From NCBI RefSeq assembly GCF_026151205.1, contig NC_087077.1, forward strand, positions 3,844,001 through 3,908,000: DNA of 64,000 bases, given 5' to 3'. Source of the stretch: Bolinopsis microptera. Taxonomy: Eukaryota; Ctenophora; Tentaculata; Lobata; Bolinopsidae. Shown piece by piece: positions 1-64,000 of this stretch. The notes beneath the pieces were generated by a model. That model had not been told where the DNA came from. It searched no databases and saw only the letters and a list, made by a program, of their open reading frames with translations. The translations under genes and the position numbers were made by a program. The stretch's first letter is position 1; each line of letters opens with the position of its first letter.

Positions 1-1614
1 AAAGTTATCCGTTCCAAAGTACTCCTTATCGATGAAAATGTAATAAGTAGCCATGTTGCTAATCCCGTACAGGAACTTGACAATGAAGTTAGTCACAGTC
101 ACTGCCACAATACTTTCCTGTTTTAACATCGCTGCGAATGTCCCGATATTAAGCATGGCTACAATAACCTGAGATTTACGGTAACGAACTCTGTCCTTGA
201 GGAAGCTTGCAAACAACTTGCCAGGAAGTGCCGCGAATGTGACAAGAGCCAGAATGAGCAGCTCCGCACCTTGAGTAGCAGTCTGGTTGCAGCCACTGTC
301 CAGTTCCGTGTTCCGTGTTTTGATTAGTTGGATCAGTGTTGGAACGAGCAGGATGGTGAGCCACCCTTGGAACATGCTCAAAGCACGGCATAGTCCCAGT
401 TTAGTGATTCTAGCGATCATGTTGGGAACAGCCACTGTGCAACTGTGCACTGCACCATCCTCTTCCACTTGAATGTTGGGACCTGCAGTCCCTGAAAAAC
501 AGAAGTGTAGCATGAAAATGGGTGGAATGATTGTTGGTAGAGATGTGAGAAGTATGAATACCCTCCATCCTACCACATCCAACAGCAGATATCCCAAAAC
601 TGCTGGCCAGACACCCCCAACTGTGTACATGATCTTGGAAATGGTGACTATACTGCCAAGTATTTCATTACTTGAAACCAGCTCCACGATCATGACACTG
701 TGAATCCACAAGTTGAGTCCAACACAGAAGCCGATAAGGGCTCTAGAAAGGAGAAGGGTTTCGTAGTTAGCTACTATAGCACAGATCACTGTGCTCAGTC
801 CGCTCATATAAAGGGAGAACAAGGTCAACTCTCGTCTACCAAACCTGGATCAATATGCAACTTTCAATGATTAGATAGGTTTAGAATATTTTGTTAACTT
901 AAAAATCATGATTCGTTATTTTAACTTATTGGGGAATGGAAAAGGACAGCGAATTAATCTCGTACCTGTCAGCTAACAGACCCGCGATAACAGTAGCTAT
1001 TGCTAAGGTGAAGTACTGAATACACTCCAGCATACCCTCCCGTACCAGGGACAGCTCAATATCGCAGGACACTTGCTGTGTTATCACTCCTGAAGGTTTT
1101 GTCGAATGAAGTCGAGTTATTGGTATGGTGACTGAATGAATTTTAAGGTTTTGTTAAGAGGGAAATCATCAGATTTACTTTATTTTAACCATTATCTGAC
1201 ATATCGTATCTTTCGCCAATATCCATCGATGGCGAAAATGGCGAAAAGTTGTTTGCACAGTTTGGATATTTTCGTTATTTTGTCCCAAGGAATTGTTCAT
1301 TATGCCGTGACAAAGTTAACCCGTGGGCAAATTAAAGCCGTGAAAATGGCACGTGATATGGCACTTAACTAACCAGGTAAATACATTTCCACTCCGTCCA
1401 CAATATTCATAAGTACACCAAATACCAGCAGGAGCTTGTCCATTCTCGTCCAGTCCTTTTGTTGGTTGAGCAAATGTGTCTTCTCCACGTGGGCGTTATC
1501 TTTCTCCGCGTGGGCGCTATTTCCATTCACGTCGGCGTTATCTCCAGTCACGTGGGAGCTATCTCTAGTCACGTGGGCGTTATCTCCAGTGGGCTGGTTG
1601 TTAGATTCTTTCAT
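1..1614 (-). CDS. Major-facilitator transporter, SV2/SVOP/SLC22-like (3' end beyond window)
   Basis: Three exons on the minus strand: 1614-1374, 1089-966 and 844-1, about 403 residues, still open at the window edge. Donors GTTAGT (1373) and GTACG (965) and acceptors ending CAG join in frame. Exon 1 starts MKESNNQPTG, has five roughly 7-residue repeats rich in DNAHV, then the first membrane helix containing DGVEMYLPG. Exon 2 and the exon junction carry the MFS signature GLLADRFGRRE between helices 2 and 3. Exon 3 holds GYLLLDVVGWR (helix 5/6 area) and a second half with ALPGKLFASFLKDRVRYRK. This order is typical of SV2/SVOP and organic-ion transporters, 12-helix plasma or vesicle membrane proteins; the substrate cannot be inferred. 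Exon 3 has no stop or frameshift. Family is fairly sure, subfamily is inference. Confidence 0.8.
1481..1590 (-). repeat. 21-bp coding minisatellite in transporter exon 1
   Basis: About five imperfect 21-bp units, each with a core like CACGTGGGCGTTATC on the plus strand. They encode seven-residue repeats (for example GDNAHVT, RDSSHVT, GDNADVN) in the cytoplasmic N-terminus of the transporter. Three units retain CACGTG. The unit length is a multiple of three, so copy number can change without breaking the frame. Confidence 0.75.
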
Positions 1615-3906
1615 CTTCTGAAGCAGAATCCTAACAGAAAACTAATGAGCCATTTACCATTATAGTTAAGAAAGTTTATGACAGAAAGTATGAAAAATGT
1701 CAACGTTTTTGCCGACCATTCACCTCTACTTGTACTTATGAGTATTGCTGAAAGCACAGTGTAAGGCCTACACGGACCGCCTCTAACTAGCCAATCCCTG
1801 TTTATGTCATAAATTGCAATGCGTTAAAATGGGGTTTCTATCATGTCCGCCAAGACGAGCATAAGTAATTTAATGTTGAAAGGGCATAACCTCCAACAAT
1901 TGAATCTTTAAACAATTTTAGCGACAGAATCCTCGATACAAATGATTAATTATAGTATATGGGGAGCAACAAGTCTAAAACACGAAAAATGGTTATATTT
2001 TCTAAGCCCAAACGTTTGCGTCATCGAGAAAACCTACTGTTCACCGAAACGAGGTATCCAAGATGAACATTCATCACCTCGACTAACCTTCAAGTACATA
2101 CTGATACATGAATAGGAAAAATGACGAAACATGAAATTTGCCGAATAACCTGCTGAGCCCTATTGTTACAATTTACGGCTGGGTTCAGAAGTACTGTTTG
2201 GCTTCTAGGTTTATAGGGTAGGCCGGCAACTTAGGCACTTAGCCTAAGGATGGAATTTAATTGACCTTGAAATAGTCAAAGTTTAGGGTAGAGTTCACAT
2301 GACAACTATGTACATAGTAGCTAAGAAGTAAAATTGATCTCTAAGCTTGGAGGTGGGTTCTTGAAACATTTATGATACAAAAGGTGTTATTAGGCATTAG
2401 CAGGAGCTTTTAAAATACATGTATATATCATTATTGCCCCCCCCCCCCCCCCCCCCCCCCGTCTTCAGCTCATAATCAGCTCATGATCTCTAAGATTTCT
2501 GTACTCTATTCGTGGATCACATTATAAGGGAGGGAAGCCGCAAGGTCAAAATGAAATCGCGGCACGTGCGGAATCGCGATTTTTCTCATTCTCCGCGACA
2601 AATCGCGATTTTTGACGTTTGAGGACAAATTTGCGCATTCTTATCTCCTTTGAATCCGAGTTCAAATATCACGTTATTTATAAGTATATGAACCAATAAC
2701 ATCCACAACCTTCCGAAGGGGAAGGAGGGGGAACCGTTTATGGTGTCAGAGGACGCGAGACTAGCTCCTCCTTCTGCCGATAGAATTTGTACCTGAGGAT
2801 GCCGCTTTTTGCAGCTCCTGTCATCAACTTTACAGGCATGATAGACACTAAATGAGACTTGAATCCTAACTGCACATTAAAACTTTCTCAAGGCATGCCT
2901 GACATTAGATATTCGCAATATATATCTGGTAACACTACTAAATTCTAATAGATCAAAAGATTGGACGCTACGGTGAACAAAGGTCGAATAATACCTCTGA
3001 CTATAATTTGCACTAGATGCAAAATGATTAAATGTAAATATTGTCAAATTTAACAAATATAAAAGAAATCATCTTAGGAATGCAAATGCTTGCAAATTGA
3101 AATACATTTTTCTATCACTATCAGTAAAGATCCTTGATCTGAGACACAATTAAATCATGTATTTTATTCTATATAGCCATCACAAAGTCAGTCGCATTGT
3201 ATTAAACTAAGATATTTCCGTTGTAGACATGGCATATTATTTCTAAATGATGTCTAACCTTGAGGTGTTTTAATTGTGAAAATCTATCAATCAGAAACAA
3301 ATTTAATAATTTCGGTATTACACTTAACACTAAATTCATTATGGTATGCCAACAGTACTACATATAAAGTCGATAATCTATTTAATCCAAGCTGATGGAT
3401 ATATAATATATATATACTGTGGGACAATCTTCTGTATACATAATGTTTATTAAAACTTTTAATTTGAAATTGTAATGTTGACGGATATTCCTTCTCACAG
3501 AAGAGAAGATCACGTCCCACCTACAGGATACCCTGGAGTTCTGTGAGCTAACCACCCTCCTCCTACTTCTCATCGTCAACACTCCCTTCCTTCATCTCTC
3601 TCAGCTCCACAAGTAGGCACTTTAGTACATCTGAAAATATCCTCTCAAATTTCTTACTAGAAAATCCCTTTCCCCAAAATTTCGGGAACCATGTGATCCG
3701 ACTGGGATTGAAAGACCAAAACTCCGATTTACCGTGCCATTTTCCTTCCCCAAACTGCACTGTTAATCGTGATTTCACTGTTATGTAGTCGATTGCTCAA
3801 ATTGTATATTGTATAATTATAATCAAATGAATATTATGTCTGCACAAGGTAACAGCTGAACCTACTTACTGACCGTTTGTCATATTAACCCCTGTTTCTT
3901 TCCCAG
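1615..3906. other. Intergenic stretch, no gene seen
   Basis: AT-rich sequence between the transporter 5' end and the exon at 3907. It holds a 24-nt C run at 2437-2460 and a short segment with repeated ATCGCGATTTTT near 2573-2620. The short open frames at 3287-3778 have no recognisable domain or codon pattern. The 5' end of the gene whose last exons begin at 3907 could lie here or further upstream; I could not identify earlier exons. Confidence 0.6.
2437..2460 (+). repeat. Poly-C run, 24 nt
   Basis: Uninterrupted C run directly visible. It is one of seven long C runs (16-25 nt), plus a 12-nt run, that read as C on the plus strand in this window. Confidence 0.95.
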
Positions 3907-4395
3907 AGATCTGATAGATAAGTACAGCACAGTTCCGTTAGATGTTCTCACTTCTGAAGCTGAGGTAGACCGGTTTATCAACCTGGTGGAGATCGCCATG
4001 GCAACCAAACACAGGGTAATTTTATCAGATTTCGCTTTTATAAATTATAATCTTATAGCTGTCTAATGTCCATAGTAATTTACTATGGACATTAGACAGC
4101 TATAAGATTATAATTTATATAATCTATATACTATTAGTAAATGGTTTTACCCCGCGCCGGCTACTAATACTCAGTATTTGAGAATTGGGGGAGAATTGTG
4201 AATTGTTGTAGTATTATTATTGCATTGCAATGTATTTGTATTGTAATTTGATTCGTAAATATGTCGCTACACCAGGACTACAGGACGCTAACCACTCTAC
4301 ACAACAAGCTCTATTCCACCCTGGACTCTCAACAGAACGAGCTGTTTAGAGAACTCATCTCCAGAGTCGAGGACATCCACCTCGTCCTACTTTGA
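3907..4395 (+). CDS. Last two exons of an unrecognised protein
   Basis: Exon 3907-4015 follows a pyrimidine-rich acceptor (TTTCTTTCCCAG) and ends at AGG/GTAATT. Exon 4276-4395 follows ACACCAG and ends in TGA. Joined in phase 0 they encode about 75 residues, hydrophilic and probably helical, including DLIDKYSTVPLDVLTSEAEV, AMATKHRDYRTLTTLHNKLY and a final VEDIHLVLL. Codon use and the exact splice frame argue for a real gene. I do not recognise the family. A long palindrome (4039-4119) lies in the intron. Upstream exons are not identified. Confidence 0.6.
4039..4119. repeat. 81-bp perfect palindrome in intron
   Basis: Two 40-nt arms, exact complements, around a single T at 4079. The centre reads CATAGTAATTTACTATG. 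It could fold into a loop-less hairpin. It may be a MITE remnant or a palindromic duplication; no clear target-site duplication was seen. Confidence 0.95.
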
Positions 4396-5719
4396 GGTTA
4401 CGTGAGGTTATGAGGATAAGCTCATACATGAAGATTGAGGTTAATTGTCATTGTACGAAATGTCTTTAGTTGTATGTACCATGTCTGTTATGTGTGCAGG
4501 TTGAGGTTGAGGTTGAGTAGTAGTACAGTAGTAGTAGTGACGATATTATGAGGATTATGTTCCATAACTTCTCTGTTCTTTTATGACATTATGTATTGTT
4601 CAGGCGACAGTTTGATTTGTAATGTCGTGTTCTTGTGTTGTCGTGTTCTTGTGTTGTCGTGATGTCGTATTGTCGTGGTGTTGTATTGGTTTTTAGTGTC
4701 GTCTTAGGTAGAGATTTTAATTTGCCCCATTGCCAGGACTTTATCGCAATATGCGCCTCTTTGTTCTAACTAAATCAGATTTCCTTTTCTATTGATGAGT
4801 AATATAAGAGTTATGTAATGATAACAATTTAAAATCAGTTTGTTGTAAAATTCTATTAGTATTGGTTAATTTTGTTGTATATTATTGCTGTAAATTCAGT
4901 TTTTGATTTAAATTTTGAATATTATCTTACTGTTAGTAACCTATGTTATTATCATTGATTTTTTCCATTCACACCCTTTTGTAAAAATGCAATAGTGAAA
5001 GGTTACGAATGGTCGTTTTTGCAGAAAAAGAGGGATTTTGGAGAAGGAGGTAGGTGGGTTTAAATGTGTCGTCAGTCCTTACTTCCTTCCGTCCGTTACC
5101 ATGACAACGAGAAACACGCGCGCAGCGTGCATGGGTTGTTTGCGGAGATTGATGTGATGTATAGCCGGGATCGGGACTCTAGGGCGTAAGACTGTACGGC
5201 GGCGCCGTACAAAACACTAAAACAGGACTCTACGGCGGCAAACATTTTGTTTTCTATTTTTAATTGATATATTTTATTTTTCTATTTTTGATTGATATTG
5301 ATAACTTGGCATGTGTCAGTTAATAAATTTAGGAGTTACAAGAGTTACACAAGTTTCTGAATTACAAGATATGACTGTAACTGTATAAGACATACATGAG
5401 TAAAGTTCACTTGCACTTTTTGCTTCTAATTTCTTAAATTACTGATAAAAGTTACGTTCTACGGCAATTGAATTGAATCACACGTGTTTCCACTTTCCCG
5501 TATTTAAAATATAATTTTATGAAGTTAACTGAGCTTGTAGTGAATGGAAATATAGCGTCCGCCACGACGAAAAAACGGGCGCAATTCTTGTTCATACCCA
5601 TCATGCGATCTTATTATTATAAGTACTTGATATTTATTCAGCACTCAATCCACCATCCCCAGTAGGCATGTTTCTCCAGCCACTCCACCTTACCCCAGTC
5701 TCCTTCCTCGCCTGATATA
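4396..5719. other. 3' UTR and intergenic sequence
   Basis: AT-rich, no supportable coding region. It includes the probable 3' UTR of the preceding gene, a GTAGTAGTAG tract near 4520, a CGGCGGCGCCGTAC patch near 5198, and at 5545-5600 one copy of a dispersed motif ending GCGCAATTCTTGTT that recurs near 32240 and (with changes) 63685. Confidence 0.5.
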
Positions 5720-6225
5720 CCTTACAAGACATATTTATGGCGGCCTAATTTGCGACGACCGAAATTTTTGCGGTCCGAAAATATGGCGAAATTGAACAAA
5801 AGCCGTCAAATTTCGGACGTCACAGAAAATAAGGGTATTTTTCATCATTTTTTGTAACAGTAAGCAGTAAGGAAATTTCTGAAATTCGGTAAAATCATGT
5901 TCAAACTTAGTCTGTATTAAGACTGTAAGACTTTCATGTTAGCACATACATGTATTTTAATGCAAATTTAAACTGTATTGCTTGACATTCAATTCGTCAT
6001 TGGTGTGGTGATAATTTGTCCCAAGATGCCAGAATTTATTTATTTATTTTATTTGATATTACTTTTTAGAAACAAAATAAAGCAGTGAAGGCACAGTCAT
6101 TGAAATAAGCTAAAAGATAATGCGACGGATTCTATAACGACGACCGAAATTTTGGCGGTCCGAAAATATGGCGAAATTTTCGGAAAACCGCCACATTTCG
6201 TACGTTATAAATATGTCTTGTAAGG
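5720..6225. mobile_element. MITE with TA target duplication (Tc1/mariner-like)
   Basis: About 506 bp bounded by terminal inverted repeats CCTTACAAGACATATTTAT and its complement at 6207-6225, flanked on both sides by TA (5718-5719, 6226-6227). Both subterminal regions carry the same direct motif, GACGACCGAAATTTT then CGGTCCGAAAATATGGCGAA. No open reading frame, so non-autonomous. TA duplication plus short TIR is the Tc1/mariner pattern; that assignment is inference. Confidence 0.75.
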
Positions 6226-7367
6226 TAACTATATAAGAACGTGACTACGTCTGTCACAATCAATAGTGCGTGTCTCCAGTGAATTACTCTCTGTCCTTGT
6301 TCGGACTCTAATTATGCAATATACGGGTATTCGAGTTCTTAGTATAGTGTTGCTTTTAGCCAACCACAATCCATCGAACAGACATATTTACATATTATGG
6401 AAATATTTGTAACGGCGTAATTAAGCAGTCAGTAAATAGCTTTCTTTATTCAACTTATAAAAGCAAAGTTTGTATAATAATATACCAAATAATACACAAT
6501 AAACAAATAAATACAAGTTCTCTCCACCACGATAGGTATAACAAATAAAACCAATCACAATTAAATTTTGATGGCAACCGCGCCGGTCACGTTACCATGA
6601 CAACGCCGGTATATATATATATATTAATCAAAGAAACTCTCCACTAATATGTTGCACAATGCACAATAATCATGAACATGATTTACAATTACTGGGGTGA
6701 CATCGGCACGTAATCAATCAATTAACTAATTTTTTCCGAGTGGTTTGGCTCAGTATTATCGTTAATTGGGGCACGATTAACGATAATCAATAGCGGCCGT
6801 TTCCGAAATCGTATAAAGTTTCCAAAAATAAAGATAAATATGCTTATTCTATTTTCTTCTGACTAGCATAAGAGGAGCTGAACACACACACAAAACGCAT
6901 ATATTCTATCACTACCCGTACACACAGAACATTATATTCGCACAGCTCTCAGCAGCTGTTGTATATAAACTGGAGGCCTCTGGAGGACCTCTGGAGGACC
7001 TTCTATTCAGTATTCCTCCAGTTATAGTAGTAGTATCCCTCGCTACCACTGCAGCCAATCTCGGGCTCCGTTAGATTTGTTACCAGCTAGACGCAGCTCA
7101 GACACCCAGGGGTTTGAAAGACGCTCCAAATATGGAGTTCCAATGTGGGTGCCCCCATTCCGTCATCTCCCTTCAAAACGCAACGAATTTGATAAGAGCT
7201 GCAGCCTGGACTGAGCACGCCAATACCCCTTGAGATTATTTAGCGGCTGTGAGTTGAGGCAAGCTAAGATCAAATAAGAGGCATTTTGAAAGGAGAGCTT
7301 ATTACAGGAGGTAGCGCTTTGTAACCGAGTGAGAATGTGAGACTGCGTGCCATTGCTTGCTGATATA
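6226..7367. other. Intergenic, 3' side of the RGS gene
   Basis: No coding region supported. It contains a short (TA)n tract at about 6610, AT-rich sequence and ACACAC patches near 6885. The part nearest 7367 is expected to be the 3' UTR of the minus-strand RGS gene. Confidence 0.5.
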
Positions 7368-8867
7368 TCAGTTATCACTTGTGGGTCTCGTTAAACTGAG
7401 ATAAGAGTCGTCTCGTAGAAACCTAGGGTAGATGTCCGTCTTCATCAGGATGTAGATCTTGTCTTGGGCCTCGTTGAATATCGTCATGGTGGGGGCCAGG
7501 ATGTTCTTCTGGATGTCTTTCCGTATCACGTCGTTTATGTTGATCTGGGGTGGTTACAGGTGGTTACAGGAGTGATTACGGGAGTGGTTACAGGTGGTTA
7601 CTGGTTATGGGGGTGATTATAATGGTTGTTAGATAGCTGCTGTTGCTAGCAGTCACATTGGGAAATTGTCCCATATAAAAATACTCCTGTGTTTATCATA
7701 CCTGTTTCTCAGCCTGCAGGGACACGAAAGTCCTGTAAATCTTCCTAGATGCTTCGTTCAGCCGGTCCCCCTGCAGCTGCTTCTTCCTGAACTCTTTAAC
7801 TGCTAACCAGAACTCTATGTTCTCAGCTGCGTGGTGCTTCCTGGCAAACTCAGTGAACAGCTGCACTCCTTCTGTGGGTAATGTTATTATTACGGACAGG
7901 CTTAGAAAGTAAGAAGTAAGAAATATAAAGTAGGAAATAGAAAGTGGGAAATAGAATGTGGGAAATAGAAAGTAGGAAATAGAAAGTCAGAATTCTTGGA
8001 CATTAGCTTCATCGTAATGTATAAATATATTAAGTATATACATAAATGTATAGATATATTAAGTATATATAATGTGCAAGTTACGGTCATCTATCTTATC
8101 TATCTAGACTCTACAAGTAGAAAATAGTCCTTTAGATGTTAAAAATAAAAGTAAGGATAATTTGCCTTTAAAGATAGGTATTTTTTTTTCAACAATAACT
8201 ACGAAGCCTCGTTATGTGAAAGCATCTTGAAAACCTCTTAATTCGCCATAATGTGGCCAACGCAGTCATTTGCATAGAAAAGTAATGAGTTGACTGAAAA
8301 TTTTAGTTTATAAACTTTTTAAATTTGGTGATATTTTCAACTAAAATAAAATAACTTTCTGCTAAAAAATCAGTCATCTGCATTCTTTTCTCCTACAAGC
8401 TCTTTGGCGAGGCACTGCTCAATGAACATTTACATAAAGCAGAAATCTTTATCAAAACCAAGGAGCACCTTTTATCCCATGTATGGATACTGAGGAGTGA
8501 TCTCTGGGTCCAACAATACTTGCAATGTCTTACATAGTCATTTCACCAAAGAGCCAAGCTCATCTAGGTACTTAAAAGTTCATCAAGTTTTGTGTGATTG
8601 GATACACATGCACACAGAGCATGTAATTTAAAACTGCTCCAAGATCTGAACACACGAGGAATTCAAACAATTTGAAGAGAGCATGATGGCTGAAGAGAGA
8701 GGCGTTACACCCTACAGCTGCAGCCCGGGGAGGCGTTACATGTATATGTAATTAATTGAAAATGTATATTTACTGTTATCATTAATTGAAAATGAGGAGT
8801 GTACTTACTGGTATCGTTTATAAGAGCGTCAAAGTTATTCTCCCACTTAGCAGCTTGGTCTCGGGAT
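7368..8867 (-). CDS. Regulator of G-protein signalling, RGS domain (R7-like), C-terminal exons
   Basis: Three minus-strand exons, 8867-8809, 7871-7702 and 7544-7368 (TGA at 7370-7368), join in frame with GT-AG introns. They encode an almost complete RGS domain: AAKWENNFDALIND, then VQLFTEFARKHHAAENIEFW (the conserved helix with ENIEFW), RKKQLQ, and FNEAQDKIYILMKTDIYPRF as the last helices. RGS proteins accelerate GTP hydrolysis by G-alpha subunits at the inner plasma membrane. The WENNFDAL start and the KKQ spacing resemble the R7 subfamily (RGS6/7/9/11, EGL-10), which would also carry DEP and GGL domains upstream, at higher coordinates. I did not find those exons, so R7 membership is inference. 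The protein ends ten residues or so after the domain. Confidence 0.85.
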
Positions 8868-9526
8868 CTGAACAACATAGCAAGAGGTGAGCCGCTCATT
8901 AAGAAGGCCCTGCTCACTAAACAACTAAACTAGAGGAATTGTTAATTAATTAATTAATTAATTCTGGGGATATCCCGGGGATTTTAATAAGGACAAAACA
9001 GTGCGTCGAGTTGACTGTCATGTGTTGTACCAAATCAGAAGTGAAAATACAAAACTATGGCATATGGTTGGGGTGGGGTTCATTAAGGAACCCTTCTCTT
9101 AAACTAGGGGAACAATGTACCAAGAAAAGGGAGGGTGTGAGAGGGTAGGGGGCCGTGTGAAAGTACTGAACTAGAGCAATGACAACACACATGATGTATA
9201 GATAAAAGATAAATGTACTCGGAACTGTGGGCCCGGGTAATATGTACTAGCAGGAGAAACCTGATACTGTACTAAAAAGCGGGGTGGTGCAAGTACTCAA
9301 GTACTGGCCCGTGCAGTGTGTCCTGCTAGCAATCCATTACAACTCATTTGCACGTGGGCGATCTTACGCACATGGTTGATTAAGAGCGCAGTTTGAATAT
9401 ATACTTGCAGTCTCTCGTGCCAGTGTATATTATCGGGGACCACAAACCTGATACTGTACTAAAAAGCGGGGTGGCGCAAGTACTGGCACCGTGTGGTGGT
9501 GTGTCTTGCTAGAAATCCAGTATTTC

Positions 9527-9702
9527 TCACATGATTTGACGTTTCTTTCATTCAAATTTCTGATTGTTTTGAATAGACTCAGTGAAGAAAGATTCTAATG
9601 GAAATAAATACCAACTATATTAAATATTTATTTCCAATTCCATAAGAATCTGTTTTCACTGAATAGAAATTTTAATGAAGGAAACGTCAAATCATGAGAC
9701 TC
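9527..9702. mobile_element. Small foldback MITE
   Basis: About 175 bp imperfect inverted repeat. The ends share CATGATTTGACGTTTC (plus strand left, complement right), and inner arms share TTCTAATGGAAATAAAT-like sequence. No open reading frame. The overall shape is that of a MITE; the superfamily is not clear. Confidence 0.6.
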
Positions 9703-9779
9703 AATAATAATCCACCACTACTCACATGGTTGATTTAGAGCGCAGTTTGAAGATCCCCTTCCTGGACATTTTGGTTGTG

Positions 9780-9836
9780 CCACGTGGTGTCACGTGGAGT
9801 GTGTCACGTGGTGTCACGTGGTGTGTGTCACGTGGT
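9780..9836. repeat. Cluster of five CACGTGG motifs
   Basis: Five CACGTGG units spaced 10-20 bp apart within about 55 bp (GTGTCACGTGG repeats). CACGTG is the canonical bHLH E-box core. Whether it acts as a regulatory site is unknown. Confidence 0.85.
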
Positions 9837-9998
9837 GGTCGAGTGCTTCTCACAGAGGTCACTGCTCCTGACATTACACTCTCTTGTCATCCTGTGTCAT
9901 TTGCCCTTCATTGATTTTCATTAATTAATTGTTATGGCTAAAGTTTACATTATCCGGATATCCTGGAAATTTGAATCACGACAAAACAGTTCATTGAG

Positions 9999-10105
9999 TA
10001 GACCGTAGTTCTGTATTTTCACTTCTGATTTGATGCTACACATATTATATTATGTTCATTGTTGTATCAAATCAGAAGTGAAAATACAGAACTATGGTCT
10101 ATGGT
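9999..10105. repeat. Foldback repeat of a local family
   Basis: Arms of about 36-39 nt: left contains TTCTGTATTTTCACTTCTGA and right its complement, around a 32-nt centre. A half copy lies at about 9029-9065. Likely a MITE derivative. Confidence 0.6.
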
Positions 10106-10889
10106 CGGGATGGGATAAGCTTTGACGTCAATTAATGGTGGTTTTACGTCACGAGGTATTGTTTGACGATCACTTTTCTCCTCCCAATAATATTTCCAAC
10201 ATTGATAACACACCGACTATTATACAGGTGTATACTGAGTTATACAGGTGTATTCTCAGTACTGAGTACTGAGAATTATTTATCTCGATGTTATTTGGAG
10301 GAGAAAAGTGAAAGAGGTATAAAGTCCATGTATTATGAGGTATCACCTTAATAACACCAGAATGTGTGTGTGTGTGTGTCTGTCTGTCTGTCTGTCTGAT
10401 CGTCTGTGTGTAATTTCCGAACGGTTATACAAAAAAAACGGTAATAGTTACGGGACTGGTTTTTTCGGTATAGTGCCGACAAAACTCTGACGAAGCCAAT
10501 AGGCAAATTTTATAAAAATCGGCCGGTGGTAAGTGGTTTAATTGATGGTTTTGTACCACAAAATATGTTGCATAAAATGGCTTGAGAAGAACGGCAAGAG
10601 TTACGGGGTTAGCTCTCTCTCTCTCTGCATAATATTATTTAGCGTATATATTACATGGCGTATATATTACATGGTCATATAATACTATAAACTTATTAGG
10701 GGAGGGAGTGCTCAAACGGTCTGTTTGGACTGTAGAGAGAGTTCATACTTTCATACGACAATGTAATGCATGTTCACAAATATGATAGGCTGGTGTGGTG
10801 CATGGTGTTAAGGGTTAATTTCCATTGATTATTGATTAAGAATTACTATCTTTTAAGCATACTATTGGATACGTGAGGGCACTCCGAAT

Positions 10890-12157
10890 TAGGGTTGCCA
10901 TTATCGGTACAAAATTTTTTATCGCGATAATCGATAATTTTTTCAAAATTATCGCGATAATATCGGTTATCGGCGATAAATTTGGCAATATAATTGAAGT
11001 AATATTTGTATGCACTCTGTATACTTGCATTATGCTCCTATGCTATGTTACATCTTGTGCTGATTGCTTTGTTAAAGAATCAATTGCAATATTGCCCTTT
11101 TATTTAACAAGCCCATATTTCATAGACAAAATATGTTCTTAAAGATAATTATTGCTTCTAGCAAAAAAAATTTTAAAGTCTGCTGCCTGTTAGCTGCCTG
11201 TTAGCTGTGAACAGACCTATCTCCCGTGCAAGGGTATCTGTCCTTGCTACCGTAGTCGAATCGCTGCCCTAATGTAGGTCTGATAATTCTTTTTTCAGCG
11301 GGATAGGACTGGCATCTGGCATCTGAAATTGTGGGAGTCGTCTGTGAGTCATGAGGACCAATCGTCGAACTACTTGCGAAGCTCAATCGCTGATAGTCTC
11401 TTTCTGCTTAAACAACTGTTGGAGCAGAGACTTAGAGCTACGTATCAAGGTTGACTTTGTGATCATTCTGTATTCTTGTCCTACATCTTCATCTAGATAA
11501 CCGGGGTCCGAGTAGAACTTTACCAGCGATACGAAGTGAAGGTTCTTTCTCTTGGCATATCGTGTACGTAGCCTATCGGACAGGCTTCGAGAAAATGGCG
11601 AGTCTATCTCAGATCTCTTCTAGCTTGCTGTCAATAAACTAAATAATCACTTTTGCTTGAGCAAGCATGCTTCCTCTTTTACACAGAAACTCAGTTACAG
11701 TCTTGAACGGTGCGAGAGCTAACTCAGTCTCTTCTACATCCAGTTTTAGATTGCCTAGCTCCAAGTCATCTAAAATTCCATACACTGCATCAGCTATCCG
11801 GTCATATCTCTCCAACATACTGCACAGCGAGCTCCAACGAGTTTTGTAGTCTCGTTGCAGTGTGAGTTCCTTTCCGTGCTCCAACAAACAACAATAACTA
11901 CGTCTGACCATACCACCTCCAAGTTACCTACTAGATGCGGAAAAAAACCATCACACTGCAAATTATGCTAGCACTGGGTTTTAACTTTACAAACAGAGAA
12001 ATAGATTCGAAAAATATGTTAAATGTTGGCCATTTTACCCTAATAAAAATGTGTTGATTATCGCGATAATTCTCGAAAATTATCGCGATAATCGATAACG
12101 ATTTTTGGGAAATTATCGCCGATAATTATCGGCCGATAATATCGGTTGGCAACCCTA
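10890..12157. mobile_element. hAT-family DNA transposon, degenerate
   Basis: A 1268-bp element with ends TAGGGTTGCC and GGCAACCCTA, flanked by an exact 8-bp target duplication CTCCGAAT (10882-10889 and 12158-12165), the hAT hallmark. Subterminal regions are full of TTATCGCGATAA-type inverted motifs. The interior holds a broken transposase on the minus strand. Confidence 0.92.
11201..11911 (-). pseudogene. hAT transposase remnant
   Basis: The fragment at 11911-11639 (90 codons) contains YKTRWSSLCSMLERYDRI and a following acidic/hydrophobic stretch like the mid-region of ZBED-type hAT transposases, where a K-TRW-S motif precedes the core. A TAG stops it; a shifted frame continues with NLHFVSLVKFYSDPGYL to about 11396, then stops again. 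The N-terminal BED finger and the C-terminal dimerisation region were not recognised. Clearly non-functional. Confidence 0.75.
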
Positions 12158-12165
12158 CTCCGAAT

Positions 12166-15100
12166 AGAATTGCTCGCCTAATCCGGGTTTTGACTCAGCG
12201 GGTAATTACTCCTACCCTTTTTAACTGCGGCAGTGAAATCCCGGCCGTAGGCCGGGTTACACTAGTATTAAGAATAAAACCAAAACTTTACATTCAACAA
12301 AAAAGCTTCTCCAAAAGTTTATCAACTTGTCACCAGGTTCCTAGAATTTATCAACTATTCGCCATTTCTACGAAGCTTTCCAAGTTCCTAGAATATCAAA
12401 AATTTAATTTTTTGACATTTAGTCATTAATTGATCTTTATAATTTCAGACATGCCCAAAATGGCGAAAATTATTGAACATTTCTAACGTTTCAACAGTCA
12501 ACAGCAACGTTTATCCAAGAATTCACGAAAGCTGCTGTCGAAAATATGACCCCCACTGACTGCAGTACCTATAAAATTTTGACAAGAAACAAAAACCAAT
12601 ATTAATATGCGGTAAATGGTAATGTGAGTTAATGTATATCTAATTGTGACCTTCACAACTGGTCTCAGAAATAATGTGAAATTGACGTGTCTCAAGATGT
12701 TATATATTGTACATAATACATTGTGCGCCATCTTAAATTACTGATATTAACCTTTAAATAAAATAAAGTAAATTTAAGTAAAGTAAAGTAAGACAGCACA
12801 ACTACAAAATAAGTTAAAACAAAACTCAACTTGAAAGTCAGAGTTTGGCGGACACCTCCTCCTCCGCTGGCATTATACTTACCAAAATTCCGATTAACTA
12901 GCGTCACACTCACGTCACGATTACACAACTTCGTCTTACAGCCTGTATAATACTTCTCTATTTTCAAACTAATTTTATAATGAAACTATAAATTGTTCCC
13001 AACTTGAGAAATACAATAACACGCTCTAAAAGAAACACATATGCAAATTATCATGGGATATATTTTTCAATTAAAAACATCTAAAAGCAATATAACCAAC
13101 AAGACCCGCCAAATTGAAAAGGGTGTTCCACCAGGCAGGCTGAGCTGGCTATTTGGTGGAGCGAGCTTAGTTGCAGCACTAATTGGTGTATTCCTGGTGG
13201 TGCTGTAGTACACACCACGTGATATGATACATGTATTACATGTATTACTTCTGTGTATGTGTATCATCATTGGTGGTCGTATACTTGTTTCAGCCACACA
13301 CCTTATACTAGACACTTATACCAAAACTGTCACTAAATGTTGGGCGATCAATAAGTAGATTATTAGAATTATGGAGATCTATAAAATGTGGTTATTTTTA
13401 ACTACAGCTAGTTGGCATCATGCCTTCATTTTTAAACTACTTATGCTCGGTAAACTGAGATCAGTATTTACTTTTAAACGGAAGCAATTAGAATTAAATC
13501 CTTTAATTCGTGGTAGCTTCTAAAGTTATAACTACATACGATGGCACACAAAATAAAACGCACGCGTTGCACAATGAACATAGTTTTTAGAAAATATAAA
13601 AGCTCAATTTCCAAGCTTTTGACAGTATTGATAAAAGCGATATCACATACCAAAACCGATAATTCCATAAAGCAAATGTTGTTCTGACTTGATACGCATA
13701 CAATAGAAATGACTAATAATAAAACAATACCAATGTAAGAAAGACGACAATAGTGAAGAAGAAATAGCTCCGATCATGCCACATATTAAACAGGAGCCAT
13801 CCAAACAATAGAACTAAAATATGAGAACTATACTATGAACATAGTGCGGACATAATACCGGAAATAGTGCGGACACAGTACCGGACATAATACGGAGACA
13901 TAATACCGTACTACTTTGCTCAGATCCTGATAAGAGGTGAGCTAAGATTGATCAATCATCAATACTTCTGATTAATACTTCTGACGCATCCAACTTTATA
14001 TCACATCTAACAGTCCAAGTAGCTTGTTCTACAGCCTCTCCCGTCCCGTCCCCTCTTCATTGTATTAAGTGGAGGCACACAATGTTCAGAATGATTCTTT
14101 CTGTGCACGTTAGCAACCAGCAATGATCGAGTTGTCACGTTACTTTGAACGACTCATTCGTTCATTTGGTGGAATTCATGAAATTAAAAGCCAATTGTGA
14201 GACTGTATTCAAGCTTTTCATTAAGAATTAAAACAAGTCGTTCATATCATGAAGCCTGGGTGTGGACTGCTAGTATTACGGTTGCAGCATTTAAAACCCT
14301 GAAAAGCATAATTGTAGCAGGAGAAAACGGCTGAAACTAAGTTGGAGAGCTAGCGTACCCCAAACAACAGGCCGTAATACAAGGCAAATGATTTGATTCA
14401 ATAGCATAATAAGAGATTTTGACAATGCATACTTTAAACACAAATTTCCGATTGTTTTTTAGCGCATACTCTGTATATTCTAGATATTCCAAGAATATCG
14501 AACATGCCTCAACATTTTCTAAAGCTTGAAACAAATTGAAGAAATCTAATAATGAAGTAAGGCTGTCCAGTGGCAAGACACTGAGGTTTGCTTACACAAC
14601 ACTAGGCCTCACCTTCAATAGAATTAAATTGGTGCTAATTTATAATAATTTGATTAAATCTAAACATTTTGGAGATATTTGCACCGATTAGATGAACAAA
14701 CATTCGCTACACGAGTTTATTATATATGCTATACATAATATTAAACAAATCATTATTTATATAACATATATAATAATAATATGTCGGACTTACAAAAGGC
14801 GTTAAAAAGCTGGTACATTATTTAGGTGGTGATGTTCCCCCACACTGCAACACAACAAGTCCAGAACACAAGCTGCTAACAATATAATACACACAAGCTG
14901 CTGACACTATGTACCGTACAACCCTCCTGTACCTCAGCAGGTCCCTCAGTTGGCAGGTACAGCTACTTTCTGTCACCCTCGATGGAAATAGCAGAGTGTT
15001 AAAAGCAAGCTACAAAATAGACCCGACAACATTTAGTACTTATGTGGACCGTAACTCACAAATATCTTACATTTTCGAATGAAGGTCTCTAAAGGCTTTA

Positions 15101-15719
15101 CTTTGTAAATTGGTACAGGTGTTGTCTTACTGTTTGTACGACGTGCGCTTCAATTTAGAAAAGCAGAGTTAATAAAACTCGGAGGGGACATAGACAGAGA
15201 GATAGAGAGAGTGGAAACGAAGTAGAAGCCACGAGAACTTAGTTTTCATAAAATTCTCACCCTCAGCCAGACACTTCTAAATGGCTATTTAAATCAGGAT
15301 GATATTATGATCAAGACACTCTAGACTGGAAAATACGACTGAAGCAATCACAGCTTGACATGGTTAAAACAGGGGGTATTTCCCCTGGTAGTGGTGGTGG
15401 TCATGCACTTACACTGTCCAACATGCTCACTTGTGAAATGAGAGCTGAGCAGGAATATTGCAAGGCCTAAGAGTAAGACAAACAAAATGGCCCACAATGT
15501 CGCCGATTTATTGAGATTAATTGGAATGAGCAAAATGCGATAAGACAGCACAGAGGACGGGTCGCATTTTACAAAAAAGCAAGTCGTGCACAGTGCCACC
15601 ACCACACGAGCACAACAACTACTGTCTAGTCTGTATTATGAGCAATACTAAGTGTTGAGGCTAGATAGATCAAGCAGTTGTTTCTTACAGCCTCCCCACG
15701 CTGATTAATGACCTATCAT
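12166..15719. other. Long stretch without a convincing gene
   Basis: AT-rich with scattered short open frames and no recognisable domain or splice-consistent exon chain, apart from the weak exon candidate at 13104-13208. It could be a large intron of the minus-strand RGS gene, or intergenic. Confidence 0.5.
13104..13208 (+). CDS. Possible terminal exon with a C-terminal membrane anchor
   Basis: A weak candidate. After ACCAACAAG an open frame reads through IEKGVPPGRLSWLFGG and a hydrophobic run ASLVAALIGVFLVVL directly before TAG. That is the shape of a tail-anchored or single-pass protein. The upstream acceptor lacks a pyrimidine tract and no partner exon was found, so this may be chance. 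Confidence 0.2.
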   Translation, partial: TRQIEKGVPPGRLSWLFGGASLVAALIGVFLVVL

Positions 15720-15727
15720 GTTGATGC

Positions 15728-16869
<1,142 letters not shown>

Positions 16870-16883
16870 AAATTTCCATACAA

Positions 16884-17168
16884 CAACAAGACAAGATACG
16901 AGGGCAGGTCTCTCCCAAATGTTGGGATGGCCTGAGGTGCTTATCTCCTTTTCAGTGACCCTAAGCCACTCTGTGCCGAGGCACTATACTAGCTGTTGGG
17001 GGGTTAGTCCTACGAGCCAGAGAGTGTGTTTCACCAGTCTAAGCTGTACCAAATCACAGCTTGGTAACTGGCCGACTTGCATCCGACCGGATTTGAACCC
17101 GGGTCTTCTGCTCGGGACTTCGGGACTTCGGGAGGCGATCGTGTTACCACTACACCACCCAGCCGTCA
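16884..17168 (-). mobile_element. tRNA-derived SINE with target duplication
   Basis: About 285 bp flanked by the exact 14-bp duplication AAATTTCCATACAA (16870-16883 and 17169-17182). The minus-strand 5' end is tRNA-like, with an A-box-like GTGTAGTGGTAACA and a B box GGTTCAAATCC; the 3' end is a TTGTTGTTG tail. The anticodon region has a duplicated CCCGAAGT, so it is not a functional tRNA. Mobilisation would use a partner LINE. Confidence 0.85.
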
Positions 17169-17547
17169 AAATTTCCATACAAGTTTACTAAAAATCGACA
17201 ACACATTTTGCACTATAAATGAATGTAGGGAATGCGCGAATAGTAGCTATAACTATAAGAGAGGTATTAAATTACACAGCTGGTCACAGCTGGACAGAGA
17301 GCCAGTGTCGGTAAGTACAGATCGTCAATTAATACCACGCCTAATAGGGGTATCGTTAGTAAGAGTAAGCAAGTAAGTAAGGAGTAAGTACATACAATTA
17401 AACCTAATAATTAATATCAGGGCTATTACTTAGTGCCCATCCATGCTGAAAGACTCTCGTTTAAGGTAGCTAACAACGCTTGTGGTAATCGGTTTCGAAC
17501 CATTTTTAGAAAATGGATGGCTTTTACAGAAATAACAGATTAAGACA

Positions 17548-17714
<167 letters not shown>

Positions 17715-18011
17715 CACTCCGCTGAAGGTAGCTAATACAGAGGTACATATTGTGGCAGTAACATTACATGGTGTAACGTATTAGCATGTGAATGGGGTAG
17801 TCAGCTAGCGACACCTCGTGATAAAAAGTATAACGTCCACTTTGGTGAGCAATGAACCGTGTAGTGTGTTTATTCGGCACTAAATTGTGTCGCTTTAAAA
17901 ATTCTATTATATACTGTAGAATCACGAAAGCTATTTATAGAGATAAGAACTTAAAAATTTGAGATCCTGGAAAGGTTCGCTGTTTATCAGTCTCATGATA
18001 AAATAATGATT

Positions 18012-18118
18012 GGATAATATCTGGTAGTAGAGACTAGGTAGGACAAGTGAAACTACTGTTTACTCATAAACAGTAGTTTCACTTGTCCTACCTAGTCTCT
18101 ACTAACGGATATTATCCC
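18012..18118. repeat. 107-bp hairpin, near-perfect palindrome
   Basis: Arms of about 51 nt (left contains GTAGAGACTAGGTAGGACAA) with only a small mismatch zone near the outer end and a 4-nt loop CTCA. Both outer ends read GGATA(A)TATC-like. Probably a MITE or foldback insertion. Confidence 0.9.
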
Positions 18119-18836
18119 TAGAATCAGTATGGTACATATCTAAACATAGATCAACAGATCATATTCACTGAAGAAACAAACTTTTTGTATCACTTATATG
18201 TTTTAAATAATCCCCCTCCAGGGATATTCACTGAAGGTCTAAACAACATAATATATCAGTGCTGCTGTTTGATCTTTCTCAATAACAAAAAGTAAAGGTC
18301 CTGTATTACCATGATCTTCTCGAGTCTCGACCCCACATTATGAAGGAGCAACTGTACCACAATCTTAAAAGCGAAATAGTAGGTACAAGTGCAGAGGGCT
18401 CGAAAAGTTTATCAAATATTTGGGTTATTTTTTATATGAATTTTGAAATGTAATAATTTATCTATCTTTAATTAAAACAAAAAATAAAATCGAACTGTTT
18501 GACCTATTTGTTAGATTTTAAGGGCCATTCAAAATTTGGATACGAGCCTTGAAACACCCTGTACAACAAAATAAAAATAACGTCATGCTAAAAAAGGGTC
18601 AACGCATTTCTTCAAGCGATCACGCACTGCACGGTTAAGTGTTGCCAAGGTTTATTTTCACAGATATTAATATCGTAGGGATATTCCCAATATTGCAATC
18701 CAATAAATGGAAATTGCACAACCATCAATGCAAAACGATAGCTAACGAGTTTTGTGCAGAACAAAGATAAATACATTATGAGTTTTGTGCAGAATAAAGA
18801 TAAAATATTACGTAATGAATATTTTGGCAATTTTCA

Positions 18837-18857
18837 CCCCCCCCCCCCCCCCCCCCC
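18837..18857 (+). repeat. Poly-C run, 21 nt
   Basis: Uninterrupted C run; a second run of 16 C lies at 19050-19065. Confidence 0.95.
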
Positions 18858-19103
18858 ACAACGGATTAAGGAATGAAATAATCGCAAAGCACTTACTAAA
18901 CGAAAATTTGTTTAAAAAACGAAAATTTTGATTACATAATTAACGAAAATTGTCCAATTGGTATTTCGAAAATCGATAAAAAATTAAAATTTTGATTACA
19001 TATTCAACGACCAAACCCCCCCTCCCGTAATCAACCGTAAGCATTTAAACCCCCCCCCCCCCCCCTCGGCTGATTACGTAATATGTGAACGACCCCTTAC
19101 AGA

Positions 19104-19270
19104 AGCTCAGTAGGTTGAGCGAGTAGCTCAGTAGGTTGAGCGAGTAGCTCAGTAGGTTGAGCGAGTAGCTCAGTAGGTTGAGCGAGTAGCTCAGTAGGTT
19201 GAGCGCGACTCTACCTACATTACAGAAGCTGTGTAGGTTTCAGCGAGTAGCTCAGTAGGCTGAGCGCGAC
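19104..19270. repeat. 21-bp tandem array resembling tRNA box A
   Basis: Five contiguous units of about 21 bp with core TAGCTCAGTAGGTTGAGCG, then a diverged and a sixth good copy. TAGCTCAGTAGG fits the pol III box A consensus TRGCNNAGYNGG exactly. The last copy continues into sequence like a tRNA-derived SINE head (CTGAGCGCGACTGAGAGC), but no box B was found. Confidence 0.8.
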
Positions 19271-20404
19271 TGAGAGCTCTGAATTTAGTGCTGACCAATG
19301 GGGGACCTTTAAGTAAACTGCTCCTTGAAATTAATTCAACGCTATTAGCCTGCCTTTACCAGGATAGCTTTAGATGGTATAATTGGTTACTGGAGCTTAT
19401 TCGCATTTCTTCCACATTCGCTTCCAGGAGCTATGAGGCAATATCTAGATAGAAAGTGACAAGTGTGCTTCGGTAACACGACATCTGTCCGACAGCACTA
19501 TTTTCTTGTGTTTGAAGGGATATCTCCAATTTGGCACATAGAAATTCACCCGAACTTGCACAAATTGTTTGTCTTAAAGCCATCTTACTATGTAGAAAGT
19601 TTCAAGAAAATCGTATCGTTGGGTTCCGGTCCCGTCAATATGAGTTTTTATATTTCGAATGCATATTGCATATAATATGCACTATGCAGTTGAAAAATGA
19701 AAATGCATCAAGGACATAAATCTGATAAGGTAACAAAGTCACACACCTTAGATGTGTTCTAATTGGTATGATATGTGACAGAAAACGAAAGCTCTGTTTT
19801 GACTTGTGACACATATATTCTCGACTGTAGTCGACAAGTCCATATATAATTATAGGCGACTAGAACTCGCTAGACGATTCATAGCATACCTGTCATTTAA
19901 CTATAAGTTCAGCAGAAGTGACACCTCACCATTTTATTAGATATCAAATAGCGATTGGTAAATTAGTTATGTAGCTAAACTTAAAGTAGTGATACTAAGC
20001 CGATTTCGAAACGTTAATAGTTATGCTCCTTTTGCCCATTTTATTCTGCATTTTGATTAAAAATATGCGAAAGCTTAGCTAAAAAACATGCAGAAATATA
20101 CAATAAAATATATTATGAGCGATACTACGTACAAAAGTAATCTTGATGGCTTTCTAATAACATCCAAATAAATGTCGAACGCCCAGGGTAAAACCTTTAC
20201 CGTGGTGTCCGCACATGCTGCTGCTTACCTCTATTGCGTAATGCGTCGAGTGGTATCGGATTTAGTGGCGTAAATATATCTGCCAATAACAGAGTGGAGA
20301 TCAAACACGTAGCTCTCTCTCTCTCAAACACGTAGCACCGAGAGAAAATGCATTTATAATGCTCTCAAATAAAATAAGAGCTGACAGTTGTCGTATCAAG
20401 AAAT

Positions 20405-21207
<803 letters not shown>

Positions 21208-23526
21208 ATGGCTGCTTTAAAGATGGTAGGAGGAGCGAGTGCGGTGGCGCTGCTAACAGTGGGAGGAGCATTATTACAGAACAGTCTGTACACGGTGGAA
21301 GGAGGACACAGGAGTATATTGTTCAGCAGGATGGGCGGTCTCCAGGAGAAGGTCTACAAGGAAGGTATGCAGTTACCATGGTTACACATATGCAGATCCA
21401 GTGTCTAGTTCTTAGTCAATATAGTCTTAGTCAAATTATGCATGGCGCTGTACTTTAAAGGTTTATCATTTTTGAGTGCCAAAGTAAGAACCTTCCTATA
21501 TAAACTCAAAGTTTTCAAAATCAAATTAACAACAGCTTGTTTCTTGATTTTATCCCACCACTTCCAGGTTTAAATTTTAAAGTGCCGTGGCTCCACAAAC
21601 CCATTGTATTCGATATCCGTGCTACCCCAAGAAGGATAACCTCTCCAACGGGATCCAAAGATCTGCAGACTGTCCATATCAGCCTCAGGGTGTTGTCCAG
21701 ACCCGACCCTATTAAGCTCACAACCATTACCCGAAGACTGGGCCTAGACTTCAATGACAGGTATGTAGTAACATACCGTATGTCATATTTAATTGAGATG
21801 TTGTTAGTTTATGAACTTGTTCACTCAATGTTCAGTGATCTCAAGTCCCTTGGAACTCTTCAATACATTTTAAACATATTTTTGAGGAAAATTCTATGAA
21901 TCCCAATGTTAAATTAATTTTGGCCTATCAAATATTAAACTAATTCGATTTCAGGGTTCTTCCATCAATCGTAAACGAGATATTGAAGTCTGTGGTTGCT
22001 CAGTTTAATGCCTCTCAGTTGATCACACAGCGTCAAATGGTAGGTAAACATAGGTCACATAGGTCACAAATAACCTGTCAATATACCTCTCATCATCTTT
22101 AAATAACACCATCTCGGAGTGTGCTCTGAGTTTACTATGTCACACCAACTGGGTTTACTATGTCTAATGTCACACCATTGTAACTGGGTTTACTACCTTC
22201 TAAAAAAGAGTTAACTTGCTCAAATTCCTTTTCACAAACCCAAAGCAAATTACTGTAATCGTGAAAACCAATTTAGCTCTAAATATTTAGACTTGGCCAC
22301 TTGCCAGCTGACTGTATTTACTCTCTGTCAGGTGAGTAACATGGTCCGTGAACAGCTGGTTGAGCGAGCACGAGACTTTGATATCATCCTGGAGGATGTG
22401 GCCATCACAGACCTATCTTTCTCTCCTCAGTACACGGCTGCTATTGAGTCTAAACAGATCGGTGGGTTCATACTTCATAGTCCTTCTTAGTTCTTATTGT
22501 TGGGCCACAATAACCTTACCCTTGTTCTGATTCTGGAATTGAATGATGAGTATTGGTATTTCATGGCCTTGTCCTAAAACAAAACAAGTAAAAAAAACGG
22601 GTATGAAACATATCTTTACTACGAATTAAACACGACTCACAATCTTACTGTAACTTCTCCTTGTAGCTCAACAGGAGGCCCAGAGAGCAGCTATATTGGT
22701 GGAGCGAGCGGTTCAGGAGCGACAACAGAAGATCGTCCAAGCTGAGGGAGAGACCAGAGCTGCCTTCATGTTGGGAGAGGCTATCGAGGGAAACCCTGGA
22801 TTCTTAAAGCTCAGGAGGTATATATCAGCTTTATTTCCATTTCTTGTTATCATTTTTATCGTGATGTTTGTTATGAGCTGGAATTGCAAGTCTGTAACTA
22901 GTCTGTAACTAGTCTGTAACTTGTCTGTAACTTGTCTGTAACTTGTCTGTAACTTGTCTGTAACTTGTCTGTAACTTGTCTGTAACTAGTCTGTAAAGTG
23001 TCTGTAAAGTGTCTGTAACTTGTCTGTAACTTGTCTGTAACTTGTATGTAACTTGTCTGTAACTTGTCTGTAACTTGTCTGTAACTTGTCTGTAACTTGT
23101 CTGTAACTTATCTGTAACTTGTCTGTAACTTGTCTGTAACTTGTCTGTAACTTGCTTGTAACTTGTTTGTAACTAGTCTGTAACTTGACTGTAACGACCA
23201 CATCCCCCAGGATAACAGCTGCTAAACACATTGCCGCCACCATGTCCAAGTCTCAGAACAAGGTTTATCTCTCCTCCGACTCTCTCTTCCTCAACATCAG
23301 AGACACTGAGCGAGACGAACATCTCTATTCTTTCGGTGCGGTTCCAGAAGCAGGCCCTATTGTAACTGCAGCCGCCCCTATTGTTGCTGCTGCTCCTGTA
23401 GCCGCTCCTGCCCCTGTAGCCGCTCCTGCTCCTGTGCTCCCCCCGGTCCCTGAATTCGCTGATATCCCTGAGATCACCGTGGTCCCAGAGGCCCCCGCCG
23501 CTGTCCCTGAAGAAGTCTCTGCCTAA
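21208..23526 (+). CDS. phb2: Prohibitin-2 with Ala/Pro-rich C-terminal extension
   Basis: Six exons: 21208-21364, 21568-21760, 21955-22039, 22332-22461, 22667-22817, 23211-23526; all introns GT-AG, total 343 residues. Prohibitin-2 pairs with prohibitin-1 in large ring complexes of the inner mitochondrial membrane. The sequence shows an N-terminal hydrophobic anchor ([14 protein letters not shown]), [17 protein letters not shown], the PHB/SPFH domain with [11 protein letters not shown]-like [12 protein letters not shown] and [11 protein letters not shown], then the coiled coil with [20 protein letters not shown] and [18 protein letters not shown]. This matches prohibitin-2 rather than prohibitin-1. 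Odd: animal prohibitin-2 normally ends about 20 residues after LNL; here about 65 residues follow, rich in Ala and Pro ([20 protein letters not shown]). The start is also some 20 residues shorter than the human protein. Intron 5 is largely an 11-bp minisatellite. Confidence 0.95.
22891..23195. repeat. 11-bp minisatellite in prohibitin-2 intron 5
   Basis: About 28 copies of TCTGTAACTTG with variants (AACTAG, AAAGTG). It ends 15 nt before the acceptor of the last exon and so takes the place of most of the usual branch-point and pyrimidine region, leaving only a short CATCCCCCAG before the exon. Confidence 0.95.
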
Positions 23527-24420
23527 ATGCTGGCTGGTGAGACCGTGCGAACAAGTGTATGAACAGTGACCTATTATGTGATGCAGTAAACGAACTCTTA
23601 TAGTTCTAGGAAACAAAAGAGTCAGCCAAATTTTTACCTCTAATTTATTTTGTTTATTAATTTATCTAAGATTGCCTTGTTTTCTTCTAATTAAGAAATG
23701 TCCCCTCAAAAATCCACTCGTTTCAAATTTTCATCATCACACCAAATTCAAATCATAAGCACTTTAGCAAAAACAATATTTAAAAGCTTCCGTGTGTGTT
23801 ATGTGTGATAGTTAATAACGTTAATAACGTTAATAACGTGTGATAGTTAACAACGTTTCTTAAAATGTTATAATCGACCATCTTATATATTTCCAATAAT
23901 CGTCAACATACGCTCTATTCAATAACCGTCAAAGGAAAATATTCGCACGACGATTTGAACCCATCTCTGGTAAAACTAGTGGCAGATTCTACTGGACTGA
24001 TTATAAAGCTGAACAAAAGAGTAGTTAAAACTGGTCACAGCTCATGCAAATCACCCTTACAAATTACTGTCTACATGTATGCAAGAGCTCCCTCGCCTAC
24101 TCCAATGAGTGAACCTTGACCTGGCTCCTTCCTATAGTAGCTCACATCTCAGCATTGTGTAAGAAGGCTCATCAGAGGGAGAGAACTGGCAGCAAATCTG
24201 CACGTGTAAAAAGGGTTTTATATAAAGAATTATCTACATATGTTAGGTTAATAGTTAGTAATGTTATACTAGACACTAGTACATGTTTTCAAGCGTGCAA
24301 ATGGCCGACTATTTAACTAGTACAACATAGTTAACATTACTGATATTAGTAACCTGGCGTAGCAATTATACTAAAACCAGCAGCGGTCAGTATGAGCCCT
24401 CAATTACTATGTTACCGGTG
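23527..24420. other. 3' UTR and intergenic region after prohibitin-2
   Basis: No coding region supported. A GTTAATAAC repeat occurs at about 23812-23840. Open frames here are short and featureless. Confidence 0.5.
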
Positions 24421-24818
24421 TGGATTAGAGTAGTCTCGTGTTGGTGTCTCTTCCTCCAATCAGATTAGAGTAGTCGCGTGTTGGCGTCTCCTCCTTCAAT
24501 CAGATTAAGTAGTCTCGTGTTGGTGTCTCTTCCTCCAATCAGATTAGAGTAGTCTCGTGTTGGTGTCTCTTCCTCCAATCAGATTAAGTGTTCTCGTGTT
24601 GGTGTCTCTTCCTCCAATCAGATTAGAGTAGTCTCGTGTTGGTGTCTCTCTTCCTCCAATCAGATTAAGTAGTCTAGTGTTGGTGTCTCTTCCTCCAATC
24701 AGATTAGAGTAGTCTCGTGTTGGTGTCTCTTCCTCCAATCAGATTAGAGTAGTCTCGTGTTGGTGTCTCTTCCTCCAATCAGATTAGAGTAGTCTCGTGT
24801 TGGCGTCTCTTCTCCAGG
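24421..24818. repeat. 40-bp minisatellite, about ten copies
   Basis: Unit of 39-41 bp starting GATTAGAGTAGTCTCGTGTT and continuing GGTGTCTCTTCCTCCAATCA. Copies are over 90% alike. Both strands stay open for long distances, so the open frame at 24544-24738 is a repeat product. Confidence 0.95.
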
Positions 24819-26071
24819 CATTTCCGAAAGTTGCTCTAAAACTACTATTTCAACTACTATTTTAAAGCACAACACAGCATTTTTACTACTGAGATTAAAC
24901 GAGCAATATCAGTATGTGACTGTATATTTATTAATCGGTCAACATGCGCCGCATACTCACCTAATGACCTCAACTAATTGAACTAGCTTCTGTATTGAGA
25001 TGAACTCCCCCGAACTAACCTCGACATAATAGAAAATACAGTGCTGATGTTAGACCGACATTTAACTAATAACAGAGCACTAGACGTGGCTCTGAGATGA
25101 CCGTAGACTCTGATCACGTATTACAAGGTATCACTAGCTGTGTCCTTGTGCCGACAAAATGAAAAAATGAGCAGAACGAGTTATCTATGAATAATAAATG
25201 ATCAAAATCTAAAGGGTACCCTGCCTCATTGACCCTAACGACGTTTGAACTTCTTATCAGGATTGCAAGCTGTGCCGACAAAATGAAAAAATGAGCAGAA
25301 TGAGTTTTCGATGAATAATAAATGATCAAAATCTAGATGCTCATGCCTCATTGACCTTAACTAAGACTTTTTATTAAGATAGCTGATAAGTGCAACGTGT
25401 CAAACCTCATCTGTCTTGACATCAAGCTAGGTCGGAAATACGATGGTAATTAAAAGCTTTGCAATATGTAACGAGCAATTTCATTTAACGAAAAGATTTT
25501 CCTCCGTAAGATGTAACTCTTGTCAGGGAGGTGATAGTACTCTACTCGATAGCATGAGCTGATCATGCTGCACTCAATGCAATGTATAACATATAGCCGG
25601 CCTGCATGCAATTATATTACACCAGGGTTATTAAAGACAGCAGCTCCGCATTCACTGCAACCACCTCCGCAAGCATTCACTGCAACACATGTGAATTAGT
25701 TTGCCGTTAATTGGATATTTACAAGCTGGCTGAAACCAGCTCCATTTTCTGCATATTTGTCATAACTCAGGTGGGTATTATTATTGAGAGATATACAGTA
25801 CATTGTGCTGTGTTATTATGTACAGTGCACCTGCTAGGCACAACCACTACTACATCTACCTCTGTATTACAGTGTCAGACACTATAGTGCTCGCCTGCAT
25901 TACCTATACCATGGCATCACCTCGTAAGATCATCCTACCTCGAGTGATATTAGATCACTAGGTCAGCACATTAACTATTTCAAAGATATCAAAATAAAAG
26001 CTGAACTAGCACATTAACGGAGTCTGAACGAGCACTCTTATTATAAGATAACGTGTGTGTTGTAAACCAGG
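24819..26071. other. Intergenic stretch with a local duplication
   Basis: No gene supported. A segment of about 95 bp containing TGCCGACAAAATGAAAAAAT is present twice in direct orientation, 25149-25242 and 25272-25364, with a few substitutions. Confidence 0.6.
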
Positions 26072-27211
26072 TGTGAGTAAGATCTAGGAGAATTAGCGGA
26101 TATTTCAGAGCTGTGTTGGAGTAAGATCTAGGAGAATTAGCAGATCTACCAGAGCTGTGTTGGAGTAAGATCTAGGAGAATTAGCAGATCTACCAGAGCT
26201 GTGTTGGAGTAAGATCTAGGAGAATTAGCAGATCTACCAGAGCTGTGTTGGAGTAAGATCCAGTAGAATTAGCAGATCTACCAGAGCTGTGTTGGAGTGA
26301 GATCTAGGAGAATTAGCAGATCTACCAGAGCTGTGTTGGAGTAAGATATAGGAGAACTAGCGGATATTTCAGAGCTGTGTTGGAGTAAGATCCAGTAGAA
26401 TTAGCAGATCTACCAAAGCTGTGTTGGAGTAAGATCCAGTAGAATTAGCAGATCTACCAGAGCTGTGTTGGAGTAAGATATAGGAGAACTAGCGGATATT
26501 TCAGAGCTGTGTTGGAGTAAGATCCAGTAGAATTAGCAGATCTACCAGAGCTGTGTTGGAGTAAGATCTAGGAGAATTAGCAGATCTACCAGAGCTGTGT
26601 TGGAGTGAGATCTAGGAGAATTAGCAGATCTACCAGAGCTGTGTTGGAGTAAGATCTAGGAGAACTAGCGGATATTTCAGAGCTGTGTTGGAGTAAGATC
26701 CAGTAGAATTAGCAGATCTACCAAAGCTGTGTTGGAGTAAGATCCAGTAGATTTAGCAGATCTACCAGAGCTGTGTTGGAGTAAGATATAGGAGAACTAG
26801 CAGATGTACCAGAGCTGTGTTGGAGTAAGATATAGGAGAATTAGCAGATCTACCAGAGCTGTGTTGGAGTAAGATATAGGAGAACTAGCGGATATTTCAG
26901 AGCTGTGTTGGAGTAAGATCCAGTAGAATTAGCAGATCTACCAGAGCTGTGTTGGAGTGAGATCTAGGAGAATTAGCAGATCTACCAGAGCTGTGTTGGA
27001 GTAAGATATAGGAGAACTAGCGGATATTTCAGAGCTGTGTTGGAGTAAGATCCAGTAGAATTAGCAGATCTACCAAAGCTGTGTTGGAGTAAGATCCAGT
27101 AGAATTACCAGATCTACCAGAGCTGTGTTGGAGTAAGATCTAGGAGAATAAGCAGATCTACCAGAGCTGTGTCGAAGTAAGATCTATAAGAATAAGAGTT
27201 GTGTTGGAGTG
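26072..27211. repeat. 44-bp minisatellite with higher-order arrangement
   Basis: About 26 monomers of 44 bp with core AGCTGTGTTGGAGTAAGAT. Three monomer classes are seen: GATCTAGGAGAATTAGCAGA, GATATAGGAGAACTAGCGGA (with ATTTCAG), and GATCCAGTAGAATTAGCAGA. They occur in recurring order, with the second class followed by one or two of the third. The array ends about 480 bp before the pICln start codon. Confidence 0.95.
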
Positions 27212-27692
27212 ACCAGTAGTCTGATCTTTCTGCAGCACGGTCCACAGCAGGGGAGACAAAGCAGGGGTGGTACAGGCTTTTGAATAAATATCCCACTTAG
27301 CAACAGTACATTAAAGTGTAAGTGTCATTACGGAGCAGTGTGGATCGTTTGTCTGCATACTTTCACAATTCACAGAAACTGGAGAGGATTCTGCCAAAAC
27401 ATCCACTGTCATTAAGTACAAAGCTCCTGCTCACTGTTACCATGGTTACAAAGCAGACAGTTCAGAGGAGTAAGCTGCACAATATTACCAGAGTTAAACT
27501 TAATCAGGACCACAAACATTTACAGTTTAATTAAACATAACCCCAGCTCCCTGTAACTGGTATTAGTAACTGATTAAAGGCTATAATGTTTAACATAAAT
27601 TCCCCACAGTAACATACCAGTCCGATATGTCAAGGCAATGAAATATTAATACTGCCAGAATCAGAACTACTCATATTACCCAACAGTAAACA
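27212..27692. other. Upstream region of pICln gene
   Basis: Expected promoter and 5' UTR. No CpG-rich patch or TATA box stands out; no open frame of interest. Confidence 0.4.
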
Positions 27693-30401
27693 ATGTTTCA
27701 CTTTAACCCCCCCAGTAGCATGCCAGTCCCAATAACTCCAGCAAGTGCACGAGCACTGACCCCCCAACACCAGCCCACGAGCAGTATCCACTCAGAACCA
27801 GGGTGCACTGCTCAGTACAAAGGAACTGAACTTGGATGTGGCAGGCTTTATGTAGCTGAAACGTGGGTACTTTTTAACAACTGTTTAACTGTTCAATTTG
27901 ATTGTGTTTTGAATATTTGATTCGGGAAACGGATTTTATCCTATTTAGGCTCATGGCAGTGAACTTCATTATTGTAATTAAGGGGGTCTTTATAAATGCT
28001 GCTAGAAAGTACCGTATTTGGGGAATTCCAGTTTTTCAAACCGGATTAAAACGGTTGAACATGAGTTACAATATCTTGCTGGGGCACTAAGAGGTTCTGG
28101 TTATCATATTTTGTGTTTTAACTGCTAAACTCTTTGATCGAAATGAGGAAATGGGTATTAATAGAGAAATCAAGCCGATCCGAGCAATAACTTTGAAAAT
28201 ACGCATTATCGAGTATGAAAAACACGATAAAACGTCCATTAAAGATAATGTGTTGCACTTTGCAGGAATATTGTGTGGATACGAGATGGAGATGAAGTCG
28301 GCTTCAAGTTGAACTACAGACAACTCATAGCCCACGCGGTAAGTATTTATATTTATATTTATAGCAGACTCTTTAAACAGGTTGAACGTACAATTTCTGT
28401 CAAATATGGGCCAGAAGGGCAGAGGTTGTTATCTCGATAAATGTTCTGTATTTTATAATGGGATTCATTTTATATCCAGACTGACATTTCATTAATTTTA
28501 TTTCTAGACCAATGTTACTAATTACTTTAGATTAATATCCAGTTCTTTACTTAACCTATACGTCAGATGTTGCTTAGTAAGAATATAAATAAATATTATT
28601 CATTAGAATCGGTTACAAAATTCCAGTAGTTTGAAAAAGTTCTACAACCGACATGTAAACAGTCTTACATTACCAATTTGCAATGGGTTTTAACAGCTGA
28701 AACTAGTTAAACGCAACTTTAAAATCCGGAAAGCTCGATAACAAAATATGGGCGTTTGCCTTTGCATAAAAATTCGTGCTTTAATGGATAGAATGTGGGG
28801 GGGAGGGTGGCCATCAAGTGTATCCCCGGTTGGAAAAAAATGGCCAAGATGAACCAAAAACCATATGCCCATATTTGGGCATTTAACGCATTAAATTTGA
28901 TAGCTTTTAGCCCATAAATTGATTAAATCTCAATATTTTTAAATATATTTTAGCGATTCACCCCGGGACACACTTTACTCTACTTCAATATGATCGGCCT
29001 CCCCCTCCCCCAAAAGAGATTGTCTGTTAAACCACACACGCTGCTGACTGGTCGCGAAATACCTCCAATCTTTTAATATTCTGTCATTCATTGCCCAATA
29101 CCGTTTAAAGGGCGTGTCCCCAAATGAACTGAACATGACAATGTTTAATGTGTTCAATCGTGTCCATAAATGATTTCTATATATGGCTCAAACGGTTAAG
29201 AGTTTTTTTCTTTCTTAGCTTGACAGTTTAAATCAACCTTTTAAAACGATTACCAATATGCTATTTTAAATGGCCACACCCGATCCCAATGTAATACATT
29301 TTAATTTTAGTTATAGCTGGACTAAAATGTCTTCTTTTTAAAAGTTTCAATAACCAATTTGATACAAGTTGCATTTCCCTTTGCGCGCGCGAAGCCGCCC
29401 GAAAGGGATATTCAACGTATAACAAATAACCAATATGAAATCTCTTCACATAAATATGATTTAATGAACCTTTTACAATAATTTCGCTAACAAGACAAAA
29501 ATTGCAGATTTCGAAAGACGTAAGCGTATACCCGATGCCGTGCGTGTATATGCTTTACGAGAACGTAGGTGAACCTCAAAGTCCAAACTCTTCCGATGAC
29601 GAGGAAGAGGAAGAGGGGAACATAGAGATCAGAATAGCTCCTCATAATGAGAACCAAGGTAAATGGGAGGCCTTCTCTGTAGATAACAGTATTATTATTC
29701 ATGCTTACTTTATTTAGAAAGGAGCAAGATAATGTTTAAACAATATATTTAAACTTTATACCGATGATCGGTATTGATTTAAGCGATTTGGTATCATGAA
29801 CCGTTTCATAACTCCGGGCATTTCGTGTGCTATAATCGTTGTTTTACTAGTTAAATACGTCTCCCTGTACTCTGCAGTTCAGCGGATATACCAGGCTATA
29901 TCAGACGGACAGTTGCTTCACCCAGATGATGACGAGGAGTCGGATAGTGGGGACGATCAAGGGTTCACCCCTGGGGGACTTGCTATTAGCAACCAGATCA
30001 GATTCGACTCTGACGGACAGGTGAGTTTTTTAAATTTACGAGCGTTTATTTTAGTGGTTGGGGTGTAATATTCTTCTGACTTGTATACGACTTAATAGTC
30101 ATCTGCCATTTAAAATAAGCATCCTTAGTAGTTTTTCATTTGTTTTATGATTATTATGAACAATTTTAATATTTGATTTTGGTCGTTTCATTACCCCAGC
30201 TAATAATTGAGATAAAGGGAGATAAAAGATTAAATATCTGCTGTGTCACATTACCTTAATAATTTTATTTGTTGAAATACGAAAAATCATTTGCAGCTGT
30301 TGGTGAACCGAGATAACGAACAAGAAATGGAGGATGGGAATATCATCCATGAACTAACACCAGAAGAGAGCCGGCGATTTGAGGACATGGAGGAAGATTG
30401 A
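27693..30401 (+). CDS. CLNS1A: pICln, methylosome chloride-conductance regulator homologue
   Basis: Five exons: 27693-27862, 28266-28338, 29508-29658, 29878-30020, 30297-30401; introns GT-AG, phases consistent, 213 residues. pICln presents Sm proteins to the PRMT5 methylosome during snRNP assembly in the cytoplasm. The order fits the family: KGTELGCGRLYVAETNIVW (first strands of the PH-like domain, as in G-G-T-L-Y-I-A-E-S), DEVGFKLNYRQLIAHAISKD, CVYMLYENVG, an acidic loop SSDDEEEEEGN, the helix region with LLHPDDDEESDSGDD, and an acidic end EESRRFEDMEED that resembles the methylosome-binding tail. An alternative ATG at 27720 would give 204 residues; both have A at -3. Human pICln is 237 residues, so this one is slightly short. 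Confidence 0.92.
28339..29507. other. Intron 2 of the pICln gene
   Basis: About 1.17 kb between GTAAGT and TTGCAG. AT-rich, with no recognisable element and only short open frames. Confidence 0.7.
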
Positions 30402-30673
30402 GAGACATTGATTAATATTTATTAACCAGCTTCAGATAGATCAATTCAGTATACACGTGACCTGCTATTTATAGCTCGGCAAATTAACGGGGAAGAAATA
30501 TGGACTTTAAAAACACTTAAAGACACTTAAAAAGACAATTTCCGGTTATGAAGAATTACAATGTTATCTGATATCATGATATTGATACATGAATTATCGA
30601 CACTAGCTTCACACATTTTCATGACAGTTTTATGTAGCTATCTAGTTTTTTGGCTCAGTATTTTAAAGTTTTA

Positions 30674-32470
30674 AGGGGGCCGGGGGGGGGGTCTTCATCA
30701 AAATTCTCCAAATTGACTTTATAATTGTTTCTGGTAGAAGGGAGTGATAACTACCAGCTGCTTTTGGTCCCATGGAAAAATATTGTTCGTAGCCGAAATT
30801 ATCGCCGGTCTAAGGTCAGCGCTTATGTGTAATTGTATTGCGCGAGCGATTTTCAATCGCAAATTCTGAAAATCGAGTCTAAAAATCTATCTTCTCCTAC
30901 TTTTTTGAGCAATCACCCTGAAACTTTCAGGATATGTTCTAGGAACCATTTAGAAGAGATCTTTCAAGCCAAAATTTTGAGATAAGCCTTTAAAAAAATT
31001 GTATTTAATTTTAAAAATCTTGGACCTGAAAAAAACGAGGTCCAAGATTTTCATAATTTAATAAAAAATTTTAAAGGCCTATCTCAAAATTTTGGCTGAA
31101 AAGTTTCAGGGTGATTGCTCAAAAAATGTAGGAGAAGATAGATTTTTTCCATCGCCTTAAAAAGGCAATAGATGGTTAGAAGTGGTAGGAATTGAGGACG
31201 GGTATAGTGGGTAGGTATGTTTTTCGTGTCACGTGAGTCATGAATTGTGTCACAAAGGAAAACATGCATTACCCTCCGCATAACCATTTAAATGCATCTT
31301 CTCTGCGCGCGGAGCAGTAATGGTGTCATCTCCACGGTTACCCTCCGCACACGTTTGCACGATTCGACGATTGTATTACACTTTCAAATGCGCGGCGCCA
31401 AGCTGACTAAAGTTTTCATAACAGTTACGGTCATAGGTCAGCGTACGTATGTAATTACAATAATTTATTCTGTTGTTTTAAATGGATTTTAATATAAATA
31501 ATGTTGATCATTGATGCGCTACAAGTACAAGTATAACATTAACATACTAATTTCACGTTTTGTTGTGAGTTATTGGTGCAACAACCGACTTGGCTCCCGA
31601 TAATGCTATTAGAAATTAGAAATTAGAAAGATCATTGCAAAATTACATGTGTCAAAACTCAGATCCCAATCAGTTAAATGAAGATTATTAATAATCCGTT
31701 ATATTGTTGAACGAGCGTGCTTAATGATAATCACTTTACAGTCGATCTTCGAGATTGTTCTAAAATTGGAATTAATATATCAGATAATAGGTTAGGGTTT
31801 CGAATAGTCGTTCAGGGCCAGCTAGAGAACGAGTTGAAAAAGTTACGTGACAGTCGAGTGCAGAGTAATTAATCATAATGATCATCCTTTGTTGAACAAA
31901 TTATGTTGCTGATATTATGGGCTCTTACTAAATCGCTCGCCCAAAAATTTCACGTGACTTTGGTTTTTTTGGTTGTACAAAACGGTTTTAGTAGGAGCGG
32001 ATATTATGTTGAACATGATTGTCGAGCGATTAATTTGTTATACGAAATGGACCGTAAATATTATTATGAGTTACATTATGATTACCTAATACGGATTTCA
32101 CGACTACCATTTTATTCAATCTAACAACTTATGTAGACTTGTAAACAACCATTCCTTCACATGGCTTTTGTAAATTGTAATTTTAAATTTTAAAAGGCAA
32201 TGCCTACGAGTACGGTCGATGGAAATCTAGCGTCCGCTAACCGGCGCAATTCTTGTTAGACTTGATTTTCAGAATTTGCGATTGAAAATCGCTCGCGTAA
32301 TACAATTACACATAAGCGCTGACCTTAGACCGGCGATAATTTCGGCTACGAACAATATTTTTCCATGGGACCAAAAGCAGCTAGTAGATATCACTCACTT
32401 CTACCAGAAACAACTATAAAGTCAATTTGAAGAGAATTTTGATGAAGACTCCCCCCCCCCCCGGCCCCCT
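30674..32470. mobile_element. 1.8-kb terminal-inverted-repeat element with TA duplication
   Basis: Terminal inverted repeats of about 200 bp, starting AGGGGGCCGGGGGG and ending with its complement, flanked by TA on both sides (30672-30673 and 32471-32472). Shared arm motifs include TTCGTAGCCGAAATTATCGC and GGTCTAAGGTCAGCGCTTAT. Inside are a second inverted repeat (30885-31150, arms around CTCAAAATTTTGGCT and CCAAGATTTT) and a fragment of the MITE seen at 35677-36053 (31915-31990). No transposase was recognised. TA duplication suggests a Tc1/mariner-type mobiliser. Confidence 0.8.
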
Positions 32471-32548
32471 TATGTTCGCCAATCACCATGTATTGGTACG
32501 GTGCTATTTTATCGTTTTTAACAATATTACATATATTTATAAACTGAC

Positions 32549-33274
32549 GGGGGGGGGCCAATGGCATAAATGGAGAAAATGGAGAATTACTCATAGGTTT
32601 TTCCATTTTCTCCATAGAAATAGTCTCCATTTTATGCCATTTTATGCCATTTTATGCCATCGAAAACCTGAAAAATTTAGAATTTCGAGAAAAATTATTT
32701 TTTAAAAAATATTTTCGGCCGATAATGAACAGGGTAACATTTTTGAACATTTTTTTTTGAACATTCCATGAAACATGGAGAAAAGTGGTTTTTAGAAAAA
32801 ACTTTGAAAAATTTTGACTTAGAAAATTTTTGGCCCGAGTCATTTTCGATACGTACCTCCCGTATCGAGAGCTCCCGATTCCGAGCTCGTGTTGCAAAGG
32901 GGAGGCCTGCCTTCCGAGATCGCATTACCTCGAGTCCAAAATTGTGTATCGAGGGGAAGGTGTGGACTTCGAAAAACCGAAAAAATATTTTCAGCAAATA
33001 ATGAACAGGGTAGCATGAAACGTGGAGAAAAGCGGTTTTCAGAAATTTGAAAAATGTTCAGAAATTTGAAAAATTTCGGCTTATAATGAACAAGGTAGCA
33101 TGAAACGTGGAGAAAAGTGTTTTTCAGAAAAACTTTGAAAAATTTTGACTTAGAAAATTACCCCTCGGGTACACAATTTTGGACTCGAGGCTTCCCCCCA
33201 TAGAAAAAGTCTCCATTTTATGCCATTTTATGCCATTTTATGCCATTGGCCCCCCCCCCCCCCCCCCCCCCCCC
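32549..33274. mobile_element. 726-bp element with poly-G/poly-C ends and 8-bp duplication
   Basis: The left end is a G run then GGCCAATGGCATAAATGG. The right end is TGCCATTTTATGCCATTGGC and a 25-nt C run. An exact 8-bp duplication AAACTGAC lies outside both ends (32541-32548, 33275-33282). Subterminal TTTTATGCCA is repeated three times near both ends, and the interior has repeated blocks with TGGAGAAAAG and TTTTGACTTAGAAAAT. No coding capacity. The 8-bp duplication points to hAT-type mobilisation. Confidence 0.75.
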
Positions 33275-33282
33275 AAACTGAC

Positions 33283-33670
33283 TTAATATTTGTAACTGAT
33301 ATAGTATTTTATTTATTTATTTTAGTACCCAAAATTGTGTTTTTATTTTTTCACAATACAACTTCACTTGGGAAAAGTAATATACAGCATATGGCAACCA
33401 GGCAACTTACGTTTTAGGCTACAAATATTCAATATTGATCAAATAGTTACCATAGTTACATTAACTTTGCTGTAACCTAATAATTGCGACGATAAAAAGT
33501 CCCAAATTTTCATTTTAGAAATTTGATCAATTTATCGAATTATTTAAGTATGATAGTATTTACAGCTCATGGTGATACGTTATTTCGAGGGAACTGGCTC
33601 ACACTCTAAAGAAGTACCAGGTGCTTATTCTGGGCTGGCTTCAGTGTAAATATCGCAGGTAGCTACGCAG
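33283..33670. other. Short stretch without a gene
   Basis: AT-rich, no recognisable feature between the homopolymer-tipped element and the SINE. Confidence 0.5.
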
Positions 33671-34227
33671 AAATGAGATCTTGTTGGACCCTCTAATTGA
33701 GATTTGGTAAGTGTTTGTGCACTTGTCGTTAGTTTGTCGAGATTTGGTTTTTGGCTTTTCGGCATCAACGGCTTAGTGGCTCAGTTGGTTAATCCGGGCC
33801 TGGTATTGCTTGAGGTACCAGGTTCGATTCCCGACTCTGTCACTAGCCGTGGGGTGAGCGTCGTCGACGCTCAGCTAAGGACCCTGAGTGGTCTATGCAG
33901 CCCCCCGGTCCACTCAGCCAAATACTCGAGAAATCGGGTGTGAGGGTTAAATGAGGAGCTGCCCATTGCAGCAAAGTCTCGGGCGAAGACAGTATGGTAC
34001 ACACTACCTTAACCGTCACTGGCCTAATGTATAATTGAATCCTTCGGCTTCCTGTAATTGGCTGGTTACACACTTGTGTAACAATGTGGCTGTTGGAATG
34101 TCCGAAGTAAAATAAGAGTTGAGATAAAAAAAAAATGAGATCTTGTTGGACCCTCTAATTGAGATTTGGTAAGTGTTTGTGCACTTGTCGTTAGTTTGTC
34201 GAGATTTGGTTTTTGGCTTTTCGGCAT
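33671..34227 (+). mobile_element. tRNA-derived SINE flanked by an exact 95-bp direct repeat
   Basis: The SINE body (about 33766-34132) has a tRNA-like head with box A TGGCTCAGTTGG and box B GGTTCGATTCC, a GC-rich middle, and an A-rich 3' end (GAGATAAAAAAAAA). The same 95-bp sequence, beginning AAATGAGATCTTGTTGGACC and ending TTTTCGGCAT, lies immediately before (33671-33765) and after (34133-34227). No difference was seen between the copies. Confidence 0.9.
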
Positions 34228-34351
34228 TATGCCAAAATATATCAGAATCCAAATTAAAACAATTAAATTCAAGAAATCCCAAAAGTGGATCGTAAACAAG
34301 CCCATTAGCTTCCGGTTCCCTCCGAGAGAACGAGAAGAGTGAGCTTAGATC

Positions 34352-34583
<232 letters not shown>

Positions 34584-34584
34584 G

Positions 34585-35676
34585 ATCTCTAGATCTCTAG
34601 ATCTCACTAATTGATAATACTCTTTAGATTTAGCAGATCACAATTCGAAATAAAATGGTTTCTTTGAAATTGTGTATAAAAAGTTACAATAAAGTTGATA
34701 TTAATAAAGAGGGTTAGGACTTAGGTTCAACATAGAAACCTATTTCGAAGGGAAATGAGACTAATAGTGGCTGAGACAAGCAAGGTGCAATCAGTGCGGC
34801 GATCACACAACTGCAAGCAGTACACAATATAGCTGTATTAACTCATTGTGGCTTTGTCACTATCGTCACATCGTTGTGAAATACTGAAATCTCCGACCAA
34901 TCCACCAGCAGTTCCTTGTAAATGAATATCGGTCGAGAGAACTACAGTGTAGAGAACTACAATAGTAAGATAGTAGTCCCACAAATCATCCAATCAGACG
35001 ATCTGAACCAATGTCTGATCACGTGACTTCTTCTTATTGGAACCACTCTTACCTCACCTACAATAGCTAGTGGGGACCAGGTCGCCACTATATCTAACAT
35101 ATGACCTACGACAAAGAAATGACTTAAGTGGTTATCCCTTTCTAGGGTGGTTCTTAACGTAGATACAGTGGCAAAATGTCTGAAGCTCTTACTCTTAGAT
35201 TTTATAATGGTTGCTCTGAAAGCTAAGGTACGGATCTTAGATTCCGAATATTATAATGAAACATATTTTATAGGTCCAGTAGTTAAGTTCTTTACCTACT
35301 AGTAAGGGAATTAAGCACAGGGGGGAGTGCACAATGTCTGGGGAAAAATTTGCGACAAGCTGTGTTCTGCAGGAATGTGTTGTTCATAGTACTAGTAGAA
35401 CCACCCCAAAAAGTTTTCAATCTAGATCTGATGGGGGGAAAAGTTAGAGCAAATTTCCTCCCGGCGCGGAAGGACCACACTTGAAAAACTCGTAACTACC
35501 GTCGCGTCAGGAAGACATCCAGGAGCCCAATCGTTAGTGCTAAAATTAAATGCAATGAGGGAGTTTTAGGCCACACCCTGCACCCTTGACCTTATCCAGG
35601 GTTTCGCGCGGTCAAAATGAGCCCAATAGCCATATTTATATGTTATATGCAACTTTAAGTTTAAACTTATCTTCAG
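34585..35676. other. Stretch without a gene
   Basis: No domain or exon supported; the short minus-strand open frame at 35292-35480 has no recognisable feature. Confidence 0.5.
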
Positions 35677-36053
35677 TACTAAATCGCTCCTACTAAATCG
35701 CTCGCCCAAACTTTAAGAAAATTCTTGTGAAAAGGCCCTTTAGGCATGAAAGTGATCTAGATCGGTGTATTTTTGGACACTGATTCCGAATCACCCCACA
35801 TGACGTAGGGTTAAAATGCTTCTCTGGAGAGTTATGGGCAAAAAACCGTTTTGGTCACGTGACAGGCTAGTAAAACGTGAATTCGATTATTTAGGGTTCG
35901 GGTTAGGGTTAGGGTTGTGGTTAAGATTATGGATAGCTTCGGGGTTATGGTTAGGGTTAGGGTTGGGATTAGGGTTTATGTAAAACCGTTTTGTACGGCT
36001 GCAAAACCAAAAAAACCAAAGTCACGTGAAATTTTTGGGCGAGCGATTTAGTA
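35677..36053. mobile_element. MITE with TTAGGG-like interior
   Basis: Ends are TACTAAATCGCTCGCCCAAA at 35691-35710 and its near complement at 36034-36053; the left end is partly duplicated at 35677. The interior (35890-35978) carries degenerate TTAGGG repeats. A fragment of the same family lies at 31915-31990 in the opposite orientation. Confidence 0.7.
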
Positions 36054-36586
36054 AGAGCCAATATAAATACCATTAAACTGCGTGACACTCAGCACTGCAA
36101 GTATAAATCCACTATAATATGGATGGGAGATGAGTTCTGAAGGCACATCCCTACTAGTACTAGTTCTAAAGCTATGATCGCGGGGATGCTCAGCCTCAAT
36201 CCTCATCTGCTGCAATTTATCTCTGTGGCATGGAGGTTCAATGAGCCAGTTTGTAACCTACGCATTCAGATTGAAAATAGATAGTAATGAGATTCAGATA
36301 TGTGAATTTTTTTTCTTCATCTTATTAATATTTCTTCCGAGTTGTTCGTTTCTCCTGAATCTTCTTGTCTTTCGGGTGCATTGATACAACTTGATCCATT
36401 CCGGCAGGGTTCTCAACATTGAATTGCTTATAGTAAATAGTTATACTCTTGTTTGCGAACATGCTAGAAAGTTCATTGCAATAGGTAATTAAATCCGGAA
36501 TTTGATCTAAAAAGATGGCGCCAAACGAATTCAAAATTACGAAGTTATCAAGCAATTTGGTTAATCATGCGATTGCTTACCTGGGG
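36054..36586. other. Stretch without a gene
   Basis: No supported exon. The last bases (36579-36586, ACCTGGGG) are one copy of the hAT target duplication. Confidence 0.5.
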
Positions 36587-37430
36587 TAGTGAAGTCAATC
36601 TCGACATCGGGATTCCCGATTTTCGGTCAGGAATTCCCGACCGGGAAATTTTCTCAATTCCCGACTTTCGGGAATTTTCAATATTTGTATTTAAGTTTCA
36701 AATCTTAGAATATTCGAATGAATTTACTGCAATTTAGTTACACGGTAGCGTTAATCAGGTTTTTGAACGTCGTGGAGACTATTATATTAGTATTACTCAA
36801 TTAGCCTGTATCGTCAAGGTTAAGAAAAATAAAGCGCTATATGAGTTTCTAGACGAAAAAAAGATTCATCCAGCAGTCCTGAATGCTGAAGCCAAAAAAA
36901 GTACCAACACGTTTCTCTATTAAATTAATAAGGGGAAGATGCTGGCATTTATAGACGCTGCTATAAAAACGGTCAGGCCGTCCTGATCGATTGAGCCTGG
37001 TATATATGGACGGACCTTTTCAACAGCTGGCAGGATGCAGCTGAAGAAAGTCCATAATAGAATGGGCCCAAGTTGTTTGTGCGATAGTAGTCTAAAGGTA
37101 CTATTTAAGAAAAGAAGGCTAATGATGACACTTGTGGTATCTTCTTGTGACATGATGAGACAGCTTTAATTGTACTATTGAACTTAAACAGTCTACAAGT
37201 ACAACCATAAAATTAAAAGTTGGGTCATGGCATGGACATGACTTTATTACACAAAATGGGACTTAAAGATGAGCGCCATTTGCTTTCGGGAATCCCGGAA
37301 ATTCCCGGTTTTCGGGAATCCCGATATTATTTCCCGATTTTCGGGAATCCCTGGATTTTTTGATGTCGGGATTCCCGAATCCCGGGATTGATTATTTTGA
37401 TCGGGATTGACTTCAGTGAAGTCTTCACTA
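36587..37430. mobile_element. hAT-type element with 8-bp duplication ACCTGGGG
   Basis: An 844-bp element with ends TAGTGAAGTC and CTTCACTA, flanked by exact ACCTGGGG (36579-36586, 37431-37438). Subterminal regions are rich in TTCCCGATTTTCGGGAA-type inverted motifs. On the plus strand near 37013-37120 a short open stretch, FSTAGRMQLKKVHNRMG followed by LKVLFKK, resembles the C-terminal dimerisation segment of hAT transposases. Confidence 0.88.
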
Positions 37431-38338
37431 ACCTGGGGACCCCAGGCTATAATAATGTTCATAAATTATAGCTGCGGCGGAATGACAGGCTGATCACGGT
37501 CCAGTAAGAATGACCAAACACATTTCAATACAATTTGGTTCGATCCGATTATTCAAACTATCAAATACTTAATATAATAAAATTAACCTTCATTTGAAAA
37601 AAATGAACATGAATATTTTTCGATTTGACATATTCCTCGAATGAGTGATGATAGTTTTAGTAAGTCATACCAGAAAGAATTATTTCAATCGGGCGCTTAG
37701 TGACTGAGCTATATTGTATATAATAAAGGCCAACGTATTGACACTGACTCCCTCCCCCCCCCCCCCCCCCCCCCCACATTATTATAAAACAATAAAACAT
37801 TAAACAACATGTTATTTCTAAAATTGCAATAAATGTTGGTGACTGACTGCGTTTCCACGCCTCCCACTCCACATACACATTACACAGTATTGTTTACATA
37901 TTTTTAAAGTTTATGTTTGTTTGGGGACCGGTTTTTGGTACACCGGCCAATGTTTACAAAATTTGATGATACATAACAATATAATTATTGTATTTAATTT
38001 ATTTTTGCATATTTTTTAATATTCATCAAATCACTATTCGTAGTAGAAAAACAATAACAAGAAGTAACAAACAGTAAATCATTATAAAAGCAATACAATA
38101 TAGCAGGCCGTGATCTGAGTGAAACACAAAAGAGACGCCATCGTAGGGCGCGAGTTAGGGCTCCTCGAACTGCATTAAAACCATACCTTCCGTAACGTTC
38201 TGACAAATATAAATACGAAATAAAAATCACAAAACATTCTAAAATATTACTGAACACCAATAAATATTAATTATGCAAAAATTAAACAACAAGAAATAAT
38301 TTAAAACATCACAAAGAAACAAATAAATTAAAACAAAC
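37431..38338. other. Stretch with dispersed-repeat fragment, no gene
   Basis: Begins with ACCTGGGGACCCCAGGCTAT, a palindromic repeat end that recurs in inverse orientation at about 57850-57870 together with nearby GTTCATAA and GGCGGAATGAC. A 22-nt C run lies at 37754-37775. No coding sequence supported. Confidence 0.6.
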
Positions 38339-38372
38339 ATCAACATAATATTACATGTAATATTATGTTGAT
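38339..38372. repeat. 34-bp perfect palindrome
   Basis: Self-complementary, centre TTACATGTAA, arms ATCAACATAATATTACA. It abuts, and overlaps by 2 bp, the left arm of the foldback element that follows. Confidence 0.93.
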
Positions 38373-38926
38373 CCTTAAATATCTCAGCGAAAAATATATA
38401 ACTGCCAGACCATTCAATCATCATATATAAGTACAACCTTTGATGAAACTATTTGGACTTAGAATATTAGGAAAACTTTATCACCAAAGTGTCAAATCAG
38501 GATTAGGGGGTTAAACTTAAACGTCCTCAGAAGATGGAATTATTTTTCACCTCAAATTGGCAACTAGAAATTTTTTTGTTTGCAATTTGTTGTTATTTGC
38601 TGTTATTATGTATAATAACAGCAAATAACGACAAATTGCCAGAAACTTTCCATATGATTATGAAGAATATTTGACAGACTGCGAGCCAAGAAAGGCATTA
38701 CGCTATCACAAGCATCCCATCTTACATATCATTAAAGGCAGTTAAGGTGAAAAATAATTCCATCTTCTGAGGACGTTTAAGTTTAACCCCCTAATCCTGA
38801 TTTGACACTTTGGTGATAAAGTTTTCCTGATATTCTAAGTCCAAATAGTTTCATCAAAGGTTGTACTTATATATGATGATTGAATGGTCTGGCAGTTATA
38901 TATTTTTCGCTGAGATATTTAAGGAT
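38371..38926. mobile_element. Foldback element with 182-bp arms
   Basis: Left arm 38371-38552 and right arm 38745-38926 are nearly exact complements; the arm contains ATCCTTAAATATCTCAGCGA at the tip and CGTCCTCAGAAGATGGAATT near the core. The 192-bp core has its own hairpin (TTGTTGTTATTTGCTGTTAT and complement). No open frame. Class not determined. Confidence 0.92.
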
Positions 38927-39690
38927 TAAACTGCAATCAGACTAATCGCAAAAGCTTCGCAGTTTTAATTGATTTGATATATTTTTTTTAAAGCATACAT
39001 CATACATGTCGAGTTCTGTTGTCAATGATGACCGTATACCAATGATTACTGCAGGGTTCATGCCGACCATTACAATTATATCATACGTCATTGGATCTCC
39101 GTATTGTATTATGTGACCCCTATAGGAGTGAAAGGGAGAACTTTGAACTGTCTGAAATAGATAGGTTTAGGATTTGCATTCGATTTTTGCTTACTTAACA
39201 CTTTTTATCAGTCAATTTACCAACACAAAAACAGTCGTTGCCAATTACGAAATGAAAGGACAAGAATGTCAAAGAATTAATAGACAAAAACATAAAATTT
39301 ACTATACCTAAGTCAAGTGAACGGCCTTTCGGCGAATGTGTTCTTTATGAAATCCTCAAGTAATCTAGAATGACGGCGACGCCCACCCACACTCCGATAA
39401 GCCGACAGGACCATAAAAATTAAAAGCGAACTTAAATTTTTTCCCCTAAAATCGAGCGCTTTCTGCGCAAAAAATTGACCTCAGCAGAAAAAAATTAAAC
39501 ATGGCTTCAAATCCAAATTTGAACCAGAAATTGTTCACTTCCTCTTGATAAACTCAATTTTCAACCCAAAATAAAGTCTCAAAGGGGGAAATTACTCAGG
39601 TCAGGATTGTAGGCAATGATTATGCCAAACCATTCATTTTTGTAAATTCATTAAACTTTCAATTTAGCCTAAAACACCCTATTTCGCAAA
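38927..39690. other. Stretch without a gene
   Basis: AT-rich, no recognisable coding or repeat feature. Confidence 0.5.
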
Positions 39691-39833
39691 ATTTTACCGG
39701 GGGGCTGCGCCCCCCAAGCCCCCGCCAATGGGGTCCGCCCCTGGACCCCGCTTGAGGCTGCGCCCCCAGACCCCTACCACAGTATAAGTATGCAGCTTCG
39801 CTCGCCGACAGCCCCCCCCCCCCCCCCCCCCCC
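39691..39833. repeat. GC-rich hairpin cluster ending in a C run
   Basis: Contains GGGGGGCTGCGCCCCCC, GGGGTCCGCCCCTGGACCCC and GGCTGCGCCCCCAGACCCC, each able to form a short strong hairpin, then a 22-nt C run (39812-39833). It contrasts sharply with the AT-rich surroundings. It may be part of a transposon, possibly the one whose helicase fragment lies at 40463-40840. Confidence 0.7.
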
Positions 39834-40117
39834 AAAGAAAAATCCTGGCTACGTGCCTGAGCAAAATATATGTTTAGGGCTTTTCAGATGATTTGGCTCC
39901 TCGCCACAGTAAGATCCCATACTGTACAAAGTTGGACCCGCGTCCTCAGCCAAACCATCTCTAATCACCGCAATATACTTTGCGATGGTACACCCGGTCA
40001 ACCATAGATCACGGGTCTATCTGCAGTTAAATGGGTCAGGGTTCAACTCTAATGCAGATTTCAAAATGAAGCTGTCTGGGGAATTGACAACAGGGTCCCG
40101 CAGAGCTCTCCTGTATA

Positions 40118-40429
40118 TTAGCCACTCACAATATCAGCAGTTGGAATAAATTCATCGGGAATTCCTGCGTGAAATTGATTTTTGTGCGTACTGATGTTAG
40201 CTGCAGATAAATTGGAGTTGCTCTCAGCAGTTGGCTTCTTTTTCATGGATTTGGTGGAATGCTTTTCCTTAGGAGCTTTTGTCCGATCATCTGTGTGATT
40301 CTTCAAAATATCGTCGAAAGTCGCCTTTGCTTTCTTTGCTGTGTCAGTTTCGTACCAGATATGTTCCGTCTTTTTCTTCGTTTTTCTTTTCTTGCCCTTT
40401 TTGCTCGAATCTGGCTGGTCATCAGTCAT
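40118..40429 (-). CDS. Lys-rich open frame downstream of the helicase fragment
   Basis: A 103-codon frame, the same frame as the helicase fragment but after its stop. Very rich in Lys, Thr and Ser (SSKKGKKRKTKKKTEH). No domain recognised. It could be part of the same mobile element or chance. Confidence 0.25.
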   Translation of the reverse strand: MTDDQPDSSKKGKKRKTKKKTEHIWYETDTAKKAKATFDDILKNHTDDRTKAPKEKHSTKSMKKKPTAESNSNLSAANISTHKNQFHAGIPDEFIPTADIVSG

Positions 40430-40462
40430 GACAGTAATTCCTGCTGCTAAAACTGACTTACT

Positions 40463-40840
40463 CTACAGTCGGACATATTTATTGATAGCTAGATGGTCAA
40501 CTTTAATCCGGGACTCATCTAGGTTTACTAAGTAAAGTCCCTCAAGAGTCCTGCACCTGCTTAAAGCAACATAAATGTGACCAGTTGCAAAGATCATACT
40601 GCCTAAGTCGCAAAACACGTGACTCAGAGACATGCCCTGCGCTTTGTGGATGGTGAGGGCGTATCCGGTGCTGATAGGAAACTGTCGACGATGGAGGTAT
40701 GACTCTTCGAACAACTTCACTTTGCGAGCATCCCTCGTTATTGCAACGTCGCCGTCGACTCCGTCAAATTGCACTAAAAGTTTCTCAATGATTGAGTGTG
40801 GGTCATCGGACTGCCGTACGATTTGTGTGATTAAACCTTA
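40463..40840 (-). pseudogene. PIF1-like helicase C-terminal fragment (Helitron-type)
   Basis: About 125 codons open on the minus strand, ending at a TAG. The sequence shows FPISTGYALTIHKAQGMSLS (UvrD/PIF1 helicase motif V area) and ATGHIYVALSRCRTLEGLYL (motif VI), the usual C-terminal end of PIF1-family helicases, including the Rep/Hel protein of Helitrons. The Walker A and B regions and any Rep domain are absent from the window, so it is a fragment. A stand-alone PIF1-like gene is the alternative, but transposon context and truncation favour Helitron. Confidence 0.75.
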
Positions 40841-43659
40841 AATATTTTTTCTGCTATCAGGGGGTTCGTATTACAGTAGTTTAAGTAAAAACTCGATATC
40901 GCCTGTTGCAGTTGCAGTGTCTATCCACGTATAGGTATACTAGTTAGTTTACTAAGACCGGTTTACAACAGGAAGCCCACAAGATACCTGTCCACCACAC
41001 ACGGAGCTGAGCCTGAGTGTGGTGTAAACGGATACCCCTGTGTCTTGTTGGTGACCAGTGACAGTATTATTTAAGAGAGATGAACACCAGCCAAATACAA
41101 TGTTAAGCGCGACAAGTAATCACATCCAGCCACCCTCGAAGCGGACAGAACGTCCTTTGGCATTCACCGAAGCAACATAATAGGTAAAAATTGCAGCACG
41201 CGCCTTCCCTCATCCCTGGTAACATAATAGATAATAGACCTATGAGCTGAGAGCGTGTTTACAACGTCTCAACATATTGACAATACTGATATATTTAAAC
41301 CGCATACATACTGGGGCACTATGTTGCAGCCACGCCATCGCCTATGGTAACTATGGTAACTATGGTGACTTTTTTCATTTTCCCCCTCTTTTTAGTGTCG
41401 GCCACATACTTAATGATAATCTTGACAATAACACCGTCTTTGTAATAATCGTATTCTAATGATGAATTTTATAATTGTTGTGCGTGGTCCAACACGTGTT
41501 TTTTTGTGTAAAATCTCACTATTATAGGCAGTGGGCACTACTGCTTATAATAGTGAATCGTTATTCCATAGACGACTCAGAGTCATTGTTTTCAATTTTG
41601 TGCAATGTTTGATAAGTTGATAATACGCGTATATTAATATACGTGCATAGATTAAGTAGGGCATACCCCAGTTGACTGTACCAGTTATTAACCAATTATA
41701 ACTATAAAGATGAAAACCTACTTTTGAAAAATCTAATTATCTACTCTGCTTGTATCGGAACATGACTGTTGAAACACAACTGCTATTATTAAATTACAAC
41801 TGGATCTTAACTTCACCAGCCCAGCCCAATCAACAGTACGCACATAATTGTATCACGCCGGTCGAGGAAGCGGTGTAGCTTCTTTCCAGGTAACATCATG
41901 CTTTGGCTGGCACTTTCACTGCAACTGCACATGTGGGCTCAGTACTTCGAGTCAATTAACATTCTTTTCCCTCCTTCAAAAAAGGCCTGTTTCTTGGAAG
42001 TTGAAGCTGTGCTACAGAGGAACGGGCGCTTCAACTAGGAAACACAGGAAACGCGTATTCTGTGTTTTTATTAGTTTATCAATTTGTCAAAGTTTGCAGT
42101 AATATCGTATCATGCAGTTTTCTGATAGTTAGCAGCTAACTTCTGCAGTTTAACTTTACATTAAGAATAGACAAATTCACAATCTTTACAATCTTAAGCC
42201 ATGTAAATGTATACAGTGGCGTTGGCCGTTGCTCCAAAGCCCGATATACATATTCATTTTTATAAGTCTTTGCCAAACACATGTAACTGAATTCCGGCCC
42301 GCTTTTTAAAGAATTCTGATCGTTTCATGTTCAGATTATGCTGTGATTGTAACGGAGGAACGTGAACAAAGGAAGACAACTGGAGCACTATAGAGGTGGA
42401 ATCACGAGCGAAACCAGTATACTTTCTTGAGAGGTATTTAACGCGATAATTAGTATATAATTAGTATATTATATGTAATTAGTAGTTCAAAGTTCTCAAC
42501 TTATATATTTACATAGCACTTTGCGGTTTTATCAATGCTGAGCTGCACTTGTATGAATCGGTGAGTAATATTCGTTAAATTGTATGTAATTAACATAGTT
42601 GATACCTTAGATGTTTGTGAACGCGTTTATTTAGTTTTGTAAATTGTGTTTCTCCGTGATACTCGATTTTTGCCGCTAAAAAGTTGAATTTGGAAACGAT
42701 TAACATGAGCGTAAGATTAGTAGGTAAATTGGAAGACCTCATCTCCTCGGAGAGAAGTCTTATAACACAACACATGGCTGCCATTAACGCATGCGTCTTC
42801 TGGAATATGGGTAATTTAAATTAACTGCACCCGAACAATTAGGTGATAATTAAATCGTTATTGATATAGTAAAAAGTTACTAACGAGTCCAAATCACCAT
42901 TTTACTTTGCTGTAGTAAATTTGGTCACTCAAATTATCCAAGAGTCACTTAAAACGGCTTTACCTTCGCGTCGGCAAAAAACTTGTTCAAGTTGCATTAA
43001 AACAGTAATCCATTTAAAACAAAAACGCAAACGATATGTGAGAAACTGTCATGACCGGTCATTAGATTGACTCTAAAATTATACCATAAGTTGAATAAAC
43101 TACCTCTATAAATAGTTCGCGTTCTTAATCTGACAGATTGAGTCAAGAGAGATGAACTGTTAGTCGTTACGTAACATCAGACCCCATAGTTAAATTGGGA
43201 GAGCATGTGGTTATACATAGTTTAGAGTGCAGATACGTTGATTCGTTCTTATTAACCGAGAAATTGTTGGTTACATGTTTCTTTGGTAATTATTTGTCAC
43301 TCCATGACCTCAGACTCGATGTGGAGGACATGATTTCGGAGTACCTATAAGAATAACAGTACTAGCGATGAACCCAAAAAACCCTCAAATGTCGCTCTCT
43401 CTCACCCTGTTAGGTGTACTATAGGTATAGAATAAGTAGAACTTGATACGGATCTCATTTTGGAGTAATCTAGTTTCCCTCCACCTCCATTACTCTCGAC
43501 TTGATGAGTTTGGTATTGAGTTTCACATAGGATGTTGGCACGTTAAAGTTACCAGAGTCAAAGGGTTTCTTGTTCTCATTCTGTTCTCATTATCTGATCG
43601 ATTGTCTGAAGCACGCTGATGACAGTAGTCTGGTAGAAATGGGTTACAGTTGAGAGCGT
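40841..43659. other. Stretch with little recognisable content
   Basis: Contains a hairpin at 41517-41556 (arms CACTATTATAGGCAGT) and the weak exon candidate at 42705-42810. Other open frames are short and featureless. Confidence 0.5.
42705..42810 (+). CDS. Possible first exon of an unknown gene
   Basis: ATG in good context (AACATGA) opens 35 codons, MSVRLVGKLEDLISSERSLI and on to VFWNM, to a donor GG/GTAATT. The amphipathic composition looks protein-like. No second exon found; weak candidate. Confidence 0.2.
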
Positions 43660-43664
43660 GTTGT

Positions 43665-43870
43665 GTTGTCAGTCAGGAGGTGAAACCTGTGCTAGCTGCC
43701 TCTTCTAGACAGTCAGGAGGTGAAACCTGTGCTAGCTGCCTCTTCTAGACAGTCAGGAGGTGAAACCTGTGCTAGCTGCCTCTTCTCGACAGTCAGGAGG
43801 TGAAACTTGTGCTAGCTGCCTCTTCTAGACAGTCAGGAGGTGAAATCTGTGCTAGCTGCCTCTTCTAGAC
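43665..43870. repeat. 40-bp minisatellite, five copies
   Basis: Unit begins GACAGTCAGGAGGTGAAACC and continues TGTGCTAGCTGCCTCTTCTA. Five copies with one or two substitutions each. Confidence 0.95.
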
Positions 43871-43890
43871 ATCTCATGATCTAGACATCG

Positions 43891-43938
43891 TTTGAAGGAG
43901 TCTTGTGACATCATATGATGTCACAAGGCTCCTTCAAA
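43891..43938. repeat. 48-bp palindrome with no loop
   Basis: Arms of 24 nt, left starting TTTGAAGGAG and centre CATCATATGATG, with one mismatch. It follows the 40-bp minisatellite by 20 bp. Confidence 0.95.
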
Positions 43939-44231
43939 GACCTTGCCACTAGAAATTAGAACACTGACCGAATTCAGATAATGTTGAAGTTGTGCCTTGT
44001 TTTTGAGTCTCATAGACTCGACATTACACGACTGATTTGGCCGAATTTTAAAAAGTAAGGTATTTACAACGGTGGGGGGTATCCGCTCGAATTGCCTAAT
44101 AAATACCGTCACGCTAGGTCAAATAATTAGTTATATTCGTGTTAAACTTAGCACATGGCTAAAATAGAAGCTGTGAAAACTTTGGAGTTAAGTATTGTTG
44201 GGAGGAGTGATCCGAAACCGACAAAGATATA

Positions 44232-44290
44232 CCTTGTGACCACCCATGTGACCACCCATGTGACCAACCATGTGACCAACCATGTGACAT
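44232..44290. repeat. 13-bp tandem repeat
   Basis: Four units of CATGTGACCA(C/A)C, giving VTTHV/VTNHV in one frame. Confidence 0.85.
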
Positions 44291-44636
44291 ATCAAAGTGT
44301 GAGCGGGGCACAAGGTTTTACCATAATAACATGTTGATTTGTTGACCAATCGTTTCATAGTTTTCTTAATTCGATTCCTAATTCACAATTGTTGTGTTGT
44401 CATGTACTAACGTATTACTATTCACTATTGTTAATAATATATTTCTGGTTGATTAACCGCCCCGTTAGGCACAAGAAATGTGATCGCGCCCGAGAAAACC
44501 TCGTACAGAAATTGAAAACTAAACTGCACTCAAGTTATTTGTATGACCTTAATAAGTTATTAATACAACCTTTTTGCTGTTTCCTTTATTGTTACTTTAC
44601 ATACATGTTACATGGCGAGATCTCCATCCAAAAGGA

Positions 44637-47600
44637 TTAGTCTGCGTCATCTGCGTCATTACTTTGTATTATACAACTTCGGCGGGTAATATTTCTCCAT
44701 CCTTTTCGATCTGCAGCCAATCTTCTCATACAATCAATCATGAGTCCATTACGATCCAATCTCTGCTCAGCATCTTCAATAAATACATCATTTAAGCTCT
44801 TCCTAGGCCTGCCTCTTGATCGTTTCCCATGCTTGGGTTTCCATTCAAGTAGATAGTTAGGTAACCGATCTTCAGGCATTCTACTGACATGTCCAAACCA
44901 ACGTAGCCGTTTTGTTGCTATTATGTCAGTAAGAGCAGTTATTGAAGCCCTTCTTAAAACATCTTCATTTCTTACTCGATGGAACCACCTCACTCTAAGG
45001 ATTCTGCGTAAGCAGTACTGATGGAAAGACTCTAATCTTCTTGTCTGCACTTGAGTCGTGTTCCATATCTCACTTCCATAGGTCAGAATGGTAAGAACAG
45101 CTGCGATGTAGATTCGCACTTTGTTGTTAATGCTTATGTTCTTATTCTTCCAAATGTTATTGAGTTGGTTAAAAGCTCCGGTTGCTTTTCCAATCCTGAC
45201 ACTTATTTCTTTATCGATCTTGCCATCCGATGTAATTTTGGCACCCAAATAAGTGAATTGAGTGACCTGCTTTGCAGAGTTTCCATCGACAGTAATATCT
45301 ATGGTCCTATTCTCTGGGAGTGGGTGCTGCGACGTATCTTTCCCAATTACCATGATCTCTGTTTTCTTTGCGTTCATCTTTAAACCCCCAAGCCCGCAGT
45401 ATTTCGCAATATTGTCCGTTGTTTCTTGCAGTCCCTCGACAGTGTCATCCATGCCTGCTATAAATCAAGAGGCTTGCATATATTGAACATATTGACACGG
45501 GTGCAGAGTTGAGTCTGTACGGAACCTAGTAGTTTCAGATCCTTGTTTAACTTGCCGTATAGCAAGGTCATCCACTACTTTAGCCCGGCGAGGCACATAA
45601 CTCCCTCTACAACTCCATGACAAATGTTTCATATATACTAGCCGAATTCACAAGATATATCCTTGTGTTTGAGAAGAGCTCGTTAGAACTGCTTCCTTTC
45701 CCTTCAGTATCCCACAGTCTCTCGAGTTTCGTAACTGCCAGAGAACTCTCTTAAACAATTACTAGACTCGGTGATTATAATGTCATCAGCATAGTCCAAA
45801 TCAATGACACATTTTTCCGGTTGTCTGGAACTTTGTCTGTACTGAAGAGTAAAACCACGCGATATATTTTTAAACTTCTCGGCAAGTTCTAATCCCCAGT
45901 TAAGTACAAGGTTGAAAATGGGGGGCCCTTGCACATCACCTTGTCCAGTCCCCGAATCGACATTAAACCATCTTGTCAATTCCCCATTGACACGAACTGC
46001 ACTTTCAGTTGCTCTAAAGAACGCTTTGAAAACATTGATGTATTTTATTGGAAGACCATAATGTTCAAAAGCTTTCCAAATAAAGTCACGATTGATTGAA
46101 TCAAAAGTAGCTTTAAAATCAATAAAGTTTATATACAAAGGGACGTTGAATTCTATACAATTGTGTATTATACAATGAAGGGAGTATAGCTGATCTATAC
46201 AAGAACGGTTTCTCCTGAAACCACACTGATTTTCTCTAAGTAACTTTTCAAGCCCATTACTTAGTCTTTTTAACAACACGATTTGAAATAACTTCGATAC
46301 GGTGGAGCGTAGAGTTATCCCTCTGTTGTTGTTGCAATATGTGAGGTCCCCTTTCTTTGGGATGATGGTGATGATTCCTTTCCTCCAATCACTAGGAATA
46401 TCCTCACTTTTCCATACAGTTTCAAACAAATCTTTTAACCAAGGCAGAAGTCCAGGAGAACCGTACTTTAACTGCTCATTTGAAATTTCATCAATTCCAG
46501 CACTTTTGTAGTTCTTCAACTTCTTGATAGCTTCCTCAATTTCAAACAAGGACGGTGGCTCATCATCATTACTAAGATATTCAAAAGAAAGTACTTTTTC
46601 GTCCTCATCCAATAGAGAGAAATCCACCGCATCTGCTGCTGGCGTTAAGAGTTCTTCAAAATATTCGGCCCAGCGATGTGACTGAGCGTCGGGATCTGAT
46701 ATAAGTGTCCAATTCTTATCCCGCACTGCCGCAGATCTGTTTACTCTCTTGTTTGTAAGGGATTTTATTTTTTGCCAAACATCTCTTTGTTGACCCTGCT
46801 TGGCAGCCTCTTCCAATTCCTCAGCTACTCTAACAGCCCAGGCATTATCATCTCTTTTACAGTTCTGCCTAACAAGACCGTTAATCTGCGAGTACTTAGC
46901 ACGATTCTCAGCAGTACTAGGTTTCTTTTTAATCTCACCTCGTTCTTTTAGGAGATTCTTAGTATCCTTTGAGAGATGTTCTGTTCTCTTTTTCCGGCCC
47001 CTTTCACCCAGAACTTCAAACGAGATATCAGTTATAATGTCTCTCAATTTCTTCCATTGTTCTTCTAAAGGAGAGTTTTCAAGCTCCTGATCGTTGGTAT
47101 AGTATTTTTCAGCTATTTTGTTACTATATTCCTGGCTCTTAGATCTATCACGCAAGTTCTCTAAAGCAGGCTGTCTTACACGCTTCTTTCTTTTCTGTGG
47201 ACACTTAAGCTTAATAGATACATATCCTCTTACCAGGTAGTGAGTAGTATTTATATCTGCTCCTCTCATGCTCCTGACATCAAGCAAAGAATGGCTCCAA
47301 TACAAATATGGTCAATTTGAGTGACGGTGTTACCATTTGGGGATCTCCATGTTGTCTTGTGGATATCCTTGTGTTCAAAAAGTGTGCCTCCGATCGTCAG
47401 CTGGTGCATAGTACAGAAATCTAGCATCCGTTTTCCGTTATCATTGGATTCTGTGTGATATGAGTGTTTTCCTATAACACCAGGGTGAGCATCAGTGTCC
47501 CTTCCAACACGAGCATTAAAATCTCCTAAAACTATTTTTATATCATGAGCAGGTAGTCCCGATTGAACATCATTCAATTCCTTGTAGAATGAGTCTTTTA

Positions 47601-48276
47601 AACTGATCTCTGCATCCTCAGTTGGAGCATATACCACTGTAACACTAATGTTGATGTGTTTGCTATGTAAACGGGCAGTCATAACCCGTCCTGATACAGG
47701 GGTGTATGATATGAGAGTATTCTTCATCTTTTTGGACAGTACAACACCGACTCCTTCTCTCCGTACCCCATCATTCCTGCCAGAATACACCAAAACAGCC
47801 CCATTTCCCAAAGTCTGAGTTCCCGATCCAGCCATATGTGTTTCAGTTACCCCAAGGAGCTCTAGTCCATAATCATCAAACCCTTTTCCCAATTGATACA
47901 TTTTGCTGGAATTGCTGACAAGAGAAGTAACATTCCATGTACTGACACAGAGAGGATTCTTTACTATATTTACAGGATTAGACATACTTGACTGTCTGTT
48001 TACAAATGATAAATCTGATGAAGGAATTCTGTATTTACAGTGTTTACGTCGGCTCTTACGGGAGTTGCAAACAGACATCAAGCTACTAGGGTCCTTTCGG
48101 CTTTGCCTAGTCGCCGTCATCACTCCACCTGCGCCTCCACGTATAATACTATTGAATGACACTGTAGACGTTTCTGTAGCGGTTTGATTTAAGGTGGATG
48201 GTTTGCCGGACCTTCGCACCCGATCCAGAGGCAGCACCGACATCGAAATGTAAGCCCTCCGTCCGGACACCAGCAT
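44637..48276 (-). pseudogene. APE-type non-LTR retrotransposon, disrupted
   Basis: Minus strand. 48276-47266 encodes an apurinic-type endonuclease domain: STWNVTSL, LLGVTETHM, VVYAPTED, VLGDFNARVG, ending QIDHICIG. 47305-45704 continues in another frame (a small deletion near 47295) with reverse transcriptase blocks: IPKKGDLTYCNNNRGITL, NQCGFRRNRSCIDQL, GTGQGDVQGPPIFN and the catalytic LDYADDIIIT. 45452-44637 has KMNAKKTEIMVIGK, FTYLGAKITSDG and a tail with RLRWFGHVSRMPEDRLP, typical of RTE/Nimb/I-like LINEs. About 310 bp of unrelated sequence separates the YADD block from the thumb. Near the 3' end the coding sequence finishes in short GACGCAGAT-type repeats. Frameshift and insertion make it inactive. 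Confidence 0.92.
45453..45766. other. Insertion inside the LINE reverse transcriptase
   Basis: Protein similarity breaks after TES (following YADDIIIT) and resumes at MDDTVEGLQETTDN. In related LINEs these are nearly adjacent. The intervening 314 bp shows stops in all minus frames; no terminal repeats or poly-A were identified. Confidence 0.6.
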
Positions 48277-48639
48277 GCTGGTGGTTAGGTTCGATACGTA
48301 AAATTAAAGCATGCAGAGCTTCTGAAGCCCTTAGGGAATCAAAATTGAACCGTAAGTGATCATGTTTGAGACAAGATCACCAAGCATGGCAAATGCTCGA
48401 TTACACAGGGCAACCAAGACTTGGACAATATGGTGAACCGTAGGTGACACACAGATGACCCTGCCACAACACAGCATCACCAAGCATCACCCAGCAAATG
48501 CATCCTCTCGCCGCCACAGCAACCGACCCCCCAGTGATATAGCACTGACAGGCAATTAACGGTTTTATGGTGTTACCACTCCCAGGTGATCTGTGCTAAC
48601 AGACTCGGACCAGATGCAATGGGTAGCAAAATTAGTTTA
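48277..48639 (-). other. Probable 5' leader of the LINE
   Basis: GC-richer than its surroundings, with several CACCAAGCAT(C/G)-type repeats (about 48379 and 48478) and no open frame of note. It lies between the endonuclease ORF and the tRNA-like sequence, as expected for a 5' UTR. Confidence 0.5.
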
Positions 48640-48713
48640 ATCTTCACGGGGCATCGAACATGCGACCGCTGCTTCGCTTAGAAACCAGCGCTCTAGCCTT
48701 CACGCCACTCGGG
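48640..48713 (-). other. Degenerate tRNA-like sequence
   Basis: On the minus strand: TCACCCGAGTGGCGTGAAGG (A-box-like), an anticodon-arm-like TTTCTAAGC region, then ATGTTCGATGCC (B-box-like) and a 3' GTGA that pairs with the 5' TCAC. Stems are incomplete, so probably a SINE head or internal pol III promoter, not a functional tRNA. Confidence 0.55.
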
Positions 48714-48724
48714 TGATAAAGATG

Positions 48725-48796
48725 TGCGATGACCGGGAATTGAACCCGGATCCACTGCTTGGAAGGCAACGATGCTGACCATTACACCACCATCGC
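48725..48796 (-). tRNA. tRNA-Gly (anticodon TCC)
   Basis: 72-nt cloverleaf on the minus strand. Acceptor GCGATGG pairs with TCATCGC (one G-T), discriminator A; D-arm box A TGGTGTAATGG; anticodon loop CTTCCAA; T-arm CCGGG-TTCAATT-CCCGG with box B GGTTCAATTCC. The sequence closely resembles animal tRNA-Gly(TCC). Only a short TTT follows, a weak pol III terminator, and a tRNA-like sequence starts 12 bp downstream. Confidence 0.93.
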
Positions 48797-49766
48797 TCTA
48801 ATAATAGGTTACTTTGGAGTTGCCTATTAAGATAAACCCTTTTAAAAATTCTTGTTAGTGAAATACTTTACGAATATAAATCCCTATAAAGTAATTGAAT
48901 TTGATATTTGCTCTTAATGTAAGATCATTCTTGCGTGAGCAAAGATTTGTGACAAGACGAATGATTAACGAGCCAAACTTTAATTTCATTCAATGTTGAA
49001 ATAGTTAACATATTTGCCATGGCATATATTTTAATATCTCGGAGACCTGAGACCTGAGACCTAGACTGATAACTCATGAACTGATCGTTAATATTCTGCA
49101 GAATCGCAGATGATAAAGTTGTCTAAAAGTGCAATGGCAAGATTTTACAAACATTTTATAAAATTGACTGTTGAACTGTTTTGCAAAATAGAGTATACAA
49201 TCTAAGTAAACTATAGGTAAAAATATAATATTAATCATAAGCTAAAATGTACTAATCTTTGTATTCTAAATGGGGAAAAAGAAGAAACATTGTCAGTCAG
49301 TCGAGAAAATTGTCAGTCAGGCTATATGGCAGCTTTGTAGATGTTGTGACTATGCTAGTAGTGGTCCCAGGCTTGCGACTGGAATTGCGGTGTTAAATCG
49401 ATTTAATGGTACCAACGATCCACCTCCCACTTGTTGTTTGGTACTTAGCATTAATAGTGTTAGCTGTAGCCATTTATAGCAAGAATCTTAAAACTAAAGG
49501 GGATGACAAGGAAAAGAGGAAGGAAAAAGAATAACGGGACAAACAATTAATTAAAGTATTTATAGGAGCATTAGATATTGTAATTACAAGCTTCAATAAT
49601 AAATCACTGACTAAAACTTCTAATTAAAATGACACTTGGTACGCTCGCCCATTTTCACTGGTCAGTCTGAACTTCGGTTTAGCACGTTGTACACTTATTC
49701 ACCTAAGTTTCAGAATTTGTTCAGTTTAGCAGAGTTAGTACCCGTGTTTCAATAAATCAAAAGATA
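48797..49766. other. Stretch without a gene
   Basis: AT-rich. The open frame at 49270-49479 begins MGKKKKHCQSVEKIVSQAI but shows no recognised domain. Confidence 0.45.
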
Positions 49767-50216
49767 TCAGGGGAGTTCTTTAATAATGTTACGGTCATCT
49801 AGAATACCGAACTTCCTGAAAACGTTATCATATTTCCTCAGACAACGTTTAATGCCTTTAATCAGTCTATCACGGCTATATCCTCTATCAATTAGAATTT
49901 TGAATATTTTGTGAAGATGGGAGGTAAAGATATCCAATCTAGTGCAAACATTACCATATCTAAGAACTTGACTTGAAAAAACGTTGTAGCCAACCTCGGT
50001 TGGGATGTTACTGTGAGGAAATGTAAGGGATACAACATGAAAATTAAAATCATCAGTTTTGTTATACACTGATATTTCTAGTCCTTCTGTGGAAATATTA
50101 ATATTTAAATCAAGGTAGTTAATGATTTTATTATTGGAACCAGCTCGCTCCATCTCCAATGAATTAGGATAAATATCTTTAATCAATTTATGAAAGTAAA
50201 CGGATAATAGGGACAC
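49767..50216 (-). pseudogene. Reverse-transcriptase C-terminal fragment, Penelope-like
   Basis: 149 codons on the minus strand. YLDLNINISTEGLEISVYNK resembles the RT block 6-7 region in Penelope-like and related elements, followed by FPHSNIPTEVGYNVFSSQVL and a helical thumb (HKIFKILIDRGYSRDRLIKG). The catalytic palm motifs lie upstream and are missing, so it is truncated. Assignment to Penelope-like elements is by pattern memory; a related RT clade is possible. Confidence 0.6.
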
Positions 50217-50244
50217 CTCTCACGTCTTATTAGATGCAAATTAT

Positions 50245-50878
50245 GGGCTAATGATAACTTTCACTGTTATCTGTAGCCTTAACCCAATGAAACATTATCG
50301 GTATTTTTATTCTTTTGTTTTTACATAGTTGAACTCATTAGGTTATTTGGTAAAACCAGTGTTTGTATCTGCATCTATTTTCAAGTAAATTCTCTAGTTT
50401 TGCGGAATTTCAGATAACGAACCATTAGCAATAGCTTCAGTGCAGATTGTACAGAAGGCTTCCATTTCTAATTAATATTATTGATATGCAGCGCCGAATT
50501 GCAAACTTTCATAATAGGACGAACCAGTACCGGGACTTTTAAGAAAAATTGCGGGCTAATGATAACTTTCACTGTTCAAGATTATCTGTAGCCTTAACTC
50601 AATGAAAAATTATCGGTATTTTTATTCTTTTATTTTTACATAATTGAACTCATTAGGTTATTTGGTAAAACTGCAACCAGTGTTTGTATCTGCATCTATT
50701 TTCAAGTAAATTCTCTAGTTTTGCGGAATTTCAGATAACGAACCATTAGCAATAGCTTCACTTTCAGTGCAGATTGTACAGAAGGCTTCCATTTCTAATT
50801 AATATTATTGATATGCAGCGCCGAATTGCAAACTTTCATAATAGGACGAACCAGTACCGGGACGTTTAAGAAAAATTT
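50245..50878. repeat. Tandem direct repeat of about 310 bp
   Basis: Copy 1 is 50245-50550, copy 2 is 50553-50878, starting GGGCTAATGATAACTTTCAC and ending near AGTACCGGGAC(T/G)TTTAAG. They differ mainly by small insertions in copy 2. They lie immediately 5' of the RT fragment. Confidence 0.92.
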
Positions 50879-51154
50879 ATAAGTAATTATCAAGAATTCG
50901 CTATTTAACGTTTTATTGACAGTCGTTAAATGAGGCATGCTTTTGAGAGGTCTTTATATTTATCAATTATTGAGAATCTTCTGCCAGACGCGTCTCACAC
51001 TCATATGCAATATGCATAGAAAGTAAACTATTCATTATTTAATTATGTGTTGGTTTTTTAATTACGTGTTCCGGCTGCAATGTTAGTTAACTCCACATGC
51101 GGACAATAGTAATACCCACAATTGTTGCCGGCTTCTACAATCATGAACGATATA

Positions 51155-51300
51155 ATATCTCTGATATTTCTCTGATATTTCTCTGATATTTCTCTGATAT
51201 TTCTCTGATATTTCTCTGATATTTCTCTGATATTTCTCTGATATTTCTCTGATATGTCCCTGATATTTCTCTGATATTTCTCTGATACTTTTCTGATCAT
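51155..51300. repeat. 11-bp minisatellite
   Basis: About 13 copies of TCTCTGATATT with few changes. It reads as RNIREISEKYQ repeats on the minus strand, which produced a spurious open frame at 51058-51381. Confidence 0.95.
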
Positions 51301-52339
51301 ATTAAAATGTAATTTCTTCAAGCTTCCTCCCGAGCTTCTTTGTGCTGACCTGCTCAACATTTTTACTAGTTCACTCTTCATTATTTTATCATGAACGGCT
51401 TTTTGAGGAGTCTACAATTACTGTTCTAAAATTTCAAAATTTTTAGCAAACTTGGGCAGCTGTCTGAGTAAAACATATTGTATTTGTATTTATTTGGGGG
51501 CTAAAGTAACATTCTTTCAGTCATATCCCATTTCATCCTCTGCATTTTTCTGATTTCAGTTATTTAGTAGTAAACCCGCGATGGGGTGGCATGTGCCTCA
51601 ATAAAAATATTACAAACATTTATTATTATATCAATTTATCATTAAATAATTCAACAATATCAATAACTTATGGTTGATCCTTCACACTTAAAATATATGA
51701 AATAAATTGAATCTACACTAAAGAATAAATAATTTATATTATATAAATCAACTATATTATCTCCCCACTAAACTCTTGTCATGTTTATTAGATTAAAAAA
51801 ATCGTAATAACAATGTTCTCATAGTCATTTTATCAAAGCGGTAGAAATCCAAGTATTTTTAATACGCACGGTGCGCAAGGAATTTCGTTTTAAAATGGGT
51901 AGGCAAGATAAGCCTAAGTGTGGCAGTGAAAGTTGAAAAATAAATTTCAGTGAATGACTGTTAAATGTATTATCGCAGTTCATTTATTTATTTGACTGCA
52001 CTAACGTTTAGGATTCTTACAGCTGTTATATTTTCTAATATTCTGTTTAAAAGTTGTAAAGGACAAAGTTCTTGTCCGTCCACGAAAAGTTTTTTACGTC
52101 AAGTTTTTGTTTATCGAGTAAGTAACGTACAATGTTGTCCTTGCATGAATTAATAAACTTATCTTGTAACTTAGGTACGTTAAAGGGAAGGATTTTATTT
52201 ATTTCGTTTATCGTGTTGTTATATAATCATTAATCGTGGTCCTACGTTAGAGATGCGATAATCGGTGATACGTAATCTGTTGAACTTAATTTCAAAATAC
52301 TTTGGATTTCTCCTTTCCGTTTTATTTATTTATTTGTCT
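51301..52339. other. Stretch without a gene
   Basis: AT-rich, no supported coding sequence between the minisatellite and the LINE fragment. Confidence 0.5.
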
Positions 52340-53540
52340 AAGTGGTGACTTTTCAAATATACTACAGATACTTGATGGTGCTACTCCCATATAAACCTTG
52401 TGCATCAAAGTTAGACAGCTTTTAGCAATGAGATTAGGAAGAGCCAAAATTCCTATTTTGTTGAAGATGGATTTTGTGTGAGATGGTAGTTTACGTTTTT
52501 CTTTGTCGTAAAAATAGTTATGATATTCTGAATCAGTGGCACGAATAGCTTTCTTTTGAGCAGAGAATAAATACTGAATGGAATTTAAAAATTTAGTACC
52601 CCAAACAGTAGCGCATGATACAGATGAGATTTAATTAAGCTATTTTATAGCATTTTTTAAGCTTTATTGGGAATGGAACTTTAAGTTTCATCATAACGCC
52701 AGCATTTCTAGATATTTTAGTCTTTAACTGTTTAATGTGCTAATTTTTGAGTCAATTATGACATCTAAAAATCGTTCATGTTCACTTTTCACCAGTCGCT
52801 GTCCTTCTATACTAATATTTATATCCTCTGGTAATCTGTTAGTGAATATCATGTATTTAGTTTTGCCTACATTAGGTTTAATGCCGTTGTTTTTAACCCA
52901 TGTCTGTACAGTATTTAAAATTCTGTTTGCACGCATGTTCAGTTCAGTGTACGTGTCGGCAGAAACGATGATGTTTGCATCATCAGCGAAGAAAATATAA
53001 TGGGCTATATCGCTTACATTTGCAAGGTCGTTTATTTAAATAATGAACAATATAGGACCAAGAATGGACCCTTGAGGAACTCCATGTTCCAGCCCCATTT
53101 TTTCTGAACTGCAAACGTTGACGTGAACATACTGTTTCCGGTTAGTTAGATAAGACCCAAACCAGGATAAGCTGAGGCCTCTTAAGCCATTGTGCTCCAG
53201 CTTATGTAGCAGTATCTCACTGTCTATTAGGTCAAATGCCTTGGAAAAGTCAAGAAGCAGTAATGCTGACACTTGCTTTCTTTCTAGAGCTTTCTTTAAG
53301 TTAAACTGGGCTTCAAGCAACGCATGTTCACAACTGTGACCCGATCTAAAACCAAATTGCGACGCATATAGAATATTACGTGATTTTAAGTGCTTTACTA
53401 AACGTGCATGCATTACTTTTTCGAATATCTTTGAGAAGCAGGACAAAAGCGAGATTGGTCTGTAGTTTGTAATTTCGCTGCGCAATCCTCCTTTATGGAG
53501 TGCCTCATTCATATTGAAGGCATACCTAATCCAAAACGTG
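52340..53540 (-). pseudogene. CR1/Jockey-type LINE reverse transcriptase fragment
   Basis: Minus strand, 5'-truncated. 53512-53036 shows ITNYRPISLLSCFSKIFEKV, SQFGFRSGHSCEHALLEA, LLLLDFSKAFDLIDS (first catalytic Asp) and HGVPQGSILGPILF. After a TAA the frame continues NDLANVSDIAHYIFFADDAN (FADD active site) and ICNTVQTW-like thumb sequence with GIKPNVGKTKYMIF (52936-52724). Frameshifted pieces extend to about 52340 with a final IFNKIGILALPNLIAK-like end. The nonsense and shifts make it dead. No endonuclease domain remains. Confidence 0.85.
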
Positions 53541-53699
53541 AGATTTGATCATGCTTTCTTGATTATCTCTTACAAAAAGTCCACACTTGCAGACGATATC
53601 TGTTCACGATTTCAAGTCTCCTCAAATATTTGGACAAGGTTGATCGTTAGTACCGAATCATATCGTCGACAACTGAAACCACCGTTAATTCCCACAGCA

Positions 53700-53978
53700 A
53701 TGATATCCTCGCATTCCTACGACGGGTGTCTTCGTGTTCTGAGCGAGGACGGGGTTTCCTCTCCTGACTCCACTGTGGATCCTCTAGAGAGACCTGGAAG
53801 AGACAAGCCCACCTCCCTAGACCTTACCACAGCCAGGAGACTCAAGAGCGGAGCTATGACTCTGGGCAGACTGCCAGAGTCCAGTATACGAATCAATATA
53901 CAAGATAACTTCGTGTTCGATAGACCGAATTCTCTGTCTACGAGTAGTTTGGACCACATTCCTTCACCAGCTAAACTA
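53700..53978 (+). CDS. Candidate alternative first exon A (93 codons)
   Basis: ATG at 53700 opens MISSHSYDGCLRVLSEDGVS, continues Ser/Leu-rich (TSLDLTTARRLKSGAMTLGR, SSLDHIPSPAKL) and ends at CTA/GTAAGA in phase 0. Composition is that of a regulatory, disordered N-terminus. The frame is open upstream too, so the true start is uncertain. Unrecognised. Probably joins the common exon at 59488. Confidence 0.5.
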
Positions 53979-54307
53979 GTAAGATATCTGAACAAAACCA
54001 ATTTCCCAACCACCAGACTATGTCTGTTTGCAAAATTTCTGACAAAAAATGGAATAATGAAACCCAATTATGACCGGTCAATGCTGTATAGAGAGACCTG
54101 GTTAATTGGGGATATTAAGTGTTATTGTGCTCAAACAATTGCTCCTGTGAGAAGTGATGTCTTCTTTTGAATCCTGCGCATACATACGACAGATAATGAT
54201 TACTTCATAGCTGCTCATTTTACACACTGACCGACTTTTTTTCTACTTAACACCATTCGTTCTTTTATTTCGTTATATACTCGTCACTTTGTCGTCACTT
54301 TCTTGCC

Positions 54308-54481
54308 ATGATATCATCAAATCCCCCTCTCTGCCTTGTTATTTCCGCTCCGTTTGACGCCATGAAGGGAAGGTACTCGCCGACCTCCCCCTATCTTGGA
54401 TTAAGAAACAATGTGGTTGTTAAAGCCTCGGAATCAAGATACAGGGAAGAAATGGACTCGGATGGTAGTAGTATAACAAGT
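54308..54481 (+). CDS. Candidate alternative first exon B (58 codons)
   Basis: ATG at 54308 (or 54362, MKGRYSPTSPYLGLRNNVVV) to AGT/GTGAGT, a near-ideal donor, phase 0. The end EEMDSDGSSITS is acidic and Ser-rich. Unrecognised; see the common exon at 59488. Confidence 0.5.
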
Positions 54482-55307
54482 GTGAGTTAATTATTTCATT
54501 TCGAAATTTTCTGTCTATTTTATTGGGTGCATCAGATGAGAACTAACAGTAACGCTTAATTATATTAAGAGAGCGTCAAAAAATGACGTCACTTCTTAAT
54601 TTGGGCGATTTTCAAAACGTGGCGAAAGATAACAAGGGAGTCCGTATCTAACTAGGATTAGTATCATTAACATGATATCAAACTATACTTCAATTTAATT
54701 CTCTAATTGTAACATAAAATCTGACACGTTTACTCCTGGAAGGCACAGGCTGAAATACAAACTGTGTACAAACTGTGTGGTTCAAAATTAATTAAGTTTT
54801 TCTGTACGACATATTTAGCAAATTTATGATAATTAATGCAGAAGTTCTCCAATTTCCTTACTTCTTGAAGTCCAGGCGGCGAAAACATAGACTTCATACC
54901 ATACTGACTGCAGCACCTGAACAGTAAATAAAGTGTACTCCCGCGTTCCTTAAGGAATTACTGATTTGGATACAGTTAATTGCTAGGTAATGACTGCACT
55001 TGATCCAGGATGAATTGGTGCAATTAGGAGTCTTATCAGTTGGGCTTGTTTGGCGTGACAGTAAAACCTATTAGTCGGGGAGGAATGTGGCTAATTTGAC
55101 GGAAATTTTAGGTTTCCATTTTATATCACGCAATTGTATCGACAATAAATTATCGTGAGTTAGTTATGTGCGCTTTATAGTTGGTGTGCGGCTCTGGTAG
55201 GTTAATGCGCAGAACAAATGCCATTGTTTGTCCTGTACTCCGTCATTCTAGCTTTCTAGTTGTACAAGTTTTGCTGACGTTTTGCCTTTTTTTGATATTT
55301 TGTTGAG
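54482..55307. other. Stretch without a gene
   Basis: No coding sequence supported; probably intron of the plus-strand gene. Confidence 0.5.
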
Positions 55308-55432
55308 TTGGTCCCTTGGGTCGCTGCTCGAAGCTAATTGGTCCCTTGGGTCGCTGCTCGAAGCTAATTGGTCCCTTGGGTCGCTGCTCGAAGCTAATTG
55401 GTCCCTTGGGTCGCTGCTCGAAGCTAATTGGT
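55308..55432. repeat. 30-bp minisatellite, four copies
   Basis: Unit TTGGTCCCTTGGGTCGCTGC followed by TCGAAGCTAA, repeated four times without change. The unit is divisible by three, and at least three of the six frames stay open through it. Confidence 0.97.
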
Positions 55433-56571
55433 TGATGAATGTCAAGATCAATATATCTCTCCACCATTATATGAATCTGCATGGTCCAAATGAATCCGGT
55501 ACAATGATTGATAATACGTTGATGGACGCTACGCAGCATGTCCTCGGCCCACAGAGAAACAGGAGGACCTTTTCGTCTGAACAAATTAATAGGAGTCCTT
55601 GAATTAGCTTTATTTCTGCGACCAAACTTTGCTATAACTCCATTCATACATAAATTGAGCAACTTTTCAAGGATTAAGCAGACTTTTACCATACAAGTTG
55701 TGGGCAGATAGACAAATTTTTGAAGTATGCCAAATAAACCCACAAAAATTGCTCGCATTGTTGAAGTTATGTCAGTGTTTACTATGGCAATTTATCGTTC
55801 TTTGCCAAGAAACAATTCCCTAAACGATCTTAGTGCAACAGTGACCTGTAAATAGTCGCCATACAAGTAATATGCTGTCATCTTGTCACATGCATAGTAA
55901 ACACAAATAACAATATGCTCCATTATGAAGTTTTTATTGAAATTAACTGAAGTCATCATCTGTTTTAGTAGTACCCTGCATAACCTCAAAGCTTCCTTTA
56001 ACGATCTCAAACCGGAGATGGAATCCGGAAAACCAAGAACGCATATCTTGATTGGCAGATCATGCCTCACATTCTTGCGGAAACATCCTCCACTTGTCGA
56101 CTAGTTTAACAGTAATGTTTGTATACAACTCCGTTAATTGGTCCAGTGACGTGCACCATCCCTCTGTGAATTAATCCTAATCTCTGACCATCATTAGGAT
56201 GCGGTATTCGGATCACGTGACTTATCTAGGATCACGTGACTTATCTAGGATCATACTGCTCACTTTTCAAATACCAGCTCGTGGTACGAGACCACAGTCG
56301 CCACATATATTGCTATGAGTATGGTTTCTGCTGCATTGTTTACAAGCACAGAGCTGATCTGTCAAACCAACACTCTGTAGTCCGCTACAAACCAGCACTC
56401 TGTAGTCCGCTACAGCCATCATTCACTTTGTTAGACTGAAACGGCTGCTTACTGCACATAACCCAGTCTCTCTTCTTGTAAGTTGTACACGTGTCAGTCT
56501 CTTCTCTTTAGTAAGTTTCCTCGCCCCCTTGTTTGCGGTTAGACGACTTGTTTCCTCCGCAAGACGCCGGA
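55433..56571. other. Intron or promoter stretch; two unrecognised minus-strand frames
   Basis: Minus-strand open frames at 55243-55758 and 55792-56070 have no recognisable domain and the first runs through the minisatellite. At 56213-56250 ATCACGTGACTTATCTAGG occurs twice in tandem, about 330 bp before candidate first exon C; ATCACGTGAC is close to the GTCACGTGAC palindrome bound by MiT/TFE-type bHLH factors. The tandem TAGTCCGCTACA also repeats at about 56377 and 56401. Confidence 0.5.
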
Positions 56572-56652
56572 ATGTCGCTCAGCAGGGTTCCGGCCAACAG
56601 AGTCTCGACCAAGAGACGGAGAGCGACCGTCACTATGATGAGCATGGAGTTG
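56572..56652 (+). CDS. Candidate alternative first exon C (27 codons)
   Basis: ATG at 56572 opens MSLSRVPANRVSTKRRRATV to TTG/GTAGGT, phase 0. Basic N-terminus. The overlapping frame is also open, so frame choice rests on the phase shared with exons A, B and D and is inference. The E-box minisatellite begins about 45 bp after the donor. Confidence 0.35.
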
Positions 56653-56694
56653 GTAGGTGGAGCTGTCTAACTTCAGCACTTAACAATCAATACG

Positions 56695-57176
56695 TGTTTT
56701 TCACATTCTATCACGTGTTTTTCGCATTTTATCACGTGTTTTTCGCATTTTAATTTTATCACGCGTTTTTCACATTTTATCACGTGTTTTTCACGGTTTT
56801 ATCACTTGTTTTTCACGGTATTATCACTTGTTTTTCACGGTTTTATCACGTGTTTTCACGGTTTTATCACGTGTTTTTCACGGTTTTATCACGTGTTTTT
56901 CACGGTTTTATCACGTGTTTTTTCACGGTTTTATCACGTGTTTTTCACGGTTTTATCACGTGTTTTTCACGGTTTTATCACGTGTTTTTCACGGTTTTAT
57001 CACTTGTTTTTCACGGTATTATCACGTGTTTTTCACGGTTTTATCACGTGTTTTCACGGTTTTATCACTTGTTTTTTACGGTTTTATCACGTGTTTTTCA
57101 CGGTTTTATCACGTGTTTTTCACATTTTATCACGTGTTTTTCACATTTTATCACGTGTTTTTCACGGTTTTATCAC
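56695..57176. repeat. 22-bp E-box minisatellite
   Basis: About 21 units of TTATCACGTGTTTTTCACGG. Sixteen contain exact CACGTG; four read CACTTG and one CACGCG. It lies in the interval between candidate first exons C and D, its end about 430 bp before the ATG at 57607. Open frames through it (for example 56784-57436) are repeat artefacts. Confidence 0.95.
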
Positions 57177-57606
57177 GGACTAGAAAACTCAAAACACTGG
57201 TACTACAATTTTTGGTTGATCTGCGATTGAAACCTACATCAGAATTCAGAACCTCTGTTCCAATATTTTTGTCATTCATGGTGAAAAGTTCACACAATTC
57301 ATATATAAAAAATTTTGTCACATTTTTTGTCATTCATCCCACAATTTTCAAGAAACACGTCGAAAATATCGTGCTCATAATTGTAATCTTAACACAATGT
57401 AATCTTAACACAATGCATGATATATCTAATGCATAACATATCTAATGTATATATGAACAGTAATCAAGTGAGAGCGCTATAATTAGCACTTATTATCTAG
57501 GATCTCCTAACCTCCTATAATATCCAGTGTCGAGTACACATTATCTAATGTCGTATCTATCGTACCGTGTCGTGTCGTGTAATTGGTAAAGTAAACGTTT
57601 TGCAAT

Positions 57607-57684
57607 ATGTCGAGTTTATCCACAGTTGATTTCATTATCATAAACACTCCGAACATGGAGGCCCTGGAGGATGGAAGGTTCCAA
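57607..57684 (+). CDS. Candidate alternative first exon D (26 codons)
   Basis: ATG at 57607 opens MSSLSTVDFIIINTPNMEAL and ends GRFQ at CAA/GTAAGT, a perfect donor, in phase 0. The donor region is followed by two further near-identical copies of AAGTAAGTTATATTTACTAT. Unrecognised. Confidence 0.5.
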
Positions 57685-59487
57685 GTAAGTTATATTTACT
57701 ATAAATTTGTTTACAAGTAAGTTATATTTACTATAAATTTGTAAGTAAGTTCCAAGTAAGTTATGTTTACTATAAATTTGTTTACTAGGCGGCGCTCAGC
57801 CCGTCATTCCGCCAAATCTCTACTCTATGATTATGAACATAAATATAATAGCCTGGGGTCCCCAGGTAATACATTTGTAAGTATAAAGTTGTAAGTATAA
57901 GTTATAAATAAGTGAGACAAAATTCTGCTATTTTTTATAAGGGTACCTGTTAGGTAGGTGTTCCTTTACCTTTCTGGGCAGCCTGTCAATACATTATTTT
58001 ACAGGAATTCTCTAAATGATCGGTCAGAGCCGCTTTATAGTACCTGCTGTTGATCGTGCTCTGTGCATTTCTCTTGCTCTGGTTACAAAAACTTTCATTT
58101 GGTTTTCTTGTTAACACCACGTATACATTTGTTTGCATTTGTAATTTTTTTACTACGAACTCAGTCAGGATGATAATTTATTAAGTTTATATTGGAAATT
58201 CTACAGTGTAGATGCATCTTTAAATGCTTCATTTTCACGATCTGTGTCAATAATTAGACTTCACACGAACATTCCAGATATACAGTTGTCTCTCTTCCCT
58301 TTGTACGATACATTTCTTTGAAGTCCACCATGTACACACCCTTTAAACAAACCGTAGATATAAGAATTGGGGGTGTAACATTGCATCGTTAAGTTCTTTA
58401 ATTTCATACAAAGTACGTGCTTATACAAAATTACAAATACATATTTTTAAATTATTACAAATACATAATTTCAAATTATTACAAATACATATTTTCTTGC
58501 TGGTAAGTAGTGAGTAATTAAGTAAGCTGATGTAAAGTTCCAAGTCACGTGACATTGATCACAAAACCTTATTAAAGTCAGTATAACCACCAAACATCAG
58601 ATTCGTAACCCTAAATATGTACATATTAACATATGGGCATGGCACAATCTGTTTCTAATACTCACAATCCGGCACATAATTAAGTTTACTTGCCATAAGA
58701 TTTAAGAATATAATATCAAACTTCTACACTCTACAATCATATGCTTGATAAGATTTATATACATGATGATGATCGATGATCTCATCTAATCCAATTTCTG
58801 GGGTGTCAGAATGTTGAAAATATTAGAAATATGTGTGTAACAACATGCTGGACCGCAGCTTCTAGAGCGGGACAAACGTCCGGTATCCAATACCTGCAGA
58901 GCGCGCACTCGCTGATTCCATTAGCTCGCAGAATTGTATCGGGTAAAGAGTGTGATGACATCACACACCGCCCTGTATTAACATTAAAAACTAATTACAC
59001 TCACTCTCTCTGTGTTTGTTCTGCGTGCTGTTAGTGTTACAACTCCTTCTAACTCCCGTTAACATTAGCTCCCTCTTCACATTTTGTTTTGTTGTTCCCA
59101 CTATACTGCTATTCTATGTGATTAGTTGAATTGCTGGACACTCAGCACTATATGGCTGATACACATTGTTTAGCTCCGGTATTTTAGCTCCATATTGGAC
59201 ATTGTTTTAGACATGTGTTAGACTTGTATTATAGAAGTCACTTTTCTTAGTTTTCAAATTCGTTCCCGCTCGAGATCTACATTCCATTTAATGCAGTTTA
59301 TTAGTTTATTAGTAGCCGCCTATTCCAACACATCTTGTATAGTAGTACAATCTGATAATTTGTTTAGTTACTGATCAGTGTCGTTAGTTAGTATATTCTC
59401 CGCCGGACACGTCTTAGTGCGACTAAAGTGCGACTTAGTGCGGCTAAGTGCGACTAAAGCCCTGTTTATATTACAAAACCTTCCAGT
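57685..59487. other. Intron stretch
   Basis: Contains the duplicated donor segment (57685-57785), a dispersed-repeat copy ending CCTGGGGTCCCCAGG (about 57790-57870), a roughly 26-bp repeat around ATTACAAATACATA (58428-58497) and AT-rich sequence. No exon supported. Confidence 0.5.
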
Positions 59488-59885
59488 TTATGTCAGATAT
59501 ATCGCGAAGTCCCGGAAGCAGGAAATCCATTCCGAAGATATTTCTGACTAGGACAGAATCGGATGTAATTGGTACGGGAATACTTCCAGTCACTGCGGAG
59601 CAGGTTCCGCTAGTTAACCTCGAGCCTGATGGTCTGGTTGAAAACAACAAGCCGGAACGAGATTATGACGTCAAGCGACACAGTGTGACGTCATCGCTGA
59701 TAGACGGGCACTTGTCTGAGGAGGAGGAAGCTGTGCTGGATGAGTTGGATCAGGTGTTGGGAGCAGGACAGGATACTATCAGGATAGACTCGCTAGATAT
59801 TGATATTTCCACTGCGTATACCTTCAAGGGAGGTGAGACGGGGTCTTCTAGTCCCTTGATGAGCGCTTTGAGGTCCATCGGGAAG
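59488..59885 (+). CDS. Common internal exon of an unrecognised gene
   Basis: Acceptor CCTTCCAG then TTT ATG TCA, phase 0; ends ATC GGG AAG/GTTTAT, phase 0. About 132 residues: SRSPGSRKSIPKIFLTRTES, an acidic helix LSEEEEAVLDELDQVLGAG, DSLDIDISTAYTF, and MSALRSIGK. An alternative donor at GGAG/GTGAGA (about 59830) is stronger but gives a stop in the next exon. The ATG at 59491 could also be a start. The family is not recognised; the composition suggests a phosphorylated regulatory N-terminus. Confidence 0.6.
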
Positions 59886-62631
59886 GTTTATACATTTTTA
59901 GTTTTATTGTCTTTGTTTAATTACAGTTCTCCCCTTTTACTTCATATCATGACGTTCCTGTTCTAGGCACACTTCATTGAGTGGCTATATGACTCATCCA
60001 CGACGTCGATTCTAAGTCATCGATTACTTTTTGTCAGACATCAACTGTTCCGACATTGACTCATCTACGTCATCGATTACTTTTTGTCGGACATCAACTG
60101 TTCCGACATAGTGCTACTCCAAGTAGTTCCCTGTTCTGTACAATACTTTAACAGCCTAACACTTGTTACGTTTATGAACAGGACTCTCCTGAGGTGTTTA
60201 CTGGTAATGATGTCTGATTCCAAAAATAGTAATCTACCTTAACCCTATACTTATCTCTACCTGCAGCATTGAGGCATATTCATAAAAGAGCTTAACTGGT
60301 AGATTCGCTTGATTGTTAGTACAGTGAAAGGTTATATGAAATAAAATGTATGCTTTAAATGAGATGTCAGATAAGCATTACTTCTATAACTTATATAAGT
60401 TTGCATATCTAAAATGTAGGTTTAAAACCTTTAGTAACCTTTAAAGATCAATTTGATTATGTAATACGAATCCAAGTTTTATTACTTGTACCTTGAAAAC
60501 TGGGTTACACGACGTCGTTTATTCCGTTAAACAAGAAGCCATAGTATATCAAATTACATGTAAATGTTTCATAAAATTTTAGAAAGCCGATAGTTAATCC
60601 AATTATAAGTTCTCGAAAGCCGATAGCTATTCTAAAAATACAGTTCTCAGTTAACTGTGGCTACTCCAGAATGGCTGTCTTGATACCCAATATAATCTAG
60701 GAAATCCAACTTTCCACAACTTTCCACAGTGCAGTTTAGAGGCGGTTAAACTCCCCGGTTAGTTAGCCTTGCATGTAGGGGAGACATTTCAACACTTCTT
60801 ATATCTGGAAAACGTGTTTTATAACTTTACCTCCACTTTACCTCCACTTTACCTCCACTTTACCTCCACTTTACTTCCACTTTACCTCCACTTTACCTCC
60901 ACTTTACTTCCACCTTACCTCCACTTTACTTCCACTTTACCTCCACTTTACCTCCACTTTACTTCCACTTTACCTCCACTTTACTTCCACTTTACCTCCA
61001 CTTTACCTCCACTTTACTTCCACTTTACCTCCACTTTACTTCCACTTTACCTCCACTTTACTTCCACTTTACTTCCACTTTACTTCCACTTTACCTCCAC
61101 TTTACTTCCACCTTACCTCCACTTTACTTCCACTTTACTTCCACTTTACTTCCACTTTACCTCCACTTTACTTCCACCTTACCTCCACTTTACCTCCACT
61201 TTACTTCCACTTTACTTCCACTTTACTTCCACTTTACCTCCACTTTACCTCTACTTTACTTCCACTTTACCTCAACTTTTCTTCCACTTTACCTCCACTT
61301 TACCTCCACTTTACTTCCACTTTACCTCCACTTTACCTCCACTTAACCTCCACTTTACCTCCACTTTACCTCATGCCAGGAATATCGCTCTTCTTCAATT
61401 CTGCGGCCTCTATAACGATTAGCGTGTTATTCACGTTACAAGTTAAGATGACAACTGGAAGCACTTAATATTGAAATTCTAACTGTGACTCCCTCTAGTC
61501 ATTAGGCCGCCTCACAGTATCACACCATTATGAAGAGTTTATTGTATACACTAAGACGTTCTGTGCGGGGGGGGGGTCATACACTTAGTACCTGATCCCC
61601 CCCCCCCCCCCCCCCCCCGCAAAACTTTGAAAATGTTCGTCGGAATATTGCTGTTTTTTATTGCTTTTTTCGATCACACAATGCATTTGAAAATGATCGC
61701 AGCTAAGGTATGTATTAAAATTTTTGGATAGGTTACCAGCGAGACTAAAATGACAAATATATTGATATTTTCTTTGATGTTAAACTCAACGACATTTAGA
61801 ATATTCAGAGTCATCAAACATTTCAATTAATATTTTGAAACTGTTCACATCCAGTGACGAAAATATCAAATATTTTAAGAAGCACTACCAACACATACCC
61901 AGATATAGATATATACATAGTGGAGATATTCCAGCATTTGTAAAAAGATTACATTCAGATTGTACGACTTGTTGTACAAAGTGGAAGATTGAACAGAAAA
62001 ACCAAAATAATCGCCTGAACTATTACATGTATGACTTCCCTCGCGGAACTGAATTCTGTCCTCTATTTCCAGAAACGTTTACAATATCATCTACTCACCT
62101 TTAAATTGCAGTGTACCCCCGTTATACCTGATCCCCCCTACCTGATCCAATAACAGACTATTTATTATTTCCTTGGAACTGTATGTTAGTTGTGTGTACA
62201 GCTGTGTATGATAAACTTATTGCTGTATTTCACTTGTTCCCTCAGTCTACTGACCTCTCTATGAGTTTAAAAAGAAATGCACACAAAAAAGTACGTGATA
62301 AGTAAGAATAATCTCACACGTGCAGCTGGCAGCACTTACATAGTTACCATAGCGACCAGAACTCACATACCACGTACGGGTTGTGTCTGATAAACGTGGT
62401 GTGGCACGTACAAATACTGCTGCGTTACTTTTATATTTTCTGATGTCTGTAATAACCAGCTCTGTATATTAAATCCCTGTTTTATTATTTGGAATTTTGT
62501 TACAGATCTGATCATATAGGAGTCCTGTCTCAGTATTTGCTGTCTGATCTAACGCTGTATTGTTCTAGCGTTGTAGTTTGTACTTTGTACACTAGTTATA
62601 GTACTTTGTTTTTTACCTACTTTTATTTCAG
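59886..62631. other. Intron stretch with minisatellite and homopolymers
   Basis: Between the two exons of the unrecognised gene. It holds the 11-bp minisatellite, the pair TGCGGGGGGGGG (61564-61576) and 22-nt C run with GCA (61597-61621) forming an inverted pair, and an 89-codon open frame (61835-62104, DFPRGTEFCPLFPETF) with no family recognised. ACCTGATCCCCCC-type sequence occurs on both sides of that frame (61590 and 62126-62150), so it may belong to a repeat element. The segment ATCATCGATTACTTTTTGTC repeats near 60017 and 60071. Confidence 0.5.
60829..61373. repeat. 11-bp minisatellite, about 49 copies
   Basis: CTTTACCTCCA alternating irregularly with CTTTACTTCCA. No phase slip over some 545 bp. 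The 217-codon open frame here (FTSTLPPLYLH repeats) is a repeat product. Confidence 0.96.
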
Positions 62632-62709
62632 CAATCGTCAGTGGCAAACCAGATGAAGAAGCTAATCTCAAAAGGAAGTCTGCTCAGTAATGACGACGGT
62701 AGGGACAAG
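62632..62709 (+). CDS. Next internal exon of the same gene
   Basis: Acceptor TTTTATTTCAG, donor AAG/GTGGGT, 78 nt, phase 0 at both ends: QSSVANQMKKLISKGSLLSN then DDGRDK. It joins SIGK of the preceding exon without a stop. Further exons lie beyond 62709, possibly beyond the window. Confidence 0.55.
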
Positions 62710-64000
62710 GTGGGTAATTCTCATTCTGCAGTTAGTTCTACAGTTAGTTACACTGACTATAACAGTTAGTTGTACAATTAGTTAACTCTATTTCCTCCTG
62801 ATTGTTCGTAGAAATGTTGCTCATCTTGCATTAACCTGCAGTAGTCTTAGTTTGTAAGAACATTGCGCGGCTCCAAGAAAATGTGGCTCCAAGTTAATTG
62901 AGTCACTCCAATATGCTACGGTTTTATGTATGTTCCGTTCTTAGTCTGTACAGATTTCTGGTTCGTTAATGAACTACTATACAACTACGGGGATAGTTGA
63001 GGACACATTCTCTGCAACTTTCCACATTTTCGCACCGAAATTGCTTTGGAATAAACGTTCATTATAAATAAATGTTATAAACGTTCATTAGTAAACGTTC
63101 ATTGAAAGCGTATCAGTAATCTTTGCTCTTGTTTTGTCGCTCATGTTGGTCATTATAATGTAATTCTTCTTTAACAATATTCATTGTATGCAAATTATGG
63201 TAGGTATAGTCGTTAGTTTTCAAGGAAAATGACAATTTTTTTCCCTACTCTTGCCGAAGGCAAAAAGATCGTAGGGAATAAGTAATCGGGTTTAGATATA
63301 TGAGGTGGCCCGACGGTCCTACGTTGACGACAAAAGTCTGCTCCTTCGCAATATAGACCATTCCCCTATAATTATGTGTATTGGAAGCGTTTGTTATGCT
63401 GCGCGCGACGCTAGCCATGTGTTAATTGATTACAGTGAAGTTCCTCCTTCGCAAAGTTATTTTCCGCAATTTTCTGGATTCATTTATTGTTGATGCGCGC
63501 GGCACTACATTGGTCAAATAAATCGTCAATTTTTACCATGCGTGAATCCCACTCATTTATTAAAAACAAAGTATGTAAATATGTTGCACTTTTTCCGGTC
63601 ACACTTTTCACTCGAAATAATTAATGGTACAACTACAAGATACAAGTACATCGTAGGGAAAATTGATCGTGCGTGGTTTAACCGCGGCGAAATTCTTGTT
63701 TAAAAGGTTTCTTCTCTGAACTATAGATCGCACTTATCACAATCACCAGTGAAGTGTAAACTATACTGCCTACCCATTGTCTCTAGTATCCAGCACGTTT
63801 TGGAGCTGAATGATCGCTGAACTGATCGAGTATAATATGTTTGGTATCATTATCTAGTACTATGATACTATAATTAGTAATTAGTAATTAGATAATTAGT
63901 AAGTGATAAAGGTTGGCAAGTCCTTATTGTCCAGGTTATAGGATTTCACGTCATTAAGGTTTCGGGATTGTATTTTCTTCCACAACTGTTGTACTGTATA
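62710..64000. other. Last stretch of window, no exon supported
   Basis: Includes a repeat segment (about 63240-63705) bounded by CTTGCCGAAGGCAAAAAGAT and GCGGCGAAATTCTTGTTT, the latter similar to motifs at 5590 and 32242. A 62-codon open frame inside it has no recognised domain. TTAGTAATTAG units repeat near 63870. Confidence 0.5.

Follow-up and report, generated by a model that had tools for sequence, protein, structure and literature searches.

Between two identical 95-bp direct repeats in the genome of the ctenophore Bolinopsis microptera lies a full-length SINE of 367 bp (Table 1). We analyzed it within a stretch of 64,000 nucleotides of contig NC_087077.1 (positions 3,844,001 to 3,908,000 of the forward strand), referred to here as the window. 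An earlier note, made from the sequence alone, had described two identical 95-bp copies abutting a tRNA head and an A-rich tail. The identity was borne out: repeat comparison of the window aligned the two copies at 100% over 95 bp each, the 95-mer matched nowhere else in the window, and a search of the genome (264,652,675 bases in 232 contigs) returned two candidates, both of which were scored and proved to be the two SINE flanks, with no match from a second haplotype. The abutment also held at both ends: the left copy is followed without a gap by the SINE head (CAACGG...), while the right copy begins within the terminal A-run; three A's can be assigned to either tail or target, giving a duplication of 92–95 bp. 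The tRNA itself fared less well. Because ARAGORN made no tRNA call in the SINE head and Rfam returned no match at E ≤ 1, we name the head tRNA-like rather than filing it as tRNA-derived. Its spaced match to the consensus of the Pol III A and B boxes is the only one on either strand of the window.

Since the 95-mer was found nowhere else in the genome, the target was single-copy and not a unit of a larger array, and a larger repeat array was rejected as the target. A chance origin of the repeat was rejected as well, the exact match spanning 95 bp. Folding of the 95-mer gave nothing notable (z = −1.0).

Table 1. Features of the SINE and its flanking repeats, in window coordinates.
Feature	Position	Strand	Basis
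Target-site duplication, left copy	33671..33765	+	Identical to 34133–34227; two genome copies found
SINE, full length, 5' CAACGG, 3' GAGAT + A-run	33766..34132	+	Genomic matches, aligned full-length copies
Pol III A-box-like (33777–33788) and B-box-like (33821–33831) motifs in tRNA-like head	33777..33831	+	Match to the consensus
Terminal A-run, last three A's tail or target	34126..34135	+	Sequence reading
Target-site duplication, right copy	34133..34227	+	Identical to 33671–33765; two genome copies found
Putative first-strand nick, after 3'-terminal T's able to prime on A-tail	33670..33671	-	Left border of the duplication
Putative second-strand nick, inside GGCAT/TATGCC; in the empty site, 95 bp downstream of the first	34227..34228	+	Right border of the duplication

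The window holds several other repeats. The segment at 32527–33295 has inverted terminal arms with G/C runs, and part of it matches the 5' flank of another SINE copy (L090; 97% over 101 bp). Long tandem arrays lie at 26075–27193 (44-bp unit), 22890–23195 (11 bp), 60824–61372 (11 bp), and 56692–57178 (about 22 bp), and a degenerate TTAGGG array (35891–35976, 67% matches), a telomere-type repeat, sits far inside this 20.9-Mb contig. The minus strand carries a LINE at 44637–48303, with Exo_endo_phos and RVT_1 (Pfam) domains spread over three open frames, and a fragment of another reverse transcriptase (RVT_1) at 53036–53548. About 420 bp beyond the 5' side of the LINE there is a tRNA-Gly gene (48724–48796).

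The SINE family

A genome search with the SINE yielded 1075 first-look candidates, of which the best 40 were scored; these were 98–100% identical to the query, the query itself included. Pattern searches, which gave 13 matches for the 3' end and 52 for the head, enlarged the set, as did two further searches with variant copies. Counting matches with an identical 40-bp flank once, 94 matches reduced to 64 unique matches, which include 54 full-length ones; seven more from a later search brought the total to 61 full-length copies. Ten of the 64 unique matches, which are fragments (seven loci), were left out of the 61. All family counts are lower bounds, with the best 40 candidates scored per DNA search.

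The copies are short, lie dispersed at dozens of sites between unrelated flanks, and share a 3' tail. Six of the matches (L060, L082, L084, L097, L098, and L103) end in GAGA and T-runs followed by A's instead of GAGAT and A's, and to judge from these letters it is as if a Pol III-type terminator stood ahead of the tail. The copy between the 95-bp repeats differs from the family majority at 3 of 364 positions. A recent event, as had been suggested from the identity of the repeats, is compatible with this, but 23 of the 61 copies carry fewer differences.

Flanking duplications across the family

Duplications were scanned for in about 600 to 1500 bp of flank, with the alignment anchored at both element ends and 290 mismatched left-right pairs as the control, in which the score was never above 9. 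Four of the 61 copies scored above the control: the copy at 33766–34132, L076, L018, and L101. The remaining 57 scored at most 8, and thus have no duplication above control. L018 and L101 sit in tandem arrays of 7-bp units, from which a duplication is indistinguishable. The L076 duplication, on the other hand, is 340 bp long with 2 mismatches, and a genome-wide search with 339 bp of it found its two flanking copies and no third. Long duplications (95 and 340 bp) therefore occur in 2 of 59 readable copies, and no class between about 9 and 90 bp exists among the 61. At the seven fragment loci, flank matches were at most 11 bp with scores of at most 8, or there were none; for one of these loci (L050) the best alignments were 19–20 bp with 9–12 mismatches.

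Very long duplications could in principle extend beyond the fetched flanks. For 29 copies (13 + 16) we searched the genome with the final 80 bp of the 5' flank, and 26 of these flank ends were found at their own place only, among 40 scored places. Of the other three, L028 and L065 are in high-copy repeats (that of L028 being LINE-like) and L020 has one relative, at 92% identity. For the copies tested, duplications reaching beyond the fetched flanks are thus unlikely. At the other end of the scale, short exact duplications of at least 3 bp directly at the junction were present in 6 of 47 copies against a shuffled mean of 5.2, which is no excess, in a count that misses junctions with extra or shared bases.

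Where a SINE copy lies inside a repeat, paralogues of that repeat that lack the SINE serve as empty sites. Comparison of L019 with L092–L094 gave a duplication of 0–3 bp, the range being set by an AAC common to the target and the SINE head. L028 compared with L095 and L096 gave 3–4 bp, and L065 compared with L108 and L109 gave 2–3 bp, with two additional bases at the 5' junction. A fourth comparison, of L020 with L110, matched on one side only and was uninformative. Near-blunt insertion seems, from these alignments, to be the rule in this family, and the 95- and 340-bp cases seem to be rare departures from it; a near-blunt join was demonstrated at 3 of the 57 copies without a readable duplication, and the rest may be blunt joins or target-site deletions. 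The earlier note had expected duplications of 5–20 bp, and these are not what this family makes: 57 of 61 copies have none above control and the three empty sites give 0–4 bp. It had also proposed measuring the flanks of other copies, and the 61 measured here are not uniformly short, L076 reaching 340 bp.

5' junctions

Base composition at the 5' junction was counted in the 53 copies that have neither head repeats nor an array context. T occupied position −1 in 35 of the 53 (p = 2.3e-7 against a background of 0.309); the enrichment was weaker at −2 (32 copies) and −3 (31 copies). This points to top-strand cutting after T's, and the preference argues for cutting by an endonuclease rather than for random breaks. 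It concerns the 5' junction only, as the A-tail blurs the first-strand site.

In 6 of 54 copies (L002, L025, L029, L053, L089, and L091), the complete head is preceded, immediately or nearly so, by one or more extra partial SINE heads. From their arrangement they look like the product of template switching as reverse transcription finished, the new template being a second or a shortened one. Separately, palindromic junctions (L074, L047, L020, L028, and L077) reached a score of at least 8 in 5 of 47 copies against a mean of 0.84, with 1 of 200 shuffles as high, a weak excess.

Search for a partner LINE

An exact genome search with the last 22 nt of the SINE gave 13 matches, comprising 11 known full-length copies and 2 truncated SINEs and no LINE. 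Comparison of the 103 nt that precede the A-tail with the window and with loci L001–L096 yielded, apart from SINEs, weak matches only (best E = 0.024). Inspection by eye of the window's LINE on its 3' side, and of the TAG-tailed LINE that holds L019, did not reveal a partner either. The family of this TAG-tailed LINE had 28 exact 80-bp matches among 40 scored places, and its members, unlike the SINE, show duplications that measure by eye some 12 bp in L092 and 9 bp or more in L094.

Discussion

We consider it likely, with a probability of roughly 0.8, that the 95-bp duplication was made by target-primed reverse transcription that was finished at a remote nick in the second strand. The tRNA-like SINE RNA would have been copied into the site by the target-primed reverse transcription of a LINE. 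The endonuclease would have nicked the bottom strand after T's, and priming would have used the oligo-A tail. The top strand would then have been opened about 95 bp downstream, instead of at the usual spot roughly opposite the first nick, and gap filling would have produced two copies of the 95-bp target. The distal nick might have been a late cut by the endonuclease or an unrelated nick; we infer both its origin and the two-nick route. Widely staggered nicks, one of the readings in the earlier note, gain support because the target is single-copy and because L076 carries a 340-bp duplication of which the genome yielded no third copy. L076 has the same geometry as the 95-bp case, and these two are the only long unambiguous cases.

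The same arrangement could have been produced if a tandem pair of 95-mers was already in place and the SINE inserted near-blunt exactly at the unit boundary. All three informative empty sites are near-blunt, and an ordinary insertion at such an existing junction would look alike. With exactly two units, however, only a hit on the boundary gives the observed geometry, an insertion elsewhere leading to another layout. The genome search gave no third 95-mer, and L076 would require the same coincidence again. Insertion into one unit of a pre-existing tandem repeat, which the earlier note had also raised, is accordingly disfavored, as no other 95-mer was found and an exact boundary hit is needed, and we regard it as unlikely.

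The completeness of the SINE and the A-tail at its 3' junction speak against another route, in which a staggered double-strand break or a replication accident led to repair by tandem duplication, with endonuclease-free capture of SINE cDNA at the junction; so do the 5' junctions of the family, whose preference for T suggests endonuclease cutting. Break repair would yield the same final product, a duplication and an insert, and the extra partial heads in 6 of 54 copies are a possible sign of end joining or template switching, but on balance this route is improbable. Finally, identical direct repeats enclosing an internal part with a tRNA-like stretch resemble a mobile unit with terminal repeats, for example a miniature LTR element. 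The probability of this is close to nil, since such an element is refuted by a 95-mer found at this single site and an internal 367 bp dispersed over dozens of places with unrelated flanks.

Under the preferred reading of a distant second-strand nick, the 95-bp copy looks like a rare insertion product of an already known kind rather than the outcome of a new mechanism. A bolder and rather doubtful proposal is that the family has two integration modes, one near-blunt (57 of 59 readable copies, about 97%, in which no duplication could be read) and one using a distal nick about 100–350 bp away, with no 9–90 bp class; this reading rests on two long cases. Were it true, cleavage of the second strand by the element's own enzyme could be told apart from rescue by an independent host nick, and the source of the second nick would become testable within one family. 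The 95- and 340-bp cases stand out against a family background of seemingly 0–4 bp, without intermediates in 61 copies, and are useful in asking by what means, and by which enzyme, second-strand cutting is achieved when LINEs and SINEs integrate.

Comparison with known systems

For human L1, long target-site duplications (L-TSD, >20 bp) are in print, and in PMC5223499 and PMC4245944 they are a minority in normal cells and extend from hundreds of base pairs to kilobases in NER-deficient cells. PMC4245944 places the peaks of duplication length at 13–15 bp for L1, 3–5 bp for L2 (CR1 being much alike), and 10–12 bp for RTE, and its authors favor a clade-specific position, processed afterwards by host factors, over random second cuts. 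In HeLa cells, duplications above 100 bp make up at most 10% of L1 events. The L1 products resemble the SINE site in that an insert stands between long copies of target DNA. The SINE copy fits the account given for L1 if an ordinary first nick and priming on the A-tail were followed by completion at a nick some 95 bp off. The L1 products differ in that the usual L1 duplication given there is about 15 bp, as opposed to seemingly 0–4 bp in the SINE family, and in that the element here is a SINE. Natural SINE insertions can, as this case shows, yield long products of a kind that these papers describe mainly from L1 cell assays.

LINEs of the CR1/L2 clade have tails made of a short tandem repeat, whereas the SINE ends in A's, and the searches above gave no LINE with its 3' end. 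In PMC4245944, ZfL2-1 makes duplications of 3–5 bp, comparable to 0–4 bp at the three empty sites, and extra nucleotides occur at 5' junctions, as they do in the SINE family. The Sauria SINE, mobilized by Bov-B/RTE, is likewise a LINE-moved SINE with a T-rich target signature, but the duplications collected for it in PMC13295347 are 10–49 bp, and none of that length rose above control here. In searches of open-access papers we recognized no case like this SINE family; a paper found there under very long duplications deals with L1 and Alu. Long duplications of LINE-type insertions are already in print, and the SINE case is one more long target-site duplication.
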